This document shows, one piece after another, positions 1 through 64,000 of a stretch of 64,000 nt of DNA (position 1 is its first letter; every line of letters begins with the position of its first letter). This DNA is from Achromobacter sp. UMC46 (GTDB taxonomy: Bacteria; Pseudomonadota; Gammaproteobacteria; Burkholderiales; Burkholderiaceae_B). Under the pieces are notes generated by a model that saw nothing but the letters and a program-made list of their open reading frames with translations, did not search any database and was not told the origin of the DNA. The stretch lies in assembly GCF_014170335.1 (NCBI RefSeq), contig NZ_LZZS01000003.1, positions 186,001 to 250,000 on the forward strand, in the 5' to 3' direction. Made by a program: the position numbers and the translations under genes.

Positions 1-971
1 TGGGGCTGGACGGCAGTGGCGACCAGGTGCGCCAGACGCCGTTCACGCAGCAAAGCCTGACCAACATGCTGTCGCAGCTGGGCATCACGGTGCCTGCCGG
101 CAGCAACATGCAGTTGAAGAACGTGGCCGCCGTCATGGTCACGACCACGCTGCCGGCGTTCGCCCGGCCCGGCCAGACGCTGGACGTGGTGGTGTCGTCC
201 ATGGGCAACGCCAAGAGCCTGCGGGGCGGCACCTTGCTGATGACGCCCATGAAGGGCGCGGACAGCCAGGTCTACGCCATCGCCCAGGGCAACATCCTGG
301 TGGGTGGCGCCGGCGCCTCCGCCGGCGGCTCCAGCGTGCAGATCAACCAGCTGAACGGCGGCCGCATCAGCGCGGGCGCGATCGTCGAACGCGGCGTGCC
401 GACCACATTCTCGCGCGACGGCTACATCCATGTGGAACTGAACAACACGGACTTCGGCACGGCGCAGAATGTGGCCACGGCGCTGAACAAGAAGTTCGGC
501 CAAGGTACGGCGACGGCGCTGGACGGCCGGGTGGTGCAGGTGCGCACGCCGATGGAGCAGGCGTCGCAAGCGCGCTTCCTGTCGCTGGTCGAAGACCTGC
601 AAGTGGCGCGCGCCCCGACGGTGGCCAAGGTCATCATCAATGCGCGCACCGGCTCGGTCGTCATGAACCGCACGGTCATGATCGAAGAGGCGGCCGTGGC
701 GCACGGCAACCTGTCGGTCATCATCAACCGCCAGAACCAGGTGTCGCAGCCGGATACGCCTTTCACGGAAGGCCAGACGGTGGTGGTGCCCAATACCCAG
801 ATCGAAGTGCGCCAGGACAATGGCTCGCTGCAGCGCGTGAGTACCAGCGCCAATCTGGCTGACGTCGTCAAGGGCCTGAACGCCCTGGGAGCGACACCGC
901 AGGACCTGCTGGCCATCCTTCAGGCCATGAAGACGGCGGGCGCCTTGCGCGCCGAACTGGAAATCATCTGA
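1..971 (+). CDS. flgI: Flagellar P-ring protein FlgI, 5' end cut by window
   Basis: Periplasmic protein that polymerises into the P ring around the distal rod of the flagellar basal body. The reading frame is open from base 3 (GLDGSGDQ, then VRQTPF), so the gene starts before the window. About 322 residues are visible of a family length near 370; the Sec signal peptide and some 50 N-terminal residues are missing. Family-typical stretches include the [11 protein letters not shown] segment and the C-terminal [17 protein letters not shown] region followed by a short AILQAMK tail, as usual for FlgI. It ends two bases before flgJ, which fits the universal flgI-flgJ pair. No internal stop or frameshift is seen. 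Confidence 0.97.
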
Positions 972-973
972 CG

Positions 974-1951
974 ATGGCTGTCTCAAACGACGCGTCGCGC
1001 GGCGCCGCCCGGCAAGATTCGGTGTTCGACATGGGTCGCCTGTCGGACCTGAAGCGGGACGTCAAGAAAGACCCTGAGGGCACGGATCAGCAGAAGCAGG
1101 TCGCCAAGCAGTTCGAGGCCCTGTTCCTGCAGATGATGGTCAAGCGCATGCGCGAGGCGACGCCCAAGGAAGGGCTGTTCGACTCGCAGCAGACGCAGAT
1201 GCTGCAATCCATGGCCGACGAGCAATTGGCCCTGCATCTGGCGACGCCGGGGATCGGGCTGTCGCAGTCCATCCTGGCGCAGATGCAGCAAGGCAAGCCG
1301 GCCGACGTGTCCGACGACGCCGTCCGGGCGATCGGGCAGGGCGGCGACCTGGATTTCCGCACGGGCGGATCGCGCGAAGTGTCGGCGCTGCTGAACGTGA
1401 TGCGCAACAACCGCGCCAGCGACCGTGCGTTGGCCGCCGCCGAAGGCGCGCCGGAGCATGTCGTGGACTTCGTGTCGAAGATGTCGCGCGCGGCCAACCT
1501 GGCCTCGCAGCAAAGCGGGGTGCCCGCCCGCCTGATCATGGGCCAGGCGGCCCTGGAGTCCGGTTGGGGCCAGCGCGAAATCAAGCACGCCGACGGCACT
1601 ACCAGCTACAACCTGTTCGGCATCAAGGCAGGCGCAAGCTGGAAGGGCAAGGTCGTCAACGTGCTGACCACGGAATACGAGGACGGTATCGCGAAAAAGG
1701 TGACGCAACCCTTCCGCGCCTATGCCTCCTACGAGGAATCGTTCGCGGACTACGCACGCCTGATCGGCAACAGCCCGCGCTACGAGGCGGTCACGCAGGC
1801 GCGCAACGAGGTCGACGCGGCGCGCAAGATCCAGGACGCCGGCTATGCGACCGACCCGCGCTATGCGCAGAAATTGATCGGCATCATGGGCCAGCTGCGC
1901 GGGGCGGCGTCCCGTGTGGAAAATTCTCGCCAGATGTTGGAAGGACTCTAA
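974..1951 (+). CDS. flgJ: Flagellar rod-cap and muramidase FlgJ
   Basis: Bifunctional rod assembly protein of 325 residues: the N-terminal part caps the growing rod and the C-terminal part is a beta-N-acetylglucosaminidase that opens peptidoglycan. The rod-binding domain spans roughly residues 35-105 (KQFEALFLQMMVKRMR). The enzyme domain covers roughly 165-310 and shows the AALESGWG motif with the expected catalytic Glu at 195, and later the YNLFGIK motif. A low-complexity linker joins them. The ATG lies two bases after the flgI stop, so the two are probably co-translated. Its TAA stop forms the start of a FliA -35 element for flgK. Confidence 0.97.
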   Translation: MAVSNDASRGAARQDSVFDMGRLSDLKRDVKKDPEGTDQQKQVAKQFEALFLQMMVKRMREATPKEGLFDSQQTQMLQSMADEQLALHLATPGIGLSQSILAQMQQGKPADVSDDAVRAIGQGGDLDFRTGGSREVSALLNVMRNNRASDRALAAAEGAPEHVVDFVSKMSRAANLASQQSGVPARLIMGQAALESGWGQREIKHADGTTSYNLFGIKAGASWKGKVVNVLTTEYEDGIAKKVTQPFRAYASYEESFADYARLIGNSPRYEAVTQARNEVDAARKIQDAGYATDPRYAQKLIGIMGQLRGAASRVENSRQMLEGL

Positions 1952-1975
1952 ATTTGGACGACCTCCTGCCGTTAA
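1949..1975 (+). promoter_or_regulatory. FliA (sigma-28) promoter for flgKL
   Basis: TAAATTTG, 11 bases, then GCCGTTAA; the enteric consensus is TAAAGTTT-N11-GCCGATAA. The -10 element matches 7 of 8 bases and the spacing is exact. The first base of the -35 element is the T of the flgJ TAA stop. It lies about 50 bases before the flgK ATG, the usual place for a class 3 promoter. Confidence 0.8.
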
Positions 1976-2024
1976 TGGAGTATCCAGAGATAACAGCTGC
2001 GGTTACATACGGGGCATTGTCAGC

Positions 2025-3698
2025 ATGAATTTGTATAAAACGGCATTGGGCGGGCTGAACGCCGCACAGGCGGGTTTGGCCACCACCAGCCACAACATCA
2101 ACAATGCCACCACGGTCGGCTATAACCGTCAGCGCGTCATGACGTCCACCGCGGGCGCGCAAGCCACCAGCAACGGTTACATCGGCCGCGGCGTCCAGGT
2201 CGACACCGTCGAGCGCAGCTACGACAGCTTCTTGTATAAGCAGCTGGTCGGCGCGCAAGGCAGCGGCGCCCAATTGCAGGCGCAGTTGGACCAGGTGTCT
2301 CAGGTCAACAACCTGTTTTCCGACCGCACGGTGGGTATCGCCCCGGGCCTGACCAACTTCTTCACCAGCATGAATACGGTGGCCAGCAAGCCCGCCGATC
2401 CCGCCGCACGTGCGGATTTGCTGGGCAAAGCCAATAGCCTGACCACGCAGATCCGTTCGGCCTATACCGAAATGCAGAATCTGCGCGAAGGCCTCAACTC
2501 GCAGATCACGACGACGGTTGAACAGGTCAATAGCTACCTGAGCCGGATCGACGATCTGAATTCGCAGATTTCGCTTGCTTCTGGCAAAGCGGGCGGCAGT
2601 CCCCCCAACGATCTGCTCGATCAACGCGATCAAGCCGTCATGGAGCTGAACCAGCTCGTCGGCATCACGACATACGAGCAGGGCGGCAAGATCAATGTCT
2701 CGCTTGCCAAGGGCGGTCAGGCGCTGCTGTCCGGCACGACGATTTATCCGCTGCAGGCCGTGCCTTCCACCAAGGACGCCGGCCGTACGGTGTTGGCCTA
2801 CACGTTGCCGGCAGGTGCGGGCAAGACGGTAGCGGTGGAGATGCCTGACAACGACGTGACCGGCGGCAAGCTGGGCGGTCTGCTTCAGTTCCGCGCATCG
2901 TCGTTGGACGTCATGCAGAACCAGCTGGGCCAATTGGCTGTTGGCTTGGCGTTGTCCTTCAACGAGCAGCACAAGCAGGGCGTTGACCAAAGCGGCAACC
3001 CCGGGACTGATTTCTTCAGCATCGGTTCGCCTGAAGCCGTGCCCAATACGCAGAACAAGAGTAATGCGCAGATTTCGGGCCAGTTCTCAAATCTGGCGAA
3101 TATCAACGCCAAAGACTACGAGATCTCGTTCGACGGCGCGAACTATCAAGTGACGCGCATGCCGGAGGGCACGCAAGTCTATAACGGCCCCGCAACGGGC
3201 ACGCCGCCCAACGCCGTTTTGAACATGGATGCGGAAATGGGCGTGACGTTGACGATCGACGCCCCGCCGCAAGCGGGCGACAAGTGGTCCTTGTCGCCGA
3301 CGCGCAATGCCGCCCGCGATATCAATGTCGTGATCACGGATCCGGACAAGATCGCCGCGGCCGACGCCGCAGGCGGTGACGCCAACGGCAAGAACGCGCT
3401 GAAGCTTGCCGCGCTCCAGAACGCCAAGCTGTTGGGCCACGGCACGATGAGCACTACCGACATGTTCGCCCAGGTCGTGAATACGGTCGGTGTGCAGACG
3501 GCGCAGATCAAGTCGGCCGCGACGGCGCAGGTCAATCTGATCAAACAGACGACCGCCGCCCAGCAAGCGGTGTCGGGCGTCAATCTGAATGAAGAATATG
3601 TGAGCCTGTCGCTTTATCAAGAGCAGTATCAAGCCAGTGCCCGCATCATCGATGTGGCGAGTACCGTCTTTGACACGCTGCTGGGACTGCGCGGCTGA
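2025..3698 (+). CDS. flgK: Flagellar hook-filament junction protein FlgK (HAP1)
   Basis: Secreted structural protein that joins hook and filament, 557 residues from the ATG chosen here. An in-frame start at 1914 would run through the end of flgJ and the FliA promoter, and the family begins exactly at MNLYKTALGGLNAAQAG, so the start is 2025. The N-terminal rod-type motif TTSHNINNATTVGYNRQ and the C-terminal helix ending VSLSLYQEQYQASARII are the conserved D0 coiled-coil halves; the centre is variable, as usual. flgL follows after 47 bases. The FliA promoter makes this the first gene of a late flgKL unit. Confidence 0.97.
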   Translation: MNLYKTALGGLNAAQAGLATTSHNINNATTVGYNRQRVMTSTAGAQATSNGYIGRGVQVDTVERSYDSFLYKQLVGAQGSGAQLQAQLDQVSQVNNLFSDRTVGIAPGLTNFFTSMNTVASKPADPAARADLLGKANSLTTQIRSAYTEMQNLREGLNSQITTTVEQVNSYLSRIDDLNSQISLASGKAGGSPPNDLLDQRDQAVMELNQLVGITTYEQGGKINVSLAKGGQALLSGTTIYPLQAVPSTKDAGRTVLAYTLPAGAGKTVAVEMPDNDVTGGKLGGLLQFRASSLDVMQNQLGQLAVGLALSFNEQHKQGVDQSGNPGTDFFSIGSPEAVPNTQNKSNAQISGQFSNLANINAKDYEISFDGANYQVTRMPEGTQVYNGPATGTPPNAVLNMDAEMGVTLTIDAPPQAGDKWSLSPTRNAARDINVVITDPDKIAAADAAGGDANGKNALKLAALQNAKLLGHGTMSTTDMFAQVVNTVGVQTAQIKSAATAQVNLIKQTTAAQQAVSGVNLNEEYVSLSLYQEQYQASARIIDVASTVFDTLLGLRG

Positions 3699-3745
3699 TC
3701 AGGCCGTTGAACTGTGATGATTAAAAAAATATCCGGAGTTGCACC

Positions 3746-5005
3746 ATGCGCCTGAGCACCACCATGATGTACACGAACGGCCTGAGCGGCGTTCTCGCGC
3801 AGGAATCCGACATGAACCGCCTGGTCGAGCAGGTCGGGAGCGGTCGCAAGTTCTTGAGCCCGGCGGATGATCCGCTGGCTGCCTCCTTGTCGATCGGCGT
3901 GGCGCAGACGCAAAGCATGAATGCGACCTACGGGCTGAATCGCAATACGGCAAAGACCAATCTGGGGCAAGAAAGCAACGTGCTCGACGCGGTTACGACG
4001 GCATTGCAGGATGTTCGTACACGCGTCATTCAGGCGGGTAACGGCACCTTCGCCGACAGCGACCGCCAAGCGCTTTCGACGGCGTTGAAGAGCGCCCGCG
4101 ACGCCCTGTTGGGCTTGGCGAACAGCACGGACGGCAACGGCCAATACCTGTTTTCGGGTTACCAGGGCGGCGTGATTCCTTATTCGCAGGACGCCAACGG
4201 CAAGATCGTCTACAGCGGCGCCACTGGCGAGCGTACGGTTCAGGTGGATCAGTCGCGTCAGCTTTCGACTGCTGATCTGGGCAATGACATTTTCGACCGC
4301 GCCAATCCGGGGTCTCAGGCTTATGTCGCCACCGCCGCATCGGCCAATCAGGGCACGGCCCAGTTCGGCACGGTGTCGGTCACGCCGGGCAGCCCCAATA
4401 TCGGCAAGAACTTCAGCCTGCAGTTCGAAACCGACACGGCGACGGGCAATATGGGATACCGCGTGATCACGACGGATCCGAATGCGAATCCGCCCGTTCC
4501 TCCCGTTACCACGCCGGCGCCGCCGGCTAGCCCCACTGCCTATACGGCCGATTCTTCGATCGATTTCGGCGGCGTTGCAGTCGTGGTCAAGGGCACGCCC
4601 AAGAACGGCGACGTGATCGACGTGCAGAACATCCAGTCGGCCGACGTCGATATGTTCAATACCTTGGACGGCCTGATCAAGGTGCTTGACTCCCCCATCG
4701 CAGGCGATGAGGTGGCGCTGGCCAAGTTGAATAACGAGCTGGCGACTGCCAACAAGAAGCTGGCAAGCAACTATGACAACGTGTTGACCGTCGCGGCATC
4801 GGTTGGCGCACGCATGAACGAGCTGGAAGCGTTGGACGCTACCGGTACGCAAAAGGGGCTTTCTTACGCCAAGTCCTTGTCCGATCTGGAAGATCTGGAC
4901 TATTACGCCGGCGCCAGCCAGCTTGCGCTGCGCCAAGTGGCGCTGCAAGCCGCATCGGCGGCATTCATGACCATTCAGGGGTCCAGCCTGTTCAGCCGCA
5001 AATAA
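3746..5005 (+). CDS. flgL: Flagellar hook-filament junction protein FlgL (HAP3)
   Basis: Flagellin-like junction protein of 419 residues, secreted through the flagellar export system. The N-terminal D0/D1 helix (MRLSTTMMYTNGL, then GRKFLSPADDP) and the C-terminal helix (LALRQVALQAASAAFMTIQ) are typical of FlgL. The middle carries a Pro-rich segment around residues 250-265 (PPVPPVTTPAPP), an unusual flexible insert in the exposed domain. It is followed by a hairpin near 5059-5090 that probably ends the flg transcript. Confidence 0.95.
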   Translation: MRLSTTMMYTNGLSGVLAQESDMNRLVEQVGSGRKFLSPADDPLAASLSIGVAQTQSMNATYGLNRNTAKTNLGQESNVLDAVTTALQDVRTRVIQAGNGTFADSDRQALSTALKSARDALLGLANSTDGNGQYLFSGYQGGVIPYSQDANGKIVYSGATGERTVQVDQSRQLSTADLGNDIFDRANPGSQAYVATAASANQGTAQFGTVSVTPGSPNIGKNFSLQFETDTATGNMGYRVITTDPNANPPVPPVTTPAPPASPTAYTADSSIDFGGVAVVVKGTPKNGDVIDVQNIQSADVDMFNTLDGLIKVLDSPIAGDEVALAKLNNELATANKKLASNYDNVLTVAASVGARMNELEALDATGTQKGLSYAKSLSDLEDLDYYAGASQLALRQVALQAASAAFMTIQGSSLFSRK

Positions 5006-5058
5006 AGCGGCGGGACTCCACAAGCCGCACCGGTCGCGTGCGCAGAGTTGCGCCCTTG

Positions 5059-5090
5059 CGGACGCTACTGGCCAGAGGCCAGGGCGTCCG
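5059..5090 (+). terminator. Hairpin after flgL, possible terminator
   Basis: CGGACGC (5059-5065) pairs with GCGTCCG (5084-5090), and inside it CTGGCC (5068-5073) pairs with GGCCAG (5077-5082) around an AGA loop. There is no T-run after it, so it may pause RNA polymerase or need Rho. It sits between flgL and the first receptor gene. Confidence 0.45.
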
Positions 5091-5146
5091 TGGTTGCGTG
5101 CAGGGTAGGTAGTGTCGTTTCACGTTGCTTAACGCTCGGATATTTC

Positions 5147-7099
5147 ATGCTTGTCAATTTGAAAGTTCGCACCTGTATCGTCCTGGTGTTGTTGCTCTTC
5201 ACGGGCGCCATGTTCATATCCAATGGCGTGGCCTGGATGGGGTTGAACTCCAGCAACGATAAGCTGGAGCAGGTCAATGACGCCTATTCCAATCAAGGCA
5301 CCCAGCTCAATCGCGCCAACGCGGCGCTGTTGCGCGGCCGGCTGTTGCTGGCGACGTCCCTGATGGACATGCAGCAAGGCAAGACCGAGCAGGCCAATGC
5401 CCAGACCCAGCGCGCCGATGTCCTCATGAAGGAAGGCGCCAAGTGGCTGGACGAGTTCCGCAAGGTGCCGAGCATGGCCGGTTCCGAGGCGCTGGTGGCC
5501 AAGCTGGAGACGGCCTACAAGCAGTTCGACGACGTCTACAAGCGCCAGGCCGCCGCACTGTCCAAGATGGCGGTGCAGGACTACCTGGATCTGAACGACG
5601 CGGGCAGCGCCGCCAACACGGCATTCCGGGAATCCGTGAATGCCGTGCTGGAATTCCTGGATAAGCGCACCGACGAACTGGTGGTTCAGGCGGAAGTCGA
5701 CCACAACATTTCGCGTACTGTCACCATCGCGATGCTGGCGATCGCGCTGGCGCTGGCGCTGGGCTGCTGGATTTTCATCAACCGCACCGTGCTGCGCCCG
5801 TTGCACCAGGCGGGTGACCACTTCGACAAGATCGCCGGCGGGGACTTCACCGGCCGTATCGAGGTGCGCAGCACCAACGAGATCGGGCAACTGTTCGGCG
5901 CCATCAAGCGCATGCAGGAAAGCCTGACGCGCACGGTGGCGATGGTGCGCCGCGGCGTGGATGAAATCAACGTGGGCTCTCGCGAGATTTCCGCGGGCAA
6001 CACGGACCTGTCCAGCCGTACCGAACAGCAGGCGGCCTCGCTTGAGGAAACCGCTGCGTCCATGGAGCAATTGGCGTCCACGGTGAAGCAGAACGCGGAC
6101 AACGCGCGCCAGGCCAACCAGTTGGCGGCCAGCGCGTCGGACGTGGCCGAGCGCGGCGGTTCGGCGGTGTCTGAAGTGGTCAGCACGATGCAGGGCATTT
6201 CGGCCAGCTCGCGCAAGATCTCTGAAATCGTGTCGGTGATCGACGGCATCGCGTTCCAGACCAACATCCTGGCGTTGAACGCCGCCGTGGAAGCGGCGCG
6301 CGCGGGCGAGCAGGGCAAGGGCTTTGCGGTGGTGGCAGGCGAAGTGCGTTCGCTGGCGCAGCGCAGCGCGCAGGCGGCCAAGGAAATCAAGGGCCTGATC
6401 GAAGACTCGGTCACGAAGGTGGGCGCAGGTTCGCAGCAGGTCGAGCGTGCGGGCGCGACGATGCAAGAAATCGTGTCGTCGGTCAAGCGCGTGACGGACA
6501 TCATGGGTGAGATCTCGGCGGCGTCCGAAGAGCAGTCCAGCGGCATCGACCAGGTGAACCGCGCGGTGTCGCAGATGGATGAAGTGACGCAGCAGAACGC
6601 GGCGTTGGTGGAAGAAGCGGCGGCTGCCGCCGGTTCCCTGCAAGAGCAGGCCCAGCGTCTGGCCGAAGCGGTCGCGGTGTTCAAGATCAATGCCGGCGAA
6701 GTGATCGAAGTGCCGGCGCATCAACTGGCGCAGCAGGCTGCCGCTCCGCGTATGCCGGCACCGCGCTCGGCCGCGCCGGCCTCCCGGCCGGCTGCGCCCG
6801 CCGCGCGTCTGGCCAAACCGGCCTCGGCGCAGCAAGGCGCGCAGCATGGCAGCCCGCAGGCCACCCCGGAATCTGCTCAGCCTTCCCAGGCGCCCGCGGA
6901 TGACGGCGATGCGCCGGCCGCCAAGCCCGCGCCTCGCAAGACCCAGGTGGCCCGCCCCAAACCCGCGGCTACCCCGGCCACGGTGGCTCGTCCCCTGCGC
7001 CGTCCGGCCACCCGCGCCGACAGCGCCAGGGATACTGCGCCAGCCGCCTCCGCCAGCCGTCGGCCCCCGCCTGCGGATGATGATTGGGAGTCTTTCTGA
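5147..7099 (+). CDS. Methyl-accepting chemotaxis protein with C-terminal CheR-tether (receptor 1)
   Basis: Inner-membrane chemoreceptor of 650 residues. The start at 5147 (MLVNLKVRT) puts the first membrane helix at about residues 8-30; an upstream in-frame start at 5048 would add 33 unrelated residues over the flgL terminator. A four-helix-bundle type periplasmic domain follows, then TM2 near 190-212, HAMP, methylation helices and the signalling tip ([20 protein letters not shown]). Beyond residue about 535 comes an Ala/Pro/Arg-rich tail ending DDDWESF, an xWxxF pentapeptide of the kind that binds CheR/CheB. The ligand is unknown. Its signalling half is almost identical to those of the next two receptors. 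Confidence 0.93.
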
Positions 7100-7209
7100 C
7101 CGGACGACCCGGTCGGCGCATTGAACAGGCAGTAGCCCACGCAGTACCCCCCTTTTACGGTCCGGCGGCCACAGCGCGCCACCGGGACGACTACCGGAAC
7201 TATCCGAAA

Positions 7210-9084
7210 ATGTTCAGCAATCTGAAGGTGCGCACGGGCTTGATGCTCGCTCAGTTGGCAGTCGCCCTGGCCGCACAGGTTGCCATTGCCTTGGGCTGGA
7301 ACAGCATGCGTTCCAGCGCTGACACGATCAACGCCCTGGACTCCCTGAGCGTCCAGCAAAGCAATCTGATCAAGGACGCCTACACGCAGATGCTGCGCGC
7401 GACCATCCGCGCCGACATCACTGCCGCGCAGCGCGCTGCGGGCGATGCCAACGGCGCCGCCGAGAATTCGCGTACGGTGCAGCAACTGATCGCCGACGCC
7501 AAGAAAAAGATGGACAGCTTCAAGGCGATCCCCAAGGTGACCACCCTTGGCAGTTCCGCCGAAGGTGATCTGCTGACGTCGTTCAACACGTTCTCCGAGG
7601 CGCTGCAAGCCATGATGGGCGCGTTGGACAAGGGCGATGCGGCGGCTTATCTGTCGTTGAAGAACACGAAGGCGGGCGCGGCCAGTGGCGCGTTCTCCAA
7701 GCAGCTGACCGAATTCGCCAACGATATCAACACCTTCAGTGAGCAGCAGGTCCAGTCCGCTCGCGGCCAGGCTTCGACGATGGCCTATGTGTACCTTGCG
7801 CTGGCCGTGCTGATCCTGGTGGTGTCGATGGGCGCCTTCCTGTTCATGAACCGGGTGATCCTGCGCCCGTTGCGCGTTGTTGGCGACAGTTTCGACAAGA
7901 TCGCGGGCGGCGACCTGACGGTGCGCGTGGACGTCAACTCGTCCAACGAGATCGGCCAACTGATGGCGGCCGTCAAGCGCATGCAGGAAAGCCTGGCCCG
8001 CACGGTGTCGACGGTGCGCCGCGGCGTGGATGAAATCAACGTGGGCTCGCGCGAGATTTCCGCGGGCAACACGGACCTGTCCAGCCGGACCGAACAGCAG
8101 GCGGCCTCGCTTGAGGAAACCGCTGCATCGATGGAGCAATTGGCGTCCACGGTGAAGCAGAACGCCGACAACGCGCGCCAGGCCAACCAGTTGGCGGCCA
8201 GCGCGTCGGACGTGGCGGAGCGCGGCGGTTCGGCGGTGTCTGAAGTGGTCAGCACGATGCAGGGCATTTCCGCCAGCTCACGCAAGATCTCGGAAATCGT
8301 GTCGGTGATCGACGGCATCGCGTTCCAGACGAACATCCTGGCGCTGAACGCCGCGGTGGAAGCGGCGCGCGCGGGCGAGCAGGGCAAGGGTTTCGCGGTG
8401 GTGGCGGGCGAAGTGCGTTCGCTGGCGCAACGCAGCGCGCAAGCGGCCAAGGAAATCAAGGGCCTGATCGAAGACTCGGTCACGAAGGTGGGCGCGGGTT
8501 CGCAGCAGGTGGAACGCGCAGGCGCGACGATGCAAGAGATCGTGGCGTCGGTCAAGCGCGTGACGGACATCATGGGTGAGATCTCGGCGGCATCCGACGA
8601 GCAGTCCAGCGGCATCGACCAGGTGAACCGCGCGGTGTCGCAGATGGACGAAGTGACGCAGCAGAACGCGGCGCTGGTGGAAGAAGCGGCCGCTGCCGCC
8701 GGTTCGTTGCAGGAACAGGCCGAACGCCTGGCGCAGGCCGTGGCGGTGTTCAAGGTCACGGCCGGTGAAGTGATTGAAGTGCCCGCCCGTCAACTGGCGC
8801 AGCAGCGCCCGGCGGCGCGTGTCGGCACCCGCGTGCCGGCGCCCGCTGCGTCGGCGCAAGCAGCGCCCGCCGTGGAGGGTGCGACAGCCAGATCCGCGCC
8901 GGCCGCACGCCTGACGCATGCGGCGCGCGCCAAGCCGCCGGCATCCGCTGTCGAGGGCGCCACGGCGGCGCGTCCGCTGCGCCGTCCGGCGCCCCGTGCA
9001 GCAACCGCCGCGAACGACGCCAAACCGGCACCGGCCGCAAGCCGTCGCCAGGCGCCGTCGGACGACGATTGGGAATCATTCTGA
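7210..9084 (+). CDS. Methyl-accepting chemotaxis protein with C-terminal CheR-tether (receptor 2)
   Basis: Second tandem chemoreceptor, 624 residues from the ATG giving [13 protein letters not shown]; this aligns with the start of receptor 1. Periplasmic four-helix domain between TM1 (about 8-28) and TM2 (about 195-215, [15 protein letters not shown]), then HAMP and the methyl-accepting domain. The tail is Ala/Pro/Arg-rich and shorter than in receptor 1, yet ends with the same DDDWESF pentapeptide, so high-abundance-type adaptation is expected. The sensor domain is clearly diverged from receptor 1, whereas the cytoplasmic domain is nearly the same. The 110-bp gap upstream shows no FliA promoter that I can recognise. 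Confidence 0.93.
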
Positions 9085-9113
9085 TACCGGCGTTGCCGGT
9101 GAATGGGTAGGGT

Positions 9114-9584
9114 ATGCGAGGCTATATACATCTTCTGGCGGCGGCCGCCATTGCGGTACTGCTGGCCGGCTGCGCGGCAACGGGTCATAACTTCGACCCG
9201 GGCAAGCTGTCGAGCCTGACACCGGGTCAAACGACGCTGGAAGACGCTTCGCGGGCGCTGACCGCGCCGCCCGACAAGCTTTACAAGCAGACCGACGGCA
9301 CGCTCCTGGCCCTTTGGTCCTTCAAGATCACGTTTGTCGCCGACGGCTTGTACAGCCGCAAGGAAGCCCTGCTGCAATTTGGCCCGGACGGCCGTCTGAT
9401 GCGGCTGGTCGATAGCACCAATATTCTGCTGGAACCCTGGGAACGCCAAAAGCTGTTGGGGCCTGCACCCGCGCCTGATCTGAATCAGGCCTGGACGCCG
9501 GCGCCCTCGGCCGAACCCGAGGTGCAAACCATCTACATACCCGGCCCGGGCGAACCGGCCGCGTTGGCGCCTGCGAACAAATAA
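9114..9584 (+). CDS. Small outer-membrane-type lipoprotein, SmpA/OmlA-like fold possible
   Basis: 156 residues. The N-terminus is a lipoprotein signal peptide with lipobox LLAGC, lipidated Cys at 20, followed by Ala-Ala, so outer-membrane sorting is likely. Residues 27-110 (LTPGQTTLEDASRAL, later LALWSFKITF and LLQFGPDGRLMRL) resemble the small helix-sheet fold of SmpA/BamE-type lipoproteins, but similarity by eye is weak. The C-terminal 40 residues are Pro-rich. A short ACCGGC-GTT-GCCGGT hairpin (9086-9100) separates it from receptor 2. It lies within the receptor tandem on the same strand, but nothing shows a chemotaxis role. Function unknown. Confidence 0.8.
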   Translation: MRGYIHLLAAAAIAVLLAGCAATGHNFDPGKLSSLTPGQTTLEDASRALTAPPDKLYKQTDGTLLALWSFKITFVADGLYSRKEALLQFGPDGRLMRLVDSTNILLEPWERQKLLGPAPAPDLNQAWTPAPSAEPEVQTIYIPGPGEPAALAPANK

Positions 9585-9610
9585 GTCTTGTTGTAGTCCA
9601 GGCAGAGAGC

Positions 9611-9630
9611 ATTGCGGCAGAAGCCGCAAT
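9611..9630 (+). repeat. Perfect inverted repeat between lipoprotein gene and receptor 3
   Basis: ATTGCGGC-AGAA-GCCGCAAT, eight paired bases and a four-base loop. No T-run follows, so it is either a weak terminator for the lipoprotein gene or an operator. Confidence 0.5.
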
Positions 9631-9725
9631 GACCGTCGCCCTGAATGTACACCCCATGTAACAGGGCGTGTCGACAGGGTGGTTTTTCATTTGGTCAGAG
9701 CAGTTCCTGAGGGATGGGGGAAAAT

Positions 9726-11456
9726 ATGGAAGCGAGTCTCGAATCCGGCGCCAAGGCCGGCAAAGGCGGCAAGAAAAAGGCCGCGCGCGCGCCCAAGGTG
9801 AAGCGCAAGCTCCGGTTGCGCGATGCCCGCGTCGGTACGATGTTGCTGTGGGTCATGGCGTTCTTCGCGATCTTGATCGCGGCGGTAGGCGGCCTGGCGG
9901 CGTTTTTCCTGCAGCACAATTACGAATCCATCCGCGAAGTCAACGCGCTGACCGAGCGCGCCAAGCAAGTCGAAGTGATCAATAGCGACATGCTGCGCGC
10001 CCGCGTGAGCCTGATGGTGGCCGCACGCCACCTGCAGGAATCCGGTTGGGGCAGCGGCGAGAACTCGGCCCGCGACGCGGCCGCGGCCCTGAAGGGCGCG
10101 ACCGACCTGTTGACCGGCGTGCGCGCCCGTTTCGCGGACTTCCAGAAGAACATGCTGCAGGACGATACGGGCCGCCAGCTGTCGATGAATCTCGTCCGCC
10201 GCTACCGTTCGTACATCGATGACGGCGTGGACACCATGGTGGAAGCCCTGCGCAGCGAAGACTATTCGACGTTCTACATGGTGAACAACGAATACGGCAC
10301 GCCGCGCAGCGCGGCTTTCATCGAAGCCTTGAGCGACTTCGGCAAGTACATCGGCGCAGAGCAGCAAGCCACGATCGATCAGGCCGAGGCGAACTTCAAC
10401 CGCGCCATGGTGGCCGTGGCCGTCGCGGTGGGCCTGGCGCTTCTGTTGATGGTGTTCTGCCGCATCCTGTTCGGCCGCCTGGTCGTGCGTCCGCTGGTGG
10501 AAGCCGGCCAGCACTTCGACAAGATCGCTGCTGGCGATCTGACCAGCCGCGTCGAAGTCCGTTCGCATAATGAAATCGGCCAACTAATGGCCGCTGTCAA
10601 GCGCATGCAGGAAAGCCTGACGCGCACGGTGGCGACGGTGCGCCGTGGCGTGGATGAGATCACGGTGGGCTCGCGGGAAATCGCCGCAGGCAACACGGAC
10701 TTGTCCAGCCGCACCGAAGAGCAGGCCGCTTCCCTTGAGGAAACGGCGGCATCGATGGAAGAGCTGGCGTCCACGGTGAAGCAGAACGCGGACAACGCGC
10801 GCCAGGCCAACCAGCTGGCGGCCAGCGCGTCGGACGTGGCCGAGCGTGGCGGTTCGGCGGTGTCTGAAGTGGTCAGCACGATGCAGGGCATTTCTGCCAG
10901 CTCGCGCAAGATCTCGGAAATCGTGTCGGTGATCGACGGCATCGCGTTCCAGACGAACATCCTGGCGCTGAACGCCGCCGTGGAAGCGGCGCGCGCGGGC
11001 GAACAGGGCAAGGGCTTCGCGGTGGTGGCGGGCGAAGTGCGCTCGCTGGCGCAGCGCAGCGCGCAGGCGGCCAAGGAAATCAAAGGCCTGATCGAAGACT
11101 CGGTCACGAAGGTGGGCGCGGGTTCGCAGCAGGTGGAACGTGCGGGCGCGACGATGCAAGAGATCGTGGCGTCGGTCAAGCGCGTGACGGACATCATGGG
11201 CGAGATTTCGGCGGCGTCCGAAGAGCAGTCCAGCGGCATCGACCAGGTGAACCGCGCGGTGTCTCAGATGGACGAAGTGACGCAGCAGAACGCGGCCTTG
11301 GTGGAAGAAGCGGCCGCCGCCGCGGGTTCCCTGCAGGATCAGGCGCACCGTCTGGCCGAAGCCGTCGCGGTGTTCAAGATCAACGCCGGCGAAGTGATCG
11401 AAGTGCCAGCGCATCAACTCGGCGGCTATGCCGCGCCGACGTTGACGCAAGGCTGA
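9726..11456 (+). CDS. Methyl-accepting chemotaxis protein, untethered (receptor 3)
   Basis: Third tandem chemoreceptor, about 576 residues. I chose the ATG at 9726 ([12 protein letters not shown]) because GGGGGA lies 4-5 bases before it; the in-frame ATG at 9714 adds only four residues and has its purine block too close. Unlike receptors 1 and 2 it starts with about 35 basic cytoplasmic residues ([17 protein letters not shown]) before TM1 (about 38-62). TM2 lies near residues 220-242. HAMP and the signalling domain repeat those of its neighbours, but it stops at [11 protein letters not shown] with no tail and no xWxxF pentapeptide. It may therefore depend on CheR/CheB bound by other receptors. 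Ligand unknown. Confidence 0.92.
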
Positions 11457-11518
11457 CCTTCCGCGCCTGCTCGGGCTGGCCGCGAACCGCGCGCCCGGCC
11501 TGACTGGTGGCGCAAGGC

Positions 11519-11556
11519 AAGGAATACGGCCGCGCCTGTGCGCGGCCGTATTCCTT
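11519..11556 (+). terminator. Long perfect hairpin after receptor 3
   Basis: AAGGAATACGGCCGCGC (11519-11535) pairs without a mismatch with the copy at 11540-11556 around a CTGT loop: 17 base pairs. The downstream arm ends TTCCTT and is followed by GAGG. It most likely ends the receptor transcript; it lies ahead of the FliA promoter of the next gene. Confidence 0.7.
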
Positions 11557-11598
11557 GAGGCAGGCGTTCAAGGATGCCGCGTGCGATTCCTACGCACG

Positions 11599-11625
11599 TT
11601 AAGTTTTCGAAAATTCAGCCGTAAA
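11599..11625 (+). promoter_or_regulatory. FliA (sigma-28) promoter for the Aer-type receptor gene
   Basis: TTAAGTTT, 11 bases, then GCCGTAAA, against consensus TAAAGTTT-N11-GCCGATAA (13 of 16 bases). The spacer contains the palindrome TTTTCGAAAA (11604-11613). About 150 bases of leader precede the GTG start. The rest of the 322-bp gap between receptor 3 and this gene holds only the terminator upstream and no reading frame I can support. Confidence 0.7.
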
Positions 11626-11778
11626 TAAAAATAGCGCCCGAAATGGGCGGTGAACAGCGTTTGACTGCGGCGTGCCCGCCAGACAAGCCACGGCGGGTAC
11701 CGGTCGATGCGGGGCGTCGGGTCCGGTTTGCCCGCTGCGGTGCATTCGCTGCGCAATCGAGGTAATTGGAGACTAGCT

Positions 11779-13374
11779 GTGCGCGTAAACCTACCCGTCC
11801 ATGATGTGGAAACCAAACTGCGTGAAGATCAATACCTGATCTCGCGCACCGATACCAAGGGCCGCATCGTCTACGCGAACCCGGCATTCGTCGAAGTCAG
11901 CGGATTCACTCGCGAAGAACTGATCGGCAAGCCGCACAACATCGTGCGCCATCCCGACATGCCGCCCGAAGCCTATGCGGATCTTTGGGATACGCTGGAA
12001 ATGGGCGAATCGTGGTTGGGCCTGGTCAAGAACCGGCGCAAGGACGGCGGCTACTACTGGGTGCTGGCCAACGCCACGCCCATCGTGGAGAACGGCGAAG
12101 TCGTCGCGTATTCGTCGGTGCGCGTGCGTCCGTCGGACGAACAGATCGAGATGGCCGAGGACCTGTACGCGCGGATCCGCGAAGGCACGGCGCGTGGCGT
12201 GCGCATCCATCGCGGGCGGCCGGTGCGCGCCGGCTGGCGGCGGGGCCTGGATGTGGCGGCGTTTCCGTTCAAGCGCAGCGTGCGCAGCCGGATGTTGCGC
12301 CACGCCTTGCTGTCGGCCGGCATCGTGGCGGCCGCGGGCGCCTACGGCCTGCACGCCAATTGGGCCAATTTGGACACCCTGGGCGTCAGCCTCGGGTGCG
12401 GCGCGATCGCGCTGGGCGTGATCGCGATTTTCGGCATGGGATGGAGCCTCTCCCGGTCGCTGCTGGATCCGATGGTGGATGCCGCCAACATGGCGCGCCA
12501 GGTCGCCGCCGGCAACTTGACTACGCAGATCGTGGCGGACTCCGACGACGAAGTGGGCAGCCTGAAGTTCTCCCTGGAGGTCATGCGCAAGAGCCTGATC
12601 GGCATTGCGCAAGACGTCTATCGCGGCATCGAGGGCACGACCCATGCCGCCGTGCATATCGCGCGCGGCAACCAGGAACTGGCCGGCCGCACGGAAGGTC
12701 AGGCGGCCTCGTTGCAGCAGACGGCCGCCAGCATGGAGCAGCTGACGTCGACGGTACGGCAAAATGCCGACAACGCGCGCCAGGCCAATCAACTGGCCGC
12801 CAGCAGCATGGACGTGGCGCGCCGCGGCGGCGTGGCGGTGGGCCAGGTGGTAAGCACCATGCACGGCATTTCCGACAGCTCGCGCAAGATCGCGGATATC
12901 GTCAGCATCATCGAAGGCATCGCGTTCCAGACCAACATTCTGGCCCTGAACGCCGCCGTGGAAGCCGCGCGGGCGGGCGAGTCGGGCAAGGGCTTTGCCG
13001 TGGTCGCCGGCGAGGTGCGCAGCCTGGCGCAAAAGAGCGCCCAGGCGGCCAAGGAAATCAAGGGCCTGATCGAAGACTCCGTGGACCGCGTGTCGGAAGG
13101 CTCGGCACAGGCTGAACAGGCCGGCGCCACAATGGAAGAGATCGTCGCTGCCGTGCATCGCGTCACCGACATCATCGGCGAGATTTCGCAGGCTTCGCAA
13201 GAGCAGTCCAGCGGCATCGAGCAGGTGGATTCCGCGGTGTCGCAGATGGATGTGATGACGGTGCAGAACACGGCGCTGGTGCAGGAGCTGGGTGGTGCAG
13301 TGCTGCAGTTGGGCAACCAGTCCGGCGCGCTGCGGGAAACGATCCGCGTGTTCCGGCTGACCGGACAGCCCTGA
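11779..13374 (+). CDS. aer: PAS-containing aerotaxis-type chemoreceptor (Aer family)
   Basis: Energy or redox taxis receptor of 531 residues. I chose the GTG at 11779 ([14 protein letters not shown]) because GGAG lies eight bases upstream and Aer proteins begin with this MR-NLPV pattern; an upstream start at 11707 adds 24 residues without support. Residues about 10-120 form a PAS domain ([31 protein letters not shown]) with the segment that in Aer holds FAD. Two closely spaced membrane helices lie near 175-220, with no periplasmic domain. HAMP and a methyl-accepting signalling domain follow ([19 protein letters not shown]). The signalling domain is diverged from the three neighbours. A FliA promoter precedes it. 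The FAD cofactor is inferred from the family. Confidence 0.9.
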
Positions 13375-13400
13375 TTTTCCGGGCGGTTCCATGCAATGCG

Positions 13401-13428
13401 AAACGGCCACTGGAAAGTGGCCGTTTTT
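13401..13428. terminator. Terminator between convergent aer and fliR
   Basis: AAACGGCCACT (13401-13411), loop GGAA, AGTGGCCGTTT (13416-13426), then TT. Eleven perfect base pairs with A-rich and T-rich ends, so it can act in both directions for the convergent genes. Confidence 0.85.
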
Positions 13429-13458
13429 ACGCGTGTGGCGGTTCCTGGGGTAGAGGAG

Positions 13459-14247
13459 CTATCGGCCCGCCAGGGCATCGACCACGCGGCTCATGGCGCC
13501 CAGGCCGGACTCGAACAGCGACTCCAGGAAGGGACCTGAATGCGGCAGCACCACGGTCAGCACCGTGACGCCAACGATCAGCGTGACCGGGAAGCCCACC
13601 GAAAAAACCGACAACTGCTGTGCCGCGCGGTTCAGGATGCCCATGGCGAGGTTGATGGTCAGCAGCGCGCAGATCAGCGGCAAAGCCAGCAGCAGGCCGG
13701 AAACGAACACCGTCTTGCCCCATTCCACGACCACGCCCCAGCCGTTCTGATGCAGTTGGACCATGGCGACGGGCAGGGTGTCGAAAGAGCGCACCAAGGC
13801 CGCCAGGACCAGCAGGTGTCCGTCCAACGCCAGGAAGGTCAGCATCGCGACGATGTTGAACAAGCGGGAAAGCACCGCCGTGTTGGCGCCGGAACTGGGA
13901 TCGAAGAACGATGCGAACGACAAGCCCATCTGCAGGCCGACGAATTCGCCGGCTGTCTGTACGGCGGCGAACACGATTCGCATGGTGAAGCCCATGGCGA
14001 TGCCGATCAGCACCTGCTGCATCACCATCCACAGGCCGGCGAACGACCCAGGCGCGATCGGCGGCATCGGGTCCAGCGCCGGGCTGATGGCCACCGACAG
14101 CACGAACGCCAGGCCGACCTTGACCTTGACCGGGATGATGGATTCCGAGAAGAGGGGCGCCGTGCCCACCAGCGCCAGGATGCGCACGAACGGCCAGAGG
14201 AACTGGCCGATCCAGCCGTTGAGCTGTTCGAGCGTGAAGGCGATCAT
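13459..14247 (-). CDS. fliR: Flagellar export gate protein FliR
   Basis: Multi-spanning inner-membrane protein of the type III flagellar export gate, 262 residues, with about six hydrophobic segments (for example the region after MIAFTLEQLNGWIGQFLWPF). Typical FliR stretches are APLFSE and the FSVGFPVTL segment near the C-terminus. It is the last gene of the fliLMNOPQR run and starts 36 bases after fliQ. It ends facing aer across a shared terminator. Confidence 0.96.
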   Translation of the reverse strand: MIAFTLEQLNGWIGQFLWPFVRILALVGTAPLFSESIIPVKVKVGLAFVLSVAISPALDPMPPIAPGSFAGLWMVMQQVLIGIAMGFTMRIVFAAVQTAGEFVGLQMGLSFASFFDPSSGANTAVLSRLFNIVAMLTFLALDGHLLVLAALVRSFDTLPVAMVQLHQNGWGVVVEWGKTVFVSGLLLALPLICALLTINLAMGILNRAAQQLSVFSVGFPVTLIVGVTVLTVVLPHSGPFLESLFESGLGAMSRVVDALAGR

Positions 14248-14283
14248 GGGGGAGGCGTCCAGCGTCCAGCGGCGCGGGCGCGC

Positions 14284-14553
14284 TCAGGACACCAGCATGG
14301 GAATCTGGCCGATCAATAGCCGGATGTAGTCGACCATGACGCCGATCAGCCACGGGCCCAGCAGCACCAGTACGCCGCACATCGCCAGCAGCTTCGGAAT
14401 GAACGACAGCGTCATTTCGTTGATCTGCGTGGCGGCCTGGAAAATGCTGATGACCAGGCCGACCACCAGCACCACCAGCAGCAGCGGGCCGGCCATCGCC
14501 AGGACGATTTTCATCGCCTGGTAGGCCATGGTCATGACGGTTTCGGCTGTCAT
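14284..14553 (-). CDS. fliQ: Flagellar export gate protein FliQ
   Basis: Small export-gate subunit of 89 residues, the normal length, with two membrane helices (about 15-38 and 52-76). Motifs GLVISIFQAATQINEMTLSF and IPKLLA are the signature of the family. It assembles with FliP and FliR into the helical gate. It lies between fliP and fliR with short gaps. Confidence 0.97.
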   Translation of the reverse strand: MTAETVMTMAYQAMKIVLAMAGPLLLVVLVVGLVISIFQAATQINEMTLSFIPKLLAMCGVLVLLGPWLIGVMVDYIRLLIGQIPMLVS

Positions 14554-14572
14554 GGCGACTCTGCTCCCGGCG

Positions 14573-15364
14573 TTATTGGTAGAAGCTCTGGGCCAGCGAG
14601 CCCATGAGCAGGTTCCAGCCGTCGGCCAGCACGAACAGCATCAGCTTGAAGGGCAGGGCCACGGTCACGGGCGGCACCATCATCATGCCCAGCGCCATCA
14701 GCACGCTGGCTACCACCAGATCGATGATCAGGAAGGGGATGAAAATGGTGAAACCGATCTGGAACGCCGTTTTGAGTTCACTGGTGATGAACGCCGGCAC
14801 CAGGATGCGCAGCGGCACCTGCGAGGGGTCTTCCAGCGCCGGCTGCTTGGCCAGATTGGCGAACAGCGACAGATCGTTCTCGCGGGTCTGGTGCAGCATG
14901 AAGGTGCGCAGCGGGGCCGCCGCCCGTTCGACGGCGGTCTCGAACTGGATCGATCCTTCGGACAGCGGCTTGTAGGCGTCGGCGTATATCTTGTCGAACA
15001 CCGGCGACATCGTATAGAAGGTCAGGAACAGCGCCAGCCCGATCAGCACATGGTTGGGCGGCGACATCGCCGTGCCCATCGCGCTGCGCAGCAGCCCCAG
15101 CACGATGATGATGCGGGTGAAGCCGGTCATCATCAGCAGCGCAGCTGGCAGGAACGACAGCGAGGTCATCAGCAGCAGCGTCTGCATGCTGAGTGAATAG
15201 GTCTCGGAGCCGTTGGGGCCAGGGGTGGTGGTCAGCGCCGGCAGCGTGGCCTGGGCGACGACGCCTGCGGGGAACATCGCCAGGCCCAGCACTGCGGCGG
15301 CAGCCAGCAGCGGCAGCGCGTTCTGGCGGGCGCGGGTGGAGGTCGTGCGGGTGAGCAAACTCAT
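14573..15364 (-). CDS. fliP: Flagellar export gate protein FliP
   Basis: Core pore-forming protein of the flagellar type III gate, 263 residues from MSLLTRTTS. An in-frame start 66 bases upstream (15430) would run into the end of fliO, and the signal-peptide-like N-terminus ([24 protein letters not shown]) fits the start chosen. The conserved region LTSLSF-LPA and the [20 protein letters not shown] stretch are clear FliP signatures. Four or five membrane segments are visible. 28 bases separate it from fliO. Confidence 0.96.
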
Positions 15365-15392
15365 GGGTATCGCTTGGATCGCGCGCGGGGCG

Positions 15393-15716
15393 CTAGCGGC
15401 GCTTGAGCGCCTGGCCCAGCTTGGCCGCAAACGCTGCGGCGGGCAAGGGCGAACCCTCCGGCAACTGGCCGGCGGGCAGGGTATGCAGGGTGCTGATCTG
15501 GTTCGGGCCGACGCCCACCACCAGCCAGGTGTTGTCGATCTCGACGACGACGATGCTTTGGCGCGCGCCGACCGGCAGGCTGGCGACTTGCTTGAGCAGG
15601 TTGCCGCCGCCGCGCTGAGTCAACCCGGCGCGCTTGGCGAGCCATGCCGAAACCAGGATGGCGGCCACCACCAGCACAAGGCCGATGATGACGCGCAGCA
15701 GGGAGGACTCGGTCAT
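15393..15716 (-). CDS. fliO: Flagellar export chaperone-like membrane protein FliO
   Basis: 107 residues with a single N-terminal membrane helix ([21 protein letters not shown]) and a cytoplasmic domain that reads [24 protein letters not shown], the typical FliO core. FliO helps FliP assemble into the export gate. It ends 28 bases before fliP and begins 13 bases after fliN. Confidence 0.94.
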
Positions 15717-15729
15717 GGCGCCGGTGCCG

Positions 15730-16281
15730 TCAACGGCGGTTGTTCAAGCGGTTGATCCGCTCGGACGGGGTGATGATGTCGGTCAGGCGAATGCCGTACT
15801 TGTCTTCGACGACGACGACTTCGCCCTGGGCGATCAGGTAGCCGTTGACGAAGATGTCCATCGGTTCGCCGGCAAGGCCGTCCAGCTCGACCACCGACCC
15901 CTGGCCCAGCTGGAGCAGGTTCTTGATGGTCAGGCGGGTGCGTCCCAGTTCGACCGTCAACTGGACGGGCACGTCCATGATCAGGTCGATGTCGGTGCCG
16001 GCGCCGGCGGTGGTGCCGGCCAGGGGCTTGAACACCGACTGCGACGCCGATTGGGCGGCGGGCTTCGCGGGAGCCGGCGCCGGTGCTGCCGCCGCGGGCG
16101 CAGGCGCTTCGGGTGTGGCGGGCGTGGCGGCGGATTGTTCAGCCATCGCGGCTGCCCAGTCGTCCTGCGGCTTCAGGCCATCGGCCTGGGTGGGCGGATT
16201 GGCGCGGGATTGTTCGGCGAGCGCGTCGGCCCAGTCGTCGGCCGGGGACGAGCCGGTGCCGGGCTCGTTCTTGTCAGTCAT
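15730..16281 (-). CDS. fliN: Flagellar motor switch protein FliN
   Basis: C-ring protein of 183 residues that controls rotation direction together with FliM and FliG. The C-terminal 85 residues are the SpoA domain (MDVPVQLTVELGRTRLTIKNLL, VVELDGLAGEPMDIFVNGYL). The N-terminal half is Ala/Pro-rich with two short repeats around DDWADALAEQSRAN and DDWAAAMAEQSAAT, an extension longer than in enteric FliN. Such repeats might bind CheY or a chaperone, but this is a guess. It overlaps the end of fliM by eight bases, so translation is probably coupled. Confidence 0.96.
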   Translation of the reverse strand: MTDKNEPGTGSSPADDWADALAEQSRANPPTQADGLKPQDDWAAAMAEQSAATPATPEAPAPAAAAPAPAPAKPAAQSASQSVFKPLAGTTAGAGTDIDLIMDVPVQLTVELGRTRLTIKNLLQLGQGSVVELDGLAGEPMDIFVNGYLIAQGEVVVVEDKYGIRLTDIITPSERINRLNNRR

Positions 16282-17281
16282 GGTCGGGGGCCTCGTGTGA
16301 ATCGGTATCGTAGGTAAACATGTTCTGTACGCGAAGCGCGTACTGGCCGTTGAAGACGCCGTAGCCGCATTCCATCAGCGGCACGCCATCCACATTGGCG
16401 ATGATGGTATCGGGCACGTCCACGGGAAGGACGTCGCCCACTTTCAGGCTCATCAGCTCGCGGATCGACGACGGGATGCGCGCGAATTCGGCGATCACGT
16501 CGATGTCGGCGCTGCGGACCTGGCGCGACAGCTGCTGCGACCAGCGCTGGTCCACTTCTTCCAGCGTGGTTTCCTGCAGCGGACGCGTCAGCAGATCGCG
16601 CACCGGCTCGATCATGGAGTAGGGCAGGCAGATGTTCAGGTCGCCGCCGGTCGCGCCGAATTCGATATGGAACGAGGTGACGACCACCACTTCATTGTTG
16701 CCGGTAATGCTGGCGAACTTGGTGTGCATCTCCGAGCGCACGTACTCGAATTCGATCGGATAGACGGGGTCCCAGGACTTGCCGTAGCTTTCCAGGGTCA
16801 GGTTGAGCAGGCGCCGGATGATGCGCTGTTCGGTCGTGGTGAAGTCCCGGCCTTCGACGCGCGTGTGGTAGCGGCCATCGCCGCCGAACAGGCTGTCGAT
16901 GACCAGGAACACCAGGTTCGGGTCATACGTGAAGAGCGCCGTGCCGCGCAGGGGCTTCATCTGAATCATGTTCAGATTGCTCGGCACGGGCAGGTTGCGT
17001 TCGAAGTCCGCGTACTTCAGGATTTTGATCGAGCCGACCGTGATGTCCGCGCTGCGGCGCATGAAGTTCAGCAACACGTTGCGCATATGGCGCGCGAAAC
17101 GTTCGTTGATCAGCTCCAGCGTCTGCATGCGGCGGCGCACGACACGCTCGGGCGAGCTCAGGTCATAGGCGCGCGCGCCGTCGTTGGGACTGGCCGCCGC
17201 GGTCTTGCTGTCGCTCTCGCCGGTGACGCCGGCAAGCAGCGCATCGACTTCGTCCTGTGAAAGGAATGCCTCGTAGGCCAT
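16274..17281 (-). CDS. fliM: Flagellar motor switch protein FliM
   Basis: 335-residue C-ring protein that receives phosphorylated CheY. The N-terminal CheY-binding motif is present as FLSQDEVDALLAGVTGE. The middle domain (RPLRGTALFTYDPNLVFLVID, FGGDGRYHTRVEGRDFT) and the C-terminal SpoA domain (LMSLKVGDVLPVD) follow in order. It begins two bases after fliL and overlaps fliN by eight bases. Confidence 0.97.
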   Translation of the reverse strand: MAYEAFLSQDEVDALLAGVTGESDSKTAAASPNDGARAYDLSSPERVVRRRMQTLELINERFARHMRNVLLNFMRRSADITVGSIKILKYADFERNLPVPSNLNMIQMKPLRGTALFTYDPNLVFLVIDSLFGGDGRYHTRVEGRDFTTTEQRIIRRLLNLTLESYGKSWDPVYPIEFEYVRSEMHTKFASITGNNEVVVVTSFHIEFGATGGDLNICLPYSMIEPVRDLLTRPLQETTLEEVDQRWSQQLSRQVRSADIDVIAEFARIPSSIRELMSLKVGDVLPVDVPDTIIANVDGVPLMECGYGVFNGQYALRVQNMFTYDTDSHEAPDHD

Positions 17282-17283
17282 GC

Positions 17284-17895
17284 TTATTGCACCACGAACG
17301 CCGTGAACAGCACGTCGGTGACATACTGGCCGTCCGGCAGGGGCGAGAACGGGCGGTTGACCGCCTGCTTGATCGCGGAAGCCATGTCGGTCTTGCCTTG
17401 CTGGGTCTGCACGCCAGTGGGCGATTGCGACGACAGCACCATCAGGATGCGGCTGCGCACTTCAGGCATGTATTTTTCCAGGCGGGTGCGGGTCTGTTCG
17501 TCGCTCACGCGCAGGGTCAGGCCGACGTGCATGATGCGTTCGGTGTCTGCGTTCTGCAACGTGACGGTGAATGCTTCGATCGGCACGAAGATCGGCGCGG
17601 GCACGGCGATAGGACCTGCCGGCGGCGCGACGAAGGTGGTCTGCGCCGCTTGCGGGCCTTGGCCGGGCTGGCCAGCCTGGCCAGGCTGGCCCCCAGGGAC
17701 CTGGCCGACACCCAGCTGCACCGCTGCGCCGGCTTGCGGCTGCTGCATGCGTTGGCTGATGAACCAGGTTGCGCCGGCGCTGGCGGCGGCGACGATGAGC
17801 AGGACCAGTATGGCCAGGATCGGGCGAAGGATGCGGCCGGCGCCGCCTGCGTTCTTCGCGCCCGACGGCGCGGATATGGATTTGGAAGTCGCCAT
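17284..17895 (-). CDS. fliL: Flagellar stator-associated protein FliL
   Basis: 203 residues with a single membrane helix at about 25-47 (RPILAILVLLIVAAASAG) and a periplasmic domain that ends in the family motif GQYVTDVLFTAFVVQ. A Gly/Pro/Gln-rich linker (QPGQAGQPGQGPQAAQ region) joins them. FliL surrounds the stator units and raises motor torque. A gap of about 170 bp precedes it after fliK; this is the largest gap in the block, so a separate fliL promoter is possible, but I cannot point to one. The gap also holds two small GC hairpins (17970-17985 and 18030-18055). Confidence 0.94.
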   Translation of the reverse strand: MATSKSISAPSGAKNAGGAGRILRPILAILVLLIVAAASAGATWFISQRMQQPQAGAAVQLGVGQVPGGQPGQAGQPGQGPQAAQTTFVAPPAGPIAVPAPIFVPIEAFTVTLQNADTERIMHVGLTLRVSDEQTRTRLEKYMPEVRSRILMVLSSQSPTGVQTQQGKTDMASAIKQAVNRPFSPLPDGQYVTDVLFTAFVVQ

Positions 17896-18065
17896 CTCGG
17901 TTTCGATGCGTATTGGGCCGCTGGTGAAAACGGATACTTAGTGGATGAAAGCATTCTGCCCCAGATCCCGCCTCGGCTTGGAGGCGAAAAACAGGGCGAA
18001 AGCCGCGTATCTCAAGCTATTGCTGCACTGCCCGCATCCATCGCTGGCTGCGGGCCGCCTGTTTG

Positions 18066-19433
18066 CTACGCGAAGGTATCGACCAAGGCGTTGGCATTGC
18101 GCGGAGTGGGCACGACGGGTGCGGTGTTGCCGGCCGCCGCATCGGCGACCGCCGATCCGCCGCCCGGCTGGCGCTGCGAGCCGTTGCCACCGTGCTGTTG
18201 CGCGAACTCCTGTTGCGCGGCCTGTTCGCCGACGCTGGTCTGGCCAAGCGAAATGCCGGCTTGCGCCAACGCTTGCTGCAACTGCGGAATGGCGGTTTCG
18301 ATCGCCTGGCGCACGGATGCGTGGGCTGACACGAACGAGGCGGTGGCCACACCATCCGCCAGATTCAGGCTGACGCGCAGCGGGCCCAGATCCGGGGGAT
18401 CCAGCCGCAGTTCGGCAGTCTGCATGCCCTGGCGGGCGTTGGTGCTCATCATCACGACTTGCTGGCCGAGCTCGGTGCCCCAATGGGTACCGCCCACGGG
18501 GGTGGCGACCTGCATCACGACAGGCACGGCTGGCGCGGCGACGGCGGCTTGGTTCAATACAGGCGCTGCCTGGCGCTGCGTGGCCGCGGCAAGGGCCTGC
18601 GCCAGGTGGTCCTGAGCCGAAGGGGCGCCGTGCTGCGGCGCCTGGAACTGTTGCGCGGTGCTGGTCAGCGCGGCCGTCAGCTCTTCTTCGGTATGGGCCG
18701 CTTGCGTCGTCGTGCGTTCGGCTTCCGGGCGAATATCGCGCGGGACGCGCGGCAGCGGAAGGTCGGCGGCCAGGCGCGGCGGTTCGGCCTTGACAGCCGG
18801 CTTCGGGTTGGCGGGCGCAGCTTCCAAAGGAGCCGTCACGGCGCCGCTCGGTTTGACGGCGGCCGTGACGACGGGCAACGCGGCCTGGGCGTCGCGGGCG
18901 CTGAGCGCGGCGGCCGCTTCAGCTTGCACGGCCGTTGCGGCGACGGGCGTACGCGGGGTGGCGGCGACGTCGGCGGCATTGAGCGTGGCGGCAAGCACGG
19001 CAGCGCCGGAACTCATCGCGGTCGCGGCGGCCTCGGCATTGCCGCGGGCAAGCTGCACCTGCTCGGCGGCCTGGGTGGCAATCTCAAGCGCTTGCTGCGG
19101 CAAGACCGGCATTGCCGGTTGTTGCGTGGCGGCGACGGCCAACGCGCCGGCTTCCGCAGCGACGGCCGTATTCACGGCATCGTCGATCGCGCCGGCGGCA
19201 GCGGCTTCAGCCTTGTTGGCGGAGTCGCTGGCGGTGGTGCTCTTGTCGGGCGTTTTGGCGCCGTTGTTCGCGGGACGCGAATCGGCGGACGGCTTCGGGC
19301 GCTGCTGGGCCAGAACGTCCGAGAAGCTCGGGCCTTTCTTGTTCGCGGATGCGGACTTCTTGGCGCCAAGCGCGTCGGCGATCGAAGTCGGCGCGACGGG
19401 GCTGATCGTGGGCAAGGGCAGGGGAGCGGTCAT
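18066..19433 (-). CDS. fliK: Flagellar hook-length control protein FliK
   Basis: Secreted molecular ruler of 455 residues that senses hook length and makes FlhB switch from rod/hook to filament export. The N-terminal 300 residues are Ala/Pro/Thr-rich and of low complexity, as in FliK. The conserved C-terminal domain begins near residue 330 (WGTELGQQVVMMSTN) and includes LRLDPPDLGPLRVSL and the Gln-rich end. It lies in the canonical place between fliJ (24 bp away) and fliL. A second FliK-like protein is encoded at 26725-28065. Confidence 0.94.
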   Translation of the reverse strand: MTAPLPLPTISPVAPTSIADALGAKKSASANKKGPSFSDVLAQQRPKPSADSRPANNGAKTPDKSTTASDSANKAEAAAAGAIDDAVNTAVAAEAGALAVAATQQPAMPVLPQQALEIATQAAEQVQLARGNAEAAATAMSSGAAVLAATLNAADVAATPRTPVAATAVQAEAAAALSARDAQAALPVVTAAVKPSGAVTAPLEAAPANPKPAVKAEPPRLAADLPLPRVPRDIRPEAERTTTQAAHTEEELTAALTSTAQQFQAPQHGAPSAQDHLAQALAAATQRQAAPVLNQAAVAAPAVPVVMQVATPVGGTHWGTELGQQVVMMSTNARQGMQTAELRLDPPDLGPLRVSLNLADGVATASFVSAHASVRQAIETAIPQLQQALAQAGISLGQTSVGEQAAQQEFAQQHGGNGSQRQPGGGSAVADAAAGNTAPVVPTPRNANALVDTFA

Positions 19434-19457
19434 CTGGGGCTTCCTGTGAGGTATCGC

Positions 19458-19907
19458 TTAATGCAGGCCTGCCTGGCGTTGGACCAGGCGGGCGGAGTAT
19501 TCATCGTTGGCGCGCTGTTCGCGGCGGGATTCCACGACGGCCTGCGCGCGCATTTCGCGCTGCGCCAGGGCGTCATAGGAATTGAGCTTGCGTTTTTCCT
19601 GCTGCCAGTACTGCCGGCCTTTGGCCAGATTGTCATCGGCCTGGCGCAGCACCGTCTGCTGTTGGCTGATCGCGTCGTCCAGGGTGCCGATGAAGCGCTG
19701 GTAGTTGTGGCAGTCGCTGGCCGACATTCCGGTCGTCATCGCCTGCTGCAGGCGTTCCAGGTAGTCCTGGCGGTAGTCGTTCAACATGCCCAGCTGGCGT
19801 TCGGCGTTGGTGCGCTCGGCGCTCAGGCGCCCCAGCAGGCGCGCGGCTTCATCCGTGCTTTCCTTGGCCAGGTTGATCAGCATGTCCAAGGGCAATTGGC
19901 TAGGCAT
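19458..19907 (-). CDS. fliJ: Flagellar export protein FliJ
   Basis: 149-residue soluble coiled-coil protein that acts as central stalk of the FliI ATPase ring and escorts chaperones. The sequence is helical and charged throughout, with [28 protein letters not shown] near the N-terminus typical of FliJ. It overlaps the end of fliI by eight bases, which indicates translational coupling. Confidence 0.93.
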
Positions 19908-21429
19908 AGGTATCCCTTAACTCGAAACTGGCACGCAACTGGTTGACGGCGTCGTCATAGCCGACGTTTTCGCCGATGTCCTGCTGCAAGAACGCTTCCA
20001 GACGGGGGTAGCGGGCAATGGCTTCGTCCAGTTGCGGATCGTTGCCGGCGGCGTAGGCGCCGACGGCGATCAGGTCGCGGTTGCGCTGGTAGCGCGACAG
20101 GTTCTGCTTGAAGCGGCGCACGACGGCGAATTGCTGCGGCGTGATCAGCGAAGTCATCGCGCGGGAGATCGACGCTTCGATGTCGATGGCGGGGTAGTGC
20201 CCGGCTTCGGCGAGATGGCGGGACAGCACGACGTGGCCGTCCAGGATCGCGCGCGCCGAATCGGCGATCGGATCCTGCTGGTCGTCGCCTTCGGCCAGCA
20301 CGGTATAGAACGCGGTGATGGAGCCGGCCTTGCCCGAGGGGCCAGGCGCGCCCATCCCGGCGCGTTCGACCAGCATGGGAAGCTTGGCGAACACCGACGG
20401 CGGATAGCCTTTGGTGGCCGGCGGTTCGCCGATGGCCAGCGCGATTTCCCGTTGCGCCATCGCGTAGCGGGTCAGCGAATCCATGATCAGCAGCACGTCC
20501 AGGCCCTGGTCGCGGAAGTGCTCGGCCAAGCGCGTGGCATAGGCGGCGCCCTGCAGGCGCAGCAGGGCCGACACGTCGGCAGGAGCGGCCACCACGACCG
20601 AGCGCGCCAGGCCTTCGGGGCCCAGGTTGTGCTCGATGAATTCCTTGACTTCCCGGCCCCGTTCGCCGATCAGGCCCACGACGATCACGTCGGCCTTGGT
20701 GTAGCGAGCCATCATGCCCAACAACACCGACTTCCCCACGCCGGAGCCTGCGAACAGGCCCATGCGTTGGCCTCGGCCTACGGTCAGCAGCCCGTTGATG
20801 GCGCGCACGCCCGTGTCCAGCACGGTGTCGATCGGCGCGCGCGACAAGGGGTTGATGGGCAGGGCGGACAACGGCGCGAGTTCGGCGCCCGTCAAGGGCC
20901 CAAGCCCGTCCAGCGGGCGGCCGGCGCCGTCCAGCACGCGGCCCAGCAGGGCGTTGCCGACGGGCAGGTGGCGGCCCAGCTGGGGTTTGGCGTTGCCGTT
21001 CAGTTCGGCTTTTCGCGGCAGCGGGATCTGCCGTTGCACGGGCGGTTCGCCGGGCACCACGCGCGCGCCGGGCGGCAGGCCGGAAATGTCGGCCTGCGGC
21101 ATCAGGTACAGCGTGTGGCCGTCGAAGCCCACGACTTCGGCATCGGCCCAATGGTCATGGCCGCGCGCGATCTCGATGCGCGCGGCGGCGCCGACCGGCA
21201 GACGCAGGCCGGTCGCGTGCAGCACCAGGCCGGTCGCGCGGGTGATCTTGCCGCTGACCAGCCACGGATCGGTCGAGGCGGCGCGGATCGAGCCGATCTC
21301 CAGCTGGGTCTTCCAGCGGTCGATGACCGGGATGGCGGGCGCCGGCGCGGCAGGCGTCAACGGGCCGGCGGCGGGCGCGGCCGTCTGGCCGGATTGCGCC
21401 GTTTGCGCCGAAGCCGGATGGCCGTTCAC
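19900..21429 (-). CDS. fliI: Flagellum-specific export ATPase FliI
   Basis: Hexameric ATPase of the flagellar export apparatus, 509 residues. I chose the GTG at 21429 because it overlaps the fliH stop as GTGA; a longer frame to 21483 would extend into fliH. Walker A is [17 protein letters not shown] and Walker B lies in [19 protein letters not shown]; the P-ATPase signature [20 protein letters not shown] follows. The N-terminus is Ala/Pro-rich and longer than in E. coli FliI, similar to other Burkholderiales. Confidence 0.96.
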
Positions 21430-22169
21430 GCCGGCTCCTCCCACGAGACGTTGCGGCCTAGCGAGGCCGCGACCCGGCGCCAACGCGTCTGCAGTGTGGC
21501 GTCGATGTCGCCATAGGGCGTTTCGGCGCGGCAGCCGCCGCGCGCGATCGATTCATCGGCCAGCACGCGCCAATGGCCTTCTTTCAGTTCGTCCGCCAGG
21601 TGCAGACGGATCAGCTCGATGTCGTCGGGGTTGGCCCACAACCGCATCTGGCCGCCTGCCGACGGATTGATGTGCAGGACGTCGCGCACGGCGGCCGCCA
21701 CGGTATCGGGCTGCTCGGCCAGCGTCGTGCGCACGACCTGCTGCGCGATGTCCAGGGCCAGCGTCAACAGGCTCTGGCCCATCTTTTCTTCCAGCGAGCC
21801 CAGCGACGTGGCGCAGGCTTCGACCAGCGCGTGCAGGCGCTGTGCTTCCGTGGCGCCTTGCTCGCGCGCCTGGGCCAGGCCCTCGGTGAAACCGGCTTCG
21901 CGGCCGGCAGCGAAGCCGGCGTCGTGGCCCGTCTGCTGGCCGGCTTCCATGCCGGCCGCATGGCCGTTCGCATAACCTTCCTCGCGGCCCTCGGCGATGG
22001 CTTGGGCGCGCAGCTGCGCCATCACCACGGCGGGGTCCGGACCCGGATCGGGTTCGGGCTCCGGCTCGATTTCGACGGTCGCCGGCTCGTCGAACGACAG
22101 CATCTGCCAGCGCCGCCAGGCGGCACTGCGCGAGATGAGCGTCGCCGCGCCGTTGTCCGCTTCAGACAT
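21426..22169 (-). CDS. fliH: Flagellar export regulator FliH
   Basis: 247 residues from MSEADNGAA. The reading frame is open further upstream, but that part lies inside fliG in another frame; the ATG at 22169 overlaps the fliG stop by eight bases. FliH holds FliI at the C-ring and restrains its ATPase. The middle shows the GxxxG-like repeats of the family ([31 protein letters not shown]), and the C-terminal part resembles the V-type stator E subunit fold. An acidic Glu/Pro stretch lies near residue 35-50. Confidence 0.93.
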
Positions 22170-23172
22170 ACGCGTCGTCTCCGGAGTTGCCCAGCACGAT
22201 CTGGCCGCTTTCGGCAAGGCGGCGGGCGATCTGCAGGATCTTCTTCTGTTCGGCTTCGACCTTCGACATGCGGATCGGGCCCTGGGCTTCCAGGTCCTCG
22301 CGCAGCATTTCGGCGGCACGGCTGGACATGTTGCGCAGGAACTTGGCACGCAGCTCTTCCTGCGCTCCCTTGAGCGCGACCATGAGCGTGTCGTTGTCGA
22401 TTTCCTTGAGGATGAGCTGGATGGCGCGGTCCTCGACGTCCAGCAGGTTGTCGAAGACGAACATCTCGTCGATGATCTTCTGCGCCAGGTCGTTGTCGCG
22501 TTCGCGCAGGCTGGCCACGACGGTTTCCTCGTCCGAGGAGTTCATCATGTTCAGGATCTCGGCCGCCGTGCGCACGCCGCCCATCTTGCTGCGCTTGGCG
22601 CCTTGTCCTGCCAGCACGGAGTTCAGCACCTCGGTCAGTTCGGACAATGCCGCCGGCTGTACGCCGCCGAAGGTGGCGATGCGCAGCATGACGTCGTTGC
22701 GCAGGCGGTCGGTCAGCAGCGCCAGCACGCCCGCGGCGCGGTCGCGCTCCAGGTGGACGAGGATTGTCGCGATGATCTGCGGGTGCTCGTCGCCGATCAG
22801 CTCGGCCACGGTGTTGGGATCCAGCCAGTTCAGCGCATCGATGCCGCTGCCGCCGTCGCCGGCTTCCAGGATGTCTTCGATCAGGCCGGCGGCGCGGTCG
22901 CTGCCCAGCGCCTTGGTCAGCACGCTGCGGATGTAATCGTCGGAGCCCAGCGTGACGGCCATGAACTGGTCGGCTTCCTGGCGGAATTCTTCCAGGACGA
23001 CGGCCACGTCATTGCGGGTGACCTGCTTCAAGCTGGCCATCGCCGCGCCGACCTGCTGCACTTCACGGGCGCTGAGGTACTTGAAGACCTCGGCCGCCGC
23101 GTCCTCGCCCAGCGACATCATCAGGACGGCGCTGCGCGTCATGCCGTCCATCGGGGTGGAATCATTTTTCAT
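22162..23172 (-). CDS. fliG: Flagellar motor switch protein FliG
   Basis: 336-residue rotor protein that anchors the C-ring to FliF and transmits torque from MotA. Conserved elements are RSAVLMMSLGEDAAAEVFKY at the N-terminus, EHPQIIATILVHLE in the middle armadillo part, and the C-terminal charged helix LRAKFLRNMSSRAAEML that faces the stator. Its start overlaps the end of fliF by 11 bases. Confidence 0.97.
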   Translation of the reverse strand: MKNDSTPMDGMTRSAVLMMSLGEDAAAEVFKYLSAREVQQVGAAMASLKQVTRNDVAVVLEEFRQEADQFMAVTLGSDDYIRSVLTKALGSDRAAGLIEDILEAGDGGSGIDALNWLDPNTVAELIGDEHPQIIATILVHLERDRAAGVLALLTDRLRNDVMLRIATFGGVQPAALSELTEVLNSVLAGQGAKRSKMGGVRTAAEILNMMNSSDEETVVASLRERDNDLAQKIIDEMFVFDNLLDVEDRAIQLILKEIDNDTLMVALKGAQEELRAKFLRNMSSRAAEMLREDLEAQGPIRMSKVEAEQKKILQIARRLAESGQIVLGNSGDDAYV

Positions 23173-24829
23173 CTTTGCTCATCCAGGTGCGCAGAACCAT
23201 CGCGACGGCACGCGGATCCTTATTGGCCATCGTGCGGGCGCGTTCCAGGTTGTCTTCGTAGCGGTTGACTTCCTTCGTGCGGGCCACGTCCTGGGCCTCG
23301 CGGGCGGCTTCGATGCGCTCGGCCTCGGCCATTTCCGGATCAACCGGCGGATACAAGTACTCGGTGACCGAACGGCGGACCTTGCGGTACAGCCACAAAG
23401 CAACCACCAGACCCACCAGCCATGCCAGGATGGTCTTGAACAGGGCGATCATTTCCGGGTCACGCCACATCGGCAGCGGCGGCGGGCCATCATTGAACTG
23501 GCTGTTCACCAGATTCAGGGAATCGCCGCGCGTTTCGGAATAGCCCATGGCTTCGCGGACCAGATTGGTCAGCTTGTTCAGCTCCTCGGGCGGCAGGGCC
23601 TGCGGCTCGCCGTCCTTGTCGCGGATGTAGTTCACCACCACAGCCACCGACAGGCGCTTCAGGTTGCCCACCGGCTGCTTGATGTGGCTGATGGTGCGGT
23701 CCACTTCATAGTTGGTGGTGGCGTCGCGGCGCTCGTTCAGATTGGTCGCGGCGGCCTGCGTGCCGGTCTGCTGTGGCTGCTGGGCGTTGGCCGGTTGCTG
23801 CGGCTGGCCCGGGCGCGGAGGTTGCGGCGCGGGCGGATTGGCGATGGGCGCTTGCGCGTTGGCTGGCGCCTGGTTCGACAGCGCGCCAGGCACGCCCTGG
23901 GCGGGGTTCACGCCGCGCTGGGTGGAGTCGCTGGTTTGCTGGCTGCGGATGGCGGATTGGCCCGGTTCCTGGTTCGGGCGATAGACTTCGGACGTCTCTT
24001 CGCGGCGGGCGAAGTCGACGTCGGCGCTGGCCTGGGCGTGGACGTTGCCGGGGCCGACCAGCGGATTCAGGATGGTCAGGATGCGTTCGACGGTGCGCTG
24101 TTCCGTTTCGCGCACAAAGCGCATCTGGTCGGCGTCCATGCCACGGCCTTCGCCCAGCGGCGCGGACAACAGGCGGCCGTTCTGGTCGACGATGGATACG
24201 CTTTCAGCGGTCAGCTCGGGCACGCTGGAGGCCACCAGCCACGAAATCGCGGACACCTGGGAGTCGCTCAGGCTGCGGCCCGGGTAGACGTTCAGCAGCA
24301 CCGACGCGGTGGGCGCCTGGCGTTCGCGCACGAACAGCGACTGGCGCGGCATGGCCAGATGCACGCGGGCGTGCTGCACCGTGTGCATGGCTTCGATCGA
24401 ACGGGCCAGCTCGCCTTCCAGACCGCGCTGGTAGTTGATCTGCTCGGCGAACTGGCTGGCGCCGAAGCGGGCGTTGTCCATCAGTTCGAAGCCCACGGAA
24501 CCGCCGCGCGGCAGGCCCTGGGATGCCAGCTGCAACCGGGCGTCATACACGCGGTCGGCCGGAACCAGCAGGGCGGTGCCGGTCTCGTTGTAGCGGTAGG
24601 GCACGTTCATCGTGCCCAGGGCCGTTACGATGGCGCCGCCGTCGCGGTCGTCCAGGTTCGAGAACAGGACCTTGTATTTGGGTTCGCTGCCCCACATCAC
24701 GGCGGCGACGATCAGCGCAACGACGGCAGCCGCCGCGCCAAGCAGGATAGGCTTGGGCAGCGCGCGTATCTTTTCCAGGGCGGGGAACTTCGCCAGCAGC
24801 GACGAGCTCAGAGTGGCCTGCTGATTCAT
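23162..24829 (-). CDS. fliF: Flagellar MS-ring protein FliF
   Basis: 555-residue inner-membrane protein that forms the MS ring, the base of the flagellum. Two membrane helices flank the periplasmic ring-building domains: about residues 25-46 ([20 protein letters not shown]) and about 450-472 ([19 protein letters not shown]). The motif [21 protein letters not shown] and the segment [13 protein letters not shown] are typical. A Pro/Gln-rich insert ([18 protein letters not shown] region) lies in the periplasmic part. The C-terminal tail contacts FliG. It is the first gene of the fliFGHIJK unit, divergent from fliE. Confidence 0.97.
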
Positions 24830-25160
24830 CGATGGCTCCCGCTGGCTACGCGGAGCAGGGAAAAGGACTTCATGGCTGGGTAGGGCAGATTACACATGCA
24901 ACGTGCTTCTGGTCTGGGGAGAGCCTGGATTATTGCTGTTGGTACGACAATCCCAATCGATGAAAACAGCCGGTTTTTGGCGTTACTTATCCTCTATGTC
25001 GACGGCAAGGCGGCAGCTGCGGCCACGGCGTCGGGTCCGGGTCGGGGCATTCGGGGAAATGTCGGGGTTTTTGGTGGTTTTTATCGGCTATGGCCACGCG
25101 CGATCGGCGTTACGCTCTGTGCAACATTGGCGTCATGCCCCACCAGCAAGGAATCAGGTA
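24830..25160. promoter_or_regulatory. Divergent fliF/fliE regulatory region (331 bp)
   Basis: No gene is supported here. It must hold promoters in both directions. GGCGTTAC occurs twice (24979-24986 and 25106-25113); its reverse complement GTAACGCC resembles the AACGC half of the FlhDC box, but the second half is not convincing. No FliA or sigma-54 promoter is visible. Early-gene control by FlhDC is an inference from the family. Confidence 0.45.
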
Positions 25161-25493
25161 ATGGCTGTATCAGGCTTGTCCGGCATCGAAAGCATGCTCC
25201 AGCAGATGCGCACCGTCGTGAGCAAGGCGGAAACCGGCAATCTTGCCGCAGGCGAAATGGTCGGCCAGCCCGACGGGTTCGCAGCCGAACTGCAGCGCTC
25301 GATCCGCCGCGTAACCGCGGCCCAGAACGCGTCGTCGGCCCAGGCGAAGGCCTTTGAAATGGGCGCGCCCGACATTTCGCTCAATGATGTGATCATCGAC
25401 ATGCAGAAAGCCAGCCTCGGCTTTCAAACCGCCGTGCAGGTGCGCAACAAGCTGGTTGCCGCCTACAAGGAAATCTCGTCGATGGCCGTCTAA
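25161..25493 (+). CDS. fliE: Flagellar hook-basal body protein FliE
   Basis: 110-residue rod-base protein that links the MS ring to the rod. The ATG at 25161 ([17 protein letters not shown]) follows AAGGAA with good spacing; the longer open frame upstream runs through the regulatory region and is not likely to be translated. The C-terminal motif [20 protein letters not shown] and the end [17 protein letters not shown] are highly typical. It stands alone on the plus strand, divergent from fliF. Confidence 0.96.
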
Positions 25494-25509
25494 GGCCATG
25501 TAGGGAAGC

Positions 25510-25536
25510 GGGGCCTCTCCAAAAGGGAAGGACCCC
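25510..25536. terminator. Hairpin between convergent fliE and ycgR
   Basis: GGGGCCTCTCC (25510-25520), loop AAAA, GGGAAGGACCCC (25525-25536); the stem has a bulge and a mismatch. Next to it are two direct copies of CGCATGCTT (25544-25561) and a small GCCCG-CT-CGGGC hairpin. It probably ends transcription from both sides. Confidence 0.55.
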
Positions 25537-25579
25537 TACGCTGCGCATGCTTCGCATGCTTGCTGCCCGCTCGGGCAGA

Positions 25580-26383
25580 TCAGTCGCGCTGCGCGCCTTT
25601 CTCAAGGCGCCACACCACTTTCTGCAGCCAGTTCTCCTGGCGCGCATCCAGATTCAGGAAGACGGCGCCCACGTGGCTCATCGGCGGTTCGCCGGTCAGG
25701 GACACGTGCCGGGGGGCTTCCCCTTCGGGCGTGCCGGGCTGCATCATCGGCTGACCCGAAATCGGGTAGACGTTGCGCACTTCCAGATTCGCGCTGAACG
25801 TGCCCAGCTCGCCGAAGTCCAGTTGCACGTCTTCCATCACCGTGCCGCGTTCGGGCAGCACCGGCACCGCCATTTCCACCCGCAGGCCTACGCCATCGAC
25901 CGACAGGTCGCGCACGGTGAAGCTGTAGGGCTTCACTTTGGGTTCCGGCTGCCAGCTTGCCTGGCACAGGTTGGCGCTGCCGGCCAGCGAGGCGCGGAAC
26001 ATCTTGCGTCGCTGGATGCGGGCCAGGCGGTCGGGGAAGGGCGACATCAACGCCGCGCTGCCGTCGTCGAAGTGGATCACGTCGGGACGCTGGACGCGGA
26101 ATCGGATCTGCACGCCGCCGTAGGCGGTGGCATGGAAATGGAACGTGGTGCCGCTCAAGAGGCCCATGCTGTCGGATTGTTCGAAGTCGGCGCCCGCGTA
26201 GTCGCGGGGCCGCCAGAAAAACTGGCGGGTCTGCTTGTCGGCCCCCAGGATAAGCACGGCCATCTCGCGGTCGGCCGCATCGCGCACGAGGATGTGGCTG
26301 TCCGGGTGCGTCAGTTCAAACAGGGCTGAGCGCATGTCTTCCGGCCGGGTCAGCAGGAATTCCGGGTCGCTGGCATCCAACAC
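25580..26383 (-). CDS. ycgR: Flagellar brake protein YcgR (PilZ, c-di-GMP receptor)
   Basis: 267 residues. The N-terminal half (about 8-118) is a YcgR-type domain and the C-terminal half is a PilZ domain. The c-di-GMP-binding residues are visible: RRKMFR with Arg 126 and Arg 130, and DLSVDG with Asp 159, Ser 161 and Gly 164. In enteric bacteria YcgR with bound c-di-GMP slows the motor at the switch. It is the last gene of the flaG-fliD operon, 24 bases after the flhX stop, so it should be made with the late flagellar genes. Confidence 0.92.
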   Translation of the reverse strand: MLDASDPEFLLTRPEDMRSALFELTHPDSHILVRDAADREMAVLILGADKQTRQFFWRPRDYAGADFEQSDSMGLLSGTTFHFHATAYGGVQIRFRVQRPDVIHFDDGSAALMSPFPDRLARIQRRKMFRASLAGSANLCQASWQPEPKVKPYSFTVRDLSVDGVGLRVEMAVPVLPERGTVMEDVQLDFGELGTFSANLEVRNVYPISGQPMMQPGTPEGEAPRHVSLTGEPPMSHVGAVFLNLDARQENWLQKVVWRLEKGAQRD

Positions 26384-26407
26384 GATGGTGGTCCTTAGAG
26401 AGTGAGA

Positions 26408-26725
26408 TCAGGCGGGTGGCGCGGGGTCGGGTAGCTCGCGCGATTCCAGGCGATAAAGCCAGGCCAGCAATTCTGCCACTGCTACGTACAGTTGGGGAGG
26501 AATATGTGCGTCCAGGTCCACTTGCATGAGCAAACCCACCAGTTCGCGGGACTCGTGCACGTACAAACCGTTCTCTTCGGCGGCGCGCACGATGGTGTCG
26601 GCCAACTGGCCGTAGCCTTTGGCGACGACGCGCGGGGCGCCGTCCTTGTCGTCATAGGAAATGGCGACGGCTGCGTTGCGGTTGGCGTTGGGGCCGTTGT
26701 CGTCGGCGTGGGGGGCGATGCTCAT
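26408..26725 (-). CDS. flhX: FlhB C-terminal-domain protein (FlhX type)
   Basis: 105 residues equal to the cytoplasmic C-terminal half of FlhB without its membrane part. It reads AVAISYDDKDGAPRVVAKGYGQLA and then DLDAHIPPQLYVAVAELLAWLY, as in FlhB. The NPTH autocleavage sequence is absent; at its place stands NANRN just before AAVAISY, so the protein begins about where cleaved FlhB would. In Helicobacter a similar protein can replace the cleaved part of FlhB. The ATG overlaps the stop of the upstream fliK-like gene by one base (TGATG). Confidence 0.85.
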   Translation of the reverse strand: MSIAPHADDNGPNANRNAAVAISYDDKDGAPRVVAKGYGQLADTIVRAAEENGLYVHESRELVGLLMQVDLDAHIPPQLYVAVAELLAWLYRLESRELPDPAPPA

Positions 26726-28065
26726 CAGAAGTCGTTCGGAATGACAGGGCGTGGATCCGTCACGCTGACCGCCAGATTGCTCAGGGTCAGGCCCGCGGCC
26801 AGCAGTCGTGACCGCAACTGGTCGGACGAATCATTGATCTCGGCAGCAGCCAGCGGCGCAACCAGTTGCAGGACGATCTGGTCGCCGGCAAGGTTCAGCC
26901 GGGCGTCCACCAGGCCAAGGCGGGGCAGATCCAGTTTCAGGCGCGTGGCCCAGGTGGGCGTCGCCGAATCGGGGTCGCCGCCGTAGGGATCGCGTTCCAC
27001 TTCCCATTCCATCGGCGTGCCTGGCCAGGCTTCGCCTTGCCAGGCGAGCGACTGGTTGGCCAGCACATCCAGCTGCTGGCGCACCAGCACGGTCAGGTCC
27101 TGGTGGATGCCGGCGATCGGCGTGCCCGGCGCGGGCGTGGCCGACGGCCCACTGCCCGATGGCGCATCCGCGCCGCCGCCCGCGCGTCCGGCCGGGGACG
27201 TCTCCGGACGGCCGCGCGCCGGCGCGGTGTTCTGCGGGATATCGTCTTTGCTCAGCTTGGCCTGGGGTTCATTCTGCAGCGACGACGGGCTGGTCCGGCC
27301 GAACACCATGTTGGTCAGGTGCGATTCATAGAACAGGCCGCTGGTCTGCAGCGCTTGGCGCAACGCCTGTCCCAGCAGGCGGGCGGACGGTCCGTTGGTC
27401 GCCGTCGAGGCGTGCGCCAGAGCGTCGGCGCCGCGCGCGGCGTTGGCGTCGGCCTGCCCGGCGGGGCGGGCAAGCTTGGTCGTGGCGGCGGCATTCGCGG
27501 CGGCGGCAAGTCCGGCGGGCGTAGCGGGCAGGGCTGGCGCTGGCGTTGCCGCCGGCGGGAGTTGGCCAGCGCCCGGCGCGGTCTGGCCGGGGGCAGCTTG
27601 GCCTGCGGCAGCCTGGCCTGTTGCAGCCTGGCCGGCAGCTTGCCCAGCCGTGCCGTTGGCGCTCCACAGCGGGGCTCGCCCCTGCACGGCAGGCGCCGCT
27701 TCAGGGTACTGGGCCAACAGGGCCAGGATCGTCCGGGCGGTCGTGCCCAGCGTGGTCGGGGCGGAGGCCGTGGTGTCGTTGCTGGTGACGAGGCCGCGGG
27801 CGGCCAGCGCCAGGGCAGCGGCCGTTTTGGCATCGACGACAGTATTCTGGCGGTCGCCTCGGGCGCCGCCAGTCTGTATGCCTTGCCGGGGATCGCGGGT
27901 AGAACCGTCCGAGGAACCGGGCTTCTCCAGGCCCCCGGGCTGGCTGACAGCATCAGGCCGCGCACCGGAGACCTGGTTGGCGTTGGCGGCGGACATCGTC
28001 GTGCCAAGCACGGCGTCCAACCGCTGCACCAGGACGTTGCCGAGTGCGGCGGGGCCTACGCTCAT
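26725..28065 (-). CDS. Second FliK-like hook-length control protein
   Basis: 446 residues. The N-terminal 300 are Ala/Pro/Gly/Gln-rich low complexity with short repeats AAGQAA/ATGQAA near residues 140-165. The C-terminal 130 residues form a FliK-type substrate-switch domain (MEWEVERDP, TRLKLDLPRLGLVDARLNLAG, LRSRLLAAGLTLSNLAVSV). It is distinct from FliK at 18066-19433, which is in the normal place. It overlaps fliT by four bases (ATGA) and flhX by one base, so it is co-made with an FlhB-like partner. It could tune the export switch or be a variant cytoplasmic regulator; the role is not known. Confidence 0.85.
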   Translation of the reverse strand: MSVGPAALGNVLVQRLDAVLGTTMSAANANQVSGARPDAVSQPGGLEKPGSSDGSTRDPRQGIQTGGARGDRQNTVVDAKTAAALALAARGLVTSNDTTASAPTTLGTTARTILALLAQYPEAAPAVQGRAPLWSANGTAGQAAGQAATGQAAAGQAAPGQTAPGAGQLPPAATPAPALPATPAGLAAAANAAATTKLARPAGQADANAARGADALAHASTATNGPSARLLGQALRQALQTSGLFYESHLTNMVFGRTSPSSLQNEPQAKLSKDDIPQNTAPARGRPETSPAGRAGGGADAPSGSGPSATPAPGTPIAGIHQDLTVLVRQQLDVLANQSLAWQGEAWPGTPMEWEVERDPYGGDPDSATPTWATRLKLDLPRLGLVDARLNLAGDQIVLQLVAPLAAAEINDSSDQLRSRLLAAGLTLSNLAVSVTDPRPVIPNDF

Positions 28066-28463
28066 TCTTCAGACGCCTGATAGCCGTAGGCCGAGAGCAG
28101 GGTCTGTTGCCGTTTCATGCGTCCCAGCAACTCGCCCAGGCGAGCCAATTGAGGAAGGGCCAGATCTCGGGTCAAGGCATCGTTTTCCAGGATGCGCACG
28201 AGCAGGTCGTACTTCATCGCGCGGGCGGCTTCATCCAGCGGAACCTTTTGTTCGGACTGGCGCAAACGTTCGACGCGTTCGCAATACTGTTGGCCATGGA
28301 CCATCGCCATGTCCCAGTCGCCCGCCTTGGCGGCGGTCAGCATTTCATCCGTAATGGACGCGATTTCCTGGTAGTTTTCCAGGATGGGGGGAGGGGACTG
28401 GGTAAGGGACGTCATGGAAATCTCGGGCGTTCGCAGGCTGACTGCAGGCATGTTCTGGGCCAT
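28062..28463 (-). CDS. fliT: Flagellar chaperone FliT
   Basis: 133-residue helical protein, the export chaperone for the filament cap FliD. Family-like stretches are ILENYQEIASITDEMLTAAKAGDWD and the C-terminal LARLGELLGRMKRQQTLLSAYG. In enteric bacteria FliT also inhibits FlhDC. Its ATG overlaps the fliS stop by one base (TAATG) and its stop overlaps the next start by four. The first 16 residues may be extra; a second ATG giving MTSLTQSPP lies 48 bases downstream. Confidence 0.85.
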   Translation of the reverse strand: MAQNMPAVSLRTPEISMTSLTQSPPPILENYQEIASITDEMLTAAKAGDWDMAMVHGQQYCERVERLRQSEQKVPLDEAARAMKYDLLVRILENDALTRDLALPQLARLGELLGRMKRQQTLLSAYGYQASEE

Positions 28464-28891
28464 TACGGCTCCAAGCCGCCAGCCGGCCGGTCGATGGAAG
28501 TCTGCCAGGCGTCGGCCAAGTCGGCCAGCAGCCGGTCGGCAATATCGAGCTGCTCGACATCTGCCTTCAGGTTCGCAGTCAGCAGCGTGCGGATGATGTA
28601 GTCGTATAGAAGGGCAAGATTGGCGGCGATATCGCCGCCTGCTTCCATATTCAGACCGGTCTTCAGACCTTCATCGACAATCTTGATCGCTTTCGAGATG
28701 GCCGCGCCGCGTTCGGCGATCCGGCCTTCGTTCAAATGAATCCGGGCCTGCCCGATCGCTGCCCGGGCACCCAGGTAGAGCAATGTGATCAGCCGCTCCG
28801 GACTGGCGCCCAGGACTTGCGTTTCCAAGCCGATATCGGCATAGGAACGAACGGAATGAGACCCTGAGGGCCGTCGGGCGGCATACGTCAT
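28463..28891 (-). CDS. fliS: Flagellin export chaperone FliS
   Basis: 142 residues, the four-helix chaperone that binds the C-terminus of flagellin and prevents early assembly. Conserved: SYADIGLETQVLGASPERLITLLY and the later IVDEGLKTGLNMEAGGDIAANLALLYDYI. It lies 19 bases after fliD. Its partner flagellin is not in this window. Confidence 0.95.
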   Translation of the reverse strand: MTYAARRPSGSHSVRSYADIGLETQVLGASPERLITLLYLGARAAIGQARIHLNEGRIAERGAAISKAIKIVDEGLKTGLNMEAGGDIAANLALLYDYIIRTLLTANLKADVEQLDIADRLLADLADAWQTSIDRPAGGLEP

Positions 28892-28910
28892 TTAATGCAT
28901 CTTCTATAGG

Positions 28911-30299
28911 TTACTTGGCGGACTTGTTCAGTGCCTCGAACTGCTGGGTCAGATAATTTCCCGTGCTTTGCATCTTCATGTAGAACGAGTCGAGCGCCAC
29001 GAACTGCGTGCGCATCCGTTCGATTTCCGCGTCGCTTGAAGCCTTTGCGCGCGCCTGCTGCGCGTCTAGCGCGCTGATCGTCTTGGCCAGGCCGTCCTGG
29101 CGCGTCTTCAACGAGCCTGTCGAGCCCAGCACGTCCTTCAGCGCCGCGTCGATATTCTTGGCCAAGCCGTTTTCGCCGGTCAGCAGCTTGGTGACATCGG
29201 CGGGATTATCGGTCAACGCCTTGGTCAGCTTGGTCGTGTCCAACTTCAATTCGCGGGCGGTGGCATCGGTCGTGATGCCCAGATCCGCCAGCGAGCGGAG
29301 CGTGCCGTTGCCCAATACGTTCTGCAATGCGCCAGCCAGTGCGGATTGGATCGAGCGGGTGGTGCCGTCGCCCGTCAGCGGCTGGTTGGTCGCTGCTTTT
29401 GCGTCGAACGACGTCAGGTTCTTGATCGTGGTTTGCAGCGTCTTGTACTTGGTGACGAAGTCCTGGATCGCCTTGGTGGCCACCGAAGCGTCGGCTTCCA
29501 GCTTCAGCGTGATGGGCTTGTCGGTTTCCGTCTTTTCGGTCAAGTTCAGCGTAATGCCGTCGATGGCGGTCGAAATATTGTTCGAACCGCTTTTGACTGA
29601 AATGCCGTTGATGATGACTTCAGCGTCTTGCGCCTTGGTGGCCGCCATGCCGGTCGTGTTGCCGCTGGCGTCCGTGCTGAAGCTCAGGATGTTCTGAAGC
29701 GACGCGTCGCCGTTCACGGTGATGGACTTTACCGACGCCTTTTCACCGGTGTCCCGCGCGGTGAGCATCAAATAGTTGTTGCCGTTGCCGTCGTTGATGA
29801 CGGTGGCGCGCAAGCCGGTCTTGTCGTCGGCGTTGATCGCTTTGACGATGCCGTTCAGCGAGGTGTCGTTTTTCAGGTCGACCGTGCGCTTGGTGCCGTC
29901 CGCCAGTTCGATCTCGAACGTGCCCGTCGTGCCGTTCTGTGCGGTTCGATCAGCGACGGCTGACGATTGCAGGCTTTGGGCCCGCGCCAGGTTTTTCACT
30001 TCGATCGTATATTGGCCCGCGACGGCGCCCTCGGCTGCCACGGTGGCCGTCAAGGCTGAACCGCCCGTGACGCTACCCTTGATGGCGCCCATCGTTTCCG
30101 CCTTGCCCAATACGGCGGCCGACGACTGCAGCGCTTCCAGCGCGCTTTGCAGCTGCGAGTAAGCGTCAATGCGGGTCTGATAACTTTGCGCGCGCGTGGT
30201 GTAGACGGAGAGCTTTTTCGTCTCGGCGTCTTGCAGGTCAGACAGGATTTTTTCCAGCGGCAAGCCGGAAACTGAGCCGAGGTTAGTGATGGAAGCCAT
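28911..30299 (-). CDS. fliD: Flagellar filament cap protein FliD (HAP2)
   Basis: 462 residues. Secreted protein that forms the cap under which flagellin subunits fold. N-terminal MASITNLGSVSGLPLEKIL and the C-terminal coiled coil (RMRTQFVALDSFYMKMQSTGNYLTQQF) are typical, with Ser/Thr-rich variable domains between. GAAAGGAA lies seven bases before the ATG. It follows flaG after 144 bases that include a weak terminator-like hairpin, so part of its expression may come from readthrough. Confidence 0.95.
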   Translation of the reverse strand: MASITNLGSVSGLPLEKILSDLQDAETKKLSVYTTRAQSYQTRIDAYSQLQSALEALQSSAAVLGKAETMGAIKGSVTGGSALTATVAAEGAVAGQYTIEVKNLARAQSLQSSAVADRTAQNGTTGTFEIELADGTKRTVDLKNDTSLNGIVKAINADDKTGLRATVINDGNGNNYLMLTARDTGEKASVKSITVNGDASLQNILSFSTDASGNTTGMAATKAQDAEVIINGISVKSGSNNISTAIDGITLNLTEKTETDKPITLKLEADASVATKAIQDFVTKYKTLQTTIKNLTSFDAKAATNQPLTGDGTTRSIQSALAGALQNVLGNGTLRSLADLGITTDATARELKLDTTKLTKALTDNPADVTKLLTGENGLAKNIDAALKDVLGSTGSLKTRQDGLAKTISALDAQQARAKASSDAEIERMRTQFVALDSFYMKMQSTGNYLTQQFEALNKSAK

Positions 30300-30409
30300 G
30301 TGAAATTCCTTTCTTGCGAAGCGATTCTGTCAAAAATACGGTGCCGGCGATTGGCCGGGTAAGGGCATAAGGCGGGCCTAATTCGGTGCTTCTCTCACTG
30401 ATTGGCGCC

Positions 30410-30433
30410 AAAAAGGGCGATAAACGCCGTTTT
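30410..30433 (-). terminator. Weak terminator-like hairpin between flaG and fliD
   Basis: Read on the minus strand: AAAAC-GGCG-TTTAT-CGCC-C-TTTTT. Four GC pairs, a C/C mismatch and an A/T outer stem with a T-run. The palindrome TTGGCGCCAA (30402-30411) overlaps its end. It could attenuate fliD expression relative to flaG. Confidence 0.4.
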
Positions 30434-30443
30434 AAGGGCCGCA

Positions 30444-30821
30444 TTAGGCTGTTGTTTTGATGCCATTGCCTTGCATGTTCACGATCATTTTGGCGATTTT
30501 CAGCACGGTTTCGCTGGGGATGGTGCGAATGACGTCCCCCGATTCCGCGTCCACGACCGACACCACGACCTGGTGCACGTTGGGGTCGATTTCGAACTGG
30601 AGTTGCGTGGACCAAGCTTTCATCTGGTCGTTGATCTCGTCCAGCGCCTTGTCCAAAGGCAACTTCTGCGAGTCTGACTGGTCCGACGTGGCGCTGTCGG
30701 AAGCACCGCTATTGGTCGCTGCCGCGGCCGGCGTCACGCTAACGGCCGGTTCGGCCACGACGGGCGCCGGCGTGATCGCAGCGGGTGCGTACGTAGCGGG
30801 TGCTAAGGGGGTTACGGCCAT
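30444..30821 (-). CDS. flaG: FlaG-family protein
   Basis: 125 residues from the ATG at 30821, which has GGAG six bases upstream; a GTG two codons earlier is possible. The C-terminal half is the FlaG domain (FEIDPNVHQVVVSVVDAESGDVIRTIPSE), and the N-terminal half is Ala/Thr/Pro-rich. FlaG proteins influence filament length in several polar flagellates. It is the first gene of the operon running to ycgR and has a FliA promoter about 67 bases upstream. Confidence 0.93.
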   Translation of the reverse strand: MAVTPLAPATYAPAAITPAPVVAEPAVSVTPAAAATNSGASDSATSDQSDSQKLPLDKALDEINDQMKAWSTQLQFEIDPNVHQVVVSVVDAESGDVIRTIPSETVLKIAKMIVNMQGNGIKTTA

Positions 30822-30887
30822 GATCACTCCAGCGGCGATGTGGGCGTCTCGGAGGAACGCGCTGTTTTCAGGGAATTCTCAGCTACC

Positions 30888-30914
30888 ATAACGGCATGCC
30901 CGCAGGGAACTTTA
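30888..30914 (-). promoter_or_regulatory. FliA (sigma-28) promoter for the flaG-fliD operon
   Basis: On the minus strand TAAAGTTC (30914-30907), 11 bases, GCCGTTAT (30895-30888); consensus TAAAGTTT-N11-GCCGATAA. 13 of 16 bases match with exact spacing. It faces away from the IclR regulator gene, whose start lies 50 bases to the other side. Confidence 0.8.
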
Positions 30915-30963
30915 GCCCCCGGCGCGGCAGATGTTTCACGTGCTAAACAGTTCGGATCGGGCA

Positions 30964-31701
30964 ATGAGTGTCAAGACGGCGCTGCGAGTCATCGAAATCA
31001 TCGAAACCTTTGCCCGCGAAAAACGCGCGCTGCCCTTGTCGGAACTGGCCCGGCTGCTGGATGTCCCCGTTTCCAGTTGCCTGGCGCTCATCCGCACCTT
31101 GACTGGCCTGGGCTACCTGTATGAAACCGGGCGCCGCCAGGGCTATTACCCGACCGGCCGCCTGCTGGCCATGGCCCAGCGCATCGCGCGCGCCGACCCC
31201 GTCCTGGACCGGGTCTATCCCAGCCTGGTCGAATTAAGAGACGCCACCCGCGAAACCGTCGTGTTCGCCAAGCTGACCCAGGACGGGCGCGTGGTCTATC
31301 TGGATGTGCTGGATTCGCCGCATACCATCCGATACGCGCCCGTTGCAGGCGAGTTCAAGGACGTTCACGCCAATTCGTTGGGCAAGGCCCTGATGTCGCT
31401 GATGGCGGAGCCCGCCCGCACCGCGATGCTGTCGGGCTTGGCGATGACCCGCTACAACGAGCGTACGCTCGTCACCGCGCAGGCGCTCGAGGACGATATC
31501 CACCTGTCGCGCCAGCGGGGGTGGTTCATGAACAGCGGGGAATCCATTGCCGACGTCGGCGCCATCGCGTGGCCCGTCACCTTGTCGGGCGAGCACTACG
31601 CGATCTCCGTGGGTGGCCCGATCTACCGGATCGAGCCGCAGCAGGAAACGTACGCGCGCATCCTGCGCGCCGCCTGCACCGGGCTGGAACAGCAGGCCTG
31701 A
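30964..31701 (+). CDS. IclR-family transcriptional regulator
   Basis: 245 residues from MSVKTALRVIEIIETF. The start at 30964 matches how IclR proteins begin; an ATG at 30931 would add 11 residues without alignment support. N-terminal winged helix (about 5-65; LSELARLLDVPVSSCLALIRTL is the recognition helix region) and a C-terminal ligand-binding GAF-like domain (DVHANSLGKALMSLM, ending in SGEHYAISVGGPIYRI). It is convergent with the CoA-dependent catabolic operon at 31744-35600 and is its likely regulator. The effector is unknown. It is the first gene past the motility block. Confidence 0.9.
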   Translation: MSVKTALRVIEIIETFAREKRALPLSELARLLDVPVSSCLALIRTLTGLGYLYETGRRQGYYPTGRLLAMAQRIARADPVLDRVYPSLVELRDATRETVVFAKLTQDGRVVYLDVLDSPHTIRYAPVAGEFKDVHANSLGKALMSLMAEPARTAMLSGLAMTRYNERTLVTAQALEDDIHLSRQRGWFMNSGESIADVGAIAWPVTLSGEHYAISVGGPIYRIEPQQETYARILRAACTGLEQQA

Positions 31702-31743
31702 GGCGGCCACCGCGCCGGGTCGCGCGGCGGCCGCCGGCCAGCC

Positions 31744-32913
31744 TCAGTACGATTTCGGCAGCCCTAGCACTTTTTCCGCGATGAAGCACATGATCAACTG
31801 CGGGCTGACAGGCGCAATGCGCGGGATGAAGCTCTCGCGCAGCAGGCGCTCGACGTGGTATTCCTTGGCGTAGCCCATGCCGCCCAGCGTCATCACGGCG
31901 GTCTGGCACGCGTTGTAGCCGGCTTCGGCCGCCAGGTACTTGGCGGAATTGGCGTAGGGTCCGCAGGGCTGGCCCGCGTCGTACAGGCTGGCGGCCTTGA
32001 ACACCATCAGGTCCGCCGCTTCCAGCTGCATCCAGGCCTGCGCCAGCGGATGCTGGATGCCCTGGTTCTGCCCGATGGGCCGGCCGAACACGGTGCGCTC
32101 GCCGGCGTACTTCACGGCCCGGTCCAGCGCGGCGCGGCCGATGCCCACCGCTTCGGCGGCGATCAGGATGCGTTCCGGGTTCAGGCCATGCAGGATGTAT
32201 TCAAAGCCGCGGCCTTCTTCGCCGATCCGGTCGGCCACCGGAATGCGCAGGCCATCGATGAACAGCATGTTCGAGTCCACGGCCTTGCGGCCCATTTTCT
32301 CGATTTCCCGTACTTCGATCTTCTCGCGGTCCAGGTCGGTATAGAACAGCGACAGCCCTTGCGTGGGCTTGTCCACCTCGGCCAACGGGGTGGTGCGCGC
32401 CAGCAGCAGCATCTTGTTGGCCACCTGCGCCGTCGAGATCCAGATCTTGCGGCCATGCACCACGTACTCGTCGCCCTGGCGCACGGCGCGCGTGGACAGC
32501 TTGGTCGTGTCCAGCCCGGCGTCGGGCTCGGTGACGGCGAAGCAGGCCTTCTCGCGGCCGGCGATCAGCGGCTCCAGCCAGCGCGCGCGCTGCTCGTCGC
32601 TGCCGAACACCACCACGGGGTTCAGGCCGAAGATGTTCATGTGGACCGCCGACGCGCCGGTGAACCCGGCGCCGGAGGCGGCGATCGTCTGCATCATCAG
32701 CGCGGCTTCCGTCATGCCCAGTCCGGCGCCGCCGTATTCCTGCGGCATGGCGATGCCCAGCCAGCCGTCGCGGGCCAGGTCGGCATGCAGCGGCTCGGGG
32801 AAACCGCCTTCGCGGTCGCGTTCCAGCCAGTATTCGTCGGGATAGCGGTCGCAGATGCGCGACACGGCGTCGCGCAGCGCCAATTGCTCGGGGGTGAAGG
32901 CAAAGTCCATCAT
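31744..32913 (-). CDS. Acyl-CoA dehydrogenase family protein
   Basis: FAD-dependent dehydrogenase of 389 residues that introduces a double bond into an acyl-CoA. Family motifs: FAVTEPDAGLD (FAD/substrate loop), GRKIWIS, ERTVFGRPIG and GGMGYAKEYHVERLLRE. The usual catalytic Glu of the C-terminal YEGT motif is missing: the site reads IAPVSPQL. A Glu at residue 247 (LNPERILIA) stands where isovaleryl-CoA dehydrogenase carries its catalytic base. It overlaps the CoA-transferase gene by four bases (ATGA), which links the two steps. Substrate unknown; a branched or unusual acyl-CoA is plausible. Confidence 0.88.
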   Translation of the reverse strand: MMDFAFTPEQLALRDAVSRICDRYPDEYWLERDREGGFPEPLHADLARDGWLGIAMPQEYGGAGLGMTEAALMMQTIAASGAGFTGASAVHMNIFGLNPVVVFGSDEQRARWLEPLIAGREKACFAVTEPDAGLDTTKLSTRAVRQGDEYVVHGRKIWISTAQVANKMLLLARTTPLAEVDKPTQGLSLFYTDLDREKIEVREIEKMGRKAVDSNMLFIDGLRIPVADRIGEEGRGFEYILHGLNPERILIAAEAVGIGRAALDRAVKYAGERTVFGRPIGQNQGIQHPLAQAWMQLEAADLMVFKAASLYDAGQPCGPYANSAKYLAAEAGYNACQTAVMTLGGMGYAKEYHVERLLRESFIPRIAPVSPQLIMCFIAEKVLGLPKSY

Positions 32914-34145
32914 TCGTTTCCGTCTTGGGTAATGCCGCGGTCGATCAGAGCGTCGATCCGGGCGGCGTCATAGCCGGCTTGCGCCAGCACTTCGCGGCTG
33001 TGTTCGCCCAGCCTGGGGGCCGGCCGGCGCAGGGACGTCGGCGTGCCCTGGTACCGGCCCAGCGGCGCGGTGGTGCGTATCCGGCCTTCCGAAGGGTGGT
33101 CCATTTCGCGGATGAACCCGGTGGCGGCCAGGTGCTCGTCCTGCAGCAGGCCGTCCACGGTGTACAGCTGGGACGCCGGGATGTCCGCGCGCGCCAGGTC
33201 GTCCAGCCATTCCTGGCTCGTGCGCGTGGCGATCACCTCCGCCACGAAGGCGTAGACCTCGCCGATGTGCGCGGCGCGCGCCCCGTGCGTGCAGAATCGC
33301 GGGTCCTTCTGGAGTTCAGGCCGGCCGATCAGGCCGAAGAAATTGCGCCAGTGCTTGTCGTTGTAGATCAACAGGCAGATATAGCCGTCGGCCGTCGCAT
33401 AAGGCCGCCGATGCGGCGCCAGCAGGCGCGCGTAGCCGGTCGGGCCCAGCGGAGGCTCGAACGTGGCGCCGCCCAGGTGGTCGCCCAACACCAGGTGCGC
33501 CATGCCTTCGAACATCGGGATTTCCACTTGTTGCCCGTGGCCCGCGGCTTTGGCGTGCAGCACCGCCGACACCAGGGCAATGCCCACGTGCAGCCCGACG
33601 GCGCGGTCCGCCAGCGTCAACGGCGCGTAGCGCGGCACGTCGCCGCTTTGTTGCGCGGACAGCGCGGCGATCCCGGTCTGGCCCTGGATCAGGTCGTCGT
33701 AGGCGGGCCGCCCCGCATACGGGCCGGCCTCGCCGAAGCCATAGGCGCCCAGGTAGACGATGCGCGGATTGCGCGCGGCCACCGCCTCGTACGACAGTCC
33801 CAGGCGCGCCATGGCTTGCGGCCGGATGTTATAGAGCAGCGCGTCGCAGCTTTCGGCCAGTTTCAGGCAGGCGTCCAGGCCCTCGGGCGTCTTCAGGTCC
33901 AGCACGATGGATCGTTTGTTGCGGTTCAGGTGCAGGTACAGGTGGCCCATGCCGGGGTTGCGCATGGGGCCGACGGCGCGCATGTTGTCGCCCGAAGGGG
34001 GTTCCACCTTGATCACGTCGGCGCCCAGATCCGCCAGGATCTGCGTGGCGTAGGGGCCCATCACGACCGAACTCAGGTCCAGGATGCGCACGCCGGTCAG
34101 CGGGCCGGCGCCGGGTGTTGCGTCAGGCGCGTTCTGTTGCGTCAT
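32910..34145 (-). CDS. Class III (CaiB/BaiF family) CoA-transferase
   Basis: 411 residues from MTQQNAPDA. The frame is open further upstream over the next gene, but the ATG at 34145 overlaps the stop of the binding-protein gene by four bases. Family marks: GPLTGVRILDLSSVVMGPYATQ at the N-terminus, ADVIKVEPP, RNKRSIVLDLK, and AYDDLIQGQTG with Asp 150 at the position of the catalytic Asp. It probably moves CoA onto a carboxylic acid imported with the help of the Bug protein, feeding the dehydrogenase. Exact donor and acceptor cannot be read. Confidence 0.9.
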   Translation of the reverse strand: MTQQNAPDATPGAGPLTGVRILDLSSVVMGPYATQILADLGADVIKVEPPSGDNMRAVGPMRNPGMGHLYLHLNRNKRSIVLDLKTPEGLDACLKLAESCDALLYNIRPQAMARLGLSYEAVAARNPRIVYLGAYGFGEAGPYAGRPAYDDLIQGQTGIAALSAQQSGDVPRYAPLTLADRAVGLHVGIALVSAVLHAKAAGHGQQVEIPMFEGMAHLVLGDHLGGATFEPPLGPTGYARLLAPHRRPYATADGYICLLIYNDKHWRNFFGLIGRPELQKDPRFCTHGARAAHIGEVYAFVAEVIATRTSQEWLDDLARADIPASQLYTVDGLLQDEHLAATGFIREMDHPSEGRIRTTAPLGRYQGTPTSLRRPAPRLGEHSREVLAQAGYDAARIDALIDRGITQDGNE

Positions 34146-35113
34146 TGCTGCTCGATTCCCGCGTCGCGGATCAGCTTGCCCCACAGGTCGCGTTGTTCGC
34201 TGACGAACTGGGCGAACGCTTCGGGCGTGCTGGAAAAGGCGTCGAAGCCCAGGCCGGCCAGACGCTTCTTCACGTCGGGTTTCGCCACGACCTGATTGAT
34301 CGCGGCGTTCAGTTTGGCCACGACTTCGGGCGGCAGCCCGGCCGGGCCGAAGTAGCCGTTCCACGAGTTCAGGTCGAAGTCCTTCACGCCAGCCTCCGCC
34401 ATGGACGGCAGGTCCGGCACGATGGCGCTGCGTTCGGCGGTGGATACGGCCAGCGCGCGCAACTGGCCCGATTGCACGAAGGGCAGGCCGGAGGCCAGGT
34501 CGGTGAACATGAAGTCCACCTGTCCGCCGACCACGTCGGTCAGGCCTTGCGGCGTGCCCTTGTAGGGCACGTGCAAGATGTCGATCTTGGCACGGTCGGC
34601 CAGCGTGGCGCCGGCGACGATACCCGTGCTGTTGCCGCTGGCGTAAGTGATGCGGCCGGGGTTCTTCTTGGCGTCGGCCACCAGTTCGCCGACGTTTTTC
34701 CACGGGCGCTTCGGGTTCACGACCAGGATGAACGGCAGGTTGCCGCCGCGCGCGATGGGGGTGAAGTCCTTGACCGGGTCGTAGGGCACGTTCTTCATCA
34801 GCCAGGGCGCGGCCGAGTGCGACGTATTGGTGGTGACGAACAGGGTGTATCCGTCGGGTTTGGCGCGCGCCACGTAGCTGGCCGCGATGGTGGCGTTGGC
34901 GCCGGGCTTGTTCTCGACGACGATCTGCTGGCCCAGGATGGCGGACAGTTCGGATCCGAAAATCCGGCCGACGGCGTCCGTGCCCGAGCCGGCCGGGAAG
35001 GGCACGATCAGGGTGATGGGCTTGTTGGGATAGTCGGCGGCGTGCGCGGCAGGGGCGGCCATCACGGCCGCTCCGCTGATCAGCGCGGCGCCCAGCAGGC
35101 GTAGGTTTCGCAT
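34142..35113 (-). CDS. Bug/TctC-family tripartite tricarboxylate transporter binding protein
   Basis: 323 residues with a Sec signal peptide (MRNLRLLGAALISGAAVMAAPAAHA). The mature part begins DYPNKPITLIVPFPAGSGTDAVGR, the standard Bug signature, and shows KPGANATIAASYVA and VPYKGTPQGLTDVVGGQVDFMF. Bug proteins bind small carboxylates in the periplasm and are highly expanded in Bordetella and Achromobacter. No tctAB genes lie in this operon; a tctB-tctA pair without binding protein sits at 40071-42056. It is 64 bases after the cupin gene. Confidence 0.94.
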   Translation of the reverse strand: MRNLRLLGAALISGAAVMAAPAAHAADYPNKPITLIVPFPAGSGTDAVGRIFGSELSAILGQQIVVENKPGANATIAASYVARAKPDGYTLFVTTNTSHSAAPWLMKNVPYDPVKDFTPIARGGNLPFILVVNPKRPWKNVGELVADAKKNPGRITYASGNSTGIVAGATLADRAKIDILHVPYKGTPQGLTDVVGGQVDFMFTDLASGLPFVQSGQLRALAVSTAERSAIVPDLPSMAEAGVKDFDLNSWNGYFGPAGLPPEVVAKLNAAINQVVAKPDVKKRLAGLGFDAFSSTPEAFAQFVSEQRDLWGKLIRDAGIEQQ

Positions 35114-35177
35114 GGGTTGTCTCCAGTTTTTTGTAAGGTCAAGCGCGGCTCTACGTCCGCGGCTTGCCGCTGCGCCG

Positions 35178-35600
35178 TCAGGCGGCAGAGGGTGGCGCCG
35201 GGAAATCGCGGATCACGCGATCGGGGGATTCTTCGTAAGGCGGCGTGTAGATCACCAGCAGGCGGGCGGGCTCGTCGCTGGTGACGGTGAAGACGTGCGG
35301 GATGTCGGGCGGGAAATAGCAGCAATCGCCCGGGCCCATGTCGGCCCATTCGTCCTGCACCTGGGCGCGCGCCGTGCCCGAAATCAGGTAACAGACCTGT
35401 TCGATGCCGGGATGGGCGTGCGGCAAGGCCCCTTTGCCTTTGTCGATCACGCCCAGCAGCACTTCCACGCCGCGCGCGCCGACGGTGTCGGGACCGATCA
35501 GTCGGCGGTTGAGCGTGCCGGTGTGGTTGGCGGGGTGGTAGCCCGGAACGTCGGCCTCGCGGACCAGCCAGCCTGGGGTTTTCTGCTGCGTCATGTTCAT
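35178..35600 (-). CDS. Cupin-domain protein
   Basis: 140-residue single-domain cupin. Metal-binding motif 1 is HAHPGIEQVCYLISG (HxH and E) and motif 2 is PGDCCYFPPDIPHVF. First gene of the catabolic operon; the ATG at 35600 and another two codons later are both possible. Such small cupins can be isomerases, dioxygenases or lactonases, or be sensors. With the CoA-transferase and dehydrogenase next to it, a step in acid catabolism is likely, but nothing shows the reaction. Confidence 0.85.
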   Translation of the reverse strand: MNMTQQKTPGWLVREADVPGYHPANHTGTLNRRLIGPDTVGARGVEVLLGVIDKGKGALPHAHPGIEQVCYLISGTARAQVQDEWADMGPGDCCYFPPDIPHVFTVTSDEPARLLVIYTPPYEESPDRVIRDFPAPPSAA

Positions 35601-35613
35601 CCGTTTAAATTTC

Positions 35614-35639
35614 CATACATAAATTTATTTTCACGTATG
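35614..35639 (-). promoter_or_regulatory. AT-rich palindrome upstream of the cupin operon, possible IclR-type operator
   Basis: CATAC (35614-35618) and GTATG (35635-35639) flank the perfect palindrome ATAAATTTAT (35619-35628). It lies 14-39 bases before the cupin ATG, a fitting place for a regulator. The link to the IclR protein at 30964 is inferred from the shared locus only. Confidence 0.4.
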
Positions 35640-35758
35640 AGAAAAACATCGGCAAGCGCTTTTTCAGGCCAGATACCGTGCCGCGCCCTAGGGGATTAGG
35701 GAAAACACCGTGCGCGGACTGCTAAAATCCAAGGCTGATCTCACTTCGCGACCCCGCC

Positions 35759-37069
35759 ATGTCCCTTGTTCGCCCGCCCGAGGCTTCGGCCACCCTGTCC
35801 GATTGGCTCCAGTACCTGGAATCAATCCACGCCACCGCGATCGACATGGGCCTGGACCGCGTCCGCGAAGTGGCCGCACGCATGGGGCTGGAGTTGTCCG
35901 GCGTCAAATTCGTCGTGGGCGGCACCAATGGCAAAGGGTCCACCTGTGCCATGCTGGAAGCCATCCTGCTGGCGGCGGGCTACAAGGTCGGGCTGTATAC
36001 CTCCCCGCACCTGATCGATTTCAACGAGCGCGCCCGCGTCAACGGCCAGATCGCCTCGGATGACGCTCTGATTGCGCAGTTCCAGGCGGTCGAAGCGGCC
36101 CGCGGCGAAGTCTCGCTGACCTACTTCGAATTCACCACGCTGGCCATCCTGCGCCTGTTCTCACAGTCGCGCCTGGACGCCGTCGTGCTGGAAGTCGGCC
36201 TGGGCGGCCGACTGGACGCCGTGAACATCGTCGACGCCGACTGCTCCATCGTCACCAGCGTCGACCTGGACCACACCGACTGGCTGGGTGACACCCGCGA
36301 GAAGATCGGCTTCGAAAAGGCCCACATTTACCGCGCCGGCCGTCCCGCCATCTGCAGCGATCCGGTGCCCCCGCAATCGCTGCTGGACCACGTCGAGCAG
36401 ATCGGCGCCGAATTGTGGCTGTTCGGGCGCGACTTCAACTATTCCGGCGACCGCCAGCAATGGGCGTACGGCGGGCGTGAACAACGCCGCAGCGCGCTGG
36501 CCTATCCGGCCTTGCGCGGCGCCAACCAGCTGCTGAACGCGTCGGCGGCCCTGGCCGCGCTGGAATCGGTGCGGGACCGCCTGCCGGTGCAGCAGCAGGC
36601 CGTTCGCCTGGGGCTGCTGCAGGCGTCGCTGCCGGGCCGCTTCCAGATCCTGCCGGGCCAGCCTTCGGTCATTCTGGACGTGGCGCACAACCCGCATGCG
36701 GCGGCCGTGCTGGCGCAGAATCTGGACAACATGGGCTTCCATCCGTACACGCACGCGGTGTTCGGCATGCTGAACGACAAGGATCTGGCGGGCGTGGTGG
36801 CCAAGATGGGCACCCGTATCGACCACTGGTACTGCGCGGGCCTGCCCGGGCCGCGCGGCACCTCCGGCGAGGCGTTGGCGGAACAGGTCGCCGCCGCCTT
36901 GCCGCCGTCGCCGGCGGGGGCCGAAAGCCCCAGCATCGCCGCCTACGCAGATCCCGCGCAGGCCTTTGCCGCAGCGCGCGAACGGGCGGTCGAGAATGAT
37001 AGAATCGTCGTGTTCGGGTCGTTTCTCACCGTGGCCTCGGTTTTGCAGGCTCTGGGTCGCAAGGCATAG
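35759..37069 (+). CDS. folC: Bifunctional dihydrofolate/folylpolyglutamate synthase FolC
   Basis: 436 residues. ATP-dependent ligase that makes dihydrofolate and adds glutamates to folates. P-loop: GGTNGKGSTCAMLEAIL; the DLDHTDWLG and EKIGFEKAHIYR motifs and the C-terminal DVAHNPHAA motif are those of the Mur ligase-like FolC family. A TAAAAT -10 element lies at 35723-35728, 30 bases before the ATG, without a good -35. It is the first gene of folC-SPOR-cvpA-purF, as in many proteobacteria. Confidence 0.96.
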   Translation: MSLVRPPEASATLSDWLQYLESIHATAIDMGLDRVREVAARMGLELSGVKFVVGGTNGKGSTCAMLEAILLAAGYKVGLYTSPHLIDFNERARVNGQIASDDALIAQFQAVEAARGEVSLTYFEFTTLAILRLFSQSRLDAVVLEVGLGGRLDAVNIVDADCSIVTSVDLDHTDWLGDTREKIGFEKAHIYRAGRPAICSDPVPPQSLLDHVEQIGAELWLFGRDFNYSGDRQQWAYGGREQRRSALAYPALRGANQLLNASAALAALESVRDRLPVQQQAVRLGLLQASLPGRFQILPGQPSVILDVAHNPHAAAVLAQNLDNMGFHPYTHAVFGMLNDKDLAGVVAKMGTRIDHWYCAGLPGPRGTSGEALAEQVAAALPPSPAGAESPSIAAYADPAQAFAAARERAVENDRIVVFGSFLTVASVLQALGRKA

Positions 37070-37132
37070 GCAATTCGGGACTTGGCGGCCCGCCGCCATA
37101 TTGCCGCAAGGCGCCGCAAGGAATTCTCTTCC

Positions 37133-37942
37133 ATGGGTTTTTTCAAACGCAAAGATCCTGCCGATCAGGCGCAGTCCTCCAAACGGGCGGCAGTGCCTAG
37201 CGAGGTGCAGGCTGCGGAGCTGCGCGGCCGCGCGCGGCGCAGGTTGGCAGGCGCCGTCGCCCTGGTGCTGGCGGCTGTCATCATCCTGCCCATGGTGCTC
37301 GATTCGCAGCCGGTGCCGGTTGCCGACAACATTCCGATTCGCGTGCCGGAACGCAATACGCCTTTCCAGCCGCAAGTCAGCGAGCCGCAGGCCACCGCGC
37401 CGGCCACGCCGGGTTCGGCTGTGCCGGGCACGGCGCCCACGGATCCCGCCGCCGTCCCGACGCCGCCGCCGGTCACGTCCGTGCCGCCCGTGGCCACCGC
37501 GCCCACGACGCCGCCCGCCACGCAGGTGACGCCGCCGGTCACGCCGCCCAAGCCCGACGTCAAGCCGAAGCCTGAGCCCAAACCCGAGCCGAAGCCGGCC
37601 ACGCCCAAGCCCGACGCACGTTCCGACGATGGCGCGCGCGCGCTGGCGCTGCTGGAGGGCCGCTCCGCACCGCCCGCCGCCGCGCCCGCCCCGAAGCCCG
37701 CCGCCAAGGGCAACTTCGTGCTGCAGATCGCGGCTTACACGACGTCCGAAGACGCCCAGTCGCGCCGCGGCAAACTGCATCAGGCCGGCGTCACGAACGC
37801 CTTTGTGGAACAAGCCTCCATCGGAGGCAAACAGCAGTATCGTCTGCGCGTGGGGCCGTTCCCTTCGCGCGAGGCGGCGCAGGCGGCCCAGGCGCGTTTG
37901 CGCACCTTGGGCTATGACAATGGTTTCATTGCCGCGCAGTAA
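37133..37942 (+). CDS. SPOR-domain membrane protein (DedD-like)
   Basis: 269 residues from MGFFKRKDPADQ; AAGGA lies 10 bases upstream. One membrane helix (about 38-58, LAGAVALVLAAVIILPMVL), then a long Pro/Thr/Lys-rich periplasmic linker with PKPEPKPEPKP repeats, and a C-terminal SPOR domain (about 195-265; NFVLQIAAYTTSEDAQSRRGKL, YRLRVGPFPSREAA) that binds denuded septal peptidoglycan. Its position between folC and cvpA is that of E. coli dedD, so a cell-division role is likely. Confidence 0.9.
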   Translation: MGFFKRKDPADQAQSSKRAAVPSEVQAAELRGRARRRLAGAVALVLAAVIILPMVLDSQPVPVADNIPIRVPERNTPFQPQVSEPQATAPATPGSAVPGTAPTDPAAVPTPPPVTSVPPVATAPTTPPATQVTPPVTPPKPDVKPKPEPKPEPKPATPKPDARSDDGARALALLEGRSAPPAAAPAPKPAAKGNFVLQIAAYTTSEDAQSRRGKLHQAGVTNAFVEQASIGGKQQYRLRVGPFPSREAAQAAQARLRTLGYDNGFIAAQ

Positions 37943-37945
37943 ATA

Positions 37946-38434
37946 GTGACCGGCTTCGACTTCGTCGTGCTGGCCATCCTGGCGGTCTCGGGTGTGCTGG
38001 GCCTGGTGCGCGGCTTGCTCAAAGAGGTGCTGTCGCTGGTCGCCTATCTGCTGGCCTTCGTGGCCGCGATATGGTGGGGCCCCACGGTCTATACGTGGCT
38101 GGAGCCCTATATTGAAACGACGCTGCTGCGCATGGGAGTCTCATACGCCGTGGTGTTCATCCTTGTGCTGCTCGGTGTGGGTTTGGTCAACATGACGCTA
38201 GCCGCCTTGATCCGCAGTACCGGACTCAGCCCCGCCGATCACGGCCTGGGCGGGATGTTCGGACTGGCCCGTGGTCTGGTGATCGTCCTGGCGCTGGTCG
38301 CCGCCGCCGGCTATACGCCGCTGCCCCAAGAGCCGTGGTGGAAGGACGCCATGTTTTCGCATTCGGCCATCGAGGCCATCAAACATATCAAGACGTGGCT
38401 GCCGCCGTCTTTGGCGACATGGCTGCCGTATTGA
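37946..38434 (+). CDS. cvpA: CvpA family membrane protein
   Basis: 162 residues, four hydrophobic segments, starting at a GTG three bases after the upstream stop. GFDFVVLAILAVSGVLGLVRGLLKEVLSL is the conserved N-terminus and GLGGMFGLARGLVIVLALVAAAGYTPLP the conserved end. CvpA was named for colicin V production; its general function in envelope homeostasis is not settled. It precedes purF by 30 bases in the usual pair. Confidence 0.93.
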   Translation: MTGFDFVVLAILAVSGVLGLVRGLLKEVLSLVAYLLAFVAAIWWGPTVYTWLEPYIETTLLRMGVSYAVVFILVLLGVGLVNMTLAALIRSTGLSPADHGLGGMFGLARGLVIVLALVAAAGYTPLPQEPWWKDAMFSHSAIEAIKHIKTWLPPSLATWLPY

Positions 38435-38464
38435 TTAGCTTCAAATCAACCAGGAAATCTCACC

Positions 38465-39985
38465 ATGTGTGGAATCGTAGGGGTCATCGGGCGCGGGCCG
38501 GTCAACCAGCTGCTCTATGACAGCTTGCTGCTGTTGCAGCATCGCGGGCAGGACGCCGCGGGCATCGCGACGTCGCAAGGCAACCAATTCAATATGTACA
38601 AGGCTCACGGCCTGGTGCGCGACGTTTTCCGTACGCGCAACATGCGTTCGCTGCCGGGTACGTCTGGCGTCGGTCAGGTCCGCTATCCCACCGCGGGCTC
38701 CAGCGCCAGCGAGGAAGAGGCCCAGCCGTTCTACGTCAACGCCCCGTTCGGCATCATGTTCGCCCACAACGGCAACCTGACGAACTGGCGCGAACTGCGC
38801 GAATCGCTCTACCGGGTCGATCGCCGCCACATCAACACCAACTCGGATTCCGAAGTGTTGCTGAACGTGCTGGCGCACGAGCTGCAATCGTCGGCCAATG
38901 GCGTGTCGCTGGACGACGACGCCATCTTCCGCGCAGTGTCGGCCGTGCACAAGCGCGTGCGCGGCGCCTACGCGGTCGTGGCGCAGATTTCCGGTTATGG
39001 CCTGCTGGCGTTCCGCGACCCCAATGGCATCCGTCCGCTGTGTATCGGCCGCATGGAAACGGACGAAGGCACCGAATGGATGGTGGCGTCGGAGTCCGTG
39101 GCGCTGGAAGGCAGCGGTTTTGTCTTCGTGCGCGACGTCGATCCGGGTGAAGCCGTGTTCATCGACCTGGACGGCCGCTTCGTCAGCCGCCAGTGCGCCG
39201 ACAACCCGCAGCTGGTGCCGTGCATTTTCGAATACGTGTACTTCGCGCGCCCGGATTCGCTGATCGACGGCGTGTCGGTCTACGATGCCCGCCTGCGCAT
39301 GGGCGAATACCTGGCCGACAAGGTGGCGCGCAACATGCGCCTGGGCGACATCGACGTCGTCATGCCGATTCCGGATTCCTCGCGTCCGGCCGCCATGCAG
39401 CTGGCCGCCCGCCTGAACTTGGACTACCGCGAAGGGCTCATCAAGAATCGCTACGTGGGCCGTACGTTCATCATGCCGGGCCAAGCCGTGCGCCGTAAGT
39501 CCGTGCGCCAGAAACTCAATGCCATCGGCATGGAATTCAAGGGCAAGAACGTGCTGCTGGTCGATGACTCTATCGTGCGCGGCACCACCAGCCGCGAGAT
39601 CGTCGACATGGCGCGCGCTGCCGGCGCCAACAAGGTGTACTTCGCCTCGGCCGCGCCTCCGGTCCGTTTCCCCAACGTCTACGGCATCGACATGCCGACG
39701 CAGTCGGAACTGATCGCCACCGGCCGCAACGACGAGGAAATCGCCCGCGCGATCGGCGCCGACTCGCTGATCTACCAGGACCTGGCGGACATGCAGCAAT
39801 CGGTGCGCGACCTGAACCCCAAGATGTCGCGTTTCGAAGCGTCGTGCTTCGACGGCGAATACGTCACGGGCGACATCACCGCCGAATACCTGGCCCGCCT
39901 GGGCCAGTCGCGCGCGGAGCCGGGCCAGGACGAAGGCGCAAGCGGCCTGAAGTTCAACATGGGCTACGCCGCCAACGAGGCCTGA
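38465..39985 (+). CDS. purF: Amidophosphoribosyltransferase PurF
   Basis: 506 residues. First committed enzyme of purine synthesis: glutamine plus PRPP gives phosphoribosylamine. Cys 2 (MCGIVGVIG) is the glutaminase nucleophile, exposed after removal of Met; the glutaminase domain runs to about residue 235. The phosphoribosyltransferase domain has the PRPP loop [18 protein letters not shown] and [18 protein letters not shown] strong terminator follows. Confidence 0.98.
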
Positions 39986-40007
39986 CGGGGCCGCATGTCG
40001 ACGCATG

Positions 40008-40037
40008 AAAAAGCCGTCCCGATCGGGACGGCTTTTT
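40008..40037 (+). terminator. Rho-independent terminator after purF
   Basis: AAAAAGCCGTCCC (40008-40020), loop GATC, GGGACGGCTTTTT (40025-40037). Thirteen perfect pairs and a T-run; A-run on the other side lets it also end tctA transcripts on the minus strand. Confidence 0.93.
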
Positions 40038-40070
40038 GTTGGGGGGAAGGCGGCGTGCCGCGCGTCGGTA

Positions 40071-41573
40071 TCAGGAAGTGGCTTCAGCGAGTCGGGCCCG
40101 ATGGGTGGCCCGGACGAATGTCACGAGTTTCCAGACGATGACCAGCGCGATCATGCCTAGCAGTGTGCCGCTGATCGGGCGCGTCACAAACACGTCGAAA
40201 GAGCCTCTGCTGAGCAGCATCGCCCGGCGGAAGTTCTCCTCCAGCATGGGGCCCAGAATGAAGCCCAGCATCAATGGCGCTGCCCCCATCCCCAGGCGCA
40301 GGAACGCGTAGCCCATCAGGCCGAACACCGCGGTAATGTAGATGTCATCCAGGCTGTTGTTGATGCTGAACGTGCCGATAATGCAGAAAAACAGAATCGA
40401 CGGAAACAGCACGGTATAAGGAATCTTGAATACCGTGAGCCAATACCGCACCAAAGGCACATTAAGCAGCAGCAGAAAACAGTTGCCGATCCACATGCTG
40501 GCTACCAGGCCCCAGAACAGGTCCGGATGGTTTCCCAGCATATTGGGTCCGGGTTGTATTCCCTTGATAACAAAAGCCGCAAGCATCAAAGCCATGACGG
40601 CGTTTTCGGGAATGCCGATTGCCATCAATGGAATGAAGCTGGTGCGGGCGGCGGCCTCATCGGCGGCAGCTTGGCCGGCCACGCCTTCGATCGCGCCGGT
40701 GCCCATTTCGTGCCGGTACTTGCTGAAGCGCTTATCGGCCGCGTAGGCGGCAAACTGTGCGATCGTGGGCCCTCCGCCCGGCAGGATGCCAAGCACGGAA
40801 CCAATCACGCTGCCCCGCAGCGCGCTGGGGATGATCCGCTTGAACTCCGCCCAGGTAGGCATGAGCTTGATCTTGCCGTTAAACGGCGTCAGCACATTGC
40901 GGTTGTCCAGGTTCTTCACGATTTCGGCAATGCCGAAACAACCCAGCGCAATGCTGATAAGACCGATCCCATCCTGCAGGAATACGAAATCCATCGTGAA
41001 GCGTGCTGTGCCGCTATTGACGTCCGTCCCGATGGAAGCCAGCAGAACGCCGACGACAGCCATCGCCAGTCCCGTCAACATGTTGCCGCCGCTGACAAAA
41101 CTGACGCAGAAAAAACCCATCAACATGAGCGCGGCATAATCCGCGGGCCCAAAAAGGAAGGCCGCTTCGCCGAGTATCGGTGTCATGGTCGACAGCACCA
41201 CGATGGCGACCGTCCCCCCGATGAAGCTGGAAACCCCCGCGGTAAACAGCGCCAGACCTGTTTTTCCGTTCAGGTTCATCTGGTATCCGTCGATACACGC
41301 GACGATACTGCTCGCGTGGGGGATCTTCATCGTGATGGCGCTTACGCTGTCGCCGTATTGTGCGCCGTAATAGATGCCGGCCAGCATGATCAGCGCGCCG
41401 CCGGTGGGAATGGAATAGGTCAGCGGCAGCAACAGGCTGATCGTGGAAAGCGGACCCAGGCCGGGCAGCAGGCCGACAAGCGTGCCGATGACGCATCCCA
41501 TCGCGCAATAGAGCAGATTCTGCCAAGTCAATGCATGCTCGAATCCGAGCATCAGGTTATTCAGGATTTCCAT
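40071..41573 (-). CDS. tctA: Tripartite tricarboxylate transporter large permease TctA
   Basis: 500 residues, about 11-12 membrane segments. Conserved: GLLPGLGPLSTISLLLPLTY near the N-terminus, and the matching inverted repeat half VLGILPGGGPTIAQFAAY in the middle. It imports carboxylates with sodium or proton once a TctC/Bug protein delivers them. The upstream gene tctB ends 12 bases before. Codon use is less GC-rich than in neighbours. No tctC lies here; the nearest Bug gene is at 34142-35113. Confidence 0.94.
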   Translation of the reverse strand: MEILNNLMLGFEHALTWQNLLYCAMGCVIGTLVGLLPGLGPLSTISLLLPLTYSIPTGGALIMLAGIYYGAQYGDSVSAITMKIPHASSIVACIDGYQMNLNGKTGLALFTAGVSSFIGGTVAIVVLSTMTPILGEAAFLFGPADYAALMLMGFFCVSFVSGGNMLTGLAMAVVGVLLASIGTDVNSGTARFTMDFVFLQDGIGLISIALGCFGIAEIVKNLDNRNVLTPFNGKIKLMPTWAEFKRIIPSALRGSVIGSVLGILPGGGPTIAQFAAYAADKRFSKYRHEMGTGAIEGVAGQAAADEAAARTSFIPLMAIGIPENAVMALMLAAFVIKGIQPGPNMLGNHPDLFWGLVASMWIGNCFLLLLNVPLVRYWLTVFKIPYTVLFPSILFFCIIGTFSINNSLDDIYITAVFGLMGYAFLRLGMGAAPLMLGFILGPMLEENFRRAMLLSRGSFDVFVTRPISGTLLGMIALVIVWKLVTFVRATHRARLAEATS

Positions 41574-41585
41574 CGCGGGCTCGGA

Positions 41586-42056
41586 TTAGAGTAAAGGCAG
41601 GTTGAGGCCAAGAAACGTCTTGAATCCGAAGGCCACCGCAATCAGCCCTGCGGAGATCTTCACGTTGCGCACGGTCGAATAGGATGTGGCGGCAAGCGAA
41701 GAGCAGAAAACCAGGAATACGATTCCGGCGATCATATTGACAAGGCCGGATATCGCCGCGCAGCCTGTCAGGCTGAGCATGATGATCGATATGTTCTTGA
41801 TGCTATGGCTCATCGGAACCGGCTTGGTGAAAATCGCGGTAATCACGGTAATCACGCCGATCGCGAAAAGAACCGAGCTTGCCATTAGCGGGAATAAACC
41901 CGGACCGCCTCTTGAAAAATGTCCGATGGGATATTTAAATGAAGATATTCCGAATAGCAGGGCGAATGCCATTATAAAAACGCCCTTGATGAAATTCTGG
42001 TTATTCATATGTCTATGAATACCCCCTCCGCCCTCGACGCTGCTCTTTCCGATCAC
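41586..42056 (-). CDS. tctB: Tripartite tricarboxylate transporter small subunit TctB
   Basis: 156 residues from the GTG at 42056, which has AAGGAG (42068-42063) at a six-base spacing. An internal ATG at 42008 (MNNQNFIKG) has no suitable ribosome site. Four membrane helices: FIKGVFIMAFALLFGIS, FPLMASSVLFAIGVITVIT, IIMLSLTGCAAISGLVN with the next helix, and the last near the C-terminus. The motif PIGHFSRGGPGLFPL is that of TctB. Base composition is close to 50 per cent GC by eye, well below the flanking genes. Confidence 0.88.
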   Translation of the reverse strand: MIGKSSVEGGGGIHRHMNNQNFIKGVFIMAFALLFGISSFKYPIGHFSRGGPGLFPLMASSVLFAIGVITVITAIFTKPVPMSHSIKNISIIMLSLTGCAAISGLVNMIAGIVFLVFCSSLAATSYSTVRNVKISAGLIAVAFGFKTFLGLNLPLL

Positions 42057-42091
42057 AGTTTTCTCCTTGTTATCAACGGCATCCGTACGGG

Positions 42092-42107
42092 TGCTGACTT
42101 GTCAGCA
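42092..42107 (-). promoter_or_regulatory. Perfect palindrome upstream of tctB, possible operator
   Basis: TGCTGAC-TT-GTCAGCA, seven-base arms. On the minus strand it lies 36-51 bases before the GTG; GTCAGC then 17 bases then TGATAA is a possible weak promoter, so the palindrome would overlap its -35. No regulator gene is adjacent. Confidence 0.45.
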
Positions 42108-42497
42108 ACCTTACAAACGCCTGAGAAGTCTAATTACGGGGTCTTTCAATTGGCTTTCCTTTTTTGGTTGGCCAATCGATTTTTTATTATCGGTAACCCT
42201 AGCTGTCGGACCAATCTTGCTTACACGGAGATTTAATTCAGCATACGTTAAGAAAACAGTCAGAATATGGTCAGCTATGGTTCAGTGGTTCGTCAGCAAT
42301 TATTCAGCAGGCGAAATGCAGGAGGCGGCCGCGGCGTGTCGCATTACCCAATGCGAGGGGCGGCGTTTGGCGGATTTTTATAATGCAGGGGGTGGAAGCC
42401 GTCGCGCTGCGCGGTGTGCGGCGGCGGCATGGGCGCGCGGAAGGGCGAATTTATTATTTATTATTTATCCGCGCCGGCCGACAGGTGTGGAACTGAT
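42108..42497. other. AT-rich gap between tctB and the ygjP-like gene
   Basis: About 390 bases with no gene I can support; short open frames here have no recognisable sequence. The base composition is mixed, with AT-rich parts near 42130-42300 and 42440-42470. It may be the edge of a transferred segment carrying tctBA. Confidence 0.5.
42450..42468 (+). repeat. Tandem heptamer TTTATTA, 2.7 copies
   Basis: TTTATTA TTTATTA TTTAT, 19 bases of pure A/T between GC-rich flanks. It lies 30 bases past the stop of the minus-strand ygjP-like gene and 400 bases upstream of tctB. Confidence 0.7.
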
Positions 42498-43031
42498 TTA
42501 TTTGGATTGAGGCGTTTGCGTATCCCACAGGGGGTCTTTGGTTGCCTCCAGATGTGTCATGTATAGCCGGAGATCAAATTCATACTGATGGTAATGGGGT
42601 TCCATCCGCAGGCACATGTTGTAGAAGGCCTTGTTGTGGTCCTTCTCTTTCATGTGCGCCAATTCATGCACCGTGATCATCTTCAGGAATTCGGCGGGTA
42701 CCGTCTTGAATAGCGTTGCCACGCGGATCTCGTGCTTCGCCCGCAGCTTGCCGCCTTGCACGCGAGAGATGTACGTGTGTTGCCCCAGCGCATGCTGGAT
42801 CACGTGGATCTTGCTGTCGTAGGCAACCTTGTTGATCAGGTCGCCATTGCGCATATAGGTGTTCTTCAGGTCCGTCACGTACTCGTACAGCGCGCGATCG
42901 GTCCGCACGGCGTGGGGGCCATCGGGGTAGCGAGACAGCAGCGCGGCGCCCAGCTTGCCTTGGTCGAGCAGTGTCTGGGCCTGGAGCAGCAGGGTTTCCG
43001 GGTAGCCGGTCAGGTATTTCAAAGGGGTCAC
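42498..43031 (-). CDS. YgjP-like (DUF45) zinc metallopeptidase
   Basis: 177 residues. Zinc-binding motif HELAH with His 122, Glu 123 and His 126, followed by MKEKDHNKAFY with His 132 as probable third ligand, the arrangement of the YgjP/WLM-like group. The N-terminal part is shorter and less similar than in classical YgjP. Predicted cytoplasmic; no signal or membrane helix. The target is unknown. The 238 bp between it and dsbB hold no gene. Confidence 0.82.
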   Translation of the reverse strand: MTPLKYLTGYPETLLLQAQTLLDQGKLGAALLSRYPDGPHAVRTDRALYEYVTDLKNTYMRNGDLINKVAYDSKIHVIQHALGQHTYISRVQGGKLRAKHEIRVATLFKTVPAEFLKMITVHELAHMKEKDHNKAFYNMCLRMEPHYHQYEFDLRLYMTHLEATKDPLWDTQTPQSK

Positions 43032-43269
43032 GATCAGGGGAGGCTGGAAGGAGAATGATGCTCAGCTGCGGCCAGGTTTCAGCGTAGCGCTTGGCGGGTA
43101 GCCATGCAGAGGGTTCCAGGCGAGGGAGCGCACGACGCCGGCAGCAATGCAGCCGTCGGCGGGCCGTGATCGCGTGCCGCGCGTAGCCAGCGCATCAGGG
43201 GCGCATGCGCCAGGACCAAGGCACGCAGCGCGTCTGCGCGGACGTTTTCGGCCTGGGCCGGCGCGGCGC

Positions 43270-43755
43270 TTACTGGGGGCGGCTGCGCCGGAAAACGACG
43301 GGCAGCGCCATGAAGAACAGGATCACGAAAAGCGCCAGGCTCCACAGGGCGTACTCGATGCCCAGCACCGGCACCTTGGCGTCCATGCAGGTGGCGAAGA
43401 TGCCGAACAGCCAGGGGACGGCGCTTTCCAGGCCGATGCCGGTCATGAAGCGATCGGCAAAGGTCTGGTCGCACGACAGCATGTTGGCGGCGACGCTGTA
43501 CTGGTACCAGGCCGCGGCCACGCCGCTCAGGGACAGCAAGGCGGCCAGCGCGCCGGCCAGGCGCGTCAGCGCGCGCCCGCCGCCGAAGCCGCCGATCAGG
43601 GCGACGACGCCGATCACGAGGTAGATCAGGCGCTGCATCACGCACCAGGCGCAGGGCGCCATGTCGAAGGCATGCTGAGAGACGAGGGCCACGCCGACCG
43701 AGCCGAAGCAGAACAGGGCGATCAGGCGAAGCAGGCGTTCAGAACGAGTGGTCAT
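43270..43755 (-). CDS. dsbB: Disulfide bond formation protein DsbB
   Basis: 161 residues from MTTRSERLLRL at 43755; the frame is open upstream but that part overlaps marC. Inner-membrane protein with four helices that reoxidises periplasmic DsbA and passes electrons to quinone. Redox pairs: Cys 35/Cys 38 (CAWC) and Cys 95/Cys 123. The Arg after CxxC-VMQR is conserved for quinone binding. It ends marC's strand run with a 53-base gap. Confidence 0.94.
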   Translation of the reverse strand: MTTRSERLLRLIALFCFGSVGVALVSQHAFDMAPCAWCVMQRLIYLVIGVVALIGGFGGGRALTRLAGALAALLSLSGVAAAWYQYSVAANMLSCDQTFADRFMTGIGLESAVPWLFGIFATCMDAKVPVLGIEYALWSLALFVILFFMALPVVFRRSRPQ

Positions 43756-43808
43756 TGTTGTCGCGGGGGTATCGGGTTGGTCGGGGCGGAATCCAGGTCC
43801 GGCGAGGC

Positions 43809-44534
43809 TTAGGCCTTGGGAATCGGAATTGGTTGCATGACTTGCGTCAACACGCCAAGCATCAGGTCGCGCGCGCCTTCCCAGAAGATCTGCACGCCCA
43901 GGCACAGCATGATGAACGCAGACAAGCGCATGAACACGGCGGTGCCGTTGTCGCCCAGGCGATGCAGCATCTGGGCGGCGAAGCGCAGGCATATATAGAG
44001 CGTCAGCGACACGGCGATGATGCCCGGAATCGAGCCGCCCAGCCGCACCAGGCTCAGCACGTGGTTCTGGTCGCGCAGCGAGACGCCCACGGTGATCGCG
44101 GCTGCGATCGAGCCCGGGCCGCAGCTGATCGGGAACGTCAGCGGGTAGAAGGCGCGGGCCTTGGCCATTTCAGGCGTGAAGGACTCGGCCATGCGCGCGA
44201 CGCGTTCGGTATCGGCGTCGGGGGAGTTCACCAGGCGCCACGCGCTGGCGATCACCAGCATCCCGCCGCCGACCCGCACGATGGACAGCGAAATGCCGAA
44301 GAAGCTCAGCAGCACGTTGCCGGCAACCATGGCCACGACCAGCATCAGGCAGACGTTGATCGCCACCCGCTTGGCCAGCACCACCCGCGTGGACGATGAC
44401 GCGCCTTCCGTCAACGACAGGAAGATGGGCGCGATGGCCGGCGGGTTCAGAAAGGGCAGTAGCGTGGCCAGCGCGAAGAAAAAGCTGCCACCGAAAACGC
44501 GCAAATAGTCATTGAGCTGCATGGGAGCGGGCAT
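43809..44534 (-). CDS. MarC family integral membrane protein
   Basis: 241 residues with six hydrophobic segments. Family marks: LLPFLNPPAIAPIFLSLT, MVAGNVLLSFFGISLSIVRVGGGMLVIASAW and TFPISCGPGSIAAAITVG. MarC proteins (UPF0056) are not involved in antibiotic resistance as once assumed; the function is open. Either the ATG at 44534 or the one at 44522 (MQLNDYLRV) may be used; neither has a strong ribosome site. Confidence 0.9.
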   Translation of the reverse strand: MPAPMQLNDYLRVFGGSFFFALATLLPFLNPPAIAPIFLSLTEGASSSTRVVLAKRVAINVCLMLVVAMVAGNVLLSFFGISLSIVRVGGGMLVIASAWRLVNSPDADTERVARMAESFTPEMAKARAFYPLTFPISCGPGSIAAAITVGVSLRDQNHVLSLVRLGGSIPGIIAVSLTLYICLRFAAQMLHRLGDNGTAVFMRLSAFIMLCLGVQIFWEGARDLMLGVLTQVMQPIPIPKA

Positions 44535-44600
44535 CGCCGGGCCGAAAACCCGGATTGTATGCGTTCCAGGGGTGGTCTGGCGATGCCGAAGGGGGGCGGA

Positions 44601-47207
44601 TCAGGCGACGCGCTGCTGGGCTTCTTCGCCGGCCAGCGCGTCCAGGACGTCGCGTTCGAACTGCATCTGGCTGCGGGGGCGGGCCAACGTCGAGCCGTCC
44701 ACGATGAACACGTCTTCCACGCGGTCGCCCAAGGTCATGATCTTGGCCATGAGCAGGTTGACCTCGTGCTGGGCGAAGACGCGGGCCAGGGCGTGCAGCA
44801 GCCCGGGGCGGTCGGTCGCGGTGACCGACAGGCGCCACGAGGTGCTGCGCTCGTCGGGCTGCAGTTCGGCTTGGGGCATGACGGGGAACACCCGCGACAC
44901 CCGCGACTGCCGGTTGCGGCCGTAGTAGCCGCCGCGATTGGGCTGCGCCTGGGCGGCTGCGTGCGGATCCTTCAGGCGTTCGGCCAGTTCGTGTTCGACC
45001 AGCGTCGCCTGGGCGCGCAGGTCGCTGGCGCCTTCAGGCAGCAGCACGATGAAGCTGTCCAGCGCCCAGCCGTGCCGCGTGGTGTGGATGCGCGCGTCCT
45101 GAATGGACAGGTTCTTGGCGTCGAAGTAGCCGCAGATCGCCACGAACAGGTCGGGCGCGTCGCGGGTGTAGACCATGATCTGCAGGCCTTCGCCCTGTTC
45201 GGTGGGGCGGGCCCTGACGACCGCTTGGGCCGGCGCGACCTGGTGGTACAGGTGGCGCGTATGCCAGGCGATGTCCGAGGCGTCGTGGCGCAGGAAATAG
45301 GCCACGTCCAACTGGTTCCAGAAGGCCTCGCGGGCATCGTCGCGCAATCCGGCCAGCCGGGTCAGGCGGGCGGCTTCTTCCTTGCGTTCGGTCAGCACGG
45401 TGTGGGCGTCGGCGTGGGCGCCGCCCAGGGCCGCCAGCGTCAGCTTGTACAGGTCTTCCAGCAGCTTGCCCTTCCAGGCGTTCCAGACCTTGGGGCTGGT
45501 GCCGCGGATGTCGGCCACCGTCAGCAGGTAAAGGGCCGTCAGATGGCGTTCGTCTTTGACGGTGGCGGCGAATTCCTGCACCACGGCCGGGTCGGACAAA
45601 TCGCGCTTTTGCGCGACGGCCGACATCAGCAGGTGCTGGCGCACCAGGAATTCCGCCAGCATGGCGTCTTCGGGGTCCATGCCGTGGTCATGCGCGAACT
45701 TGCGCACTTCGCGGGCGCCGAGTTCGGAGTGGTCGCCGCCGCGGCCCTTGGCGATGTCGTGGAACAACGCTGCCACGTACAGCACCCAGTGCCGGTCCAG
45801 GCCCGCGATCAGCTGGCTGGCCAGCGGATACTCCTGGGCGTGTTCGGGCATGGTGAAACGGCGCAGGTTGCGCACCACCGCCAGCGTGTGCTGATCCACC
45901 GTGTAGGCGTGGAACAGGTCGTGCTGCATCTGGCCGACGATGCGGCGGAACACCGGCAGGTAGCGCGGCAGGATGTTCAGCATCGTCATGCGCCGAAGTT
46001 CGTGCACGATGCCGCGCGGCTGTTGCAGGATCTGCAGGAACAGCTTGCGGTTGACCGGGTTGCGGCGGAATTGCGCGTCGATGCGGTGGCGCGAATGCCA
46101 GATGGCGCGCAACGTGCGCGCCGACATGCCGGTCAGTTCAGGGTGCTGCTGCATCACCAGGAAGGCGCGCAGCAGTAGCGTGGGATTGCGTTCGAAACCG
46201 TCGTCCCGGATGATGTCCAGGCGGTCGCGCAGGTTGCGGAAATCGTCGTCGATGTCTCGCGCATCGCTGTCCGGACGCGGGAACAGGCGCTCTTCGATGT
46301 TCTGCACCAGGATGCCGTTCAACTGTGTGACCAGCCGCGCCGCCCAGTAGTAGCGCTGCATCAGCAGTTCGCTGCCGCGCCGCGTGGCGGTCGCATGGAT
46401 GCCGTAGACCTCGGCCAGCGCCGGTTGCAGGTCGAACAGCACGCGGTCTTCGCGGCGGTTCGACAGCAGGTGCAGTTCGATGCGCAGGCGCTTGAAGGCC
46501 TGCTCGGCCTTTCGCAGGTCGCGCGCTTCAGAAGAGGTCAGCAGTCCCGCCTGGGCCACCGAACGCCAACTGTTGCCGAACCCCGCCGCGCGCGCCATCC
46601 ACAGGATGACCTGCAGGTCGCGCAGGCCCCCGGGCGATTCCTTGCAGTTTGGCTCCAGGGCGTAGGGCGTGTCGTGGTAGCGGGCGTGGCGCTGCTGCAT
46701 TTCCACGCGCTTGGCGCGGAAAAAGGCGCGCGGGTCCAGCCGGGATTTCGTCGCGGCGTCGAACTTCTTCATCAGCGCCCGGCTGCCGGCCAGCCAACGC
46801 GATTCCAGCAGCGCCGTTTCCACCGTGATGTCGGCGTCGGCTTCGCGTTCGCAGTCTTCGATGGTGCGCACGCTGTGGCCGGGCTCCAGGCCCAGGTCCC
46901 ACAACGACGCCACCAGCCGTTCGATGGCGGATTCGTCCTCGGGGGTCGGCGGGTGCGGCAGCAGGATCAGCAGATCGACGTCGGAATGGGGGTAGAGTTC
47001 GCCGCGGCCATAGCCGCCCACGGCGGCCAGCGTGGCGCCGGCCGGCAGGGGACAATGCTTGATCAGGTCGCGCAGCGCCGCATCCACGATGCGCCGCAGC
47101 TCGGACAGCAGCGTGTCGGGCCGTTCGTGCTCTCGGAACTGGGCCACCGCGGCCCGCCGGGATTGCTGGATGCGTTCACGCAGGGAGCTCAGGATTTCGG
47201 CGGTCAT
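44601..47207 (-). CDS. glnD: PII uridylyltransferase/uridylyl-removing enzyme GlnD
   Basis: 868 residues. Glutamine sensor that uridylylates and deuridylylates PII proteins. Nucleotidyltransferase motif GGYGRGELYPHSDVDLLIL with the Gly and two Asp near residue 65-82; HD hydrolase motif HDIAKGRGGDHSELGA in the middle; two ACT domains at the end (QIMVYTRDAPDLFVAICGYF and LSVTATDRPGLLHALARVF) that bind glutamine. It follows map after 19 bases, a pairing common in proteobacteria. Confidence 0.97.
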   Translation of the reverse strand: MTAEILSSLRERIQQSRRAAVAQFREHERPDTLLSELRRIVDAALRDLIKHCPLPAGATLAAVGGYGRGELYPHSDVDLLILLPHPPTPEDESAIERLVASLWDLGLEPGHSVRTIEDCEREADADITVETALLESRWLAGSRALMKKFDAATKSRLDPRAFFRAKRVEMQQRHARYHDTPYALEPNCKESPGGLRDLQVILWMARAAGFGNSWRSVAQAGLLTSSEARDLRKAEQAFKRLRIELHLLSNRREDRVLFDLQPALAEVYGIHATATRRGSELLMQRYYWAARLVTQLNGILVQNIEERLFPRPDSDARDIDDDFRNLRDRLDIIRDDGFERNPTLLLRAFLVMQQHPELTGMSARTLRAIWHSRHRIDAQFRRNPVNRKLFLQILQQPRGIVHELRRMTMLNILPRYLPVFRRIVGQMQHDLFHAYTVDQHTLAVVRNLRRFTMPEHAQEYPLASQLIAGLDRHWVLYVAALFHDIAKGRGGDHSELGAREVRKFAHDHGMDPEDAMLAEFLVRQHLLMSAVAQKRDLSDPAVVQEFAATVKDERHLTALYLLTVADIRGTSPKVWNAWKGKLLEDLYKLTLAALGGAHADAHTVLTERKEEAARLTRLAGLRDDAREAFWNQLDVAYFLRHDASDIAWHTRHLYHQVAPAQAVVRARPTEQGEGLQIMVYTRDAPDLFVAICGYFDAKNLSIQDARIHTTRHGWALDSFIVLLPEGASDLRAQATLVEHELAERLKDPHAAAQAQPNRGGYYGRNRQSRVSRVFPVMPQAELQPDERSTSWRLSVTATDRPGLLHALARVFAQHEVNLLMAKIMTLGDRVEDVFIVDGSTLARPRSQMQFERDVLDALAGEEAQQRVA

Positions 47208-47226
47208 GGCGGCGGGCGGCAGGGCC

Positions 47227-48048
47227 TCAGACGGCGGGGATGACGATGGGCTCGGTGATGAAGGCCGGCGGCTGGGGCATGCCCGGCGACAGGGTCAGGA
47301 CTTCGTAGCCGGTCTCGGTGACGCAGACAGCATGCTCCCATTGGGCCGACAGGCTGTGGTCGCGGGTGACAACCGTCCAGCCGTCGGACAACTGGCGGAT
47401 CTCGCGACGGCCGGCGTTGATCATGGGTTCAATGGTAAAAAGCATACCCGTCACCAATTTCACGCCCGTGCCCGGCTTGCCGTAATGCAGCACCTGGGGG
47501 TCTTCATGGAAGCGCTGGCCGATGCCGTGCCCGCAGAATTCGCGGACCACCGAAAAACCGTTGGATTCGGCATGCTTCTGGATCGCGTGGCCCACATCGC
47601 CCAACGTGGCCCCGTTTTTCACCTGCTGGATGCCTTTCCACATGCACTCGAACGTGATGTCGGTCAGGCGCCGCGACAGGATGGATTGTTCGCCCACGGC
47701 GTACATGCGGCTCGTGTCGCCGAACCAGCCGTCCTTGATGATGGTGACGTCGATGTTCAGCGAATCGCCGTTCTTCAGCACCTTGTCACCCGGGATGCCG
47801 TGGCAGACCTGGTGGTTCACGGACGTGCAGATGGCGCCGGTGAAGGGCGGGTAGCCGGGCGGCGCGTAGCCGACGGTGGCGGACTTCACCTTCAGTTCGT
47901 CAGTCAGGTATTCCAGACAGAGGCGGTCAAGCTCACCGGTTGTTACACCCGGCTTCACGTGGGGGGTGATGAAATCGAGGACTTTGGCGGCGTCCTGGCA
48001 GGCGGCGCGCATCTTGGCCAGGTCGGCCGGGTTGGTAATTGTGCCCAT
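47227..48048 (-). CDS. map: Methionine aminopeptidase type I
   Basis: 273 residues from MGTITNPADLAKM at 48048; an upstream frame adds 41 residues that overlap the promoter. Removes the initiator Met from nascent proteins. The five metal ligands are all visible: Asp in LNIDVTIIKDGWFGD (both), His in CGHGIGQRFHEDP, Glu in FTIEPM and Glu in WEHAV. Upstream lies a perfect TATAAT. map stands divergent from rpsB, as in E. coli. Confidence 0.97.
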   Translation of the reverse strand: MGTITNPADLAKMRAACQDAAKVLDFITPHVKPGVTTGELDRLCLEYLTDELKVKSATVGYAPPGYPPFTGAICTSVNHQVCHGIPGDKVLKNGDSLNIDVTIIKDGWFGDTSRMYAVGEQSILSRRLTDITFECMWKGIQQVKNGATLGDVGHAIQKHAESNGFSVVREFCGHGIGQRFHEDPQVLHYGKPGTGVKLVTGMLFTIEPMINAGRREIRQLSDGWTVVTRDHSLSAQWEHAVCVTETGYEVLTLSPGMPQPPAFITEPIVIPAV

Positions 48049-48099
48049 GGAGTAACTTGACGATCTCTCGCTTGAATGTCTGCTTGAAAGAATAGTAGA

Positions 48100-48105
48100 A
48101 TTATA
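48100..48105 (-). promoter_or_regulatory. -10 element of the map promoter
   Basis: TATAAT on the minus strand, 52 bases before the map ATG. No clear -35 at 17 bases; TTGCTC lies 20 bases upstream. The near-palindrome CCCTAAAATTTTGGGG (48111-48126) covers the spacer. Confidence 0.5.
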
Positions 48106-48697
48106 GGCTTCCCTAAAATTTTGGGGAGCAATCGGGTTACGGCAAGAGTCGATTCCAGGTGGTGTGGCCAAAAACGGCCCAACACGGATCAGCCGGTACC
48201 GTCACAAGCTCGCCCGTCTCATGAGATCGGCGGCAGGTCCTGAAGTTTCACCGCAAGCGAAGGTTGTGGAGCGAAATCGGGCAGGCCGTCAGGTGCTGGG
48301 AGGGGTGTCGCGGGTAGGTGCCGGCAGGTGCGTGCGGGGAAGTTCGAGGCCAGCGAAGCTGGGGCACGGCGTGCTTGTAATCCCGGTCATGTTTTAGAGC
48401 GGCGATGCAGGTTCGGTATGGATGTCGGATTAAGTTCTTGAAAACGTTATTGTTTTCTTAAGAAATGCCCCGGCGGTCTGATGCGCAAGAGGGCTGTAAG
48501 GCCTGAGGTGGCAGCAATGCCTCCATGCGAAGAGCTGGATTTCGCTGCCAACAAAACAAGTCCGGGTGCGCTGAGCGGGAAACCGCCGGAAACTTCCAGG
48601 AAATTCCTGGAGTGTCTGGATCAGCGCAATGCAAGCGTGCAGTGCAAGGCTCTCGTCGTGGCGGCCGTCTGGGTTTATCGCGGAAGCAGTAGGTTTA
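48106..48697. other. Long gene-free region between map and rpsB
   Basis: About 590 bases. Open frames at 48164-48397, 48481-48726 and 48430-48738 (minus) have no family resemblance and one crosses the rpsB promoter, so I reject them. The region holds a 17-bp palindrome and an imperfect hairpin TTCTTGAAAAC-GTTATT-GTTTTCTTAAGAA (48435-48464) with a short T-run. A small RNA gene is possible. Confidence 0.5.
48595..48611. repeat. Perfect 17-bp palindrome upstream of rpsB
   Basis: TCCAGGAAATTCCTGGA, symmetrical around one A. It lies about 115 bases before the possible rpsB -10 element. Looks like a dimeric regulator site. Confidence 0.6.
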
Positions 48698-48729
48698 TTG
48701 CGGCAGTGATCGGTCGGCCCGGTTAAAAT
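48698..48729 (+). promoter_or_regulatory. Possible rpsB promoter
   Basis: TAAAAT (48724-48729) is a good -10. TTGCGG (48698-48703) is a -35 candidate but the spacing is 20 bases, longer than usual. Confidence 0.35.
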
Positions 48730-48738
48730 TTTGTCCAT

Positions 48739-48769
48739 CCCGCGTGTTGCGGGAAATCGCGCGCAACAC
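48739..48769 (+). promoter_or_regulatory. Structured rpsB leader, possible pseudoknot
   Basis: CCCGC (48739-48743) and GCGGG (48749-48753) form a hairpin with loop GTGTT. GTGTTGCG (48744-48751) is complementary to CGCAACAC (48762-48769), so loop and downstream bases could form a pseudoknot or an exclusive alternative stem. It lies 65 bases before the rpsB ATG. In E. coli ribosomal protein S2 represses its own operon through a leader; whether this is the same is inferred. Confidence 0.45.
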
Positions 48770-48834
48770 CACCCAGGGTGTCAGCCAGATGCTGATGCAG
48801 GTGCGGCGCAAGAAATCAACCCTTGGAGAATTAC

Positions 48835-49584
48835 ATGTCTTTGATGCGCGAAATGCTGGAAGCGGGTGTCCACTTTGGTCACCAGACCCGTTACTGGAAC
48901 CCCAAGATGGCTCAGTACATCTTCGGCCACCGCAACAAGATTCACATCATCAACCTGGAAAAGACGGTTGATAAGTACCAGGAAGCCACCAAGTTCGTGA
49001 AGCAGCTGGCTGCTCGCGGCGGCAACATCCTGTTTGTCGGCACCAAGCGCGCTGCGCGCGATCTGGTCGCTTCCGAAGCCGCCCGTTGCGGCATGCCCTT
49101 CGTCGACGCCCGCTGGCTCGGCGGCATGCTGACCAACTTCAAGACGGTCAAGACCTCGGTCAAGCGCCTGAAGGACATGGAAGTCATCGTCGCCGACGGC
49201 GGCGCTGAGCGCATGATCAAGAAGGAAGGCCTGCTGTTCCAACGCGAACTGGACAAACTGAACAAGTCGATCGGCGGCATCAAGGACATGAACGGTCTGC
49301 CCGACGCCATGTTCGTCATCGACGTCGGCTACCACAAGATCGCCATCGCCGAAGCCAAGACGCTGGGCATCCCCGTGGTCGCCGTGGTTGACACCAACCA
49401 CTCGCCCGACGGCATCGACTACGTCATCCCCGGCAACGACGACTCGGCCAAGGCCATCGCGCTGTACGCCAAGGGCATCGCCGACGCCGTGCTGGAAGGC
49501 CGCGAACAGAACCTGAACGGTCTGGTCGAAGAGCAGGGCGAAGGTCAGGAAGAGTTCGTCGAAGTGCAGGACAACCAGGCTTAA
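48835..49584 (+). CDS. rpsB: 30S ribosomal protein S2
   Basis: 249 residues from [19 protein letters not shown], with GGAG eight bases upstream; an ATG four codons earlier overlaps the ribosome site. Conserved: [24 protein letters not shown] and [21 protein letters not shown]. The C-terminal tail is acidic and Gln-rich ([13 protein letters not shown]). Start of the rpsB-tsf operon. Confidence 0.99.
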
Positions 49585-49615
49585 AGCCTGCTGTCATGTC
49601 CGGCGGTTAGTGTCT

Positions 49616-49739
49616 GGGAGCGGCTCTGAACAAGGTCCGCTCCCGCCTCGCCGGCGCTGCGAAGGTGGGCTCCCATCTTCCGAACCCGCGAAACGCGGGC
49701 GTCCCATCGAATCAAATCACTGCCCCGGCGAGCCGGGGC
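49616..49739 (+). promoter_or_regulatory. Three consecutive hairpins between rpsB and tsf
   Basis: GGGAGCGG/CCGCTCCC (49616-49644), CCCGCG-AAA-CGCGGG (49685-49699) and GCCCCGG-CGAG-CCGGGGC (49722-49739). None has a T-run. They probably set the ratio of S2 to EF-Ts by partial termination or mRNA processing; E. coli also attenuates between these genes. Confidence 0.55.
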
Positions 49740-49764
49740 GTGTCTTAGCAAAATTGGAGCAAAC

Positions 49765-50643
49765 ATGGCTGAAATTACCGCTGCCCTGGTCAAGGAACTG
49801 CGCGAGAAGACCGACGCGCCCATGATGGAGTGCAAGAAGGCCCTGACGGAAGCCGAAGGCGACCTGGTTCGCGCCGAGGAAATCCTGCGCGTCAAGCTGG
49901 GCAACAAGGCCAGCAAGGCCGCTGCCCGCGTCACCGCCGAGGGCCTGATCGGTCTGTTCATCTCCGCCGACGCCAAGCAAGGCGCCGTGATCGAAATCAA
50001 CTGCGAAACCGACTTCGTCGCCAAGAACGACGATTTCGTCGGCTTCGTGAACAAGCTGGCCGAACTGGTCGCCACGCAGAACCCGGCCGACGTGGCCGCT
50101 CTGTCGGCGCTGCCCTACGGCGACGGTACGGTTGAAACGACCCGCACCGCCCTGATCGGCAAGATCGGCGAGAACATCTCGATCCGCCGCTTCGAGCGCA
50201 TCCAGACCCCGAATTCGCTGGCCAGCTACGTGCACGGCGGCAAGATCGGCGTGCTGGTGGAATACACCGGCGCCGAAGAAGTGGGCAAGGACCTGGCGAT
50301 GCACATCGCCGCCACCAAGCCCAAGGCCCTGAACGCCGACGGTGTGAACCCGGCCGACATCGCCGCCGAGCGCTCGGTTGCCGAGCAGAAGGCCGCGGAA
50401 TCGGGCAAGCCCGCCGAAATCGTCGCCAAGATGGTTGAAGGTTCGGTTGCCAAGTTCCTGAAGGAAGTGACGCTGTTGTCGCAACCGTTCGTCAAGAGCG
50501 ACAAGCACACGGTCGAACAGCACCTGAAGGAAAAGGGCGCTTCGATCAGCAAGTTCGTGCTGTTCGTTGTCGGCGAAGGTATTGAGAAAAAGACCAGCGA
50601 CTTCGCTGCTGAGGTTGCCGCAGCCGCCGCCGGCGCCGCCTGA
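49765..50643 (+). CDS. tsf: Elongation factor Ts
   Basis: 292 residues. Nucleotide exchange factor for EF-Tu. Signature [18 protein letters not shown] near the N-terminus and [14 protein letters not shown] in the core. Length is that of the long proteobacterial form. The gap to rpsB (180 bp) has three hairpins; a terminator follows. Confidence 0.99.
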
Positions 50644-50659
50644 CCTCGGGGTAGTGCTT

Positions 50660-51477
<818 letters not shown>

Positions 51478-51492
51478 AGAAAAGGAAATTCC

Positions 51493-52053
51493 ATGAGCGC
51501 CGCAGAAATTCGCAAATCCGCCGAAGACAGGATGTCCAAGTCGCTTGATACGCTCAAGATCAACCTGGGCAAGATCCGTACGGGCCGCGCCCATACCGGC
51601 ATCCTGGATCACGTGCAGGTCGAGTATTACGGTTCGCCGGTACCGGTCGGCCAGGTCGCCAACGTGAATCTCGTGGACGCCCGCACCATCAGCGTGCAGC
51701 CCTACGAAAAGCACATGGCCGGCCCGATCGAAAAGGCCATCCGCGAATCGGACCTGGGCCTGAACCCCATCTCGATGGGCGACACCATCCGCGTGCCGAT
51801 GCCGGCCCTGACGGAAGAGCGCCGCCGCGACCTCACCAAGGTCGTGCGCAGCGAAGGTGAAGATGCCAAGATCGCCGTGCGCAACCTGCGCCGTGAAGCG
51901 AACGAAGCATTGAAGAAGCTGGTCAAGGACAAAGAGATCTCCGAGGACGACGAACGTCGTTCGCAGGACGACGTCCAGAAGCTGACCGATCGCGCCGTGG
52001 CCGACATCGACAAGATGGTCGTCCAGAAAGAAGCGGAAATCATGACCGTATAA
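51493..52053 (+). CDS. frr: Ribosome recycling factor
   Basis: 186 residues, normal length. With EF-G it splits the post-termination ribosome. Conserved: [24 protein letters not shown] at the N-terminus and [28 protein letters not shown] in the middle. AAAGGAAA lies before the ATG. 15 bases after pyrH. Confidence 0.99.
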
Positions 52054-52230
52054 TTCTGGATCGCCCTGGGGCGGACGGCTTGGCCGTTTCGCTCCGGCGT
52101 CAGGATTCCTTGCCTATGCGCCGTCCTTTCCATTGCCCCGCAGCACCTTCATGCAGCAGCGATGGAACGACGGCGCAGGTTTTTCTCCCGTATTTCTGAT
52201 TTCGCCGGTTTTCCGCGCAGTCCCCAATCC

Positions 52231-52995
52231 ATGGCAACCAGTTCGACCCAGGCGGTTCCCGATACTCGCGATATCCCCGAGCACGTCGCCATCATCATGG
52301 ATGGCAATGGCCGGTGGGCAACGCGTCGGTTGCTGCCGCGCACGGCCGGGCACGCCAAGGGCGTGCAGGCAGTGCGCCGCGTCGTCGAGGCCTGCGGCCG
52401 CGCCGGCGTGCGCTACCTGACCCTGTTTGCGTTCAGTTCCGAGAATTGGCGCCGGCCCGCCGAAGAGGTGTCGCTGTTGATGCGCCTGTTCGTGCAGGCG
52501 CTGGAGCGCGAGATCGGCAAGCTGGACGAGCAGGGCGTGCGGCTGCACGTGATCGGCGACCTGAGCGCGTTCGAGCCCCGCTTGCAGGAGCTCATCTTCG
52601 CCGCTCAGGCGCGCACCGCGCACAACGACCGCCTGCACCTGACGGTGGCGGCCAATTACGGCGGCCGTTGGGACATCCTGCAGGCCACCCGCGCCATGCT
52701 GGCTGCGGAACCGGCGCTTGCCGCCCACCCTGAACAGGTGGATGAAGCGCGCCTGGCGCGGCACCTGTCCATGTCCTGGGCCCCCGAGCCCGACCTGTTC
52801 ATCCGCACGGGCGGCGAACAGCGCATTTCCAATTTCCTGATCTGGCAGATGGCCTACGCGGAGTTCTACTTCACGGACCGCTATTGGCCGGATTTCGGCG
52901 CCGCGGAGCTGCAGGCGGCTTTTGACTGGTATCGCACCCGCGAACGGCGCTTTGGCCGCACCAGCGCGCAAGTCAGCGAAAACGGCGCGCAATAA
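52231..52995 (+). CDS. uppS: Undecaprenyl diphosphate synthase
   Basis: 254 residues from [14 protein letters not shown]. An ATG at 52162 would add 23 residues; neither start has a clear ribosome site, and homologues fit the shorter form. Cis-prenyltransferase that makes the lipid carrier for cell-wall and polysaccharide synthesis. Conserved: [14 protein letters not shown] with the catalytic Asp, [15 protein letters not shown], and [23 protein letters not shown]. First of the envelope genes. Confidence 0.96.
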
Positions 52996-53047
52996 GCAGA
53001 CGGCGGCAAGCGCGTCTTTCCAAAGCAGCACCCGAGGAGACCGTCAT

Positions 53048-53905
53048 ATGTTGGGCCAGCGTATCGTTACCGCCGTCATCCTGTTGGCCATTCTGGCCGC
53101 AGCGATGATCAGCGCCAATCCCTGGTGGTTCGTCGCCTTGCTTGCCCTGGCTGCCGCGTGCGCCAATTGGGAATGGCTGCGCCTGACGCTGCCGCAACCC
53201 CCGTCCCCCCTGATCGCCGTCGGTGTCGCCGTGCTGTTGTTCGGCGGCATGCTGGCGCTGACGTCCGCGTGGCTGACCGGCGACGGGACCGGCGCGAGCG
53301 ACCCCGCCTGGGTCCTGTACTACGTCGTGCCGGCCGTCGCCGCCGTGTGGCTGTTCGGCGGTGTGGCCGCAGTGGTGCGCGGACGCTCCGACGCGGCGCC
53401 AGCCAGCCTGGGCTGGTCGGTGTTTTCGGTTCCGGCGGCGTTCGCGGCCTGGGCGGTCCTGGCGCAGCTGTTCATGGCCCGCGGCGCGGGTTTCGTGGTG
53501 TCGCTGCTGGCGCTGGTCTGGGTCGCGGATATCGCCGCCTATTTCGCCGGGCGCGCCTTCGGCAAGCGTAAACTGGCTCCGCGCGTCAGCCCCGGCAAGA
53601 CGATCGAAGGCGCCATCGCCGGCGTGTTGGGCGCCGTCGTCTGGATCGGCTTGTCCAGCTTGTGGGCGGGCTCGTTCGGCCATGCCCTGGTCGAGCGCTG
53701 GAGCTTCTGGCTGGCATTGCCGATCGCGGCGCTGCTGGGTGTGCTGTCCATCGTGGGCGATTTGTTCGAGTCGCTGCTCAAGCGCCGTGCGGGCCGCAAG
53801 GATTCCAGCACACTGCTGCCCGGCCACGGCGGCGTCTATGACCGCATCGACGCGATTCTTCCCGTCGCGCCGTTCGCGCTACTTTTGTCTGGAGTGTTGT
53901 TTTGA
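53048..53905 (+). CDS. cdsA: Phosphatidate cytidylyltransferase CdsA
   Basis: 285 residues from [25 protein letters not shown] lies nine bases upstream. About eight membrane segments. Makes CDP-diacylglycerol for phospholipids. The CdsA signature [20 protein letters not shown] followed by GVYDRIDAI is complete near the C-terminus. Its TGA overlaps the next start. Confidence 0.97.
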
Positions 53906-55101
53906 GGGCTTTTCAACGCGTCGTCGTGCTCGGGTCGACTGGTTCGATCGGTGAAAGCACGCTGGATGTGATTGCCCGCCACCCCGAGCGGCTGGCGGTT
54001 TATGCGCTGTCCGCGTACAGCCGCATGGAACGCCTGGCCGAGCAGGCCCAGGCCAGCCGCGCCGCCGTGGTGGTGGTGCCCGACGAGGCCGCCCGCAAGC
54101 GTTTTGCCGCCGCGTGGGGCGGCGCCCGGCCCATGCCCGAGATCCGGGTGGGCGCGCAAGCGCTGGCCGATACGGCCGCCGACCCGCAATGCGATTCGGT
54201 CATGGCCGCAATCGTGGGTGCGGCCGGCTTGCCGGCGGCGCTTGCTGCCGCCCGCAGCGGCAAACGCGTGCTGCTGGCCAATAAAGAGGCGTTGGTCGCC
54301 GCCGGCTCGCTTTTCATGCAGGCCATCCGCGACAACGGCGCCGAATTGCTGCCTATCGACAGCGAACATAACGCCATCTTCCAATGCATGCCGCACGGCG
54401 GGCGGGCGGGTGCGCCCGAGGCGCTGGCGCCCGGGGTTCGCCGACTGCTGCTGACCGCGTCGGGCGGCCCGTTCCGCAACCGCGACCTGGAAGACCTTGA
54501 GGACGTGACGCCGGACCAGGCCTGCGCCCATCCCAACTGGAGCATGGGCCGCAAGATTTCGGTGGATTCCGCGACCATGCTCAACAAGGGCCTGGAAGTG
54601 ATCGAAGCGCACTGGCTCTTCGCCATGCCCGCCGACCGCATCGAGGTCGTGGTGCACCCCCAAAGCGTCGTGCATTCGATGGTCGAGTACGACGACGGCT
54701 CGATCCTGGCGCAGTTGGGCCAACCCGACATGCGTACCCCGATTGCCTACGGACTGGGGTTTCCCGAGCGGCTGGGCAGCGGGGTAGGCCCCTTGGACCT
54801 GACCCGCCTCGGCCGCCTGGATTTCGAAAAGCCCGATCTGGCTCGATTTCCGTGCCTGGCGCTGTCGTTTGCAGCGCTTCGGGCCGGGCAGGCCGCCTGC
54901 GTGGCGCTAAACGCCGCCAACGAAGTCGCCGTCGAGGCGTTTTTGGGCGGCCGGCTGTCCTATACCTGGATTCCGAGAGTGATCGAGGCTTCCCTGGAGT
55001 GGCAGGCGCGGCAAGCATCTGTTACGCTCGGCAGTCTTGACGACGTGCTCGCGCTGGATTCAGAGGCGCGCATCTTCGCAGGTAACCTGGGGCTGGCCTG
55101 A
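53902..55101 (+). CDS. dxr: 1-deoxy-D-xylulose 5-phosphate reductoisomerase
   Basis: 399 residues, starting at TTG (53902) that overlaps the cdsA stop as TTGA; GGAG lies seven bases upstream, which decides this rare start. Second step of the MEP isoprenoid pathway. NADPH motif [15 protein letters not shown], metal and substrate residues in [12 protein letters not shown] and in [20 protein letters not shown], and the SGGPFRN loop. Supplies isoprenoid units to UppS. Confidence 0.97.
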
Positions 55102-55145
55102 TGGCTGGCCGCGCTTGCTTTCAGATTTTCTAGATCCCGATTCCG

Positions 55146-56477
55146 ATGCTTTTCACCCTGCTGGCCTTTGCGGTAGCGCTTGGCTCCCTGATCATCTTCC
55201 ATGAGCTGGGGCACTATTGGGTAGCCCGCCTGTGCGGGGTGAAAGTGCTGCGCTTTTCGGTAGGGTTCGGCAAGGTCATCCTGCGCCGCACGGATCGCCA
55301 CGGCACCGAATGGGCCGTTTCCGCTTTGCCCCTGGGCGGCTACGTCAAGATGCAGGACGAACCGCCTCCCGGTGCGTCCGCCGCCGAGGCCGCCAGCGCG
55401 TTCAACAACAAGTCCGTCGGCAAGCGTATCGCTATCGTCGCCGCCGGCCCGATCTTCAACCTGATCCTCGCCGTCTTCCTGTATGCCGGGCTGAACATGG
55501 CCGGCACAGACGAGCCGCAAGCCATCATCGCCCAGCCAGCCGCCGAGACGCCGGCCTCGCAGGCCGGCCTGCTTGCGGGCGACCGCATCCTGGCGATCGA
55601 CGGTCAGGAAGTCGGCTCCTGGTCCGACGCCCGTTGGCGCCTGATGGACGTCATGGCCACGGGTGGCCGCGCTCAGATCGAAGTCAGCACGCCCGCCGGC
55701 GCCGTCCAGCAGCGCGAACTGAACCTGCCCGCCAACGCGATGGACCCTTCCGGCGGCGATCCGCTGGCCGCGGCCGGCATCCGCCTGGCCCAGCCCAAGC
55801 CCGCCGTGCGCGCCGTCAACGACGGCGGGGAAGGGCAGGCGGCCGGTTTGCGCCAGGGCGACCTCGTCATCGCCGTGGACGGCCAGCCCACGCCGGACAC
55901 CAGCGCGCTGGTCAAGCAGATCCAGGAAAGCGCCGGCAAGACGTTGGCGCTGACGCTGGTGCGCGATGGCGCCAATATCTCGCTGAATGTCACGCCCCGC
56001 CCGGAATTGGTCAACGGCCAGGAAATCGGCCGCCTGGGCGTGCAGCTTGGCGGCGATATCCCGATGGTCACCGTGCGCTACGGCATCTTCGAAAGCGTGT
56101 GGCGCGGTGCCGTGCGCACCTGGGACACCGCTTGGTTCTCGCTGCGCATGATGGGCCGCATGGTGACGGGCGACGTGTCCTGGCGCAATGTCAGCGGCCC
56201 CGTCACGATCGCGGATTACGCCGGCCAGACCGCAAGAATCGGCATTGTTGCGTACATCGCCTATATCGCCTTGATCAGTATCAGTCTGGGCGTACTAAAT
56301 TTGCTTCCCATTCCTATGCTGGATGGTGGCCATCTGCTGTACTATCTCGTCGAAATTGTGCGGGGTAGCCCGCCGCCAGCGAGGTGGATCGATATCGGGC
56401 AACGCGCCGGCATAGGTTTATTGGCAGGCCTCATGGGGCTTGCGCTGTTCAACGATTTCACGCGTTTGTTCACTTGA
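55146..56477 (+). CDS. rseP: Site-2 zinc protease RseP
   Basis: 443 residues. Intramembrane protease that cuts the anti-sigma factor RseA to release sigma-E. HELGH with His 19, Glu 20 and His 23; the second metal site LNLLPIPMLDGGHLLYY is near the C-terminus. Two PDZ domains between (AGLLAGDRILAIDGQEV and AGLRQGDLVIAVDGQP). Four membrane segments. Next to bamA, whose assembly stress it senses in other species. Confidence 0.97.
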   Translation: MLFTLLAFAVALGSLIIFHELGHYWVARLCGVKVLRFSVGFGKVILRRTDRHGTEWAVSALPLGGYVKMQDEPPPGASAAEAASAFNNKSVGKRIAIVAAGPIFNLILAVFLYAGLNMAGTDEPQAIIAQPAAETPASQAGLLAGDRILAIDGQEVGSWSDARWRLMDVMATGGRAQIEVSTPAGAVQQRELNLPANAMDPSGGDPLAAAGIRLAQPKPAVRAVNDGGEGQAAGLRQGDLVIAVDGQPTPDTSALVKQIQESAGKTLALTLVRDGANISLNVTPRPELVNGQEIGRLGVQLGGDIPMVTVRYGIFESVWRGAVRTWDTAWFSLRMMGRMVTGDVSWRNVSGPVTIADYAGQTARIGIVAYIAYIALISISLGVLNLLPIPMLDGGHLLYYLVEIVRGSPPPARWIDIGQRAGIGLLAGLMGLALFNDFTRLFT

Positions 56478-56527
56478 ACGCGATTTAGCATAAAATCCCC
56501 CGCCATTTGCACGACCGAGGATACTGG

Positions 56528-58861
56528 ATGTCTTTTCGCCGGATGTTTCATCACAAAAAGGGTGTACTGCCGGGTCTGATCGCCGCATTGCTGCTGCCGG
56601 CCATGGCCCAAGCCTTCGACCCTTTTGTCGTGCGGGATATCCGCGTAGAGGGTATTCAACGGACTGACGCCGGCACGGTGTTCGGCTATCTGCCCGTCAA
56701 GGTCGGCGAAAAGTTCACGGAAGAAGAAGCGACCGAAGCGATCCGCCGCCTGTACGGCACGGGTTTCTTCACCGACGTGCAGATCCAGACGGACAATAAC
56801 GTGGTCGTCGTGGTCGTGCAGGAACGCCCGACGATCGCCTCCGTCAACTTCAACGGCATGCGCGAATTCGATTCCAAGGCCATCACCACCTCGCTTGGGC
56901 AGGTGGGATTCGCCGAAGGCCGCATTTTCGACCGTTCGATGCTTGAGCGCGCCGAATACGAACTGAAGCAGCAATACCTGTCCAAGGGCAAGTACGGCGT
57001 CGAAGTGACGTCCACCGTGACCCCGCTGCCGCGCAACCGCGTCGGCGTGAGCTTCGACGTGTTCGAAGGTTCGGTCGCCCGCATCCAGGAAATCCGTTTC
57101 GTCGGCAACAAGGCCTTCTCCGAAAGCGACCTGCTTGACGAGTTCAAGCTGACGACGCCGGGCTGGCTGACCTGGTACACCGATACCGACAAGTACTCGC
57201 GCGAAAAGCTCGAAGGCGATCTGGAGCGTCTGCGCTCGTTCTACCTGGACCAGGGTTACCTGGAGTTCTCGGTCGAGCCCCCGCAGGTCACGATTTCACC
57301 CGACCGCAAAGACATCCGCATCACGATCACCGTTCACGAAGGCGAGCCCTACAAGGTGCGCAGCGTGAAACTGGCCGGCAACCTGCTCGGCCTGGACAAG
57401 GAAATCAACGCGCTGGTGCAGACCAAGCCGAACGAGACGTTCTCGGCCGCCAAGGCCAACGATTCGGCCAAAGCCATCACGGACTACCTGGGTGAACTGG
57501 GCTACGCGTTCGCCAACGTGAACCCGAACCCGCAGCTGGATCGCGCCAAGCACGAAGCCGACTTGACGTTCTACGTCGACCCGAGCCGCCGCGTCTACGT
57601 GCGCCGCATCCAGATCGGCGGCAACACCCGCACGCGCGACGAAGTCGTGCGCCGCGAAATGCGCCAGCAGGAAGCCGCCTGGTACGACGCCAAGGACATC
57701 AAGACCTCGCGCGACCGCGTCGATCGTCTGGGCTACTTCAGCGACGTCAACGTCAAGACTGATCCGGTTCCGGGTTCGCCCGACCAGGTCGACGTGAACG
57801 TCGACGTGAAGGAAAAGCCCACCGGCATGATCAACCTGGGCGTGGGCTACGGCTCGTCCGAAAAGGCGATTCTGTCGGCCGGCATCAGCGAAGACAACGT
57901 TTTCGGCAGCGGCACCAACCTGACGCTGCAGTTGAACACCAGCAAGACGAACCGCGCGATCGTGCTGTCGCACACCGATCCGTACTGGACCAAGGACGGC
58001 ATCAGCCGCACGACGTCCGCGTACTACCGTGTGACCGAACCCTGGAACAACAACGACGGCGACTATCGCGTCAAGGCGCTCGGCCTGGGCATGAACTTCG
58101 GTATTCCGATTTCGGAATACGACCGGATCTTCCTGGGCGCGAACTTCGAACACAACCAGATCGACCTGTTCACGAATTCGCCGCAGGCCTACAGGGACTT
58201 CGTCGGCCAATACGGCGATTCGACGAACTCGGTGATCTTCAGCACGGGCTGGTCCAACGATACGCGCGACAGCGCGCTGGCCCCGACCAAGGGCTCGTAC
58301 ACCCGCCTGAAGGCCGACGTGTCCACGGTCGACCTGCAATACACCATGTTGACCGGCCAGCAGCAGTATTTCGTGCCGCTGGGCGGTTCCTACACCCTGG
58401 CCTTGAACGGCATGGTGGATTGGGGCCGCAGCTACGGCAGCAAGAACTACCCGATCATCAAGAACGTCTATGCCGGCGGTATCGGCACCGTTCGCGGCTA
58501 CGAAGGGTCGTCGCTGGGTCCGCGCGATACGCTCACGGGCGATTATCTGGGCGGCACGCGCCGCATGATCGCCAACGCGCAGTTGTACCTGCCGTTCCCG
58601 GGCGCCTCGAAAGACCGCACGCTACGCTGGTTCATCTTCAGCGACGCGGGCCAGGTGGCGGCGGGCAGCGGCTTGAGCTGCACCCGCGGTCGTAACAACA
58701 CCGAGGTCGACGATCCTTGCGGCTGGCGCTTCTCGGCCGGTGTCGGCCTGTCGTGGCAGTCGCCGATGGGTCCGCTGCAACTGTCTTACGCCCGTCCGCT
58801 CAACTCCAAGGCGGGTGACGACAAGCAAAGCTTCCAGTTCCAGATCGGGACGGGTTTCTAA
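56528..58861 (+). CDS. bamA: Outer membrane protein assembly factor BamA
   Basis: 777 residues from MSFRRMFHHKKG, with a signal peptide ending AQA before FDPFVVRDIRVEGIQR. Five POTRA domains (to about residue 425) and a C-terminal 16-strand barrel. The VRGF lid motif is present as TVRGYEGSSLGPRD, and the protein ends in the beta-signal with terminal Phe (FQFQIGTGF). Essential insertase for outer-membrane proteins. Confidence 0.98.
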   Translation: MSFRRMFHHKKGVLPGLIAALLLPAMAQAFDPFVVRDIRVEGIQRTDAGTVFGYLPVKVGEKFTEEEATEAIRRLYGTGFFTDVQIQTDNNVVVVVVQERPTIASVNFNGMREFDSKAITTSLGQVGFAEGRIFDRSMLERAEYELKQQYLSKGKYGVEVTSTVTPLPRNRVGVSFDVFEGSVARIQEIRFVGNKAFSESDLLDEFKLTTPGWLTWYTDTDKYSREKLEGDLERLRSFYLDQGYLEFSVEPPQVTISPDRKDIRITITVHEGEPYKVRSVKLAGNLLGLDKEINALVQTKPNETFSAAKANDSAKAITDYLGELGYAFANVNPNPQLDRAKHEADLTFYVDPSRRVYVRRIQIGGNTRTRDEVVRREMRQQEAAWYDAKDIKTSRDRVDRLGYFSDVNVKTDPVPGSPDQVDVNVDVKEKPTGMINLGVGYGSSEKAILSAGISEDNVFGSGTNLTLQLNTSKTNRAIVLSHTDPYWTKDGISRTTSAYYRVTEPWNNNDGDYRVKALGLGMNFGIPISEYDRIFLGANFEHNQIDLFTNSPQAYRDFVGQYGDSTNSVIFSTGWSNDTRDSALAPTKGSYTRLKADVSTVDLQYTMLTGQQQYFVPLGGSYTLALNGMVDWGRSYGSKNYPIIKNVYAGGIGTVRGYEGSSLGPRDTLTGDYLGGTRRMIANAQLYLPFPGASKDRTLRWFIFSDAGQVAAGSGLSCTRGRNNTEVDDPCGWRFSAGVGLSWQSPMGPLQLSYARPLNSKAGDDKQSFQFQIGTGF

Positions 58862-58882
58862 GCAGGCCGTTACGCTTGAAAA

Positions 58883-58914
58883 CAAGGGGGAGGCCCGCTG
58901 GACCGGCTCCCTTG
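58883..58914 (+). terminator. Hairpin between bamA and skp
   Basis: CAAGGG-GG-AG pairs with CTCCCTTG (58907-58914), with a two-base bulge. A short T-run (CTGTTTAG) follows. It may reduce bamA readthrough into skp. Confidence 0.45.
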
Positions 58915-58970
58915 CTGTTTAGTGGCACAATACACACTTTGGCTTTGCCTTACTGGAAGGTGAGATTTTC

Positions 58971-59531
58971 ATGATGTCTGATTTCGCACTTAAATCATCG
59001 AATACGCCGGGCGCGAAGCGCCGTGGCAAGCTGGGCGGCTCCATTGCCCTGGTGGGTGCGCTCATTCTCGGTTCGGCTGCCGCGATTCCCGCGCAAGCTC
59101 AAAACACCAAGATCGGCTTCGTCAACACCGAGCGGATTTTGCGTGAATCGGGCCCGGCCAAGACGGCGCAAAGCAAGATCGAAGCTGAATTCAAGAAGCG
59201 TGACGACGAACTCCAGCGCCTGAACAACAGCCTGCGTTCGCAAGCCGAAAAGTTCGACAAGGACGCGCCTGTCCTGTCGGAGTCGGACCGCGTCAAGCGC
59301 CAGCGTGAACTGTCGAACCTGGACACCGACCTGCAACGCAAGCGTCGCGAATTCCAGGAAGACTTCAACCGCCGCCGCAATGAAGAGTTCTCGGGCATCG
59401 TGACGAAGGCCAACGAGGCCATCAAGCGTATCGCCGAGCAAGAAAGCTACGACCTGATCATCCAGGACGCCGTGACGGTCAACCCGCGCATCGATATCAC
59501 CGACAAGGTGATTCAGAGCCTGGGCAAGTAA
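58971..59531 (+). CDS. skp: Periplasmic chaperone Skp (OmpH family)
   Basis: 186 residues. The signal peptide is long, with a Lys/Arg-rich start ([16 protein letters not shown]) and cleavage after AQA near residue 43. The mature protein starts [19 protein letters not shown] and has the coiled-coil arms typical of Skp ([21 protein letters not shown]). Holds unfolded outer-membrane proteins for BamA. A second ATG directly follows the first; AAGGTGAG precedes both. Confidence 0.94.
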
Positions 59532-59548
59532 GCAGTACCCGTCGAGTT

Positions 59549-60646
59549 ATGCCGGTTTTACTGGATCTTGCCCGCGCGCCGACACTTGAAGCACTGTTGA
59601 GCGCTGCCGACACCCAGGGAATGGACTGGCGTATCAGCACGGCTCCCGGCGCGGACCCCCTGCGGGTCTGCGGCATCGGGACCCTGTCTTCGGCAGGCAG
59701 CCAGGAACTCGCTTTCCTGGCCAATCCCCGCTACCAGAGCCAGCTTGGCACCACGCAGGCGGGGGCGGTCATCGTCTCGGCCGACGTTGCCGAAGCCCTG
59801 GAAGCCGAGGGGGCTGCCCGGCCGCCGTTCGCGCTGGTCGTCTGTAAACATCCCTATCTGCTTTACGCCCGCGTGGCGCAATGGTTCGATGCCGCCCGCC
59901 GGCCTGCGCAGCCTGCCGCCACGCATCCTTCGGCGGTGGTCGCGCCCGACGCGGTGATCGAGGAAGGCGTGCGTATCGGCCCCAATTGCGTCGTGGAAGC
60001 CGGTGCGCGCATCGGCCGGGATACCATCCTGGGGCCAGGCTGCGTCATCGGCGCGGGCTCGTCCGTCGGGGCGGGAAGCCGCCTGCACGCGCATGTCACG
60101 CTGTATGAAGGCGTGAAGGTCGGCGCCCGGGCGATCATCCACAGTGGCGCCGTGCTGGGCGCGGATGGATTCGGCTTTGCGCCGGATCCGACGCTGGGCA
60201 AGGGCGCCTGGGGCAAGATTCCCCAGTTGGGCGGCGTGACCGTCGGTGCCGATGTCGAAATCGGGGCCAACACCACGATTGACCGCGGTGCCCTGGACGA
60301 CACCGTGGTGGCGGACGGCGTCAAGCTGGACAACCAGATCATGGTGGCGCACAACGTGCGCATCGGCGCACATACCGCCGTGGCGGCATGCGTCGGCATC
60401 GCGGGATCGACCTCGATCGGCGAACGCTGCACCATCGGCGGCGCGGCGATGCTGTCGGGCCACTTGAGCCTGACCGACGACGTACACATATCGGGCGGCA
60501 CTGCGGTGACGTCCAGCATTTCGAAGCCTGGCCGCTATACCGGGGTGTTCCCGTATGCGGAGCATGGCGAATGGCAGCGCAACGCAGCCGTGATACAACA
60601 GTTGGCGCAACTGCGCCGCCGCGTGCGGACGCTGGAAAAAGACTAG
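59549..60646 (+). CDS. lpxD: UDP-3-O-acylglucosamine N-acyltransferase LpxD
   Basis: 365 residues. Third acylation step of lipid A: adds an acyl chain at N-2. N-terminal uridine-binding domain (to about 100), then left-handed beta-helix hexapeptide repeats ([21 protein letters not shown]). The catalytic His is in [27 protein letters not shown] is conserved. A C-terminal helix follows. 17 bases after skp. Confidence 0.97.
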
Positions 60647-60713
60647 GGCGCGCGGTTGCCGCCCTGGCGCGCACGCGCCAAAATTATTTCATATCGCAGG
60701 AAAGCATAGAAAA

Positions 60714-61169
60714 ATGGAACTCGACATCAAGGGGATCATGGAGAGGCTGCCGCATCGTTATCCGATGCTGCTGATTGATCGCGTCGTTGAAATGGTGCCT
60801 GGCAAATCCATTGTCGCCATCAAGAATGTCTCGATCAACGAGCCGTTTTTCAACGGCCACTTTCCTCATCATCCGGTGATGCCGGGCGTGCTCATCGTCG
60901 AAGCCATGGCGCAAGCCTCGGCTCTGTTTTCGTTCACCGACGAAAATGGCGGGCTGAAGTGCGAAGGCACCAAGACGGCGTACTACCTGGTCGGCATCGA
61001 TGGCGCGCGCTTCCGCCGCCCCGTCGTGCCGGGCGACCAGTTGCGCATCGAAGTCGAAGCCGAACGCCTGAGCCGCAGCATCTGTAAATATGCCGCGCGC
61101 GCAACAGTCGACGGACAGGAAGTGGCGTCCGCCAAGCTGATGTGCGCGATTCGCAGCCTGGAAGAGTAA
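60714..61169 (+). CDS. fabZ: 3-hydroxyacyl-ACP dehydratase FabZ
   Basis: 151 residues, hot-dog fold. Dehydrates 3-hydroxyacyl-ACP in fatty acid synthesis and competes with LpxA/LpxD for that substrate. Active-site His 49 in [14 protein letters not shown] and Glu 63 in VEAMAQ. Directly abuts lpxA, whose ATG is the base after its stop. Confidence 0.98.
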
Positions 61170-61964
61170 ATGGCAGGACATATCCATCCTACCGCTGTCG
61201 TGGATCCGGCGGCAAAAATCGACCCGACCGCCGTGATCGGACCGTTCGCGGTGGTGGGGCCTGATGTGACCATCGGCGCGGGCAGCGAAATCGGCCCGTA
61301 CTGCATGGTCGACGGTGTCACGAGCATCGGGCGCAACAACCGCTTCTACCGCTACTGCTCCATCGGCGGCATGCCGCAGGACAAGAAGTACGCGGGCGAG
61401 AAGACGCGCCTGACGATCGGCGACGGCAACACGGTGCGCGAATTCGTCACGCTGAACACCGGAACGACGCAGGATGGCGGCGAGACGACGCTGGGCAATG
61501 ACAACTGGATCATGGCTTATGTGCACGTCGCGCACGACTGCCACATCGGCAACCACACGATCCTGGCGAATTCCGTGCAGCTGGGCGGCCACGTCCACGT
61601 GGGCGACTGGGCGATCATCGGCGGCCTGACCGGCGTGCACCAGTTCTCGCGCGTGGGCGCGCACAGCATGACGGGCGGCAATAGTTCGCTGATGCAGGAC
61701 TCGCCGCCGTTCGTGCTGGCCGCCGGCAACCCGTGCCGTCCGGTGGGCATCAACGTCGAAGGCCTGAAGCGCCGGGGCTTTACCCCGGTGATGATTTCCG
61801 CGCTGCGCGAAGCCTACAAGGTCATGTACCGCCGCGGTTTGCCGCTGGACGCGGCACGGGCTGAACTGCGCAAGCGCCAGCAAGAAGTCCCCGAGGCGGC
61901 CGAGCATCTGCAAACGCTGCTGGATTTCCTTGACGTCGCATCGCGCGGCATCATTCGTCCATGA
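61170..61964 (+). CDS. lpxA: UDP-N-acetylglucosamine acyltransferase LpxA
   Basis: 264 residues, hexapeptide beta-helix. First step of lipid A synthesis. Catalytic His lies in AYVHVAHDCHIGNHTILANSV; ending in the helical domain. Begins immediately after fabZ and overlaps lpxB by four bases (ATGA). Confidence 0.98.
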   Translation: MAGHIHPTAVVDPAAKIDPTAVIGPFAVVGPDVTIGAGSEIGPYCMVDGVTSIGRNNRFYRYCSIGGMPQDKKYAGEKTRLTIGDGNTVREFVTLNTGTTQDGGETTLGNDNWIMAYVHVAHDCHIGNHTILANSVQLGGHVHVGDWAIIGGLTGVHQFSRVGAHSMTGGNSSLMQDSPPFVLAAGNPCRPVGINVEGLKRRGFTPVMISALREAYKVMYRRGLPLDAARAELRKRQQEVPEAAEHLQTLLDFLDVASRGIIRP

Positions 61965-63157
61965 GTACGCGGATCGGCATGGTGGCCGGCGAGCCTTCGG
62001 GCGACTTGCTGGCCGGGCGCATCATTGCCGGTCTGCAAGCGCGAGATGCGGACGTGCGCTGTGAAGGCATCGGCGGGCCGCAGATGCAGGCCCGCGATTT
62101 CGATGCGTGGCATCCCATGCATGCGCTGACCGTGTTCGGCTATGTCGACGCCTTGAAGCGGCTGCCCAGCCTGCTGGGCACGTATCGCGACGTCAAGCGC
62201 CGCTGGCTGGCCGAGCCGCCCGCTGTGTTCGTCGGCATCGATGCGCCCGATTTCAACCTGAGGCTGGAGCACCAGCTGCGCCTGGCGGGCACGCCCACGG
62301 TGCACTTCGTCGGCCCCTCCATTTGGGCGTGGCGCTACGAACGCATCCATAAGATCCGCGAATCGGTGTCGCACATGCTGGTGCTGTTCCCGTTCGAGGA
62401 AGAGATCTACCGCAAGGAAGGCATTCCGGTCACGTACGTGGGCCACCCGTTGGCCGGCGCCATTCCGATGGAACCCGACCGTGCCGCTGCACGCGAGCGG
62501 CTGGGCATCGACCAGGACGCGCGCGTGCTGGCGATCCTGCCGGGTAGCCGGTCGTCCGAGATCCGGCTGCTGGCGCCCCGTTTCCTGCAGGCTGCGCAAC
62601 GGCTGCTGAAAAAGGACCCGGCCCTGCAATGCGTCGTGCCCATGGTCAACGACCAGCGGCGCGCGGAATTCCAGGCCATTCTGGCGGAACACCCGGTGCC
62701 CGGCTTGCGCTGCATCACGGCGGACGACCTGCACGGCGCGGGCGGCGACCGCAAGGCGCCGGTGGCATGGTCCGTCATGGAGGCTGCCAACGCGGTGCTG
62801 GTGGCCAGCGGCACCGCCACGCTGGAGACAGCGCTGTATAAGCGGCCCATGGTCATTTCGTACGTGCTGTCGCCCTGGATGCGCCGGATCATGTCCTGGA
62901 AGTCCGGCCAGCAGCGGCCTTACCTGCCTTGGGTGGGGTTGCCGAACGTGCTGTTGCGCGACTTCGCGGTGCCCGAGCTTCTGCAGGACGACGCCACGCC
63001 CGAAAAGCTGGCCGAGGCGACCTGGGCGTCGCTGACCGACGATGCGCTGATCGCGCGCGTCGAGGCCCGCTTTACCGCCATGCACCAGGAATTGCTGCGC
63101 GACACGCCAGCCCTGGCCGCACAGGCGATCCTGGAGGTCTCCGGTGGAGCAGCCTGA
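61961..63157 (+). CDS. lpxB: Lipid A disaccharide synthase LpxB
   Basis: 398 residues, GT-B-type glycosyltransferase. Joins lipid X and UDP-diacylglucosamine. Conserved: [52 protein letters not shown] and [16 protein letters not shown]. Overlaps rnhB by 14 bases. Confidence 0.98.
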
Positions 63158-63752
63158 CCTGTTCGCGGCGCCTGAGCAGCCCGCCCTGGTGACGGCCGGC
63201 GTCGACGAGGCGGGCCGCGGCCCGCTGGCGGGCGCCGTGTACGCGGCGGCGGTCATCCTGGACCCCGCCAGGCCCGTTGAGGGGCTGGCCGATTCAAAGG
63301 TGCTGAAGGCCGCTACGCGCGAAGCGCTGGCGTTGCTGATCCAGGAACGCGCGTTGGCCTGGTGCGTTGCCAGCGCCAGCGTGGGGGAGATCGATTCCTT
63401 GAATATCCTGCGCGCCACCATGCTGGCGATGCAGCGGGCCGTCCAGGGCCTGTCCGTGCCTGCGCAGCTGGCGTTGGTGGACGGCAACCAGGCGCCCAAG
63501 CTGACCTGCACGGTGCAGACCGTCATCAAGGGCGACGCCCTGGTGCCGGCGATCTCCGCCGCATCCATCCTGGCCAAGACCGCGCGCGACGCCGACCTGA
63601 TGCGTCTGCACGCGCTGTATCCGCAATACGCGTTCGACCAGCACAAGGGATACGGCACGGCGCTGCATTTGCAGTTGCTGCGCGAACACGGCCCTTGCGC
63701 CGAGCATCGCCGCAGTTTCGCTCCCATCAAGGCTTTCGGCCTGGTCTCATGA
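63144..63752 (+). CDS. rnhB: Ribonuclease HII
   Basis: 202 residues from a GTG ([12 protein letters not shown]) inside the end of lpxB. Cleaves RNA in RNA-DNA hybrids and excises single ribonucleotides. Catalytic Asp-Glu in [19 protein letters not shown], Asp in ALVDGNQAP, and [12 protein letters not shown]. Its TGA overlaps the next ATG. Confidence 0.97.
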
Positions 63753-64000
63753 AGCACATCAGTTCCCGCGACAATCCCGCGGTCAAGGCGCTGGCCAAGC
63801 TGGCAGGGGCGGCGGGCAAGCGCGGCGCGCCCGTGCTGCTGGACGGGGTGCACCTGTGCCAAGCCTGGCTGCAGCATCATGGCGTGCCTGACCAGGCCGT
63901 CTTCGACGTTGACCGACTTTCCCAGCCCGATATCGCCGCGCTGGCGGCCGCCGTGCCGGATGCGCGCTGCCTGGCGCTGGACGCTCGCCTGATGCAGGCG
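63749..64000 (+). CDS. TrmH/SpoU-family RNA methyltransferase, 3' end cut by window
   Basis: First 84 residues only ([37 protein letters not shown]). This is the N-terminal substrate-binding domain of SpoU-type 2'-O-methyltransferases; the SAM-binding knot is beyond the window. Overlaps rnhB by four bases (ATGA). The RNA target cannot be named. Confidence 0.85.

Follow-up and report, generated by a model that had tools for sequence, protein, structure and literature searches.

A second FliK-domain protein and a free FlhB C-terminal domain are encoded side by side in Burkholderiales and have relatives in distant bacteria

How FliK acts on FlhB is the subject of Chevance et al. 2026 (PMC13344023), passages of which describe FlhBCC, the cleaved C-terminal domain of FlhB, as removed or degraded in a FliK-dependent manner at the switch, and call the switch irreversible. 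The same passages state that early export requires FlhBCC, put forward an action of the five C-terminal residues of FliK on FlhBCC, and place FliK-bypass mutations in the FlhB stretch 274-323. Free relatives of the domain are also on record. Excerpts of two papers (PMC10746217, PMC9321776) count FlhX among the flagellar components of Actinobacteria and Campylobacterota, and an excerpt of the second mentions flhX-fliK as one locus in Nitratiruptor. Moreover, the title of Wand 2006 calls Helicobacter pylori HP1575 a "spare part" for FlhBCC, and a section of PMC5026340 describes Pseudomonas putida pp4328-4329 as an operon that encodes a FliK homolog together with an FlhB domain protein, has its own promoter, and is activated 1.8-fold by FleQ. 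FlhX itself (in H. pylori) and the pair (in P. putida) are already known. Searches of the open-licence literature gave no paper in which the pair is treated as a conserved module or Bacillus YlqG as a FliK protein.

Here, we describe a pair of this kind, fliK2-flhX, in a 64,000-nucleotide stretch of DNA from Achromobacter sp. UMC46 (contig NZ_LZZS01000003.1, positions 186,001 to 250,000), the whole of which is called the window. The pair resembles the Salmonella FliK-FlhB switch in the FliK T3S4 fold of FliK2 (structure 2rrl), in the FlhBCC fold of FlhX (structure 3b0z), and in the residues of the early-substrate pocket, and is unlike it in that FlhX lacks the membrane part and the NPTH motif. 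Like H. pylori HP1575, known here by title only, FlhX is a free FlhBCC homologue beside a full FlhB. By description only, the P. putida operon has the same two-gene arrangement. The Pseudomonas pairs differ from that of the window in their surroundings, however, as the P. putida pair has its own FleQ-activated promoter according to the same section of PMC5026340, and the P. aeruginosa pair lies beside ccm genes and not in a fliDST run.

The pair and its gene run

The pair is part of a run of genes on the minus strand in the order flaG-fliD-fliS-fliT-fliK2-flhX-ycgR, with one sigma28-like site ahead, as read from the list of open reading frames (ORFs) and a site scan. The features are as follows.

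30888..30914, minus strand: sigma28 (FliA)-like promoter site upstream of flaG, 13 of 16 consensus bases
30444..30827, minus strand: presumably flaG, named from the gene order; in the ORF list, with homologues at the loci of relatives
28911..30299, minus strand: a gene that we take to be fliD, again from the gene order; in the ORF list, with homologues at the loci of relatives
28463..28891, minus strand: fliS (Pfam 5.5e-33)
28062..28463, minus strand: fliT (Pfam 2.2e-19), overlapping fliK2 by 4 bases
26725..28065, minus strand: fliK2, second FliK-domain protein, 446 aa (Pfam PF02120; 2rrl profile match)
27319..27342, minus strand: SGLFYESH motif of FliK2, aa 242-249, the mark of the FliK2 family; EPQ follows at aa 266-268
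26752..26964, minus strand: FliK switch-type (T3S4/Flg_hook) domain of FliK2, aa 368-438, after which 8 residues remain
26725..26725, minus strand: one-base overlap of the fliK2 stop and the flhX start (ORF coordinates)
26408..26725, minus strand: flhX, free FlhB C-terminal (FlhBCC-like) domain protein, 105 aa (PF01312, TIGR00789, PDB 3b0z)
26456..26674, minus strand: FlhBCC-like domain of FlhX, aa 18-90 (Pfam), with pocket residues A30, P31, A84, and L87 (residues named in passages of PMC13344023)
25580..26383, minus strand: ycgR-like PilZ protein gene downstream of flhX, with matches below the curated cut-offs
18066..19433, minus strand: canonical fliK (FliK1), 455 aa, C terminus LVDTFA (Pfam 3.6e-22)

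A preliminary description of this DNA had reported a second FliK-domain protein distinct from fliK, a free FlhB C-terminal domain without NPTH right behind it, and an overlap of one base between the two genes. We agree on each point. The Flg_hook domain is present in both FliK proteins and the coordinates are correct, FlhX matched only columns 261-335 of the 335 in the FlhB family model (PF01312, Bac_export_2; E 2.5e-17) and has no NPTH, and base 26725 is common to both genes. The 4-base overlap of fliT and fliK2 and the one-base overlap of fliK2 and flhX suggest that fliT, fliK2, and flhX are probably translated together. The genome of the window has both the canonical FliK1 and a full-length FlhB, the latter encoded outside the window (G000:C3:172396-173415).

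FlhX has only 105 aa and lacks the membrane domain of FlhB. It matched NCBIfam TIGR00789 flhB_rel (E 5.5e-23; 81 bits, below the model cut-off of 117), and its best match among solved structures was the FlhB cytoplasmic domain 3b0z (5.7e-10). NPTH was found in none of 121 FlhX proteins versus 30 of 30 FlhB proteins. The early-substrate pocket was kept, as FlhB residues A286, P287, A341, and L344 correspond to FlhX A30, P31, A84, and L87 and, with the longest ORF taken at each locus, the four residues were conserved in 112, 121, 120, and 121 of the 121 FlhX proteins, respectively. Many of the FlhB-conserved columns were kept, and columns that form an FlhX-specific signature, counted from the same ORFs, were near-invariant. 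Salmonella FlhB VPTLEAPPLARALYRHAEIG is replaced in FlhX by its own conserved version, about VYVHESPELV-LLMQVDLD, and the FlhX segment 310-329 (Salmonella numbering) is sharply unlike that of FlhB. One full-length FlhB, at locus L314 of genome G238, has NPTR for NPTH at the cleavage site.

A tree of 78 FlhX and 42 FlhB domains split the two with support of 99/95, in an alignment that was a subsample of rows with only 91 columns and with a bootstrap that had not settled. On the FlhX side, sequences from Bacillota, Spirochaetota, Campylobacterota, and the phylum of the window came together, the window's own FlhX being represented by that of a same-genus relative (L095; FlhX 90% identical). Judged by sequence, FlhX is separate from FlhB and is not local FlhB debris.

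FliK2 carries the Flg_hook/FliK domain at aa 368-438 (PF02120, E 6.9e-13, above the curated cut-off), and the same domain of FliK1 matched at E 3.6e-22. The FliK1 and FliK2 domains matched each other at 98.1% in hhalign, and a profile of nine FliK2 family members matched the FliK C-terminal nuclear magnetic resonance structure 2rrl at 1.1e-6. Unlike canonical FliK, FliK2 of the window's order has its own SGLFYESH...EPQ motif and lacks a VDxFA-type tail. The motif, written as SGLFxE[SA][HR], was present in 85 of 114 FliK2 proteins versus 0 of 20 FliK1 proteins, and the 29 FliK2 proteins without the exact motif were excluded from the FliK2 C-terminal and domain profiles. A strict tail, [VILM][DN]x[FY][AVIL], was found in 20 of 20 FliK1 proteins, a set from which 11 of 31 loci with canonical Flg_hook matches had been excluded for failing the regular expression, versus 0 of 114 FliK2 proteins of the order. 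A loose tail, [VILMF][DN]xx[VILA], was found in the same 20 FliK1 proteins, in 1 of the 114 FliK2 proteins, and, as a control, at the end of 13 of 438 other flagellar proteins.

The window's FliK2 is rich in Gly, Ala, and Gln over its N-terminal half, with GQAAA-type repeats at 27496-27678 (aa about 130-190). Many relatives have a conserved beta-rich region there by alignment consensus, and in the window's lineage it seems to have been replaced or eroded. A separate profile for the beta-rich region gave some matches in other loci of the phylum and none in YlqG. A third Flg_hook match in the window's genome, at G000:C14:192307-192516 (L003; E 1.5e-4, below the cut-off), was not counted as FliK. 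Its ORF, of 163 aa beside lpxC, we take by inspection to be DUF721/DciA-like, a possible false friend in counts of FliK.

Co-occurrence and promoters in the order

The occurrence of the pair was followed in 200 genomes of the window's order with a completeness of 90% or more. An FlhB-family match was present in 145 and a match in the FlhX protein search in 142, and free FlhX was found as a short ORF in 123, or in 124 with genome G199, in which FlhX is cut by a contig end. FliK2 was present in all 124 and adjacent in 122. In one of the two other cases, the genes were on separate contigs (L182), one of which starts at flhX and the other of which, in the same genome, has FliK2 129 bases from its start; in the other case, they were about 4 kb apart with FliK2 upstream (L214). 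Among the 21 FlhB-family-positive genomes without FlhX, FliK2 was present in one, G150, with fliK2 running off a contig end, and the other FliK2-profile matches in these genomes reflected the shared FliK domain alone. The profile missed FliK2 of G138, and thus some divergent FliK2 proteins may go undetected. The Fisher p value for co-occurrence was about 1e-23, uncorrected for kinship.

Adjacency was checked at 120 FlhX loci of the order and in the window, 121 in all. A script placed FliK2 upstream of FlhX on the same strand in 114 of the 121, the window included, and in all 114 the FliK2 stop was at most 160 bases from the codon for FlhX residue 19. A profile search recovered five of the other seven (L167, L186, and L211-L213), L186 being a frame-broken draft copy, and the pair was adjacent too in G138, G167 (a somewhat contaminated draft), and G199. 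A FliK2-FlhX gene fusion would count as strong evidence, and the one candidate, L186 (a draft of 140 contigs), was rejected because the pieces, taken as they were read, are in different frames; its fliK2 is frame-broken, and the C-terminal part is by chance in frame with flhX.

Adjacency is conserved in more than one neighborhood. None of fliS, fliT, fliD, and flaG was detected in the stretch examined at 17 pair loci, where the pair is thus not a mere passenger of these genes. Moreover, the distance matrices of FlhX and FliK2 correlated at 0.58 (partial, 0.47), the highest of ten gene pairs (80 loci, five genes), a descriptive figure, as kinship is common to all genes. The preliminary description held that the two genes belong together and pointed to homologues occurring one without the other in most genomes as the result that would speak against it, and the search gave the opposite. 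We conclude that fliK2-flhX forms an old module, the genes of which are nearly inseparable in the window's order.

The same description called the run FliA-driven and the pair made only after the switch. In the window, three sigma28-like sites were found versus 0.06 expected, and the flaG site has 3 mismatches in 16 consensus bases; the exact short sigma28 consensus had no match in the window. A strong site (score of at least 10.5) was present within 350 bp of flaG at 2 of 78 loci (control, 4 of 780), namely, in the window and in one family member, and a congener has a weaker one. Stand-alone pairs had a sigma28-like site in 1 of 17 cases versus 2 of 170 control stretches, no clear excess. Within 6 kb upstream of fliK2, a site scoring at least 10.9 was present at 48 of 114 loci versus 3 of 114 on the opposite strand, and thus read-through from a late promoter is possible in many loci. 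As few sites are near flaG and many are within 6 kb, most of them are farther upstream. The flaG-proximal site is characteristic of the window and its close relatives. Late expression of the pair did not emerge as general, and direct sigma28 control as a general feature was dropped in view of the counts near flaG and at the stand-alone pairs.

Partners of FlhX beyond the order

Among the matches listed from samples of 299 genomes for the window's phylum and 199 for the Bacillus phylum, many genomes had FlhX in the form of a short ORF. At 40 other loci of the window's phylum, picked from the top-scoring listed matches with one per genome and a spread of families, FliK2 was adjacent in 29 (28 by the first profile and one more by a wider profile), weakly matched in 2, and not detected in 9. 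The nine loci suggest that FlhX may work with no FliK2 beside it in some lineages. Surroundings varied among the adjacent pairs. Cupriavidus campinensis has the pair in a flaG-fliD-fliS-fliT-fliK2-flhX run, and P. aeruginosa has a FliK gene and an EscU-type gene with a 4-bp overlap beside ccmAB. In Indioceanicola profundi (L220, 3953-4279), FlhX lies between fliP and fliG in a flagellar cluster with no recognized fliK2 adjacent upstream, and FlhX of L242, L258, L269, and L270 likewise has none. The FlhX partner of L241 (3422-4169), of only 248 aa, matches the FliK2 N-terminal region weakly (4e-3) and lacks a recognized FliK domain; perhaps it is a reduced FliK2.

In Bacillus, ylqG-ylqH is located between the ribonuclease HII gene and sucCD. 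The two genes are like the window's pair in that YlqH (TIGR00789) corresponds to FlhX, YlqG is the FliK-domain protein, and the genes overlap, by 4 bp in B. velezensis. They are unlike it in that they are outside a flagellar operon and YlqG has retained a FliK-like tail (VDVKI). No relevant Pfam match was found for YlqG, and YlqG of Bacillus alone gave weak profile matches (FliK2, 10.9%; FliK1, 31.7%; controls, up to 3.2%). A set of 32 loci was therefore of use as a bridge, consisting of the best-scoring 29 of the 199-genome Bacillus-phylum sample together with Bacillus atrophaeus, Arcobacter, and Brevinematales. The script located an adjacent ORF upstream at 29 of the 32, and inspection by eye added two (L332 and L343) for a total of 31; at L349, no FliK-type ORF was seen upstream within the about 440 bases of sequence available. 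YlqG matched the rest of the partner set at 99.5% (E 2e-22), and, with three YlqG proteins included, the partner set gave 97.4% (E 9e-12) against the FliK1 domain and 97.1% (E 7e-11) against the FliK2 domain, versus less than 1% for each of six control families. By this chain of profiles, YlqG is a divergent FliK-domain protein.

The tail has a distribution of its own. The loose tail ends all 29 script-found FlhX partners of the 32-locus set, which is mainly from the Bacillus phylum. Among 28 FliK2 proteins from the rest of the window's phylum, the strict tail was found in 4 and the loose tail in 9, and thus the tail is not general. As the tail is present in the Bacillus-phylum partners and absent in the window's order, the original FlhX partner was probably a complete FliK-type protein, the tail of which would then have been lost in the window's lineage. 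Adjacency in several neighborhoods, the distance correlation, and the tail of the Bacillus-phylum partners would all fit a physical relation of the FliK-FlhB type.

Possible functions of FlhX and FliK2

How the pair might act on export can be framed in several ways. The preliminary description suggested a second control layer that could lock export in late mode or reset it, both of which are conjectural. We rank as the most likely reading that FlhX replaces FlhBCC or competes with it, with FliK2 in control, and we hold it tentatively, as quite possible though short of likely. The fliK2-flhX pair would be an old, separate FliK-FlhB module in which a soluble, FlhBCC-like FlhX can probably occupy the FlhBCC site and FliK2 serves as a dedicated FliK-type partner. 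FlhX would be a soluble form of the cleaved FlhBCC domain of FlhB that needs no autocleavage and keeps the early-substrate pocket. It would probably sit at the FlhBCC site after FliK has removed FlhBCC, or when FlhBCC is damaged, and FliK2 would bind it through the T3S4 fold. The presumed ancestral partner, which may persist in the Bacillus phylum, would have had a FliK-like C-terminal tail able to unseat FlhX. In the window's order, in which the tail is gone, FliK2 may hold or deliver FlhX and not eject it. Several points weigh against this reading. FliK2 went undetected beside FlhX at 9 of the 40 other loci of the phylum and was weakly matched at 2, and the tail is not general. FlhX segment 310-329 is unlike FlhB, and thus FlhX could fail to bind the same partners; and normal FlhB is kept in nearly all genomes with FlhX (all but G082 and G105 by match counts), and thus a spare is not obviously needed. 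A bolder version, which we regard as doubtful when taken whole, would give several phyla a second, membrane-free FliK-FlhB switch. FlhX would refill the site vacated by FlhBCC, FliK2 or YlqG would control its residence, the switch could be reset or trimmed, and tail loss in the window's order would have turned FliK2 from a remover into a retainer.

Alternatively, FlhX might be a decoy. By binding FliK, or freshly synthesized FliK, in the cytoplasm, it would keep unfinished basal bodies from switching wrongly or too soon, with FliK2 competing for or regulating FlhX. FlhX keeps the fold and many FlhB-conserved columns, and the domain that FliK2 shares with FliK (98.1% in hhalign) makes cross-binding between FliK and FlhX plausible. 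A decoy would have no need of a dedicated FliK paralogue in each FlhX-bearing genome sampled from the order, however, and FlhX diverges in the 302-329 region, which overlaps the FliK-bypass stretch 274-323 given in passages of PMC13344023. We consider this account unlikely.

Perhaps the pair is instead a dispensable paralogue that adds robustness and has no separate control role. The "spare part" of the H. pylori title (Wand 2006) suggests backup, and some genomes of the order that lack both genes still have FlhB and a FliK. In comparison with one same-genus genome, however, dN/dS was low for flhX (0.083) and fliK2 (0.183), such that both look like genes under selection, and the signature columns of FlhX hardly vary. 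Moreover, that FlhX of Bacillota, Spirochaetota, Campylobacterota, and the window's phylum group together and apart from FlhB argues for a function of its own. Dispensability seems rather unlikely. Finally, we find it quite improbable that FlhX is a soluble receptor that takes up rod and hook substrates off the gate and keeps them soluble or sidelined in late mode, with FliK2 loading or unloading it, for although all four pocket residues are kept and the window's pair shares a gene run, and presumably a transcript, with the chaperone genes fliS and fliT, use of the pocket in FlhX is conjecture from sequence, and in neither B. velezensis nor P. aeruginosa does the annotation place a chaperone gene within 4 kb of the pair.

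The model of an irreversible switch, as worded in passages of PMC13344023, is directly concerned, as a soluble FlhBCC copy and a FliK-type partner are encoded in 124 of the 145 FlhB-family-positive genomes of the order. The question posed to the model of FlhBCC removal is whether FlhX replaces the removed domain. That relatives of the pair are found side by side in very distant bacteria suggests an old part of flagellum building. For Bacillus, the outcome is that ylqG is identified as the gene of a FliK-domain protein. We note that ylqG is annotated as "glycosyl transferase" in a Bacillus velezensis plasmid record (NZ_CP083716.1; L215, 2274-3977), and that an excerpt of PMC11523185 reports ylqG P457Q, among other mutations, in several evolved B. 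subtilis clones from swarming populations.
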